In this document: positions 1-32,343 of the stretch, one piece after another
Numbering within the stretch: the first letter of the stretch is position 1
Layout: every line of letters begins with the position of its first letter
Assembly (NCBI GenBank): GCA_949291395.1
Contig: CASEVW010000041.1
Coordinates: 1-32,343 of the forward strand
Direction: 5' to 3'
Length of the DNA: 32,343 nucleotides
From: an uncultured Oscillospiraceae bacterium
GTDB taxonomy: Bacteria > Bacillota > Clostridia > Oscillospirales > Ruminococcaceae
The notes under the pieces: model-generated
The model's database searches: none
Seen by the model: the letters and a program-made list of their open reading frames with translations, nothing else
Told to the model about the DNA's origin: nothing
Program-made: the position numbers and the translations under genes

Positions 1-59
1 TACACCCGGCGGCCCTGGCCTGCGGCGGACGGCGCGCGTCTTACGATGGGATCAGCCAT
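1..59 (-). CDS. N-terminal fragment of the next dcw-cluster gene (possibly ftsW)
   Basis: An ATG at 59 on the minus strand follows a strong AAGGAGG ribosome site with good spacing and opens a frame that runs out of the window after 19 codons, beginning MADPIVRRAPSAAGQ. The fragment is too short to identify. Its position 26 nt after mraY and in the same direction fits the gene that usually follows mraY in Clostridia, either ftsW/spoVE (lipid II polymerase) or murD. The basic, Pro/Ala-rich start without a nucleotide-binding motif fits a cytoplasmic tail before a membrane protein better than MurD. That is inference only. Confidence 0.45.
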   Translation of the reverse strand, partial: MADPIVRRAPSAAGQGRRV

Positions 60-85
60 AAGTCACAGGCCTCCTTTGCAAACGA

Positions 86-1093
86 TCAATAACACAGATA
101 AGCGAACACAAGGCCCAGGGCCACGAACATGGCGGCCAGCAGGCTGAAACCGGCGTCGATCTTCACCTCGCTCCAGCCGCGCATCTCGAAGGAGTGGTGG
201 ATGGGGGTCATCTTAAACAGGCGCTTGCCGTGGGTCAGCTTGAAGTAGGTCACCTGGATCACCACGGTGGCCGCCTCCCAGATGTACACCGCGCCGAAGA
301 AGAACAAGATCTCCGGCCGGCCCATGCCGTAGGCAAGGCCCGCCACCGCGCCGCCCAGGAACATGCTGCCGGTGTCGCCCATGAAGGTCTTGGCCGGGTA
401 GAAGTTCCAGATCAAAAAGCCCGCCAGCGCGCCGGCCAGGGCCGCCACGAACAGGCTGATGTTAAAGTGGCCCAGCAGGCTGCTGAGAGTCAAAAAGCCC
501 AGCATGCTCACAAAGGTCACGCAGGAGCACAGCCCGTCGATGCCGTCGGTCAGGTTCACGGCGTTCACGATGCCGATGATCAGGATGTAAGACAGGGGGT
601 AGAAGAAGATGCCGAAGTCCACCATGCCAAAGAAGGGCAGGGTGATGCTGGTGCTCAGGGTGCCGTTGAGGGCAAGTCCACCCAGCAGCAGGGTGGTCAC
701 CAGCAGCTGCCCGGCGATCTTCTGCCAGGGGCGCAGGCCCAGGTTGCGCTTTTTGACCACCTTGATGAAGTCGTCCAAAAAGCCGATGAGGCCAAAGCCA
801 AAGGCCGAAAAGATAGACAGATACAGGTTCTGGCTGCCCGCGCCGCCCAGCAGCTCGGGGCTGGAGTGCATCAGGCTGAGCAGGGCAAAGCACACCGCCA
901 GCACACTGCCCAGAATAAAGCACAGGCCGCCCATGGTGGGGGTGCCCTGTTTTTTGTTGTGCCAGGTGGGGCCGATCTCCTTGATGGTCTGCCCAAAGTG
1001 GAGCTTGCGCAAAAAGGGAATGATGAAAAGGCCGGAGACCGCCGAGATGATAAATCCGCAGGCGGCGGCCACGATCAGCGCGTAGCGTGCCAT
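86..1093 (-). CDS. mraY: Phospho-N-acetylmuramoyl-pentapeptide-transferase MraY
   Basis: This integral membrane enzyme transfers phospho-MurNAc-pentapeptide from UDP to undecaprenyl phosphate, making lipid I on the cytoplasmic face. The 335-residue protein has the family landmarks: GTPTMGG near residues 50-56, the DD pair at 107-108 (DDFIK), NAVNLTDGIDGL, GDTGSMFLGG and the histidine-rich HHSFEMRGW loop near the C-terminus. About ten hydrophobic segments are visible and the length is usual. The ATG at 1093 is preceded by GAGGAGA at good spacing. It begins 18 nt after the murF stop codon, so the two are probably co-transcribed and perhaps translationally coupled. Confidence 0.97.
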   Translation of the reverse strand: MARYALIVAAACGFIISAVSGLFIIPFLRKLHFGQTIKEIGPTWHNKKQGTPTMGGLCFILGSVLAVCFALLSLMHSSPELLGGAGSQNLYLSIFSAFGFGLIGFLDDFIKVVKKRNLGLRPWQKIAGQLLVTTLLLGGLALNGTLSTSITLPFFGMVDFGIFFYPLSYILIIGIVNAVNLTDGIDGLCSCVTFVSMLGFLTLSSLLGHFNISLFVAALAGALAGFLIWNFYPAKTFMGDTGSMFLGGAVAGLAYGMGRPEILFFFGAVYIWEAATVVIQVTYFKLTHGKRLFKMTPIHHSFEMRGWSEVKIDAGFSLLAAMFVALGLVFAYLCY

Positions 1094-1111
1094 AAGTTTC
1101 GTTCTCCTCTG

Positions 1112-2500
1112 TTATTCCAAAGTGATTTTTTCATACAAAGCGGCCAGCACCTTTTCCAGCTGCACGCCCCGGCTGGCCTTTGCCAGCAGGGTGTCGCCGG
1201 GGCGCAGGATGCCCCGCAGGGCCTGAACGGCCTGGTCGTGGGTGTCGCAGCAGGTCACCGCAAGACCTGCTTTTTCCGCTTCTTCGGCCATAAAATGGCT
1301 TGCCTTGCCCAGGGTGACCAGATGGTGGATACCGCTTTGGGCCGCCAGGCGGCCCGCCTGCCGGTGGGCCTCTTCCTCAATGGCTCCCAGCTCCAGCATA
1401 TCCCCCAGCAGGGCGATCTTGCGCCCGGCGCTGGGATAGTCCGCAAACATGGCAAGGCTTGCTTTCATGCTGTCCGGGCTGGCGTTGTAGCAATCCTCAA
1501 TAAAAACGCAGCCGTTTTTCTCCACCCGGTTCTGGCGCATGCCGGTGCTTTGGTAATCCGCCAGGGCGGCGGCGCAGCGGGCGGCATCCAATCCAAGGCG
1601 GGTGGCGGCGGCGTAGGCGGCCAGGGCGTCGTACACGGCGTGGCGGCCCAGCACCGGGATCTGCACCGCAAATTCCCCGTGCTCTGTATCTTCCAACACG
1701 AAGCGCATGCCGCCGGGCACCGTCTCCACCTGGCGGGCCCGCACCTGGGCCCAGCCGGCATCGATGCCGTACCACACCGGGCGCAGCCGCTGGGGCAGCA
1801 TGCCGGTGTCTCTGGCTTTCACCAGATATTCGTCGTCGGCGTTCAGGGCCAGGGGCGCGCCGTCCGGCAAGCCGGCGCAGATCTCCAATTTTGCTTTCAG
1901 AATGTTGTCCCGGCTGCCCAGGCTGTCCAGATGGCTCACGCCGATGCAGGTGATGAGCCCTGCGCTGGGCTTGGCTGCCCGGCTCAGCCGCTCGATCTCG
2001 CCCAAAGCGCTCATGCCCATCTCCACCACGGCGTACTGGGTCTCGTCCGTCAGTCGGAAGAGGGTGTTGGGCACGCCGATCTCGTTGTTCTGGTTGCCCT
2101 CGGTCTTTAAGGCATTGCCAAAGGCGCTGAGCACCGCGTAGCAGAACTCCTTGGTGGTGGTCTTGCCCACGCTGCCGGTGACGCCGATCATCTTGGGGTG
2201 GAACAGCATCCGGTAGTTGGCCCCCATGCGCACCATGGCGTGGTGGCTGCTGGGGCAGAGCACCAGCTGGCGCTGGGGCACCCCCTCCACCGGGTGGTTC
2301 GCCACCACATAGGCAGCGCCTTGCTGCACCGCCTGGGCGGCAAAGTCGTGGCCGTCCACCCGCTGGCCCGCAAAACACACGAACACGCAGTTGGGGCACA
2401 GCTTGCGGCTGTCGGTGACCACCGCCTCGATCATCTCGCTGCCCACCGAACCGGCCTGGGCCAGTCCGGCAAGCAGCATCCTTGCAGGGATCGGCTGCAT
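1112..2500 (-). CDS. murF: UDP-N-acetylmuramoyl-tripeptide:D-alanyl-D-alanine ligase MurF
   Basis: This cytoplasmic ATP-dependent ligase adds D-Ala-D-Ala to the UDP-MurNAc-tripeptide, the last soluble step before MraY. The 462-residue protein shows the Mur ligase order: an N-terminal substrate domain with VVTDSRKL near 27-34, the ATP-binding loop GVTGSVGKTTTKEF at 106-119, the central motif NQNNEIGVPNTLF (a MurF hallmark), the C-terminal signature EDCYNASPDSMKASL, and ALLGDMLELG. The ATG at 2500 has an AAAGGAGG site 9 nt upstream. A strong stem-loop (2523-2554) separates it from the upstream penicillin-binding protein gene, so read-through could be partly limited there. Confidence 0.97.
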   Translation of the reverse strand: MQPIPARMLLAGLAQAGSVGSEMIEAVVTDSRKLCPNCVFVCFAGQRVDGHDFAAQAVQQGAAYVVANHPVEGVPQRQLVLCPSSHHAMVRMGANYRMLFHPKMIGVTGSVGKTTTKEFCYAVLSAFGNALKTEGNQNNEIGVPNTLFRLTDETQYAVVEMGMSALGEIERLSRAAKPSAGLITCIGVSHLDSLGSRDNILKAKLEICAGLPDGAPLALNADDEYLVKARDTGMLPQRLRPVWYGIDAGWAQVRARQVETVPGGMRFVLEDTEHGEFAVQIPVLGRHAVYDALAAYAAATRLGLDAARCAAALADYQSTGMRQNRVEKNGCVFIEDCYNASPDSMKASLAMFADYPSAGRKIALLGDMLELGAIEEEAHRQAGRLAAQSGIHHLVTLGKASHFMAEEAEKAGLAVTCCDTHDQAVQALRGILRPGDTLLAKASRGVQLEKVLAALYEKITLE

Positions 2501-2522
2501 GAAAAATAGCCTCCTTTATAAA

Positions 2523-2554
2523 GGGCAGCGCGCTGATTTGCAGGCGCGATGCCC
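2523..2554 (-). other. Stem-loop between the PBP gene and murF
   Basis: GGGCAGCGCGC (2523-2533) pairs with GCGCGATGCCC (2544-2554) over 11 positions with one mismatch around a 10-nt loop. It lies directly before the murF Shine-Dalgarno (2511-2518). On the minus strand it is followed only by TTTAT, so it is a poor terminator. It may act as an RNA processing or stability element, or as a weak attenuator that sets the ratio of PBP to MurF. Confidence 0.5.
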
Positions 2555-2609
2555 GTCTGTGCTTGTTACATCAGTATGCGGCAACTGGCCGCGGAATGTG
2601 TACAGGCCG

Positions 2610-4970
2610 TTATTCGGCCGGCTGGGCCGGGTCGCTGGCGGCACTGGTGTCGCTGGCGGCATCGGTGCCGGTATCCACGGCGGCGGCCTGGGCGGTGATG
2701 GTCACGATGGTGCCCATGGGGGTCTCGGTGCCCGCCGCCACGTCCTGGGCGGTCACGGTGCCCTCCGAATCGCCGCTCACCTTCACGTTCAGGCCGGCGG
2801 CGCTGAGGATCTGGCTGGCCAGGGCCACGCTCTTGCCGGTCACGTCCGGCACGGGCACCTTGGTGTATTCCGCCGTGTCGGTGTACAGATAGATGGTAGT
2901 GCCGCCGGGCACCTCGGTGCCCGCTTCCGGGTACTGGGCCAGCACCAGGTCGCCGCTGCCCACCCGGCGGTGGGTCAGGCCCTTTTTGTTCAGTTCCACC
3001 TGGGCCATGTCCCACTGCTTGTAGCTGTAATTGGAGGGGTTCACCAGATCCGGCACCTTCACATTGCCGGTGGGCAGCAGGCTGCTGTCCGTCTCGATGC
3101 CCAGATAGGGGGCCACCTCACTGATGATGTTGCCCACCAGGGGGGCGCTCAGCATGGAGCCGTAGTCGGTGTCGGCGTGGGGCTCGTCGATGAAGGCCAG
3201 GATGGCGATCTGGGGATCGTCCGCCGGCAGCACCGCCACAAAGCTGGATACCTTCTCCCAGTCGCCGTCCTCCCGCTTGCCGGTGTCCAGCTTTTCGCTG
3301 GTGCCGGACTTGCCGCCGATGTGATAGCCCGCCACGTAGGCGTTGCGGCCGGCGGCGCCGTCCGCGCCGTAGTCCACCACGCCCTCCATCATGGAGAGCA
3401 CCGCCTGGGACACTTCCTCGCTGATGACCTGGCGCTTGGGGCTGGGGGAGATCTCCTCCACCACGTTGCCGTCCGCGTCCACGATCTGGCTGACGATGTG
3501 GGGCTGCACCAGGTAGCCGCCGTTGGCAATGGCGGAAACGGCGGTGATCATCTGGATGGGGGTCACCTTCTGGGCCTGGCCGAAACTGGTGGAGGCCAGG
3601 TCGATGACGGTCATGCTGTCCTGGGGATGGTAAGACACCCCGGCCACGGGAGACTGCTCCGCCGGCAGGTCGATGCCGGTGATCTCGGTAAAGCCAAAGG
3701 CGTTATAGTAATCCGAGAAGGTGTCCACGCCCATGGCCTGGGCCTCCTTGATGGTGGCGATGTTGCAGCTGTTGTACAGCACCATGCCCATGTTCTGCCA
3801 GCCGTGGTCGGCGCCCTCGGCACATCCATAGTCCTTGGTGCCGGGCAGCACCTGATAGCTGCCGCCGCAGTAGTAGGTGGTGCCGGGGGTGCTGGCCCCG
3901 GAGTCGATGGCGGCGCTGGTGGTGATCAGCTTGAACACCGAACCGGGGGTGTACAGCTCGGTGATGGCCTTGTTTTTCCATTGGCGCTGGCGCTCTTCGC
4001 CCTGCACCTTGGTGTACTCCTCCCCGTCCAGGCCCTCCAGCAGGGCGGCCCGCTCCGGGTCGTAGATGACCATGGGCTGGTTGGGGTCAAAATCAGGCTT
4101 GGTGGCCATGGCCAGGATCGCGCCGGTGTTCACGTCCATCACGATGGCCGCGCCCCGCTCGGTCACGTTGTTCACCTTCACCGAGTTTTCCAGGTATTTT
4201 TCCACGATGGCCTGGATGTTGGCGTCCAGCGTGAGCACCAGGCTGTTGCCGTCCTCCGCCGGGTACTCCACCCGGTCCTCGTTGGCGATCTCGTTGCCCA
4301 GGCCGTTTTTGATGCTCACCAGGCGGCCGGGGGTGCCGGCCAGCGTCTCTTCGTAGTAGCTTTCCAGCCCGTAAAAGCCGTAGCCGTCGGCGTGCATAAA
4401 GCCCAGCACGCTGGCGGCAAAGGCCCCGTAGGGGTATTCCCGCTTGGTGTCCTGGGTGATGGTGATGGGCAGGCCGTTTTTGTTGGCGTATTCCCGCACC
4501 TGGTCAGCGATGGGTTTGTCCACCTGCTTTGCCAGCACCTCGTACTGGCTCTCGGTGTCGATGAGCTTATCGTACACCTCCTGCTCGTCCAGGCCCAGCA
4601 TGCCGGCCACGTCGGCGCTGACGGTGCGCACCCGCTCGGTGCGGCGCACCTCGGCGCTGCGCTCGTCCCCCTCGGCGGCCTTGAGGGCGCTGATCTGGCT
4701 GGGGTCGGCGGCGATGGTCCACACGATGCTGCTTTTTGCCAGCACCTTGCCGGTGGCGTCGTAGATCTGGCCCCGGGTGGGGGTGACCGCCACGTCTTTT
4801 AACTGCTGGTTGGCGGCCTGGATGCGGTATTCATCGTGCTTTACGATCTGCAGCCAGTACAGCCGCCCAATCAGCACGCAGGCCCCCAGCACGAAAGCGC
4901 CGCCCAGCATCCAGAACCGGGCTGCGGACTTTTTTTTGCGGGGCCGCTGGGAATTGTTTTGTTCTGCCAT
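2610..4970 (-). CDS. Class B penicillin-binding protein (FtsI/SpoVD type) with two PASTA domains
   Basis: This is a membrane-anchored peptidoglycan transpeptidase, probably the division or sporulation septum enzyme by its place in the cluster. The 786 residues run as follows: basic tail (RKKK), one membrane anchor about 19-38, a PBP dimerisation domain with TRGQIYDATG near 65-74, then the transpeptidase domain with nucleophile Ser344 in SVFK, the SCN triad at 401-403 and KSGT at 554-557. Two PASTA repeats follow, about 637-699 and 704-761, and then a low-complexity Ala/Asp/Ser tail. B. subtilis SpoVD has one PASTA domain and PBP2B two, so the PASTA count does not by itself decide between a sporulation and a vegetative role. 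A terminator-like hairpin (5025-5054) lies between this gene and the ftsL-like gene, so it may need its own promoter, which was not seen. Confidence 0.93.
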   Translation of the reverse strand: MAEQNNSQRPRKKKSAARFWMLGGAFVLGACVLIGRLYWLQIVKHDEYRIQAANQQLKDVAVTPTRGQIYDATGKVLAKSSIVWTIAADPSQISALKAAEGDERSAEVRRTERVRTVSADVAGMLGLDEQEVYDKLIDTESQYEVLAKQVDKPIADQVREYANKNGLPITITQDTKREYPYGAFAASVLGFMHADGYGFYGLESYYEETLAGTPGRLVSIKNGLGNEIANEDRVEYPAEDGNSLVLTLDANIQAIVEKYLENSVKVNNVTERGAAIVMDVNTGAILAMATKPDFDPNQPMVIYDPERAALLEGLDGEEYTKVQGEERQRQWKNKAITELYTPGSVFKLITTSAAIDSGASTPGTTYYCGGSYQVLPGTKDYGCAEGADHGWQNMGMVLYNSCNIATIKEAQAMGVDTFSDYYNAFGFTEITGIDLPAEQSPVAGVSYHPQDSMTVIDLASTSFGQAQKVTPIQMITAVSAIANGGYLVQPHIVSQIVDADGNVVEEISPSPKRQVISEEVSQAVLSMMEGVVDYGADGAAGRNAYVAGYHIGGKSGTSEKLDTGKREDGDWEKVSSFVAVLPADDPQIAILAFIDEPHADTDYGSMLSAPLVGNIISEVAPYLGIETDSSLLPTGNVKVPDLVNPSNYSYKQWDMAQVELNKKGLTHRRVGSGDLVLAQYPEAGTEVPGGTTIYLYTDTAEYTKVPVPDVTGKSVALASQILSAAGLNVKVSGDSEGTVTAQDVAAGTETPMGTIVTITAQAAAVDTGTDAASDTSAASDPAQPAE

Positions 4971-5024
4971 GTGTCATGTTCCTCGCTGATCTTGCAACAA
5001 TTTGCCGCATTTTGTCCCAATAGC

Positions 5025-5054
5025 GAAAAAAGCGTGCGCTTGCGGCACGCTTTT
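5025..5054 (-). terminator. Terminator-like hairpin between the ftsL-like gene and the PBP gene
   Basis: AAAAGCGTGC (5028-5037) and GCACGCTTTT (5045-5054) form a perfect 10-bp stem with a 7-nt loop. On the minus strand the 3' arm continues into a run of six T. This has the full form of an intrinsic terminator just after the ftsL-like stop codon (5059). It sits inside a cluster normally transcribed as one unit, so partial termination seems likely. Confidence 0.75.
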
Positions 5055-5058
5055 CAGC

Positions 5059-5526
5059 TTACGGGTCAAGATAATCCATCAAACTAAGCAAACCGTTGCT
5101 CAAAAAATCACTGAAACGTTCAAAGCCGGTCTCCGGCCGCAGGATGGTGCTCTCGCTTTCCAGCGTCACATAGGTGATCTGGCTTTTATCCAGTTTCATC
5201 AGGCCCAGCTGGGTGGTGGCGATCTGCTCCACGTTTTTCAGGCTGGTCTTGCTGTCCAGCACGCCGGAAAGGTAGTTGTAATCGCTTTGGGCGTTCACCA
5301 GCTGCCGCTGGGTAGACTGGATCTGGGTGGTGAGCTCGGTGAGGGTGGCCTGGCTCTCCAGCAGGCCGGCGGTGAGGCCCACCATCACCACGCACACCGC
5401 GATGACCTTGATCTTTTCGGCGCTTATCTTCAGTTTCTGCTTTTTGCCTTCCACCGCCCGCATCCGGGGCTTTGTTTCCAGGGGACGGCCCGCGAACCGT
5501 TCCAGATCATAGGCTGCCTGTGCCAT
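5059..5526 (-). CDS. ftsL: FtsL/DivIC-like septum protein
   Basis: This is a small bitopic membrane protein of about 155 residues: a basic cytoplasmic segment (KPRMRAVEGKKQKLK), one membrane helix (VIAVCVVMVGLTAGLL), then an extracytoplasmic heptad-rich stretch (LTELTTQIQSTQRQLVNAQ) and the conserved short tail IATTQLGLMKLDKSQITYV. This layout and the position between rsmH and the PBP gene are typical of FtsL, which links the divisome FtsB/DivIC to the septal transpeptidase. Sequence similarity in this family is low, so the call rests on architecture and neighbours. The ATG at 5526 is preferred over a GTG at 5538, because the GTG lies inside the ribosome site AGAGGTGAG. A GC-rich hairpin (5559-5576) lies in the gap after rsmH. 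Confidence 0.8.
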   Translation of the reverse strand: MAQAAYDLERFAGRPLETKPRMRAVEGKKQKLKISAEKIKVIAVCVVMVGLTAGLLESQATLTELTTQIQSTQRQLVNAQSDYNYLSGVLDSKTSLKNVEQIATTQLGLMKLDKSQITYVTLESESTILRPETGFERFSDFLSNGLLSLMDYLDP

Positions 5527-5584
5527 GTGACCGCTCACCTCTTTCTTGTTGCATATTGCCGCACCCGGCGGTGCGGGCGCTGTG

Positions 5585-6508
5585 TTACAGTTTTTCGATC
5601 ACCCGCAGCTTGGCGGAGCGGCTGCGCCGGTTCTCCTCCAGCTCCTGCGGGGTTGCCTCGATGGGCTTGCGGGTGATGAGTTTGCCCTTCGCCTTGCCGC
5701 CGCAGACGCACACCGGATACTCCGGCGGGCAGGTGCAGGCGGTGGCCCACTGGCGGAACTTGTTCTTCACCAAACGGTCTTCCAGCGAGTGGAAGGTGAT
5801 GATGGCAAAGCGTCCGCCGGGCAACAGCAGGTCAAAGATCTCGTCCATGCCCTGGCTGAGCACGTCCAGCTCGCTGTTCACGGCGATGCGCAGGGCCTGA
5901 AAGCTGCGGCGGGCGGGGTTTTTGTCCTTGCGGCGCACCGCCGGGGGCAGGGCGCTGGCAATGGCGTCCGCCAGCTGCAGCGTGGTCTCAAAGGGCGTTT
6001 CTTCCCGGCGCTGCACGATGCGCCCGGCAATGGCCCAGGCGTAGGGCTCCTCGCCGTACTCCCGCAAAATGCGGGCCAGCTCTTCCCGGCTGGCGCTGTT
6101 CATCAGGTCCGCCGCCGTGGGGCCGCTCTGGCTCATGCGCATGTCCAGCGGGGCGTCTGCCCGGTAGGAAAAGCCCCGGGAAGCGTCGTCCAGCTGGTGG
6201 GAGGAGACTCCCAGGTCCAGCAAAGCGCCGTTGATGTGATGGATACCCAGGCCGTACAGGGCGCTGCGGGCGTTGCAGAAATTGGTCTGCACCAAAGTGG
6301 CCGGCAGGCCCTCCAGGGCTTTGCCCGCCGCCTGGATGGCGTCCGGGTCCTGATCCAGGCTGACCAGCCGCCCGGTGGTCAAACGCCGGGCGATCTGGCT
6401 GGAATGGCCGCCGCCGCCGGCGGTACCGTCTAGATAGATGCCCGCCGGGTCGATGGCCAGGCCTTCCAAACATTCGTTGAGCAAAACGGGGATATGATTG
6501 AATTCCAC
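5585..6508 (-). CDS. rsmH: 16S rRNA (cytosine1402-N4)-methyltransferase RsmH
   Basis: This SAM-dependent enzyme methylates N4 of C1402 in the decoding centre of 16S rRNA. It was formerly called MraW. The 307-residue protein has the family start HIPVLLNECLEGL, the SAM loop DGTAGGGGHS at 27-36, LDQDPDAI, NFCNARSAL, the motif LLDLGVSSHQLDDASRGFSYRAD (broken here only for description), and the ending FHSLEDRLVKNKF. It lies 12 nt after mraZ and is the second gene of the dcw transcript. Confidence 0.97.
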   Translation of the reverse strand: MEFNHIPVLLNECLEGLAIDPAGIYLDGTAGGGGHSSQIARRLTTGRLVSLDQDPDAIQAAGKALEGLPATLVQTNFCNARSALYGLGIHHINGALLDLGVSSHQLDDASRGFSYRADAPLDMRMSQSGPTAADLMNSASREELARILREYGEEPYAWAIAGRIVQRREETPFETTLQLADAIASALPPAVRRKDKNPARRSFQALRIAVNSELDVLSQGMDEIFDLLLPGGRFAIITFHSLEDRLVKNKFRQWATACTCPPEYPVCVCGGKAKGKLITRKPIEATPQELEENRRSRSAKLRVIEKL

Positions 6509-6520
6509 GTGCTGTCCCCC

Positions 6521-6940
6521 TTACAAGTCCAGTTCTTCCATGGCCGCTTCCAGCTCGTCGCTGCCAAAGGCGGCCTGTTTTTGCTGCCATGCAGCGGTAT
6601 CCCAGATCTCGGCGCGTTTGCCCACGCCGATGATGGTAACGTCTTTTTGCAGGTTCGCATGGGCCCGCAGCGAGGGCGAGATGAGCACCCGGCCCTGCTT
6701 GTCCGGGCTGACCTGGGTGGCCATGGCGAACAGAAAGCGCTGGATCTCACGGGTCTTGACCATGCTCTTGGTCTGCATCTTTTCGCAGATGGCCTGCCAC
6801 TCGCTTTCCGGAAAGGCCACCAGGCAGCCGTCCATCCACCGGGTGATGACGAACTCCTTGCCCATCTGCTCCCGGAACCGTGCGGGGAAATTCAGACGGC
6901 CCTTTTCGTCGATGGCGTAGTTGTACTCGCCCATCAGCAT
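6521..6940 (-). CDS. mraZ: Transcriptional regulator MraZ
   Basis: MraZ is a DNA-binding protein of two AbrB-like halves that controls its own dcw operon. The 139-residue product begins MLMGEYNYAIDEKGRLNFP and carries the second conserved half QVSPDKQGRVLISPSLRAHA. An in-frame ATG exists upstream at 7033, but the family starts at M(F/L)MGEY, so 6940 is used. An alternative ATG two codons on (6934) also has an AGGG at suitable spacing. The gene is preceded by a leader of about 107 nt, a promoter (7054-7082) and three MraZ-type repeats (7018-7044), so autoregulation is directly supported by sequence. Confidence 0.95.
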   Translation of the reverse strand: MLMGEYNYAIDEKGRLNFPARFREQMGKEFVITRWMDGCLVAFPESEWQAICEKMQTKSMVKTREIQRFLFAMATQVSPDKQGRVLISPSLRAHANLQKDVTIIGVGKRAEIWDTAAWQQKQAAFGSDELEAAMEELDL

Positions 6941-7017
6941 CCCTGACCGCCTGCCTTTCCGGGGCCTTTTTGGGGGGATGCGGCAGCCGGTTTGCGGATC
7001 CACTGCGGTGGACGAAA

Positions 7018-7044
7018 CTCCACTTCTCCCCACTTCTACCCACT
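7018..7044 (-). promoter_or_regulatory. MraZ box: three direct repeats at 10-bp period
   Basis: On the minus strand the motif AGTGGG occurs twice and AGTGGA once, each 10 bp apart (one helical turn), starting a few bases after the predicted transcription start. MraZ proteins are known to bind clusters of TGGGN repeats with this spacing upstream of mraZ. The location immediately downstream of the -10 box suggests repression by blocking the polymerase. Confidence 0.88.
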
Positions 7045-7053
7045 GTAATCATA

Positions 7054-7082
7054 ATTATACGGTATGGCCCCCTAAAATGCAA
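7054..7082 (-). promoter_or_regulatory. Promoter of the mraZ/dcw cluster
   Basis: On the minus strand TTGCAT (7077-7082) and TATAAT (7054-7059) are separated by exactly 17 bp. Transcription would start near 7047, just before the MraZ repeats. Confidence 0.85.
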
Positions 7083-7184
7083 GACAGTGCCGTAAAAAAG
7101 AAATGTGAAAAAATCGCTCTTTTGCCGCATATTATCCCGGTTTTTCCGGCGTTTTGACGGAACACCGCGCCCTTTTTGCCCGCA

Positions 7185-7230
7185 AAAAAGCAGGCCCCCG
7201 GCGTGGGAGTCTCCACGCTGAGGGCCTGCT
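7185..7230 (-). terminator. Intrinsic terminator after the coiled-coil gene
   Basis: GCAGGCCC (7190-7197) pairs with GGGCCTGC (7222-7229), and an inner stem GCGTGG/CCACGC closes on a 6-nt loop. On the minus strand a run of T follows (7185-7189). It ends the uvrC-nuoE-like-rsmD-coiled-coil group and insulates the dcw promoter. Confidence 0.88.
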
Positions 7231-7248
7231 GTGATTCGGTTTTGTGGA

Positions 7249-7710
7249 TCAGCCGCCGTTTTTGGCGTTCTGGCGCAGGTTGGCGCGCACCGTTTTCACC
7301 TCGGCGGCGTTGCGGGCCAGCTGCTCCTCGGTGATGCGCAGCATGTTCTCGCAGTAGTCGGTGACGGTGGTGCGCATCTCACGGGACTGGCTCTGAGCAG
7401 AGGACAGGATGTCCGCCGCGCGCTGCTGGGCCGCCCGCACGATCTGCTCCTCCCCCACCAGGATGCGGGCCCGGTCCTCGGCCTTTTTCACAATGGCCTC
7501 GGCCTCCCGCTTTGCGTCGGCAACGATGTCGGCCCGGTCGTTCACGATGGCCTTTGCCTGGCGGATCTCGGTGGGCATGTTCAGGCGGATCTCGTCGATG
7601 ATGTCCCGCATTTTGTCAATGTCCACCATGCGCTTGCTGCCGGAGAACGGCAGGCCGGAGGCCTCTTCCATGGTCTCTTCCATCAGGTCCAGCAATTCGT
7701 CGATGTTCAT
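7249..7710 (-). CDS. Conserved coiled-coil protein of unknown function
   Basis: The 153-residue protein is mostly helical. It starts MNIDELLDLMEETMEEA, then from about residue 28 to the end shows long charged heptad-like stretches rich in Ala, Arg, Glu and Lys (AKREAEAIVKKAEDRARIL, QRAADILSSAQSQSREM). There is no signal peptide, membrane segment or catalytic motif. Such proteins next to rsmD in Firmicutes are often labelled as ATPase- or DivIVA-like because of the coiled coil alone. It has no Walker motif, so ATPase activity is not supported. The start lies only 3 nt after the rsmD stop codon, indicating tight co-expression. A structural role is the most that can be suggested. Confidence 0.8.
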   Translation of the reverse strand: MNIDELLDLMEETMEEASGLPFSGSKRMVDIDKMRDIIDEIRLNMPTEIRQAKAIVNDRADIVADAKREAEAIVKKAEDRARILVGEEQIVRAAQQRAADILSSAQSQSREMRTTVTDYCENMLRITEEQLARNAAEVKTVRANLRQNAKNGG

Positions 7711-7713
7711 TGT

Positions 7714-8256
7714 TCAACGCTCCTTTTCATAGCGGGTCACCAGAACGGTGCCGTATCGGTACTGCTTTTTCTTCAAAAGGCCCTCACAGGCGTCCGGCAG
7801 CGGGGCCGCCACCTCGCTCTCGCACACCACGGTGCCCCCCGGCTCGGTGACCGCCGCCACCGCCGGCAATATCTCGGCCAGGGTGTTATGGCGGTAAGGC
7901 GGGTCCAGCAGCACCAGGTGATAGGTGCCCCTCTCCCGCTGCAAAAAGGCCGCCGCCTGGCTTTGGCAGATGCGGCTTTTTTCCGCCACGCACGCCGCCC
8001 GGCAGTTTTTGCCGATCACGCCGATGGCGCCCCGGTCCTGGTCCACGAAGGTGCAGGCGGCAGCGCCCCGGCTCAGCGCCTCAATGCCAAGCTGGCCGCT
8101 GCCTGCGAACAGGTCCAGCACTCTGGCCCCGGGCAGGATGAACTGCAAGGCGCTGAACATCCCCTCTTTCACCCGGTCCACGGTGGGCCTTGTAATGTCT
8201 TCTCCCGGCAGGGCCGTCAGCTTGGTCCCCCGGGCGGAACCTGAGATCACACGCAT
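7714..8256 (-). CDS. rsmD: 16S rRNA (guanine966-N2)-methyltransferase RsmD
   Basis: This SAM-dependent methyltransferase makes m2G966 in 16S rRNA. The 180-residue protein shows the family N-terminus MRVISGSARGTKL, the substrate segment TRPTVDRVKEGMFS, the SAM-binding motif VLDLFAGSGQLGIEALSRGA, and the catalytic DPPY in LLDPPYRHN. Length is normal. A well-formed promoter (8298-8326) lies directly upstream, overlapping the end of the preceding gene. In many Firmicutes rsmD is followed by coaD. Here the following gene is the coiled-coil protein and coaD is absent from the window. Confidence 0.95.
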   Translation of the reverse strand: MRVISGSARGTKLTALPGEDITRPTVDRVKEGMFSALQFILPGARVLDLFAGSGQLGIEALSRGAAACTFVDQDRGAIGVIGKNCRAACVAEKSRICQSQAAAFLQRERGTYHLVLLDPPYRHNTLAEILPAVAAVTEPGGTVVCESEVAAPLPDACEGLLKKKQYRYGTVLVTRYEKER

Positions 8257-8297
8257 AGCGGTCCCTTTTCCCCCTTTTTGTCACTGAGTCAGTTATC

Positions 8298-8326
8298 ATT
8301 ATGGCCTCTCGGCCTGTATTTGTCAA
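8298..8326 (-). promoter_or_regulatory. Promoter of rsmD and the coiled-coil gene
   Basis: On the minus strand TTGACA (8321-8326) and CATAAT (8298-8303) are 17 bp apart. Predicted transcription starts near 8291, where the RNA begins with a small ACTG/CAGT stem-loop. The -35 box lies directly after the stop codon of the upstream gene. Confidence 0.78.
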
Positions 8327-8328
8327 GT

Positions 8329-8808
8329 TCACAGATCAACTGGCTTGCCCTGCAATTTTTGCAGCATCCGGTCCACCTTCTCCGCGTCGCACCGGTGATA
8401 AAGCACTCCGTCCAGCTGGATGTTCGGCCCCTTGCCGCACTGTTTGAAGCAGTTTTGGGTGCGCAGCCGCACCGTGCCCGCCGGCAAAGCGGCGATGCCC
8501 TGTTCCAGCCGGGCCAGCAGCGGGGCGTTGGCCTGGCCGCAGCGGCCGCCGCAACACACCACGATCTCGTGAAGGGCCTGCTGCCGTTTCAGGCTGGGAT
8601 ACAGCCGGATCAGCTTTTCCATGGCCGGCAGCTTCCAGCCGGTGACGGCCGCCGCCGTTTCCAGCGCCTGGTCCGGCAGATGGCCGTAGATCGCCTGGAT
8701 CTCCCGCAGAAAGGCCACCAGGTCCTCCTGGCTTAAGGCTGCCGCCCTGCCCCGTAGCCCGGCGTAATACTCCGCCGCCTGGGCAAACTGCTCGTGTTTT
8801 TCTTCCAT
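8329..8808 (-). CDS. Stand-alone NuoE-like [2Fe-2S] thioredoxin-fold protein
   Basis: The 159-residue protein resembles the 24-kDa NuoE/HndA subunit of NADH dehydrogenases and bifurcating hydrogenases. The N-terminal helical part contains the typical LVAFLREIQAIYGHLPDQAL. The cluster-binding cysteines are Cys85 and Cys90 (CCGGRC, C-x4-C) and Cys120 and Cys124 (CFKQC, C-x3-C), as in the family. No NuoF or hydrogenase partner is present in the window, so its redox partner is unknown. The ATG at 8808 is chosen because GGAGG (8816-8820) is 7 nt upstream. A GTG at 8814 lies too close to that site. The gene starts just after the uvrC stop codon and is probably coupled to it. Confidence 0.85.
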   Translation of the reverse strand: MEEKHEQFAQAAEYYAGLRGRAAALSQEDLVAFLREIQAIYGHLPDQALETAAAVTGWKLPAMEKLIRLYPSLKRQQALHEIVVCCGGRCGQANAPLLARLEQGIAALPAGTVRLRTQNCFKQCGKGPNIQLDGVLYHRCDAEKVDRMLQKLQGKPVDL

Positions 8809-8810
8809 GG

Positions 8811-10646
8811 TCACGCCTCCTGTTCCTGTGAATGAAAATGCTGGTAGACGGCCGCCGCCGCCTTTTTGCTCACGCCTTTTGCGTTTTCCAACGCTTCCAG
8901 CTCCGCCTGACGCACCGCCCCCACCGACTTAAAGTGCCCCAGCAGGGCTTTTGCGGTGGCAGGCCCCACGCCGGGGATGGCGGTGAGGCTGGAGGCATAG
9001 GCCTTCTTTTTCTGGCTGGCCCGCTGGTAACTGATGGAGAACCGGTGCACCTCGTCCTGAATGGAGGAGATGAAGGTGAAGATGTTCCGGTGCATGCTGA
9101 TGGCGATCTCCTGGCCGTCGCTGGTGACGATGGCCCGGGTGCGGTGGTGGTCGTCCTTCACCATGCCGTACAGGGGCACCGCCGCCAGCTGCGTGCCCGC
9201 CAAAGCGGCCTTCACGGCGCTCACCTGGCCCTTGCCGCCGTCCAGCAGGATCACGCTGGGCAGCACCGAAAACTGGCCCGGCGTGCCCTTTTCGTACTCT
9301 TTTGCCCGGCGGCTGAGGGCTTCGGCCATGCTGGCGTAGTCGTCGGTGCCCACCACCGTTTTCATCTTGAACCGCCGGTAGCCGCTCTTTTTGGGGCGGC
9401 CGTTCTCAAACACCACCATGCCGCAGACGCTGGTGCCGTCGCCCCAGTTGGAGATGTCGTAGCTCTCGATCACCTGGGGCGGCTCGGGCAGGCCCAGCAC
9501 GGCGGCGGCCTCATCCAGCAGGCGCTGCTGCCGGTCGGTGCGGCCGCTCTCCCGGGCCAGGCGCTCCACCGCGTTGGTGTAGGCCATGTTCACCAGTTTG
9601 GCGGTGTCGCCCCGCTGGGGCACATACAGCTGCACCTTGCTGCCCCGGGTCTGCTCCAGCAGCTGGTTCAACGCCTGGGCGCTCTCGGGCAGGGCATCCA
9701 CGGCGATCACCCGGGGGATCTCCTCCCCGTCCAGATAATAGCGGGGCAAGAATTCCTCCCGCAGGGCTTCCAGGTCGGTGGAGCCCCGGAACAAGAATTC
9801 CCGCTTGTCGGTCAGGCGGCCCTGGCGGTAGCGCAGGATGGCGGCGCAGCTGTTCTGCCCGGCGCCGGCAAAAGCGATCACGTCCATCTGCACGTTCTCG
9901 TCCACCACCACTTTCTGCCCGGCAGACACCTTTTTGATGGCGGCGATCTGGTCCCGCAGCAGGGCGGCCTGTTCAAAGTCCAGCCGCTCGGCGGCCTGCT
10001 CCATCCGCTGTTCCAGCGTTTTCACGATGTCCTTTTTGCCGTGGCGGATCAGCCGGATGGCTCCCTGCACCGCCTCGTTGTAGGCCTCCTTGCTGATCTT
10101 GCCGCTGCACAGGGCCATGCACTTGCCGATGTGGGCGTTCAGGCAGGGGCGGCCCTTGCCGATCTCCTGGGGGAAGCGCCGGCTGCACCGGGGCAGCAAA
10201 AAGGCGTTCTGGGCGGTCTCCACCATCTCCCGCACCGCAAAGCTGCTGGTGTAGGGGCCGATGTACTCCGCCCCGTCCTCCTCTTTTTGCAGCACTGCCG
10301 AGATGCGGGGGTATTCCTCCTTCGTCACCTTCACATAGCTGTAGCCCTTGTCGTCCTTTAACAGGATGTTGTATTTGGGGGTGTGGGCCTTGATCTGGCT
10401 GGCCTCCAGCACCAGGGCTTCAAACTCGCTTTGGCAGACGATCACGTCAAAGGCAAAGGCGTGCTCGATCATCTGGGTGACCTTGGCGTCGTGGGGCACC
10501 CCCTCCCGGAAATACTGGCTCACACGGGTGCGCAGCCGCTTTGCTTTGCCGATGTAGATGATCTCGTCCCGCTTGTCCCGGATGATATACACGCCGGGCA
10601 AAAGGGGCAGCATCTTGGCTTTTTGGTACAGTTCGGCCTTGGTCAT
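8811..10646 (-). CDS. uvrC: Excinuclease ABC subunit C (UvrC)
   Basis: UvrC makes both incisions around lesions in nucleotide excision repair. The 611-residue protein has the GIY-YIG nuclease domain (GVYIIRD to YIGKAKRLRTR, residues 18-41), a cysteine-containing linker, a UVR helix pair (LEQRMEQAAERLDFEQAALLRDQI), the RNase H-like C-terminal nuclease (VIESYDISNWGDG with catalytic Asp) and a helix-hairpin-helix end (LTAIPGVGPATAKALL). The ATG at 10646 is chosen because AAGGAGG lies 8 nt upstream and MTKAEL leads directly into the nuclease domain. An in-frame start at 10697 would lie inside the IS element. The insertion edge falls within the ribosome site (core CT at 10658-10659), leaving the GGAGG intact but moving the original upstream DNA 1.5 kb away. 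Confidence 0.96.
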   Translation of the reverse strand: MTKAELYQKAKMLPLLPGVYIIRDKRDEIIYIGKAKRLRTRVSQYFREGVPHDAKVTQMIEHAFAFDVIVCQSEFEALVLEASQIKAHTPKYNILLKDDKGYSYVKVTKEEYPRISAVLQKEEDGAEYIGPYTSSFAVREMVETAQNAFLLPRCSRRFPQEIGKGRPCLNAHIGKCMALCSGKISKEAYNEAVQGAIRLIRHGKKDIVKTLEQRMEQAAERLDFEQAALLRDQIAAIKKVSAGQKVVVDENVQMDVIAFAGAGQNSCAAILRYRQGRLTDKREFLFRGSTDLEALREEFLPRYYLDGEEIPRVIAVDALPESAQALNQLLEQTRGSKVQLYVPQRGDTAKLVNMAYTNAVERLARESGRTDRQQRLLDEAAAVLGLPEPPQVIESYDISNWGDGTSVCGMVVFENGRPKKSGYRRFKMKTVVGTDDYASMAEALSRRAKEYEKGTPGQFSVLPSVILLDGGKGQVSAVKAALAGTQLAAVPLYGMVKDDHHRTRAIVTSDGQEIAISMHRNIFTFISSIQDEVHRFSISYQRASQKKKAYASSLTAIPGVGPATAKALLGHFKSVGAVRQAELEALENAKGVSKKAAAAVYQHFHSQEQEA

Positions 10647-10673
10647 CGGCCCGCCTCCTTGTATTATAGAGTA

Positions 10674-10850
10674 GTAGTTATTAGAGCCCCTCTCCAAGGG
10701 CTATGTGCTACACTGTAAGGGATGCTGTGGATTGGTGATCGCCTCCTACCACAAGATGGTTCTTGAAAGGTTCCAACCACAGCCCCTTACATTTTGTTGA
10801 TCAGTTAAATACCGCCAGACGGTTTATGTGGAACAAGGCTACAAAAGTAA
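10674..10850 (+). ncRNA. Bridge RNA of the IS110 element
   Basis: Three structured parts can be drawn by eye. (1) A 5' hairpin, AGCCC (10685-10689) with GGGCT (10698-10702). (2) A target-binding loop: TGTAAGGG (10714-10721) with CCCTTACA (10784-10791), GCTGTGG (10724-10730) with CCACAGC (10777-10783), TTGG with CCAA, then an internal loop whose left side holds CGCCTCCT (10740-10747) and right side TGAAAGG (10764-10770), capped by ACCA/TGGT. (3) A donor-binding loop: TTTTGT (10792-10797) with ACAAAA (10841-10846), left side AGTTAA (10803-10808) matching the right end of the IS, right side ACAAG (10833-10837) complementary to CTTGT at the left end, capped by ACCG/CGGT. This is the IS621 bridge-RNA architecture. 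Exact RNA ends are inferred. Confidence 0.85.
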
Positions 10851-10899
10851 GGTGTACTGTGGATGCAGCATCACATATTTACCGCTGGAGGGATTTGTT

Positions 10900-12078
10900 A
10901 TGGTGATTTCTGTTGGTATCGATGTCTCAAAAGACAAACACGATTGCTTTATCGTCAGCTCTGAGGGCGAAGTCCTGGCGGATGTATTCACGATTCCAAA
11001 CAACATGGATGGGTTTCACCGTCTGTTGCAGAAGATCGAGGCTTGTGCTACACCGCAGGACAAAATAAAAGTAGGGCTTGAGGCGACCGGGCATTACAGC
11101 TACAACCTTCTCGGGTTTCTTCTTGACAATGGTCTGGCCACCTATGTCCTGAACCCCTTGCGCACAAACCTCTACCGAAAAAGCCTTAGCCTGAGAAAGA
11201 CCAAAACCGACCGGGTGGATGCACGAACGATTGCTTCTATGCTGTTATCCGATGCGGGCCTCAAACCCTACACAACTACAGCATACCACAACGAAGAGCT
11301 AAAGTCACTAACCAGATACCGTTTTGACAAGGTGAAGGAACGCGCCAAACTGAAAAGTTCTGTCTCCCGGCTAGTCTGTATCCTGTTTCCTGAGCTGGAA
11401 AAGCTGGTGCCGTCTCTGCACATTGCCTCGGTCTACGCCTTGCTGGAGGAGTTCCCCGGAGCCAAGCAGGTTGCAAGCGCCCATTTGACCAGGCTAAAAT
11501 CCCTTCTGGAAACAGCCTCCAAAGGCCGCTACAAGCAGGAAATGGCGCTGGCGATCCGCAATGCAGCCAAAAACTCGATTGGTTCCCGGATGCCTGCCAA
11601 GTCCCTTGAATTGCAGCACACCATCCGTCTCATCCGTGAATTGGATACTGAAATCGTGGAAATCGAGGAACAGATCCAGTCCATTATGGATGAACTCCAT
11701 TCTCCCATTACCACTATCCCAGGATTGGGCTTCCGTATGGCTGCTATGATCCTTGCTGAAGTGGGCGATTTCTCTCGCTTTGACTCCCCGGACAAGCTGC
11801 TGGCTTATGCCGGGATGTCGCCCTCTACTTACCAGTCCGGCCAGCTTAAAAATTGCTACCCGCACATGGAAAAGAGCGGTTCCAGGTACCTGCGCTATGC
11901 CCTTTTCAATGCAGCCAAGTATGTCTGCCTCTGGGACACTAACTTTGCCGCTTATCTTGCCAAGAAACGGGCGGAGGGCAAGCATTACAACGTCGCCATT
12001 TCTCATGCAGCCAAAAAGCTCGTGCGTCTGATTTTCGCTATGGAAAAATCCGGGACGCCCTACCATTTGACCGTCTGA
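10900..12078 (+). CDS. IS110-family transposase (bridge-RNA-guided recombinase)
   Basis: The 392-residue protein has the RuvC-like DEDD N-terminal domain: Asp8 (GIDVSKDK), Glu61 (GLEATGHY), Asp104 and Asp107 (TKTDRVDART). A coiled-coil stretch follows, then the C-terminal Transposase_20 domain with PGLGFRMAAMILAE (274-287) and the probable catalytic serine Ser313 in AGMSPSTYQSGQ, followed by SGSRYLRYALFNAA. IS110 enzymes recombine donor and target DNA through this serine and a DEDD pocket, guided by the bridge RNA. The ATG at 10900 has a GGAGGG site 8 nt upstream and gives the usual MVISVGIDVSK start. The reading frame is open and all catalytic residues are present, so the element looks active. 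Confidence 0.95.
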   Translation: MVISVGIDVSKDKHDCFIVSSEGEVLADVFTIPNNMDGFHRLLQKIEACATPQDKIKVGLEATGHYSYNLLGFLLDNGLATYVLNPLRTNLYRKSLSLRKTKTDRVDARTIASMLLSDAGLKPYTTTAYHNEELKSLTRYRFDKVKERAKLKSSVSRLVCILFPELEKLVPSLHIASVYALLEEFPGAKQVASAHLTRLKSLLETASKGRYKQEMALAIRNAAKNSIGSRMPAKSLELQHTIRLIRELDTEIVEIEEQIQSIMDELHSPITTIPGLGFRMAAMILAEVGDFSRFDSPDKLLAYAGMSPSTYQSGQLKNCYPHMEKSGSRYLRYALFNAAKYVCLWDTNFAAYLAKKRAEGKHYNVAISHAAKKLVRLIFAMEKSGTPYHLTV

Positions 12079-12098
12079 CTTCTTCCGCTTTGCTATCC

Positions 12099-12116
12099 GA
12101 GGCCCGCTCGGGCCTC
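12099..12116 (+). terminator. Hairpin after the transposase gene
   Basis: GAGGCCCG and CGGGCCTC form an almost loop-less perfect inverted repeat 20 nt after the stop codon. The T-rich stretch that follows is separated from it (CTTTTT at about 12131), so it is a weak terminator at best. Confidence 0.45.
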
Positions 12117-12173
12117 TGCTTTGCTATACCCTTTTTGAGCCATCTGCTTTTTCGCCTCCACTCATTTTGGGGG

Positions 12174-12179
12174 TTGACT
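12174..12179 (+). promoter_or_regulatory. Half-promoter (-35) at the right end of the IS
   Basis: TTGACT lies 15 nt inside the right end (counting through the core). In the excised circle it would sit exactly 17 nt before TATTAT (10662-10667) at the left end, giving a complete promoter aimed at the bridge RNA and transposase. In the inserted state the left -10 is faced only by the weak host sequence TTGGTC (10639-10644). Confidence 0.7.
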
Positions 12180-12220
12180 TTTAATAGTTAATCTTTCATT
12201 GGTCATTATGCCCCGATCAG

Positions 12221-12256
12221 GGGAAAGAAAAAGGGCGGGTCTTTGACCCGCCCTTT
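12221..12256 (-). terminator. Intrinsic terminator of ptsH
   Basis: GGGCGGGTC (12233-12241) pairs perfectly with GACCCGCCC (12245-12253) around a TTT loop, with A/T extension of the stem. On the minus strand TTTTTCTTT follows. It lies 20 nt after the ptsH stop codon. Confidence 0.93.
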
Positions 12257-12276
12257 GGTTGTATCAAAACAAGAAA

Positions 12277-12540
12277 TTACTCAGCAAAACCGGAGTTCAC
12301 CAGCTTGACCAGGCCCTCCACGGCAGCCTGCTCGTCCGCGCCGTCCGCGATGATGCGGATGGTGGTGCCGCCCACGATGCCCAGGCTCAGAACGCCCAGC
12401 AGGCTCTTGGCGTTTACCCGGCGCTCTTCCTTTTCCACCCAGATGGAAGACTTGTACTCATTGGCCTTCTGGATGAAGAAGGTAGCGGGACGGGCATGCA
12501 GGCCGACCTTGTTTTCTACAGTAACTTCTTTAACAAACAT
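12277..12540 (-). CDS. ptsH: Phosphocarrier protein HPr
   Basis: HPr carries phosphate from enzyme I to the sugar-specific EIIA proteins of the phosphotransferase system. The 87-residue protein has the active-site His15 in GLHARPA and the regulatory Ser46 in NAKSLLGVLSLG, the site phosphorylated by HPr kinase for carbon catabolite control in Firmicutes. Length is normal. No ptsI follows: the gene is followed by a terminator and then, in the ancestral arrangement, uvrC. The start at 12540 has only a modest GGAG site about 10 nt upstream. The leader contains a stem-loop (12571-12599) and a cre-like palindrome (12663-12672). Confidence 0.96.
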   Translation of the reverse strand: MFVKEVTVENKVGLHARPATFFIQKANEYKSSIWVEKEERRVNAKSLLGVLSLGIVGGTTIRIIADGADEQAAVEGLVKLVNSGFAE

Positions 12541-12757
12541 GATTCATTCGCTCCTATTTCTAAAAATTAGATGGGCTTCTGGTTGTTATGATAGCCCATT
12601 CTCACCGGATTGTACAGAGCATTTGTGCAATTTTGTCAGTTTTCCGAATCCTCAAAAAACCGGAAACGTTTCTTTGTGCAAAATCGCCACTAAGTTTTCA
12701 ACATTCTCATAGCATTATCCCAAAAGTTTTAAACAATTTTAGGAATCAACCCTGTTT
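12541..12757 (-). promoter_or_regulatory. ptsH upstream region: candidate promoter, 5' stem-loop and cre-like site
   Basis: No gene is seen in these 217 nt. ATGGGCT (12571-12577) and AGCCCAT (12593-12599) form a 7-bp stem with a 15-nt loop. On the minus strand CTAATTTTT follows. A possible promoter is CTGACA (12634-12639), a long 19-bp spacer, then TACAAT (12609-12614), which would start the RNA right at this stem-loop. A second, weaker option is TGTACA (12611-12616), 17 bp, TATCAT (12588-12593), and the two cannot both apply. GAAACGTTTC (12663-12672) resembles the core of a CcpA cre site, which would fit a PTS gene but matches only partly. Confidence 0.4.
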
Positions 12758-13477
12758 TTATACGTCTTTTGGTTTGTTTTTGTATGCTTCATACAGGTCC
12801 GGGCGGCGGTTTTTGGTGCGTTCCAGGCTTTGTTCCTGCCGCCATTTGTCAATATTGCCATGATGGCCGCTGAGCAGCACGGCGGGCACCTTTCTGCCCC
12901 GCCACTCTTCGGGGCGGGTGTACTGGGGATACTCCAAAAGGCCGTCCCAGTGGCTCTCGTTCTGGTAGCCCTCCGGCTCGGCCAGCACGCCGGGCTGCAA
13001 GCGCAGCACGCTGTCCGCCACCACCAGGGCGGCCAGCTCGCCGCCGGTGAGCACATAGTCCCCGATGCTGATCTCTTCGTCCGCCAGCTCCTCGATGACC
13101 CGCTCGTCCATCCCCTCGTAATGGCCGCACACCAGCAGCAGGCTGTCGTACTGGGCCAGTTCCTTGGCCTTTTCCTCGCTGTAGGGCTGGCCTGCCGCCG
13201 TCATGAATATGATATGCGGCCGGGGGCGGCCCTGTTCCTCCACCTGCCGCACGATGTCCATGCAGCAGTCGTAGATGGGCTGGGCGTTCATCACCATGCC
13301 GCAGCCCCCGCCGTAGGGGTAGTCATCCACCTGCTTTTGCCGGTTCAGGGTGTAATCCCGGATCTGGTGGCAGTGGGTCTCGATATAGCCTCGTTTTGCG
13401 GCCCGGCCCAGGATGCTCTCGTCCAGCACACGCTGGCACATCTCCGGGAACAGGGTCGCCACATCCACCCGCATCAT
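12758..13477 (-). CDS. trmD: tRNA (guanine37-N1)-methyltransferase TrmD
   Basis: This essential SAM-dependent trefoil-knot enzyme makes m1G37 in tRNAs and so prevents +1 frameshifting. The 239-residue protein shows the N-terminus [23 protein letters not shown], the knot motif [13 protein letters not shown], and [19 protein letters not shown] with the SAM-loop residues, then [18 protein letters not shown]. It overlaps the rimM stop codon (ATGA), which indicates translational coupling. The ribosomal protein gene rplS, which usually follows trmD, is absent: the next gene is ptsH. Confidence 0.96.
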
Positions 13478-14004
13478 ACGCTGTCACCGTTTTCCGCGTC
13501 GCTGAACATGCCGGGGATGGGGCTCACCAGCACCTTGCGGCCCTCGATGTCGATCTTGTCCAAAAAGGGCTTCACCGCCGGGAACAGGGCGGTGCTGCCG
13601 TCCGGGCAGTCGATAGTGTACACGTCCTGGGCGCCGGGATGGTTCACCTCGCGGATGGTGCCGTACACCCGGCCGCTGGCGGAATCCACCACCTGGCAGC
13701 CCAGCAGGTCCACCTGGAAATAGTGGCCCTTGGGCAGCTTTGCGTCGGCCCGGTCGATGTAAAACACCTGGCCCACCAGCGCCCGGGCGGCGTCCATATC
13801 CCCAACGCCCGCAAAGGTCACCAGGGCCATGTTCTTGTGGGGGCGCACCTTGACCACCTCCAGCGGGTCCTGGCCCTGGGGGCCCCGGTACAGCCGCTTG
13901 AACTTGGCCAAAAAGGCGGCGTCGTCGCACCAAAGCTCCACCTTGACCTCGCCGGTCACGCCGTGGGTGGTCACCGCTTTGCAGACTTCCAGATATTGCT
14001 GCAT
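13474..14004 (-). CDS. rimM: Ribosome maturation factor RimM
   Basis: RimM binds ribosomal protein S19 and helps 30S head maturation. The 176-residue protein starts [22 protein letters not shown], the family pattern (VGKI..THGL.GEVKV), and has a C-terminal PRC-barrel ([44 protein letters not shown]). The ATG at 14004 is chosen because GGAGAGG lies just upstream and the family pattern starts there. A longer in-frame start at 14070 would run through the terminator hairpin. It is coupled to trmD through a 4-nt overlap. Confidence 0.94.
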
Positions 14005-14044
14005 TTCATCCTCTCCTTTGCGCTTCGCAAACAGATACAAAGAA

Positions 14045-14076
14045 GGCCCTTTGCGGCGGTTCGGCGGCAAAGGGCC
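14045..14076 (-). terminator. Hairpin between khpA and rimM
   Basis: GGCCCTTTGC (14045-14054) and GCAAAGGGCC (14067-14076) form a perfect 10-bp stem with a 12-nt loop. On the minus strand TTCTTTGTAT follows, a moderate U-tract. It sits inside the normally continuous rpsP-khpA-rimM-trmD operon, so it probably reduces rather than stops expression of rimM-trmD relative to rpsP. Confidence 0.65.
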
Positions 14077-14105
14077 CTGTTTGTGTTGTGTGAGTCAAGA
14101 AAAAG

Positions 14106-14339
14106 TCAGTCGATCTCGACTAAGACCTTTTCGCCCCTGCGAACGGCAGCCGCACGCATAACAACGCGGATGGCCTTGGCGATGCGGCCCTGTTTGCCGA
14201 TCACCCGGCCCATATCGTTTTCCGCCACGCTCAGGTGGTAAACGATGGTGCCGTCCTCCCGGGGCTCGTCAACGGACACGGTCACAGCGTCCTTGTCATC
14301 GACCAGCCCCCGGGCAACTGCGAGCAACAGTTCCTGCAT
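14106..14339 (-). CDS. khpA: KH-domain RNA-binding protein KhpA
   Basis: This small RNA-binding protein of 77 residues is a single KH domain with the GxxG loop in MGRVIGKQGRIAKAIR. KhpA (YlqC) works with KhpB/Jag in RNA binding and in control of cell size in Firmicutes. It lies between rpsP and rimM, its standard place. The ATG at 14339 is used because GGAGGG is 7 nt upstream. An earlier in-frame ATG at 14354 lies directly before that site and is unlikely to be the start. Confidence 0.93.
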   Translation of the reverse strand: MQELLLAVARGLVDDKDAVTVSVDEPREDGTIVYHLSVAENDMGRVIGKQGRIAKAIRVVMRAAAVRRGEKVLVEID

Positions 14340-14366
14340 ATGGTTGCCCTCCATTCCGAAAAAATC

Positions 14367-14609
14367 TTACAGGATCTCGTTCTTCTTCAGCAGAGTGCGA
14401 ACGGTATCGGTGGGCTGAGCGCCGTTGGCGATCCACTTCTTAGCCTTCTCGGCGTCGATCTTCACAACGCTGGGCTCCTTGGTGGGATCGTAGTAGCCGA
14501 TCTCCTCGATGAAACGGCCATCGCGGGGGAAGCGGCTGTCAGCAACAACAACGCGGTAGAAGGGAGCTTTCTTGGCGCCCATGCGGCGCAGACGGATCTT
14601 AACTGCCAT
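14367..14609 (-). CDS. rpsP: 30S ribosomal protein S16
   Basis: The 80-residue protein begins [26 protein letters not shown] and contains [16 protein letters not shown], the clear signatures of bacterial S16, an early 30S assembly protein. The ATG at 14609 follows AGGAGGT at good spacing. A longer frame start at 14645 has no such support. Codon choice is strongly biased (AAG, CGG/CGC, AAC), as expected for a highly expressed gene. A small GGCCTT/AAGGCC hairpin (about 14635-14650) lies in its leader. No clear promoter was found between ffh and rpsP, so it is probably read from the ylxM promoter. Confidence 0.97.
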
Positions 14610-14722
14610 AGTGGTGTACCTCCTGATCAATAGGGGCCTTTGCAAGGCCAGATAAATTTATTGTGTATAAAAACCTTACCCTCCCCAGGGGAAAAGCAGG
14701 TCATACCGGGTGGTGGGCCTTT

Positions 14723-16045
14723 TTAGAAGCCGCGCATGCGGCGGCCAAAGGCTTTGGGATTCTTTTTCATCTGCTTCATCACCTTCTGCATCATTTCAAA
14801 CTGACGCAGCAGCTTGTTCACCTCTTCCACGCTGGTGCCGCTGCCGGCGGCGATGCGGCGCTTGCGCTTGGGGTTGATGATGCTGGGCTTCTCCCGCTCG
14901 GCGGGGGTCATGCTGTAGATGATGGCCTCGATGCGAACGAACACCTTTTCGTCGATGTCGTCCGGATTGATCTTGTTGCCGCCGGGCAGCATGGACACAA
15001 GGCTTGCCACGCCGCCCATCTTTTTCATCTGGGCCAGCTGGTCCAGCATGTCGTTCATGTCGAACTTATTTTCCATCAGCCGTTTGGCGGCTTCGGCGGC
15101 TTTTTTCTCGTCCTGGGCGTCCTGGGCTTTCTCGATGAGGGTGAGCACGTCGCCCATGCCCAAAATGCGGCTGGCCATGCGGCCGGGGTGGAACACTTCC
15201 AGGTCGTCCAGCTTTTCGCCGGTGCCCTGGAACTTGATGGGTTTGCCGGTGACGGCCTTTACGCTGAGGGCAGCGCCGCCCCGGGTGTCGCCGTCGGTCT
15301 TGGTGAGGATGATGCCGTCCACGGCCACCGCCTCGTTGAAGGCTTTGGCCACGTTCACGGCATCCTGGCCGGCCATTGCGTCCACCACCAGCAGCACCTC
15401 GTCCACGGTGACGGCCTCTTTGATGCGGCCCAGCTCATCCATCAGCTCCTGATCCACGTGCAGACGGCCCGCGGTATCCAGGATGACAATGTCGTTGCCG
15501 TAGTCCTTGGCGTGGGCCACCGCCTTTTTGGCGATGATCTCCGGCTTTTCGGTGCCCATGGTGAACACCGGCACGCCGGCCTGCTTGCCCACCACTTGCA
15601 GCTGGTCGATGGCGGCGGGGCGGTAGATGTCACAGGCCACCAACAGGGGGCGGTGCCCCTGTTTCAAAAACCACTTGCCCAGTTTGGCGGCGTGGGTGGT
15701 CTTACCATTGCCCTGCAGGCCGCAGAGCATCAGCACCGTGGGCGGCTTGGACTTGATGTGTACCCGGGCCGCCTCGTCGCCGCCCATCAGCTGGGTCAGC
15801 TCCTCGTTGACGATCTTGATGACCTGCTGGGCGGGGGTCAGGCTTTCCATGACCTCCTGGCCCATGGCCCGCTCGGTCACGCCCGCGATAAACTCTTTGG
15901 CTACCTTGTAGTTAACATCGGCTTCCAGCAGGGCGGTGCGCACCTCACGCATGGCGGCCTTGATGTCCGCCTCGGTGAGCTTGCCTTTGCCCCGCAGCCG
16001 TTTGAACACGCCGGAAAGCCGCTCGGAAAGAGATTCAAACGCCAT
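14723..16045 (-). CDS. ffh: Signal recognition particle GTPase Ffh
   Basis: Ffh binds SRP RNA and nascent signal sequences and delivers ribosomes to FtsY. The 440-residue protein has an N domain (residues 1-100), the G domain with P-loop GLQGNGKTT (109-117), DTAGRLHVD, TKTDGDTRGG and the closing loop GTGEKLDDLEVF. The methionine-rich M domain contains FDMNDMLDQLAQMKKMGG and the RNA-binding SxxPxxRxRIAxGSG-like segment (IINPKRKRRIAAGSGTS). The C-terminus ends MKQMKKNPKAFGRRMRGF. Length is normal. It follows ylxM by 48 nt. The P-loop has Asn where most Ffh proteins have Ser (GNGKTT versus GSGKTT), a mild variant. Confidence 0.97.
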   Translation of the reverse strand: MAFESLSERLSGVFKRLRGKGKLTEADIKAAMREVRTALLEADVNYKVAKEFIAGVTERAMGQEVMESLTPAQQVIKIVNEELTQLMGGDEAARVHIKSKPPTVLMLCGLQGNGKTTHAAKLGKWFLKQGHRPLLVACDIYRPAAIDQLQVVGKQAGVPVFTMGTEKPEIIAKKAVAHAKDYGNDIVILDTAGRLHVDQELMDELGRIKEAVTVDEVLLVVDAMAGQDAVNVAKAFNEAVAVDGIILTKTDGDTRGGAALSVKAVTGKPIKFQGTGEKLDDLEVFHPGRMASRILGMGDVLTLIEKAQDAQDEKKAAEAAKRLMENKFDMNDMLDQLAQMKKMGGVASLVSMLPGGNKINPDDIDEKVFVRIEAIIYSMTPAEREKPSIINPKRKRRIAAGSGTSVEEVNKLLRQFEMMQKVMKQMKKNPKAFGRRMRGF

Positions 16046-16093
16046 GTGTTGGGTGTCCTTTCTGGTATTGAAGCGTCAGCCGGGGCGATGCCC

Positions 16094-16459
16094 TTACTCG
16101 CTGATCTGCTCGATGATCTCCAGCATCTGGTGCGCGGCCGTTTCCACCTTGGCGTTGGGCGCATAGCTGTTGGAATTGTAAAACTGGATGTCTTTGGCAA
16201 GGCCCTCCAGCCGGGCGATGCCCTGCTGCACGGTGCGGTAGCGCCCCGCAAAGCCGACCTTTTCTTCCAGATCCAGAAGAATGCCCTCGCCTCGCTTGAT
16301 GGCGTCCCGCACGCCCTGCCGGGTGATGCCGAAATTGTCGGCGATCTCAGCCAGGGAAAGGTCGTTGTTGTAGTACTGTTCCATCACTTCCCGCTGTTTT
16401 TCGGTGAGCACGTCGCCGTAAAAATCCAGCAGAAAGGAGATCTCCAGATTCTTCGCCAC
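16094..16459 (-). CDS. ylxM: YlxM/p13-like helix-turn-helix protein
   Basis: YlxM is a small helix-turn-helix protein encoded next to ffh in Firmicutes and thought to assist the SRP pathway. The 121-residue product contains FLLDFYGDVLTEKQREVMEQYY, DLSLAEIADNFGITRQGVRDAIKRGE (sigma-70 region 4-like HTH) and a helical tail. A GTG start at 16459 is chosen because GGAGGG lies 9 nt upstream and because the family begins at this point (K-N-x-x-x-x-F-L-x-D-F-Y). Longer in-frame starts reach 16552 but would overlap the promoter. It is the first gene of the ylxM-ffh-rpsP-khpA-rimM-trmD transcript. Confidence 0.9.
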   Translation of the reverse strand: MAKNLEISFLLDFYGDVLTEKQREVMEQYYNNDLSLAEIADNFGITRQGVRDAIKRGEGILLDLEEKVGFAGRYRTVQQGIARLEGLAKDIQFYNSNSYAPNAKVETAAHQMLEIIEQISE

Positions 16460-16507
16460 CCGAACGTTCCCTCCCTCGGCCCTGGCTGTAAAGTGTTTTG
16501 CCTTTTC

Positions 16508-16527
16508 GTAAAGCGTTTTCGCTTTAC
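16508..16527 (-). other. Perfect stem-loop at the 5' end of the ylxM-ffh transcript
   Basis: GTAAAGCG (16508-16515) and CGCTTTAC (16520-16527) form a perfect 8-bp stem with a TTTT loop on the plus strand. The predicted transcription start is about 16529, so the RNA would begin with this hairpin. It could be a 5' stabilising stem-loop or an operator. A partial repeat, GTAAAGTGTTTT, lies next to it at about 16488-16499. Confidence 0.65.
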
Positions 16528-16535
16528 AATTCGCT

Positions 16536-16565
16536 ATTATAACAGAGGCCAAAAGCCCCTGTCAA
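16536..16565 (-). promoter_or_regulatory. Promoter of the ylxM-ffh-rpsP operon
   Basis: On the minus strand a consensus TTGACA (16560-16565) and a consensus TATAAT (16536-16541) are 18 bp apart. This is the best-matching promoter in the window, consistent with a housekeeping operon. Confidence 0.88.
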
Positions 16566-16615
16566 GGGGTGTTTTGCCAAAACCCGTAGAAAAAAGCACA
16601 CTTTTTCCGCTATGC

Positions 16616-16644
16616 ATGACTTTGCCGTCCGCTCGTGTTACAAT
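16616..16644 (+). promoter_or_regulatory. Promoter of the cysteine-synthase-like gene and greA
   Basis: ATGACT (16616-16621) and TACAAT (16639-16644) are 17 bp apart. The start would fall near 16651, directly before a CGGCAG/CTGCCG stem-loop (16653-16677). It diverges from the ylxM promoter. Confidence 0.6.
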
Positions 16645-16715
16645 AGAAAAAACGGCAGTGCCCGCCGTGCCCTGCCGGCTCCCCTTTTATAGATAAGGAA
16701 AGGCAGGTGCGTCTT

Positions 16716-17625
16716 ATGTCCCAGACCGTCCAGCGTTATTCCAGCCAGCTCACCCGCTGCCCCGTGGTGGAGCTGAGCGGCTATGCCGCCCGCCACCAGC
16801 TCACCGGCCGCCTGTACGCCTGCCTTTCCTTTGACGGCCCCACCGGCACCGGCAAGGATGCCCTGGCCGACGCCATGATCGACCTGGCCAGCCGCCGGGG
16901 CGACTTGCAGCCGGGCCAGCCCGTGGTGGAGACCGGGGCCGGTGCCTTTGCCGCCGCCCTGGCCATCGCCTGCGCCCGCACCGGCCACCCCCTCACCCTG
17001 ATCACGCCGCCGGGCATGGAGCTTTCTCGTGAGCGGTTTTTACAAGAACTAGGGGCACGGCTGCGCCCCTGCTACGAGCGGCCCCACGGCCAGCCGGGCA
17101 TGGACATTCTGGCCCGCCGCCTGGCCCAGGAACAGGGCGCTTACTACATGAACTATCTTGCCAGCGACGACAACCCGGAATATCACCGGCGGGTCACCGG
17201 CCCGGCCATCCTGCAGGCCACCGACGGCGGCGACGGCATCGACGCCATCCTGGCCGGGGTGGGCAGCGGGGGCACCATTACCGGGGTGGGCGAACACGTC
17301 AAGGCCTGGACTGACCACATTCGCATGGTGGCGGTGGAGCCCTATGAGTGCCAGGCCATCGGGGGGCGGCTTCCTGGGGCCCCACGGCATCCCCAACATC
17401 GGCTTTGGCTTTGTGCCGGAAAACTATAACCCCTATGTGGTGGACCTGGTGATGGCGGTGGCCACCGGCGAGGCGGTGCAGGCCGCCAGGGACGTACTGC
17501 TCACCGACGGCATCCCCGCCGGGCCCAGCGCCGGGGCGGCTTTGTACGCCGCCCGCCAGCTGCTGGAGCGGGGCAAGAGCCGCAGCGCCCTGTGCATCTT
17601 CCAAAGCCGGCAAATTTACGCTTAG
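16716..17625 (+). pseudogene. Frameshifted, divergent cysteine-synthase (PALP) family gene
   Basis: The reading frame matches PLP-dependent fold-type II enzymes such as CysK/CysM, but it breaks at a run of six G (17361-17366). Removing one G restores IGGGFLGPHGIPNIGFGFVPENY and a 302-residue protein of normal CysK length. The PLP lysine is probably Lys47 (GPTGTGKDALADAMI), and the phosphate loop GVGSGGTITG is intact. The substrate loop TSGNTG is replaced by TGAGAF, so ordinary O-acetylserine sulfhydrylase activity is doubtful even in the repaired protein. As sequenced, the product would lose its C-terminal quarter. The cause may be a true mutation, slippage in the G-run, or a sequencing error. 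The start at 16716 follows AGGT at 7 nt. It precedes greA by 27 nt. Confidence 0.8.
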
Positions 17626-17652
17626 CTTTTCCCGAAAGGACTGTTTTTCACT

Positions 17653-18156
17653 ATGTACGACGAACTCACCGAGGTAGACATTCAAAAAATGCAGGAGGAG
17701 ATCGACCACCGCATCCTGGTGGTGCGGCCCCAGTGCCTGGAGGACGTGAAGATCGCCCGCTCCTATGGCGATCTGAGCGAAAACTTTGAATACAAGGAGG
17801 CCAAGCGGCAGAAAAACCGCAACGAGAGCCGCATCCGCTACTTGCAGCGGATGATCAAGACCGCCAAGGTGGTGAAGGCGGACCACGCCGAGGGGGCGGT
17901 GGGCCTGTTCGACAAGGTGACCCTCTGGCTGCCGGAGGACGAGGAGGAGATGACCGTCAAGCTGGTGACTACCCTGCGGGTGAACGCGGACGACGGCCTC
18001 ATCAGCCGGGAATCGCCCTTAGGCCGGGCCATCTTTGGCCGCAAGGCGGGCGAAACGGTGCAGGTGGAGGTGCGTCCCGGCGTCAGCTACCCGGTGACCA
18101 TCCGGGCCATCCAGCCCAGCGACGACGACGCTTCCCTGCCCATCAGCCAATATTGA
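17653..18156 (+). CDS. greA: GreA/GreB-family transcription factor
   Basis: Gre factors enter the RNA polymerase secondary channel and stimulate cleavage of backtracked RNA. The 167-residue protein has the N-terminal coiled coil with the acidic tip ARSYGDLSENFEYKEAK (Asp40 and Glu43 equivalent to the catalytic tip residues). The C-terminal FKBP-like domain contains ISRESPLGRAIFGRKAGETVQVEV. The overall length is slightly above the usual 158 because of a C-terminal extension (SDDDASLPISQY). It follows the cysteine-synthase-like gene on the same strand and ends at a strong bidirectional terminator. An additional, more typical GreA may exist elsewhere in the genome. Confidence 0.92.
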   Translation: MYDELTEVDIQKMQEEIDHRILVVRPQCLEDVKIARSYGDLSENFEYKEAKRQKNRNESRIRYLQRMIKTAKVVKADHAEGAVGLFDKVTLWLPEDEEEMTVKLVTTLRVNADDGLISRESPLGRAIFGRKAGETVQVEVRPGVSYPVTIRAIQPSDDDASLPISQY

Positions 18157-18174
18157 GCCTTCTTTCGTTTTACC

Positions 18175-18209
18175 AAAAAGAGCGTGCGAAAAAACCGCAC
18201 GCTCTTTTT
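18175..18209. terminator. Bidirectional terminator between greA and the P-type ATPase gene
   Basis: AAAAAGAGCGTGCG (18175-18188) and CGCACGCTCTTTTT (18196-18209) form a perfect 14-bp stem with A and T runs on both sides, so it works for both convergent genes. Confidence 0.94.
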
Positions 18210-18253
18210 ATTTGATATTGCTGATATTGCGATCTTGCCAGACGGCGGCAGGA

Positions 18254-20866
18254 TCACTTGCCCCGGATCAGGCGGCCCAGCTGGATCAGCAGGGTGGGCG
18301 CAAAGGCCAGGCCCAGGATCTGCAGGTACTGGATGCCGGTGAGGGGGGTCACCATAAACAGGCCCTCCAGCGGGGGGATGAACAGCACCGCCGCCAGCAG
18401 CAGCAGGCCGCCAGCAAAGGCCATCAGGGTGTACTTGTTGGTGGTGAAGCCCAGCTTGAAGATGGACTCCCGGCCGCGGCAGTTGAAGCCGTGGAACAGG
18501 CGGGCCAAGGTCAGGGTCGCAAAAGCCATGGTGCTGGCCATGGCGGCGCCGCCGGCGCTGTAGCCCAGGTAGAAGGCGGTCATGGAAGCAATGGCGATCA
18601 GCGCGCCCTGCCACAGGATCTTCAGCATCAGGGGCTTATCCAGAATGGAAGCCTTGGGATCGCGGGGCTTGTCGTCCAGCAGGCCCTTGCGGGCGGGCTC
18701 CATGCCCAGGGCGATGGCGGGCAGGCTGTCGGTGAGCAGGTTGATGAACAGCAGGTGTACCGGCTGGAAGGGCACCGGCAGCGCCATCACCGAAGCGTAC
18801 AGCACCGCCAGGATGCCGGCCATGTTGCCGGACAGCAGGAACTGGATGGCGTTCTTGATGTTGGCGTACACGCCGCGGCCGTTCACAACGGCCTTTACGA
18901 TGGTGGCAAAGTTGTCGTCCGCCAGGATCATGGCGGCGGCGTCCTTGCTCACCTCGGTGCCGGTGATGCCCATGGCCACGCCCACGTCCGCCTTTTTCAG
19001 GGCCGGGGCGTCGTTCACGCCGTCGCCGGTCATGGCGGCGATGCAGCCGCGGCGCTGCCAGGCGGAAACGATGCGGATCTTGTGCTCGGGGGATACACGG
19101 GCGTACACCGAGATGTGGGGCAGCTTTTCGTCCAGCTCGGCATCGGTCATGCCGTCCAGCTCCACGCCGTCCATGGCGATGTCGCCCTCTTCAAAGATGC
19201 CGATCTGCTTGGCGATGGCAGTGGCGGTGACCTTGTGGTCGCCGGTGATCATCACGGTGCGGATGCCGCCCCGCTTTGCGTCGGCCACGGCCAGCTTGCT
19301 CTCCTCACGGGGCGGGTCGATCATGGACACCAGGCCCACGAAGGTGAAGCCGTTCTCGTCCTCCAGGGTCAGCTCCCGCTCGGCGTCCATCTCCCGGTAG
19401 GCAAAGGCCAGCACCCGCAGGCCGCCCTCGGAGAATTCCTGGTTGGTCTTCTCAATGTCTTTTTTCAGCTCGTCGGTGAGGGGCACCGGGCCCTCGCTGG
19501 TCAAAAGGTGGGTGGAGCGGGCCAGCAGCACGTCCATGGCGCCCTTGGTCAGCAGCACCAGCTTGCCGTTCAGGCGGTGCAGGGTGCTCATCAGCTTGCG
19601 GTCAGAGTCAAAGGCCAGCTCGCCCAAACGGGGGTAGCGGCTGCGCTGGGTGGAAGCGTCCACATTGCGCTTTTCGCCCCAGTTCACCAGGGCGATCTCG
19701 GTGGGGTCGCCCACCGAAGCGCCGGTGGCCGGGTCCACGGTGGCGTCGCTGGCCAGCAGGCCGATGTCCATCAGCATCCGCTGGGCCGGGTCGTTCATGT
19801 CGGCTTCCTTGCTTTCCACCAGCTTGCGGTCCGCCCAGATCTTCTGGGTGGTCATCTTGTTCTGGGTCAGGGTGCCGGTCTTATCCGAGCAGATCACCTG
19901 CACGGAACCCAGGCTCTCCACGGCCTTCAGCTCTTTGATGATGGCATTCTGTTTCGCCATCTTCTGGGTGCCCAGGGCCAGCACGATGGTCACGATGCTG
20001 CTCAGCGCCTCGGGGATGGCGGCCACGGCCAGGGCCACGGCGAACAGCAGGGAATCCAGGATGGTCATGTGGCTGCGGAAGATGGACAGGCAGAACACCA
20101 CGGCGCAGATGGCCAGGATGGCCATGGCCAGCTTGCCAGAGAAATCGTCCAGGCTCTTCTGCAGGGGGGTCTTGCGCTGCTGGGTCTGGTTCATCAGCTG
20201 GGCGATGCGGCCCAGCTCGGTGTTCATGCCGGTACCGGTGACCACCATCACGGCGCGGCCGTAGGTGACCAGCGAGCCGGAGAACACCATATTCTTCTGG
20301 TCGCCCAGGGCGGTCTTGCCGCCGGGCAGCACGTCGGCGGTCTTTTCCACCGCCTCGGACTCACCGGTCAGCGAGCTTTCGTTCACCTTCAGGGAGTAGC
20401 ACTCCAGCAAACGGCCGTCGGCCACCACCAGATCGCCCGCTTCCAGGTAGACGATGTCGCCGGGCACCACCTGCGGGCCGGCCACCTCCATGCGCACGCC
20501 GTCCCGCAGGACTTTGGCGCTGGGGGCGGACATGGCCTTCAGGCTTTCCAGGCTTTTTTCCGCTTTCAGATACTGCACCGTGCCCAGCACAGCGTTCAGC
20601 AGCAGCACCGCAAAGATGACGATGGTGCTCTCCACGTTGCCGGAGGCCATCGAGATCAGGGCGGCGGCGATCAGGATGAAGACCAGCAGGTCCTTGAACT
20701 GCTCCAAAAAGATCACAAAGGCGCTCTTCTTTTTGCCCTCCGCCAGCTGGTTGGGGCCGTGCTCTTCCAGCCGCCGGGCGGCTTCCTGTTTCGTCAGGCC
20801 GTCTTTGGTGGCCTGCACCGCGTCCAGCGCCTGCTGGCCGGTTTTGTCAAAATAGGTGTCCGTCAT
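18254..20866 (-). CDS. P2-type cation-transporting ATPase, probable Mn2+/Ca2+ exporter
   Basis: The 870-residue protein is a complete P2-type ATPase: N-terminal cation ATPase domain (GLTKQEAARRLEEHGPN), actuator TGES at 167-170, TM4 motif IPEAL at 284-288, phosphorylated Asp328 in CSDKTGTLTQNKM, hinge MTGDGVNDAPALKKADVG and the P2 C-terminal helices. In TM5 the SERCA pattern NxxE is NMAG, so the site I glutamate is missing. TM6 keeps INLLTD. One remaining ion site is the pattern of SPCA-type pumps, which move Mn2+ as well as Ca2+. The manganese riboswitch directly upstream supports Mn2+ export and detoxification. The ATG at 20866 follows AAGGAGA. The longer frame to 20932 starts within the riboswitch terminator. 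Confidence 0.93.
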   Translation of the reverse strand: MTDTYFDKTGQQALDAVQATKDGLTKQEAARRLEEHGPNQLAEGKKKSAFVIFLEQFKDLLVFILIAAALISMASGNVESTIVIFAVLLLNAVLGTVQYLKAEKSLESLKAMSAPSAKVLRDGVRMEVAGPQVVPGDIVYLEAGDLVVADGRLLECYSLKVNESSLTGESEAVEKTADVLPGGKTALGDQKNMVFSGSLVTYGRAVMVVTGTGMNTELGRIAQLMNQTQQRKTPLQKSLDDFSGKLAMAILAICAVVFCLSIFRSHMTILDSLLFAVALAVAAIPEALSSIVTIVLALGTQKMAKQNAIIKELKAVESLGSVQVICSDKTGTLTQNKMTTQKIWADRKLVESKEADMNDPAQRMLMDIGLLASDATVDPATGASVGDPTEIALVNWGEKRNVDASTQRSRYPRLGELAFDSDRKLMSTLHRLNGKLVLLTKGAMDVLLARSTHLLTSEGPVPLTDELKKDIEKTNQEFSEGGLRVLAFAYREMDAERELTLEDENGFTFVGLVSMIDPPREESKLAVADAKRGGIRTVMITGDHKVTATAIAKQIGIFEEGDIAMDGVELDGMTDAELDEKLPHISVYARVSPEHKIRIVSAWQRRGCIAAMTGDGVNDAPALKKADVGVAMGITGTEVSKDAAAMILADDNFATIVKAVVNGRGVYANIKNAIQFLLSGNMAGILAVLYASVMALPVPFQPVHLLFINLLTDSLPAIALGMEPARKGLLDDKPRDPKASILDKPLMLKILWQGALIAIASMTAFYLGYSAGGAAMASTMAFATLTLARLFHGFNCRGRESIFKLGFTTNKYTLMAFAGGLLLLAAVLFIPPLEGLFMVTPLTGIQYLQILGLAFAPTLLIQLGRLIRGK

Positions 20867-20930
20867 AACTCCATTCTCCTTTTTCTTTTGTTGCCCGTCT
20901 GTTCGGCTCCTCTTTCTGTTTAGTATAAAC

Positions 20931-21070
20931 AAAAAAGACTCCCCGACAGCACGCGCACAAGCGTTACTGTCGAAAAGTCTTGTTACCGACTTGTCAGAAG
21001 CGGCGCATCCTGCCAGGCCCTTTGGGCCGTGATGTTGACAAGATGGCTTGCAACTACTCCCTTTTCAACT
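20931..21070 (-). ncRNA. yybP-ykoY-type manganese riboswitch before the P-type ATPase
   Basis: On the minus strand the conserved elements of this class occur in order: AAAAGGGAGTAG, GTCAACATCACGGCC and AACAAGAC. P1 pairs GAAAAG (21061-21066) with CTTTTC (20972-20977). The 3' strand of P1 overlaps the 5' arm of a terminator (AGACT and GACAG at 20967-20980 with CTGTC and AGTCT at 20936-20949, then TTTTTT). Forming P1 therefore blocks termination. Mn2+ binding is known to turn on genes behind this class by this route. Confidence 0.88.
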
Positions 21071-21076
21071 GCGGCT

Positions 21077-21105
21077 ATTATACCATATTCTAAAAAAGCA
21101 GTCAA
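21077..21105 (-). promoter_or_regulatory. Promoter of riboswitch 1 and the P-type ATPase
   Basis: On the minus strand TTGACT (21100-21105) and TATAAT (21077-21082) are 17 bp apart, starting transcription just before the aptamer. Confidence 0.87.
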
Positions 21106-21149
21106 CGCATTCCGGTATTTTTTTCATTTCGTTCATATTTTGCCGCCTG

Positions 21150-21638
21150 TCAGGAGGTCTCCCCTGCCGGGGCCGGGGCGCCCAGGGCGTGGTTTTCGTG
21201 CCAATGCACCCGCCGGATCTCCTGGAAGCCCTCCTCCTTGCTGGGCACCACCAGGCGGGGCCGCATCAGGGCGATGGCAAAAAAGGGCACGTGCCGTTTG
21301 CGCTGGCTGTCGTTGCGGATGGCCTGGCCGATGCCGGTGTCGATCCACACCGCTACCGTGCGGGTGCCGGGCGGGGCGTCCCGCAGTACCCGCCGCCTTG
21401 CCCTGCGGGAAAGATGCACCGAGTCCACCACCACGTCCCTGCCCTGCTCCAGGCAGGCCCGCATGCGCTGGTTCATCAGCCGGTGCACCCGCCGGTAGCC
21501 TTTCAGGGTCAATTCCTTGCCGAACAGCTCCATGCGGATCTCGTCCGACCCGATATACACCGCCTCGGGCAGCTGGTGTTTGGCCCAGGTGGTCTTGCCC
21601 GCGCCGGAAATGCCCACCATCACATACAAAGTGGCCAT
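21150..21638 (-). CDS. Small P-loop kinase (AAA_33 / polynucleotide-kinase-like)
   Basis: The 162-residue protein starts MATLYVMVGISGAGKTTWA with the Walker A loop GISGAGKTT at 9-17, followed by YIGSDEIRMELFG, a DVVVDSVHLSRRARRRVL lid/Walker B-like segment and a late Arg-rich stretch (RNDSQRKRHVPFFAIALMRPR). This is the layout of small zeta-toxin/PNK-type kinases, whose substrate (nucleic acid end, sugar or other small molecule) cannot be told from the sequence. Its own promoter and a manganese riboswitch precede it, which is unexpected for such a kinase and places it in the manganese response. The ATG at 21638 has GGGGG 8 nt upstream. It is followed by the second riboswitch and the ATPase. 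Confidence 0.82.
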   Translation of the reverse strand: MATLYVMVGISGAGKTTWAKHQLPEAVYIGSDEIRMELFGKELTLKGYRRVHRLMNQRMRACLEQGRDVVVDSVHLSRRARRRVLRDAPPGTRTVAVWIDTGIGQAIRNDSQRKRHVPFFAIALMRPRLVVPSKEEGFQEIRRVHWHENHALGAPAPAGETS

Positions 21639-21679
21639 GGTATCTTCCCCCTTTCCGGGCATTTTTGCGATTTTGGGAT

Positions 21680-21828
21680 AAAAAAAGACTTTCCGACAGC
21701 AGCGGGCATATGCTCCCGCAATGCTGTCGAAAAGTCTTGTTACCGTTTATCAAAAGAGAACGGCGCGCTTCGCCAGGCTGTTGGCCGTGATGTTGACGAA
21801 ACGGCTTGCAACTACTCCCTTTTCAACT
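21680..21828 (-). ncRNA. Second yybP-ykoY-type manganese riboswitch, before the kinase gene
   Basis: This is a close relative of the copy at 20931-21070. On the minus strand it shares AAAAGGGAGTAGTTGCAAGCC-type P1/loop sequence, CGTCAACATCACGGCC and GGTAACAAGACTTTTCGACAG-type 3' sequence (each given in part). P1 is GAAAAG (21819-21824) with CTTTTC (21729-21734). The terminator pairs AGACT (21686-21690) with AGTCT (21733-21737) and GACAGC (21695-21700) with GCTGTC (21723-21728), followed by a run of seven T. The middle helices differ between the two copies while the conserved loops are the same, as expected for two functional aptamers. Confidence 0.88.
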
Positions 21829-21834
21829 ATAACT

Positions 21835-21863
21835 ACTATAGCATGTTTTCGGCGCGCCGTCAA
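21835..21863 (-). promoter_or_regulatory. Promoter of riboswitch 2 and the kinase
   Basis: On the minus strand TTGACG (21858-21863) and TATAGT (21835-21840) are 17 bp apart. The -35 box lies right after the stop codon of the MFS gene, and no terminator is seen between them, so read-through from the MFS gene into the riboswitch is possible. Confidence 0.78.
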
Positions 21864-21871
21864 TCCGGTTT

Positions 21872-23146
21872 TCAGCCCTGGGCCTTCTCCTTGTGGATCA
21901 CGTGCACGATGTAGTTGCTCAGCACAAAGCCCAGCAGCGCCAGCACGCCCATGGTAATGAATACCACCCGGTAACCCTGGATGCCAGGCATGCTGTCCAG
22001 GATGAAGCCGTACACGGTGTACATGAAGGCGCCGGGCAGGTAGCCGATGAAGGAGCCCATGGACATGGCCGCGCCGGTGATCTCACGGGGAACGTTCACC
22101 TCATCCATGGGGGCAAAGAAGATGGCCCGCATGCTGAACACCAAAGCGCCGATGCTCAGGGTGATGGTCATGCCGATGATCACGTTCATGGATTCGTGAG
22201 GCAGGAAGGTGAACACCAACAGCGCCACGCCGGCGATCACGAACACCACCCGCAGGAACTTGGTGGCGGAGTGCAGCACCTTGTCGCTGATGAAACCGCC
22301 GATGGGTCCGCCCAGCATCTTCAGGCCGTACTGGTTGATGATGCCGTAAACACCCACCAGGGCAGCGGGCAGAGCGTATACCTCTTCCAGGAAGGGGATA
22401 AAATAAGTCAGGCCGCAGTAAACGGCGTACACCATGAAGATGTTCATGGAGACCAGCCAGATGTTCTTGTTCTTCAGCGCGCTCAGAGCACCCTCCAGGG
22501 CCAGCTTGTTGGCGTTCACTTCCTTGCCGTTTTCCACCTTCTTGACCTTTTCGTCCGGATCCAGCAAAAAGTAGGCGATGATGCCGATCACGCCGGGCAC
22601 CGCTGCATAGAACAGGATGGCCATGCGCAGGCCGAAGGGGCTGCTGCCCAGCGCCGCAAAGATGCCCAGGGCCGAGAAGGCGATGATGGTATCCACCAGG
22701 CCGCGGCCCGCTTCCAGAATGCCGAACATGCGTCCCTGCTCGTCCTCATTGCCCAACAGGCGAACGGCTTTCAGCATGGTGGGCCAGTACAGCATGTCCG
22801 CGCAGATGGCCAGCAGACAGTAGATCAAAAGGAATACACCGTAGGACGGGAAGGTGGACAGCCAGATGCCGCACAAGCAGATGCCCAGCAGCGCGGTGGG
22901 GATCATCACCTTTTTGGAGATACGGTCGGTCAGGTAGATGGATGCCAAAAAGCCAAAGGTGGAGATCAGGCCGCCCACGCTCACCGCGGTACCGATCTGG
23001 GTGTGGGTCAGGCCCATGAACTCCTGCATGGGCACGTAGAAGGCATCCTTCAGGTTGGTCAGCTTGTAGATCGTGCCGGCGCCCAGAAGCAGCGTGCCGA
23101 ACGAGATCCACTTTTTGCTGTTGCTTGCGGATTTTACATTCGCCAT
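21872..23146 (-). CDS. MFS transporter (YihN-like)
   Basis: The 424-residue integral membrane protein has about 12 hydrophobic helices, an MFS loop 2-3 motif of the form SIYLTDRISKKVMIP, and the segment MLYWPTMLKAVRLLGNEDEQGRMFGILEAGRG, which recalls the YihN group of organic-anion or sugar-type MFS carriers. The substrate is not known. It is divergent from the DeoR regulator gene and its promoter is overlapped by one of the repeated operator sequences, so it very likely belongs to the same regulon as the phosphodiesterase and D-serine ammonia-lyase genes and may import their substrate. The ATG at 23146 has GAGGAGA at good spacing. A longer frame to 23170 lacks support. Confidence 0.88.
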   Translation of the reverse strand: MANVKSASNSKKWISFGTLLLGAGTIYKLTNLKDAFYVPMQEFMGLTHTQIGTAVSVGGLISTFGFLASIYLTDRISKKVMIPTALLGICLCGIWLSTFPSYGVFLLIYCLLAICADMLYWPTMLKAVRLLGNEDEQGRMFGILEAGRGLVDTIIAFSALGIFAALGSSPFGLRMAILFYAAVPGVIGIIAYFLLDPDEKVKKVENGKEVNANKLALEGALSALKNKNIWLVSMNIFMVYAVYCGLTYFIPFLEEVYALPAALVGVYGIINQYGLKMLGGPIGGFISDKVLHSATKFLRVVFVIAGVALLVFTFLPHESMNVIIGMTITLSIGALVFSMRAIFFAPMDEVNVPREITGAAMSMGSFIGYLPGAFMYTVYGFILDSMPGIQGYRVVFITMGVLALLGFVLSNYIVHVIHKEKAQG

Positions 23147-23190
23147 AAATGATCTCTCCTCTTCCTTCACAACGTTAAATTTTTGTGAAC

Positions 23191-23201
23191 TGTGTGTTCG
23201 C
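23191..23201 (+). repeat. Partial third copy of the operator repeat
   Basis: TGTGTGTTCGC differs at one position from TGTGTGTTTGC found in both full repeats (23222-23232 and 23262-23272). It lies between the MFS promoter and its start codon, 31 bp from the first full repeat. It may be a weaker operator half. Confidence 0.45.
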
Positions 23202-23205
23202 CCTC

Positions 23206-23234
23206 ATTTTACTTGCATTTCTGTGTGTTTGCAA
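23206..23234 (-). promoter_or_regulatory. Promoter of the MFS gene
   Basis: On the minus strand TTGCAA (23229-23234) and TAAAAT (23206-23211) are 17 bp apart. Repeat A (23213-23233) fills the spacer and most of the -35 box, so a bound regulator would block this promoter. Confidence 0.72.
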
Positions 23235-23273
23235 TAGTTTTCTTGTGCGAAATTGCATTTTTGTGTGTTTGCA
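23213..23273 (+). promoter_or_regulatory. Two 21-bp operator repeats, 40 bp apart, between MFS and DeoR genes
   Basis: TTGCATTTCTGTGTGTTTGC plus A at 23213-23233 and the same sequence with a single change (C to T) at 23253-23273. The centre-to-centre distance is exactly 40 bp, about four turns of DNA, so two regulator dimers would sit on the same face. The DeoR-family product encoded next door is the natural candidate. Confidence 0.75.
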
Positions 23274-23307
23274 TAATATCTATGTGCGTTTTTTCCTTGA
23301 TTTTGGA

Positions 23308-23336
23308 TTGTGTCTTGTGTCATTTTATGTTATACT
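23308..23336 (+). promoter_or_regulatory. Promoter of the DeoR-family gene
   Basis: TTGTGT (23308-23313) and TATACT (23331-23336) are 17 bp apart. The start near 23343 coincides with a TGCGGCC/GGCCGCA stem-loop (23342-23365) in the leader. Confidence 0.65.
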
Positions 23337-23390
23337 CAATTTGCGGCCAGCTGCAGACGGCCGCATCGATAAAGGAGTATTGAATTCATC

Positions 23391-24209
23391 ATGCTAGCAG
23401 AACAACGATATCAAAAGATACTGGAGGCCCTGCAGCAGGAGGGCAGCGTGAAAAGCGCCGCCATCCGCCAGCAGCTGGGCGTTTCCGGTGAAACGGTCCG
23501 CCGGGATCTGGAGGCCATGGAACAGATGGGCCTGCTGCGGCGCACCCACGGCGGGGCGCTGCCCACGGCCGCGTCGGAACTAGACACAGAGGCATCGCCG
23601 GAGGATTCCGGCAGCTACGCCTCCTACGCTTCCTTTCATAAAAGGCAGACCCAAAACCCCTACCCCAAGCTGGAGGTGGCCCGTCTGGCCGCCAACTACA
23701 TCCAGGAGGGCCAGTGCATCGCCCTGGACTCCGGCACCACCGCCCACATGCTGGCCCAGGTCATCAAGGAGCGTTTCCACGACCTGACGGTGGTCACCAA
23801 CTCGCTGGCCGTGCTGCGGCAGCTGGGCAGCGTGCCGGGCATCACCGTGGTGCTCACCGGCGGCATCTACCGGCCGGAAGAGTCGGCCCTGTCCTCCGAG
23901 CTTGCCACCCTGATCTTTTCCAAACTGAATGTGGACACCTTCTTCCTCACCACCTGCGGTGTGTCGGTGGAGCGGGGCGTCACCTACCAGCGCATGGAGG
24001 AGATCGTGGTACAGGAAAAGATGATGCAGGCCGCCAGCCGCACCGTGATGATCACCGACAGCAGCAAGCTGGGGGTCAACTCTCTTATTAAGATGTGCGA
24101 CATCGACAAGATCTCGATGATCGTCACCGACTCCGACGCTTCCCCCGAGCAGACCGCTGCCTTTGAGGAGGCCGGCGTGCCGGTGATCACCCCCAACACC
24201 AATTCTTGA
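23391..24209 (+). CDS. DeoR/GlpR-family transcriptional regulator
   Basis: The 272-residue regulator has the N-terminal DeoR HTH (RYQKILEALQQEGSVKSAAIRQQLGVSGETVRRDLEAMEQMGLLRRTHGGA) seen here in overlapping parts of about residues 6-56. Its C-terminal DeoRC sensor domain has CIALDSGTTAHMLAQ, LTVVTNSLAVLRQL, VVLTGGIYRPEESAL, FFLTTCGVS and VMITDSSKLGVNSL, typical of binding a phosphorylated sugar or related ligand. It probably represses itself, the divergent MFS gene and the downstream enzymes through the repeated operators at 23213-23273. It starts with an ATG at 23391 after AAAGGAG. Confidence 0.93.
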   Translation: MLAEQRYQKILEALQQEGSVKSAAIRQQLGVSGETVRRDLEAMEQMGLLRRTHGGALPTAASELDTEASPEDSGSYASYASFHKRQTQNPYPKLEVARLAANYIQEGQCIALDSGTTAHMLAQVIKERFHDLTVVTNSLAVLRQLGSVPGITVVLTGGIYRPEESALSSELATLIFSKLNVDTFFLTTCGVSVERGVTYQRMEEIVVQEKMMQAASRTVMITDSSKLGVNSLIKMCDIDKISMIVTDSDASPEQTAAFEEAGVPVITPNTNS

Positions 24210-24333
24210 CCAGATCTTCCCCGGCGATTCAAAAAAACCTGGTCTGGCAAGACGCGCAACTAACTTCGGCATACGACCACGCCTTTTTCCCCATAGGGTG
24301 TGGATAGACATTGATAAAAGGAGCTGCAGAACC

Positions 24334-25647
24334 ATGAATGAACAAAGACGTCCCAGTGTACTTCTCGTTTCGGTCGACGCTTTGAAGCCTGAGTTCGTGC
24401 TGGAACAGGAACGCCTCGGCATCCACCTGCCCAACATCACCCGCTATTTTGTGGAGGGTGGCATGGTGGCCAAGGGCGGCGCCAAGAGCGTGTTCCCCAC
24501 CTTCACCTACCCCTGCCACCAAAGCATCATCACCGGCGTGACCCCGGCGGTGCATGGCATCTTCAACAACGCCATGTTCGACCCCACCGGCAAGCACCTG
24601 GGTGCCTGGAACTGGTTCGCCAACAAGAAGGTCAAGACCCTGTGGCAGGCCGCCCGTGAAAACGGCTACTGCTCCGCCACCGTGGCCTTCCCCACCTCGG
24701 TGGGCGCCGACGGCGACTACGTTGCCCCGGAATACTGGTGGGATGGCTCCGAGCTGGACTCCGCCTTCCTGGACGTGGTCTGCAAGCCCCAGGGCCTCAT
24801 CAGCGAGATGGAGGCCGAGATCGGCCGCTATGCCGGCGGCCTGGATCTGACCGACGGCGGCGACGCCCAGCGGGGCGCGGCGGCTTTGTGGATGCTGCGC
24901 CGCAAGCTGGCCCCTCAGATCAACGAAAAACCCTTCTTCCTGTCCGCCTATTTTGCCAGCTTTGACGAGAGCGCCCACATCTTCGGCGTGTACAGCAAGG
25001 AGGCCGCCGCCAGCCTGCAGAAGATCGACGCCATGCTGGGCGAGCTGATCGACGAGGCCCACCGCATCACGGGCGGCGATGTGGTGGTGTGCGTGGTGTC
25101 CGACCATGGCTCGCTGGACAACACCCACAACATCTACCCCAATGTGCTGCTGCGGAACGCCGGCCTGATCGACACCGACGAGGACGGCAAGGTCATCCGC
25201 TGGAAGGCCTGGTGCCAGCGTGCCGGCGGCACCGCCGAGATCCGCCTGGCCGATCCGAACGACGAGGCCAGCCGGGCCGTTCTGGCCCAGGTGATGAAGG
25301 ACCTGGCCGCCGACCCGAACAGCGGCATCTACGAGATCGTGGACCACGAGCACGCCGTGGAGCGGGGCGGCTTCCCCCAGGCCGAGTACGTGCTGGTGGC
25401 CGCCAAGGGCTACGAGATCCGGGAAGAGGCGCTGGGCGACTACTGCCGCACCACCCTGGCCCAGAAAGCCCAGCACGGCTACAACGAGGATTACCCCGAG
25501 ATGCGTTCCAGCTTTATGCTGGAGGGCAAGGGCATCCCCAAGGGCGAGGATCTGGGCAGCGTGCAGCTGATCGACATCGCCCCCACCCTGGCGGGCGTGA
25601 TGGGCTTCACCCTGCCGGACGCCCAGGGCATCGACCGCCTGCACTAA
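24334..25647 (+). CDS. Type I phosphodiesterase / nucleotide pyrophosphatase family enzyme
   Basis: The 437-residue enzyme belongs to the alkaline-phosphatase superfamily (NPP/PF01663 type). It begins SVLLVSVDALKPEF with metal ligand Asp15. The probable nucleophile is Thr58 in FPTFTYPCHQSIITGVTP, with HGIFNN following. Later metal ligands lie in FDESAHIFG (Asp and His) and VSDHGS (Asp and His), and the C-terminus carries DIAPTLAGVMG. No signal peptide is visible, so it acts in the cytoplasm, on something imported rather than on outside nucleotides. The substrate is unknown. The ATG at 24334 has AAAGGAG 11 nt upstream. It lies between the DeoR regulator and dsdA. Confidence 0.88.
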   Translation: MNEQRRPSVLLVSVDALKPEFVLEQERLGIHLPNITRYFVEGGMVAKGGAKSVFPTFTYPCHQSIITGVTPAVHGIFNNAMFDPTGKHLGAWNWFANKKVKTLWQAARENGYCSATVAFPTSVGADGDYVAPEYWWDGSELDSAFLDVVCKPQGLISEMEAEIGRYAGGLDLTDGGDAQRGAAALWMLRRKLAPQINEKPFFLSAYFASFDESAHIFGVYSKEAAASLQKIDAMLGELIDEAHRITGGDVVVCVVSDHGSLDNTHNIYPNVLLRNAGLIDTDEDGKVIRWKAWCQRAGGTAEIRLADPNDEASRAVLAQVMKDLAADPNSGIYEIVDHEHAVERGGFPQAEYVLVAAKGYEIREEALGDYCRTTLAQKAQHGYNEDYPEMRSSFMLEGKGIPKGEDLGSVQLIDIAPTLAGVMGFTLPDAQGIDRLH

Positions 25648-25703
25648 AATCCGTCTTTCTCTAAGCCAAGTTCAACTTTTATCCAAGCTGAAGGAGTGTC
25701 ATT

Positions 25704-27023
25704 ATGAATTCTGAACTGAATCGTTTTGTTGAGACCATCCCCGCCGTGGCGGACGCTGCTGCCGGCCGTGTGACCTTTTGGGTAAACCCCAAGCGTGTTT
25801 CCGGCGGTGAAAAGCAGATCACTGCCGTGACCCCCGCCATGATCGAGGACGCCCGCGCCCGCCTGGAGCGTTTTGCGCCCTACATCGCCAAGGTGTTCCC
25901 CGAGACCCAGGCCGCCGGCGGCCTGATCGAGTCCGAGCTGGCCGGCATCCCCGCCATACGTGACTTTTTGAACGAGCATTACAGCGCCGGCGTGCAGGGC
26001 AGCCTGATGCTGAAAAAGGACAGCGACCTGCCCATCGCCGGTTCCATCAAGGCCCGCGGCGGCATCTACGAGGTGCTGAAGCACGCCGAGACCCTGGCCA
26101 TCGAGGCCGGCATGCTCACCGAGCAGGACGACTACTCCATCCTGGCCGAGCCCCGCTTTTTGGAGTTCTTCGGCCGCCACACCGTGCAGGTGGGCAGCAC
26201 CGGCAACCTGGGCATGAGCATCGGCATCATGAGCGCCAAGCTGGGCTTCCGTGTGATCGTTCACATGTCCGCCGACGCCAAGCAGTGGAAGAAGGACCTG
26301 CTGCGCAGCCGCGGCGTGGAAGTGATCGAGTACGCTTCCGACTACTGCGCCGCTGTGGAGCAGGGCCGCAAGAACTCTGACCTGGACCCTATGAGCTACT
26401 TTGTGGACGACGAGAACTCCACCGACCTGTTCATGGGCTACAGCGTGGCGGGCAAGCGCCTGGCCAATCAGCTGAAAGAGCAGAACATCACCGTGGATGC
26501 AGACCATCCCCTGTTCGTTTACCTGCCCTGCGGCATCGGCGGCGCCCCCGGCGGCGTGGCCTACGGCCTGAAGGTGGAATTTGGCGATAACGTGCACTGC
26601 TTCTTCACCGAGCCCACCCAGGCTTGCTGCATGCTTCTGGGCATGGCCACCGGCCTGCAGGACGGCGTTTGCGTGCAGGACTTTGGCATCAGCGGCAAGA
26701 CCGAGGCCGACGGCCTGGCAGTAGGCCGTCCCTCCGCCTTCGTTGGCCGCGTGGTAGAGCCCCTGGTCTCCGGCATCGCCACCATCCAGGACAACACCCT
26801 GTACGACCTGATGCGCGGCCTGCTGGACAGCGAGAAGACCTTCATCGAGCCCAGCTCCTGCGCTGCCTTCGCCGCTCTGATCCAGCCCGAAGTGCTGCAC
26901 AAATACCTGGAAGACAACGGCCTGACCGACAAGGCCGCCAACATCACCCACATCGCCTGGGCCACCGGCGGCCGCATGGTGCCGGAAGAGACCCGTGAGC
27001 ACTACCTGCACATGGGCCTGTAA
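25704..27023 (+). CDS. dsdA: D-serine ammonia-lyase (D-serine dehydratase)
   Basis: This PLP enzyme converts D-serine to pyruvate and ammonia. The 439-residue protein matches the length of E. coli DsdA (442). It carries the PLP lysine Lys116 in GSIKARGG, the substrate loop VGSTGNLGMSIG, and the glycine-rich phosphate loop LPCGIGGAPGGVAYG. The C-terminus has EPSSCAAFAAL and ITHIAWATGGRMVP. There is no dsdX or dsdC next to it. Instead it is the last gene behind a DeoR regulator and a phosphodiesterase-like gene, with an MFS carrier divergent. The ATG at 25704 follows AAGGAG, 56 nt after the previous gene, and a terminator follows (27058-27096). Confidence 0.95.
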   Translation: MNSELNRFVETIPAVADAAAGRVTFWVNPKRVSGGEKQITAVTPAMIEDARARLERFAPYIAKVFPETQAAGGLIESELAGIPAIRDFLNEHYSAGVQGSLMLKKDSDLPIAGSIKARGGIYEVLKHAETLAIEAGMLTEQDDYSILAEPRFLEFFGRHTVQVGSTGNLGMSIGIMSAKLGFRVIVHMSADAKQWKKDLLRSRGVEVIEYASDYCAAVEQGRKNSDLDPMSYFVDDENSTDLFMGYSVAGKRLANQLKEQNITVDADHPLFVYLPCGIGGAPGGVAYGLKVEFGDNVHCFFTEPTQACCMLLGMATGLQDGVCVQDFGISGKTEADGLAVGRPSAFVGRVVEPLVSGIATIQDNTLYDLMRGLLDSEKTFIEPSSCAAFAALIQPEVLHKYLEDNGLTDKAANITHIAWATGGRMVPEETREHYLHMGL

Positions 27024-27057
27024 TTTCGCTTTCTACTCCTCTTTTTCTCTCATAAAC

Positions 27058-27096
27058 GCAAAACGCCCGCTCCCTTTTGGGGAACGGGCGTTTTGC
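27058..27096. terminator. Terminator between dsdA and the ABC exporter gene
   Basis: GCAAAACGCCCG (27058-27069) and CGGGCGTTTTGC (27085-27096) form a perfect 12-bp stem, with a small inner CCC/GGG stem. T-rich DNA follows on the plus side, and the opposite side has a shorter T-run. It likely serves both convergent genes. Confidence 0.9.
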
Positions 27097-27113
27097 TTTG
27101 TATCGTGTGGTTT

Positions 27114-28937
27114 TTATTCCTCGCCGTCGGCAAACTGGCTGTTGTACAGGTTGGCGTAGAAGCCGCCCTTTGCCATCAGTTCGTCGTGGCTGCCGGTCTC
27201 CACGATGTCGCCGTCCTTCATCACCAGGATCATGTCCGCGTCCCGAATGGTGGACAGCCGGTGGGCGATGATGAAGCTGGTGCGGCCACGGGTCAGCTCG
27301 CCCATGGCCTTCTGGATGGACAGCTCGGTGCGGGTGTCTACGCTGGAGGTCGCCTCGTCCAAGATCAGGATCTTGGGGTCCGAGATGATGGTGCGGGCGA
27401 TGGTCAGCAGCTGCTTCTGGCCCTGGCTGATGTTGCTGGCATCCTCGTTCAGCACCGTGTCGTAGCCCTGGGGCAGGGTGCGCACAAAGTGGTCCACCTG
27501 GGCCGCCTTGGCCGCCGCCAGCACCTCCTCGTCGGTGGCGTCCAGCCGGCCGAAGCGGATGTTCTCCCGGATGGTGTCGTTGTACAGCCAGGTGTCCTGC
27601 AATACCATGCCGAAGGCGCTGCGCATATCGCCCCGGGCGAACTGGCGCACGTCGTAGCCGTCCAGCAGGATGGCGCCGCCGCTCACGTCGTAAAAACGCA
27701 TCAGCAGCTTGACCATGGTGGTCTTGCCGGCGCCGGTGGGGCCAACGATGGCCACCTTGGTGCCCGGCTGGATGATGGCGGAGAAATCGTTGATGATGGT
27801 CTTTTCCGGCACATATCCAAAGTGCACGTGGGCAAAGTAGACCGAGCCGTTGATCTCATCGCTGCTCACCGGCTGCTGGGTGTCGGGCTCCTCTTCCGGC
27901 TCTTCCAGGAACAGGAACACCCGCTCGGCAGCGGCGACGGTCATCTGCAGCTGGTTGGAGATGTTGGCCAGCTGGTTGATGGGCTGGGTGAACTGGCGCA
28001 CATACTGGGTAAAGGCCTGGATGTCGCCCACGGTGATGGAACCGTTCAGGGACAAAAAGCCGCCCAGCACACAGATGGCCACATAGCTCAGGTTGCTCAC
28101 AAAGTTCATCAACGGCATCATCATGCCGGACAAGAACTGGCTCTTCCAGGCACTCTGATACAGCTTGTCGTTCATCTGGTTAAAGGTGGCGATGCTCTCT
28201 TCCTGGGTATTGAAAGCAGTGACCACCACATGGCCGCCGTACATCTCTTCCACATGGCCGTTCACATGGCCCAGGTATTCCTGCTGCTGGCGGAAGAACT
28301 TCTGGCTGTGCTTGATCACGTTCATCACGATCAGCAAACAGAAAGGCAGGATGCACAGCGCCACCAGGGTCATGATGGGGCTGATGGAGAGCATCATGCA
28401 CAATACGCCGATGATCATGGTCACCTGGCTGGCGATCTGAGAAAGGCTCTGGTTCAGCGTCTGGGTGACCATATCCACATCGTTGGTGATGCGGCTGAGC
28501 ACCTCGCCGTGGGGCACCCGGTCAAAGTAAGACATGGGCAGCCGGTCGATCTTGCGGCTGATGTCGGTGCGCATGGAATAGCTGATCTTGGTGGCAATGC
28601 CGGACAGCACCCACCCCTGCACATAGGAAAGCAGCGCGCTGAACACGTACAGCCCCGCCAAAAACAGCAGGATCCGGGCAATGGCATCAAAGTCGATGCC
28701 GCCGGTGCCGGTGAGCATGGCGAGCACGCCCTCAAACAGCTTGGTGGTGGCCTGGCCCAGCACCTTGGGCCCGAAGATGGAGAATACCGTGCCGGCCACC
28801 GCGCACACCAGCGCCAAAATGATGCTGGGCAGGTAGCGGTCCATATAGGCCAGCAGTTTTTTCATGGTGCCTTTGAAGTCCTTGGCTTTTTCGCCCGCGG
28901 CTGCCGCGCCGGGGCCGTGTCTCATCGGTCCTGCCAT
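27114..28937 (-). CDS. Heterodimeric ABC exporter, subunit with catalytic Walker B Glu
   Basis: The 607-residue half-transporter has six membrane helices followed by an ATPase domain. Walker A is GPTGAGKTT, Walker B is ILILDEATSSVD with the catalytic Glu, and the switch His is present in IIAHRLST. Its signature motif is ISQGQKQ instead of LSGGQ. This degenerate signature complements the partner, whose own Walker B and switch His are degenerate, so the pair forms one active and one inactive ATP site as in BmrCD and TM287/288. Its ATG overlaps the partner's stop codon (TAATG), giving translational coupling. The N-terminus is long and Gly/Ala-rich before the first helix. Confidence 0.93.
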   Translation of the reverse strand: MAGPMRHGPGAAAAGEKAKDFKGTMKKLLAYMDRYLPSIILALVCAVAGTVFSIFGPKVLGQATTKLFEGVLAMLTGTGGIDFDAIARILLFLAGLYVFSALLSYVQGWVLSGIATKISYSMRTDISRKIDRLPMSYFDRVPHGEVLSRITNDVDMVTQTLNQSLSQIASQVTMIIGVLCMMLSISPIMTLVALCILPFCLLIVMNVIKHSQKFFRQQQEYLGHVNGHVEEMYGGHVVVTAFNTQEESIATFNQMNDKLYQSAWKSQFLSGMMMPLMNFVSNLSYVAICVLGGFLSLNGSITVGDIQAFTQYVRQFTQPINQLANISNQLQMTVAAAERVFLFLEEPEEEPDTQQPVSSDEINGSVYFAHVHFGYVPEKTIINDFSAIIQPGTKVAIVGPTGAGKTTMVKLLMRFYDVSGGAILLDGYDVRQFARGDMRSAFGMVLQDTWLYNDTIRENIRFGRLDATDEEVLAAAKAAQVDHFVRTLPQGYDTVLNEDASNISQGQKQLLTIARTIISDPKILILDEATSSVDTRTELSIQKAMGELTRGRTSFIIAHRLSTIRDADMILVMKDGDIVETGSHDELMAKGGFYANLYNSQFADGEE

Positions 28938-31147
28938 TATGCCAATTCCTCCTTTGAAAGCTGACTTTCCGCGATCTCGCGGTAGGTCTTGCAGTTTTTC
29001 AGCAGTTCCTCGTGGGTGCCTTTGCCCACGACTCTGCCCTCATCCAGCACCAGGATCTGGTCCGCGTGCATGATGGTGGACACACGCTGTGCCACGATGA
29101 ACACGGTGGACTGTTCGGTGTAGCCTTTCAAGGCCGCCCGCAGCTTGGCGTCGGTCTTGAAGTCCAGTGCGGAGAAGGTATCGTCAAAAATATAGATGGG
29201 GGCCTGCTTTACCAGCGCGCGGGCGATGGAAAGCCGCTGGCGCTGGCCGCCGGACACGTTGGTGCCGCCCTGGCTGATCTGGGTGTCCAGGCCCTTTTCC
29301 AGGTTGGAGATGAACTCGGTGGCCTGGGCGATGTCGGCGCTCTGGTTCATCAGCTCCTCGCTGGCGTTCTCGTCGCCATAGCGCAGGTTGGTGGCGATGG
29401 TGCCGCTGAACAAAAGGCCCTTCTGGGGCACATAGCCGATGGAATCCCGCAGGTCCTTCTGGCGCAGCTGGCGCACATCCACGCCGTCCACCGTGATACT
29501 GCCCTCGGTCACGTCGTAGAACCGGGGGATCAGGTTCACCAGGGTGGATTTGCCGGAACCGGTGGCGCCGATAAAGGCCACCGTCTCGCCGGGGCGGGCG
29601 GTGAAGCTCACATGCTCCAGCACGTTGTCGTCCGCGCCCTCATACCGGAAGGAAACGTCCTTGAATTCCACAACGCCTTTCACCGGCTGTTCCATTTCCT
29701 TGGGCTGCTCCGGGTCCGCCACCGAGTTCTCGGTCTCCAGAACCTCATTGATACGTTCGGCGGATACGGTGGCACGGGGCACCATGATGAACATCATGCT
29801 GATGAACAAGAAGCTCATGATCACCTGCATGGCGTACTGGATAAAGGCCATCATATCGCCCACCTGCAGGTTGCTGGCGGCGATCTGCTTGCCGCCGAAC
29901 CAGACGATCAGCAGCGACAGGCCGTTCATCACCAGCATCATGGCGGGCATCATGGTGGCCATGGCCCGGTTCACGAACAGGGTGTTGCCGGTCAGATCCT
30001 TGTTGGCCTTTTCAAAGCGGTTTTGCATAAAGGGCTGGTTGGAGAAAGCGCGCACCACCATCAGGCCGCTCAGCTCTTCCCGGCTCACCAGGTTCAGCTT
30101 ATCCACCAGGGTCTGCATCTTTTTGAACTTGGGCAGGGCCACGGCGAACAGGATCAAAATGAGGCCCAGCATCACGATGAGAGCCAGGGCCAGCACCCAG
30201 GCCAGGTCCACGCACTTGGACAGGCCCATGATCAAACCGCCGATGCCCATGATGGGGGCAAAGCACAGCAGGCGGAAGCCCATGCTCAGGAATGTCTGCA
30301 CCTGGGTGATGTCGTTGGTGGACCGGGTGATCAGGCTGGCGCCGGAGAACTGGTCCATCTCGTCGTTGTTGAAGTAGGTGACCTTGCGGAACACGTCCCG
30401 CCGCAGGTCCCGGCCAACGCCGGCACCCAGGCGGGCCATGCAGTAACCGGCGGACACGGCGCAGATGGTCAGCAGCACCGCCAGGCCGGCCATGCGCAGG
30501 CCCACGCTCCAGATGTAATCGGTCTGGATCTTATCGGTGTCCGCCCCCAACTGGGCGTAAAAAGCCTTGGTGAACACCACGCCGGTCTGTTCCAGCAGGC
30601 TGTCCGGGGTGACGGCGGCGGTCTGGATGGATTCTTCCAGCTGGCCCGCCATGGCAGGGCTTTGCAGGGCGGCGGCCAGCTGGCCCATGGCTTCCATGTC
30701 CAGCTCGGCGCTGCTGCCCTCGCTCACCTGCTCCTCGCTCACGGCCCCGGTCTGCTGCATCAGGTCCACCAGGGCGTAGGATGCCCGGTTGAAGGCGGCG
30801 TTGGCCCCCTCTTCCGGGTCCGCTACCAGCACATAATCCTCGGAGGAAGCCTCGGGGTAAGTTTCCAGCAGTTCTGCGGTGTCGGCCTGGTCGCCCAGCA
30901 GCGCGTAGGCATCGTTCACCACTGCCTTATCCTCTTCGGACATGAACATCTGCATCATGGCCATCGTCTGGTCGTCGATGACCTGGGGCGCGGCCTGGGT
31001 GATGCCGCCCTGCTGCAAGCCGATATTCACGATATCGCTCATGTAGTTCGGCAGGGTCAGTTCCAGCATGGCCTGGCCGAACAGCAGCGCAACGCCCAAC
31101 ACAAGCAGCCCGATGTAAGGTTTCAGGTATCGCTTTAGTTTCAGCAT
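28937..31147 (-). CDS. Heterodimeric ABC exporter, degenerate-site subunit with large extracytoplasmic insert
   Basis: The 736-residue half-transporter has TM1 at about 11-32, then an insert of about 165 residues (about 45-212) before TM2. The insert is acidic and Met/Ala/Glu-rich, faces outside, and is absent from most such exporters. The ATPase domain has Walker A GATGSGKST, a normal signature VSGGQRQR, but Walker B IYIFDDTFSALD with Asp in place of Glu, and VAQRVST with Gln in place of the switch His. These mark the non-hydrolytic site of a heterodimer. The gene lies between a MarR-type regulator and its partner subunit, consistent with drug or peptide efflux under MarR control. The substrate is unknown. 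Confidence 0.93.
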   Translation of the reverse strand: MLKLKRYLKPYIGLLVLGVALLFGQAMLELTLPNYMSDIVNIGLQQGGITQAAPQVIDDQTMAMMQMFMSEEDKAVVNDAYALLGDQADTAELLETYPEASSEDYVLVADPEEGANAAFNRASYALVDLMQQTGAVSEEQVSEGSSAELDMEAMGQLAAALQSPAMAGQLEESIQTAAVTPDSLLEQTGVVFTKAFYAQLGADTDKIQTDYIWSVGLRMAGLAVLLTICAVSAGYCMARLGAGVGRDLRRDVFRKVTYFNNDEMDQFSGASLITRSTNDITQVQTFLSMGFRLLCFAPIMGIGGLIMGLSKCVDLAWVLALALIVMLGLILILFAVALPKFKKMQTLVDKLNLVSREELSGLMVVRAFSNQPFMQNRFEKANKDLTGNTLFVNRAMATMMPAMMLVMNGLSLLIVWFGGKQIAASNLQVGDMMAFIQYAMQVIMSFLFISMMFIMVPRATVSAERINEVLETENSVADPEQPKEMEQPVKGVVEFKDVSFRYEGADDNVLEHVSFTARPGETVAFIGATGSGKSTLVNLIPRFYDVTEGSITVDGVDVRQLRQKDLRDSIGYVPQKGLLFSGTIATNLRYGDENASEELMNQSADIAQATEFISNLEKGLDTQISQGGTNVSGGQRQRLSIARALVKQAPIYIFDDTFSALDFKTDAKLRAALKGYTEQSTVFIVAQRVSTIMHADQILVLDEGRVVGKGTHEELLKNCKTYREIAESQLSKEELA

Positions 31148-31220
31148 CGTGTGTTTCTCCTTATTCTAAACTTTCTTCCCCTGCCCCGCCGGGCAGGTAA
31201 AAACCATGGGGAGGGCAGCG

Positions 31221-31706
31221 TCACTCCTGCCCAAATTCCGCCTGGACGGCGTCTGCCAACCGGTTGAAGCTGTCGATCATCCGGTCCATGCTCTGGGCGT
31301 CCTGCTGCTCCAGCCGCTCCATCACCCGCTGCCAGCGGCGGAACATGATGTGGCAGCTCTCGCTGAGCAGGGCGTTGCCCTGTTCGGTCAGGCCGATCCA
31401 AACGGTGCGCCGGTCATGCTCGTCCGGCCTGCGCTCCACGCAGCCCATCTCCTCCAGCTTGGTGATGCGCTGGCTCACCGCCGGCATGCTTTGGTGCATG
31501 GCCTTGGCCAAAGCGGAAAGGGTCATCGGCTGGAAAGGGTCCGGGTGGGGGCAGATATGGTCGAAGCCCTCGCCGCCTTTGTTGCGCAGCGCCATCAGAG
31601 TGAAAAACTGCGATTTGTTGATCTGGGTGCCAGGGCTGGCATTTTTCCAGGCCCGCCGCACCCGGTCTACGGACCGCAGCAGCTGGATCATGCGCTCCTG
31701 CTCCAT
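31221..31706 (-). CDS. MarR-family transcriptional regulator
   Basis: The 161-residue protein has the MarR winged-helix layout: an N-terminal helix (MIQLLRSVDRVRRAW), a central HTH (MTLSALAKAMHQSMPAVSQRITKLEEMGCVERRP), the wing DEHDRRTVWIGLTEQG and C-terminal dimerisation helices. It precedes the two ABC exporter subunits on the same strand, 73 nt upstream. A 20-bp palindrome (31754-31773) lies right at its predicted transcription start, which indicates autorepression with release by a ligand exported by the transporter. The ATG at 31706 has GGAGG 12 nt upstream, which is long. A second ATG at 31691 is an alternative. Confidence 0.93.
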   Translation of the reverse strand: MEQERMIQLLRSVDRVRRAWKNASPGTQINKSQFFTLMALRNKGGEGFDHICPHPDPFQPMTLSALAKAMHQSMPAVSQRITKLEEMGCVERRPDEHDRRTVWIGLTEQGNALLSESCHIMFRRWQRVMERLEQQDAQSMDRMIDSFNRLADAVQAEFGQE

Positions 31707-31753
31707 GTTGCTTCACATCCTCCTTTGTTTTTTCTCTGACAAAGCTCAATAAT

Positions 31754-31773
31754 TAACATAAATAATTATGTTA
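31754..31773 (-). promoter_or_regulatory. 20-bp palindromic operator at the marR-type start site
   Basis: TAACATAA and TTATGTTA (minus strand) form an inverted repeat with a 4-bp centre. It begins at about +1 of the promoter (31781-31809). Size, symmetry and A+T-richness are typical of MarR operators. Confidence 0.82.
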
Positions 31774-31780
31774 CCTAAGT

Positions 31781-31809
31781 ATTCTATTCGTTTTGGGCCG
31801 CCTTGTCAA
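31781..31809 (-). promoter_or_regulatory. Promoter of the MarR-ABC exporter operon
   Basis: On the minus strand consensus TTGACA (31804-31809) and TAGAAT (31781-31786) are 17 bp apart, with the palindromic operator immediately downstream. Confidence 0.88.
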
Positions 31810-31868
31810 TATGACCAACGGGTATTCATATTTTTTTTACACTTTACCGGTTTTTTCGCCGGTGAGAT

Positions 31869-31900
31869 AAAAAAACGGCCGCCGCAGCGACCGTTTTTTT
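31869..31900. terminator. Bidirectional terminator-like hairpin downstream of the ygbA-like gene
   Basis: AAAAAAACGG (31869-31878) pairs with CCGTTTTTTT (31891-31900), with flanking A and T runs suitable for termination in both directions. A second small repeat, ACCGG/CCGGT (31846-31863), lies beside it. On the minus strand it ends the ygbA-like transcript. The stretch 31901-32004 holds no gene and only a 16-bp GC palindrome (31937-31952). Confidence 0.8.
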
Positions 31901-32004
31901 GCTGATCTATGATTCCCTCAGCTGTGCTTCCTACAAGCGGCCAGCTGGCCGCACCCGAACAAAGATCCTCCGGTATGTTTGTGCCCTTTGCAGCAGTTTG
32001 CGCA

Positions 32005-32328
32005 TCAAAGTTTTTTGGTCTGGATCAGGTGCCGGAGGGCCGCCGCCGGGTCGTGCAGCAGCATCCGGGGCCCGGCGTAGCGCATCACGTCCTGCATGGT
32101 CTGCCGTGCCTGGGGCGGGTAGCAGGGATGGGGGCAGGCGCTGCAAAAGGTCTTTTCCGCCATGCGGGGGCAGCGGGCGGTGCGGGCGGCGGCCAGCTGG
32201 GCCAGCCGGGCGCAGTCCGGGCAAAGCTGGCCCGTGGGGGTCTTGTGCCTGCCCCGGCAATAGATGCCGATCATCTGGCGGACCAATATCAGCTCGGCCT
32301 GGCGCTTTTGTTCAACAGTCTGTATCAT
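32005..32328 (-). CDS. ygbA: YgbA-like protein (nitrous-oxide-stimulated promoter family)
   Basis: The 107-residue protein matches the YgbA_NO family: MIGIYCRGRHKT, QLCPDCARL, TARCPR, FCSACPHPCYPP and QDVMRYAGPRMLLHDPAAALRHL. Seven cysteines (24, 36, 39, 53, 62, 65, 69) suggest metal or iron-sulfur binding. In E. coli the gene is induced by nitric oxide and linked to recovery from nitrosative stress. The exact reaction is not established. The ATG at 32328 has GGAGGG 8 nt upstream. The promoter lies outside the window. It is read towards the MarR locus but is separated from it by a terminator. Confidence 0.88.
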   Translation of the reverse strand: MIQTVEQKRQAELILVRQMIGIYCRGRHKTPTGQLCPDCARLAQLAAARTARCPRMAEKTFCSACPHPCYPPQARQTMQDVMRYAGPRMLLHDPAAALRHLIQTKKL

Positions 32329-32343
32329 AGCCGCTTCCCTCCA

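Follow-up and report, generated by a model that had tools for sequence, protein, structure and literature searches.

What brings a mobile element to rest directly ahead of a gene's ribosome binding site? The window, by which we mean the whole 32,343-nucleotide stretch of DNA analysed here, raises this question because it holds an intact insertion sequence between uvrC and ptsH, both of which are on the minus strand. The element and its immediate surroundings are as follows.

10660..12194, plus strand: intact IS110-group insertion sequence, 1535 bp, right-hand core CT included
10900..12078, plus strand: IS110 transposase/recombinase, 392 aa, identified by its domains, NCBIfam and solved relatives
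8811..10646, minus strand: uvrC, start codon at 10644-10646, UvrC domains
12277..12540, minus strand: ptsH (HPr), the upstream neighbour, PF00381
10654..10659, minus strand: Shine-Dalgarno sequence (SD) of uvrC, AGGAGG, 7 nt before the ATG and kept beside the gene by the insertion
10652..10659, plus strand: left target CGCCTCCT, with core CT at 10658-10659, matching the left target guide
12193..12198, plus strand: right-hand core CT (12193-12194) and right target TTCA, complementary to the right target guide
12186..12191, plus strand: left donor AGTTAA in the right end, read directly, with the same letters as 10803-10808

The limits of the element are based on ends that are common to relatives with differing flanks, and the coordinates and letters given for it in the original prediction proved right to the base on direct reading. 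Judged by the best 80 of 361 related places, a Candidatus Faecalibacterium assembly contains the nearest named copy (94% of the protein), and the named relatives come mostly from Oscillospiraceae and other gut Clostridia. The same genome has two more partial copies, each at a contig end. The right end of the partial copy L002 (G000 contig 20) reads GTTAAGCT versus GTTAATCT in the window, a difference that lies one base ahead of the core. At the other boundary, a longer, TTG-started uvrC frame enters the element (10647-10697, minus strand) and is a possible trap for gene callers; uvrC probably starts at the ATG of 10644-10646.

Both PF01548 (the DEDD RuvC-like domain) and PF02371 (the serine domain) score over their curated cut-offs in the transposase, as does the NCBIfam IS110 model NF033542, and its solved relatives by sequence match are the ISCro4 and IS621 recombinases. 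The non-coding ends are unequal, with 240 nt before the transposase start codon versus 116 nt after the stop codon, and the longer left end with an RNA in it is the arrangement of the IS110 group. Two other assignments were rejected. In the IS1111 group the RNA lies in the right end, and here the long non-coding end and the guides are upstream of the transposase. The model for TIGR-Tas endonucleases, NF052498, gives 26.3 bits at a cut-off of 100.

The left end is also where a bridge RNA and one half of a promoter are predicted.

10674..10850, plus strand: predicted bridge RNA, from fold and consensus, its extent set by analogy with IS621
10674..10711, plus strand: predicted 5' hairpin of the bridge RNA, from single-sequence fold and consensus
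10740..10747, plus strand: left target guide CGCCTCCT with anti-SD seed CTCCT, co-varying with left flanks
10764..10770, plus strand: right target guide TGAAAGG, co-varying with right flanks
10803..10808, plus strand: left donor guide AGTTAA, following the right-end sequence in 82 of 84 readable pairs
10833..10837, plus strand: right donor guide ACAAG, following the first base of the left end in 95 of 98 readable pairs
10662..10667, plus strand: sequence like a -10 element, TATTAT, in the left end, completed by the right-end -35 when the ends join in the circle
12174..12179, plus strand: sequence like a -35 element, TTGACT, in the right end, from the joined-end comparison

The left-end region folds at -55.2 kcal/mol (z -2.3; 2 of 200 shuffles equally good) into a 5' hairpin followed by two stems with large internal loops. 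A consensus of 33 sequences, the window included, keeps the hairpin and both stems. It has 40 pairs, and in 11 of them both partners are changed in one sequence or more. Its covariation term is small (-2.3 of -36.9 kcal/mol) because the stem columns are mostly near-invariant. The hairpin and the target and donor loops that had been proposed upstream of the transposase are seen in both fold and consensus, and the predicted order of 5' hairpin, target loop and donor loop would be that of an IS110-group bridge RNA. Rfam gave no match at the gathering threshold anywhere in the window. In three relatives (L118:2714-2960, L142:2714-2960 and L115:879-1126), the left end gives two matches to the left-end profile over its first 42-44 nt, and this doubled start could lead to a second hairpin ahead of the bridge RNA.

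The IS110 circle is described in the main text on IS621 as having a promoter rebuilt across its junction (PMC11208160), and the joined ends here fit this description. TTGACT or a near variant, 17 nt, and TATTAT or TATAAT follow one another in 86 of 88 paired insertions; of the two that do not conform, one has a 22-nt spacing and one has no match. Upstream of the left-end -10 in place there is a weak TGGTCA alone, in the flank. The comparison argues for a promoter that is rebuilt across the circle junction in the manner of the IS110 group.

In the window itself, the guides read as they had originally been proposed. The left target guide at 10740-10747 is, on direct reading, identical to the left flank at 10652-10659 (CGCCTCCT), and the right guide is complementary to CTTTCA at 12193-12198 and to CCTTTCA in the joined target. 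The CT core is common to both ends (10658-10659 and 12193-12194). The donor guides match the element's ends, AGTTAA at 10803-10808 being the same as 12186-12191 and ACAAG being complementary to CTTGT at 10658-10662. Nevertheless, the window alone is modest evidence, because the relatives' guides most often read CTCCT on the left and GAAAG on the right; when these are discounted, three left matches and the final A on the right are left. A second copy in the same genome, L003, has a left end 94% identical to that of the window, carries the guide CCTCTCCT in place of CGCCTCCT, and has inserted next to a flank that ends in CCTCTCCT. Each of the two copies thus matches its own site over 8 nt. A Pfam search with part of the L003 target gene found no family.

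Relatives provide a larger sample, in which junctions were set by left-end homology, independent of guide matching. The best 80 of 361 related places were kept, viral contigs gave 18, and two further locus sets contributed at most 30 loci each. Among 147 left-end matches, 134 were usable and 96 of these were paired with a right end. They represent 124 distinct insertions, as defined by 25-nt left flanks, with a paired right end in 88. A full left target guide ending in CT is present in 109 of the 124, the other 15 being without a full guide, and the right side was usable in 73.

At left positions -4 to -9, the 109 insertions give 450 matches between guide and flank versus 267 in shuffled pairs, the highest of 2000 shuffles being 301. 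When one event is taken per distinct guide (89), there are 368 matches versus 223 in shuffled pairs (highest of 2000, 256), and the left signal as a whole spans -3 to -10. Among 73 events on the right, the five positions that follow the core (+1 to +5) are matched in 99, 95, 88, 78 and 73%, versus 72, 63, 50, 30 and 33% in shuffled pairs. The original prediction was to be abandoned if homologous elements had guide positions that do not co-vary with their flanks; when tested, they do co-vary. By these counts the guides appear to follow both target and donor as in the IS110 group, and the donor part consists of two alternative states that may follow clades. Counted from the junction, 51 of the 109 insertions match without a break over no more than 5 nt, so either recognition is tolerant or guides have drifted.

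What the guides have in common is as informative as how they vary. The 79 distinct left guides (10-mers) have C at -3 in 78, T at -4 in 61 and C at -5 in 64, and GAAAG is the usual reading of the right guides. Combined, the guide pair reads CTCCTTTC, the complement of GAAAGGAG. In the host genome there are 156 occurrences of CTCCTTTC versus 65 for the reversed control, and CGCCTCCTTTCA with at most one mismatch occurs 20 times versus 3; the sole exact copy of CGCCTCCTTTCA is also SD-like, ahead of a GTG or TTG start. Likeness of GATCGCCTCCT, the guide in the window, to the end of 16S rRNA led us to consider that the guide may copy the 16S tail; no occurrence of the 16S end pattern was found in the draft assembly. 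The SD of the transposase itself, GGAGGG (10887-10892), is complementary to the left target guide as well, which would in principle allow the bridge RNA to pair with the transposase messenger.

What the original prediction missed is what these guides address, namely the SD of uvrC, which is kept by the insertion. The pair had been called new; the guides themselves are confirmed, but they are a variant of an anti-SD guide that is common in the lineage rather than an arbitrary address. AAGGAG precedes the uvrC start in 11 of 17 relatives with a readable start, among 19 relatives' loci examined. An alignment of uvrC leaders took in 7 of these 17, all hand-chosen with AAGGAG, and in it the SD aligns across the left junction without an insert, while the promoter-side leader is shorter in the window and gapped. 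Because the SD side aligns and the promoter side is gapped, homology speaks for the left junction and leaves the right one unproven. An empty site reading CGCCTCCTTTCATTGG before uvrC had been predicted. No exact empty allele of the same species was found, and the ptsH-side flank matched only homologous leaders in relatives; these leaders agree with the predicted site at its SD end and give no information about the opposite end.

An outward promoter for uvrC, based on the minus-strand TATAAT of the left end, was considered and dropped because, at standard spacing, transcription from it would begin within the SD and because a scan of the element found no minus-strand promoter. Minus-strand terminator-like sites at 11208-11182, inside the element, and at 12256-12230, closing ptsH, argue against much read-through into uvrC.

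The uvrC site proves to be typical. Start codons were sought in the 121 insertions whose left flank is 220 nt or longer. A start qualified when it faced away from the element, stood at a distance of 8-19 nt from the core and began an open frame of 60 codons or more; the remaining CCT sites within the same left flanks served as controls (n=6440). An ATG, GTG or TTG start qualifies in 78 of 121 insertions versus 1083 of 6440 controls, and for ATG only the counts are 68 of 121 versus 498 of 6440. Among events at AGGAG alone, 43 of 60 qualify versus 81 of 478 for CTCCT controls, some of which are themselves real SDs; with each distinct guide counted once, 58 of 100 events are at a qualifying start. 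The excess is sharply placed. ATG per site is 0.339 versus 0.025 in controls at 12-14 nt from the core and 0.157 versus 0.020 at 15-17 nt. Elsewhere the values stay close to background apart from minor excesses, for example 0.074 per site at 48-50 nt. On the right side of the element, a start codon is found in 2 of 71. The remaining 43 of the 121 close insertions have no qualifying start codon. Among them, L006, L016 and L162 still have AGGA...ATG yet fail the 60-codon rule, and L107, L108 and L060 are not at a start. As a behaviour seen in sequence comparison, this would be SD targeting of the IS900 kind, with start codon, spacer and SD at the junction.

Some left ends also appear to carry traces of self-insertion. 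Because the left guide equals its target, the element's own DNA is half a target. In two close relatives, L070 (2676-2762) and L280 (116-201), an incomplete left end breaks off precisely at the guide core, and a complete one comes after it; for L280, no right end was found in the stretch fetched. In L272, a remote relative, 20 nt of flank are identical to its own left end at the guide. These patterns fit self-insertion followed by loss of one copy.

Could such a distribution arise without an SD address? If insertion were broad and selection then spared genes, the survivors would be found in front of genes, since insertions within genes would be purged and leaders would be permitted sites; that some insertions lie away from starts agrees with this. 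Such a process predicts a spread over leaders on both sides of the element, but the starts are concentrated at 12-17 nt, with minor excesses at other distances, and on the left side only (right, 2 of 71), and the seed is present in the guides themselves (T at -4 in 61 of 79, C at -5 in 64 of 79). We consider selection of this kind very improbable as the explanation. An idea that we rate marginally lower again is that the guide is overwritten from the flank by conversion after landing, which would make the match a consequence of insertion rather than its cause. The great diversity of guides (89 distinct in 109 events) and the left ends rearranged at the guide in L070 and L280 are what conversion might produce. 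However, guides found at two or more sites match as well as single-site guides (4.19 versus 4.10 of 6), and the match of the right guide is to the opposite flank, on the complementary strand and 1.5 kb off, which is beyond one conversion.

The remaining alternative, to which we give the least credence of all, is that the recombinase protein rather than the RNA recognises the SD and that the likeness of the guides is incidental. Near-constancy of CCT in guides (78 of 79) and in flanks (121 of 124) speaks for it. Against it, the variable positions from -4 to -10, and up to +5 on the right, co-vary pairwise with the flank, and elements of genome G783 with a different guide-like sequence have different sites, a point that is partly circular because the G783 guide was placed by match and position. 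We thus hold it very probable that this is an IS110-group element moved by a bridge RNA, in which a target loop with an anti-SD seed sends most insertions to SDs.

The same addressing extends to remote relatives. A search across the phylum covered 398 genomes, 121 of which had a match. Where copies within one genome were comparable, breakpoints gave the flanks directly; for three pairs (G596, G584, and L270 versus L241), copy comparison gave no breakpoint. The remote set comprises 61 distinct junctions from 107 loci, all 27-52% identical, which were placed by a left-end pattern and are not a random sample of the family because that pattern requires known left-end types and a CT core. Left out were 38 loci without a junction by pattern and 8 that were repeats or too short. 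Remote insertions lie at an SD and start in 46 of 61 cases versus 124 of 729 controls (ATG only, 38 of 61 versus 59 of 729), and 15 of 61 are without a qualifying start codon. The longest exact flank end that can be refound in the element's own left end averages 6.54 nt, a mean that includes the one 20-nt self-insertion of L272, versus 4.69 nt for shuffled pairs (highest of 500, 5.20).

Several remote elements depart from the rule. The three G783 copies (L203, L204 and L205), 44-48% identical, have a guide-like GTGTTCT in the left end and flanks ending GTGTTCT, GCGTTCT and GTGTACT, and none of the three is at an SD. One of them has stop codons in its gene. As judged from these sequences, G783 is a natural exception in which a non-SD guide-like stretch appears to be paired with non-SD sites. 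The joined flanks of L203, CTTAGTGTTCTTTGTGGTT, look like a dispersed repeat. L220, L246 and others are likewise not at starts. A group in G859 and G593 (L258, L259, L278, L273 and L274) has short left ends and breaks near GGAG on the right side, with a possible start codon after the right-side GGAG in L259; this group may show SD addressing in the opposite orientation. On balance, we lean slightly toward the view that SD addressing is the default and probably old mode of the IS110 group in Gram-positives, with the anti-SD seed kept while spacer-reading positions drift, which would make the address universal yet cheap for the host, and that departures such as G783 and IS621 are later retargetings.

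How might such an element move? By homology with IS621, it would excise as a circle, and the joined ends would form a promoter from which the bridge RNA is transcribed from about 10674. The recombinase would hold the circle junction by the donor loop and the target by the target loop, with strand exchange at the CT core. Comparison among relatives shows that the predicted target loop combines an anti-SD seed (CTCCT in the left guide, GAAAG in the right guide) with about five faster-changing guide positions that read the spacer between SD and start, and that most examined insertions lie at the SD of a gene pointing away from the transposase. Because the cut is on the promoter side of the SD, AGGAG, spacer and start codon stay with the gene, and the upstream region alone is displaced, by 1.5 kb. 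Host transcription arriving from the right might cross the element antisense and continue into the gene, and perhaps such antisense read-through limits the cost of insertion and quiets the transposase.

A guide rule of this kind would explain why a whole RNA-guided lineage sits at translation starts, and it makes the lineage a variant worth naming. The many natural pairs of guide and target form a large set for learning how much mismatch bridge recombinases tolerate. For genome engineering, landing ahead of an intact SD and start represents both a class of site and an off-target risk.

The IS621-type architecture that had been proposed for this element is supported: the domains, the predicted left-end bridge RNA with both loops, the CT core and the joined-end promoter agree with it. 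As described in the main text of its report, IS621 of E. coli is alike in its recombinase domains, in the bridge RNA of its long left end, in two loops with left and right guides, in a core dinucleotide common to the guides and in a promoter rebuilt across the circle junction (PMC11208160). The left donor guide here is without a visible core, unlike that of IS621. Reprogramming of IS621 guides is already known in print to redirect insertion. The usual targets of IS621 are REP elements, which account for 144 of its 173 mapped insertions, whereas the guides here address SDs, and the term Shine-Dalgarno is absent from the main text of that paper (PMC11208160). Among solved structures, the ISCro4 recombinase (PDB 9t56) is the best match, by sequence only. 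In the IS1111 group, the seekRNA of ISEc11 is likewise an RNA of a non-coding end that selects the target, but it lies downstream of the transposase rather than upstream as here; in the main text of that paper, 'Shine' is absent, and the single uses of 'ribosome binding site' and 'start codon' concern other matters (PMC11187229). Our literature search, which lay mostly outside subscription papers, found bridge RNA guides nowhere linked to SD sequences.

The nearest precedent for the target class is an older one. According to a 1997 title, IS900 reportedly targets translation initiation signals. In the accessible part of one paper, the motif printed for this element of Mycobacterium avium subsp. 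paratuberculosis, CATGNNNNNNTCTCCTT, has start codon, spacer and SD in the same order as here; the host belongs to a different phylum, and neither a bridge RNA nor the cut point in the motif is given there (PMC8141618). IS900 also has a 'hed' frame, described in that text as lying on the other strand, spanning the element and having no start codon (PMC8141618), whereas here none of the started minus-strand frames spans the element, the longest inside it being 190 aa. The guide rule turns the IS900 observation into one that can be tested. The machine is thus the published IS110 bridge RNA system, of which this element is a new member, and the SD target class is foreshadowed by IS900; what appears to be new is that the guides carry the SD address, in the form of a conserved seed and a tail that drifts, and that they do so over a broad span of IS110 elements from Gram-positives.
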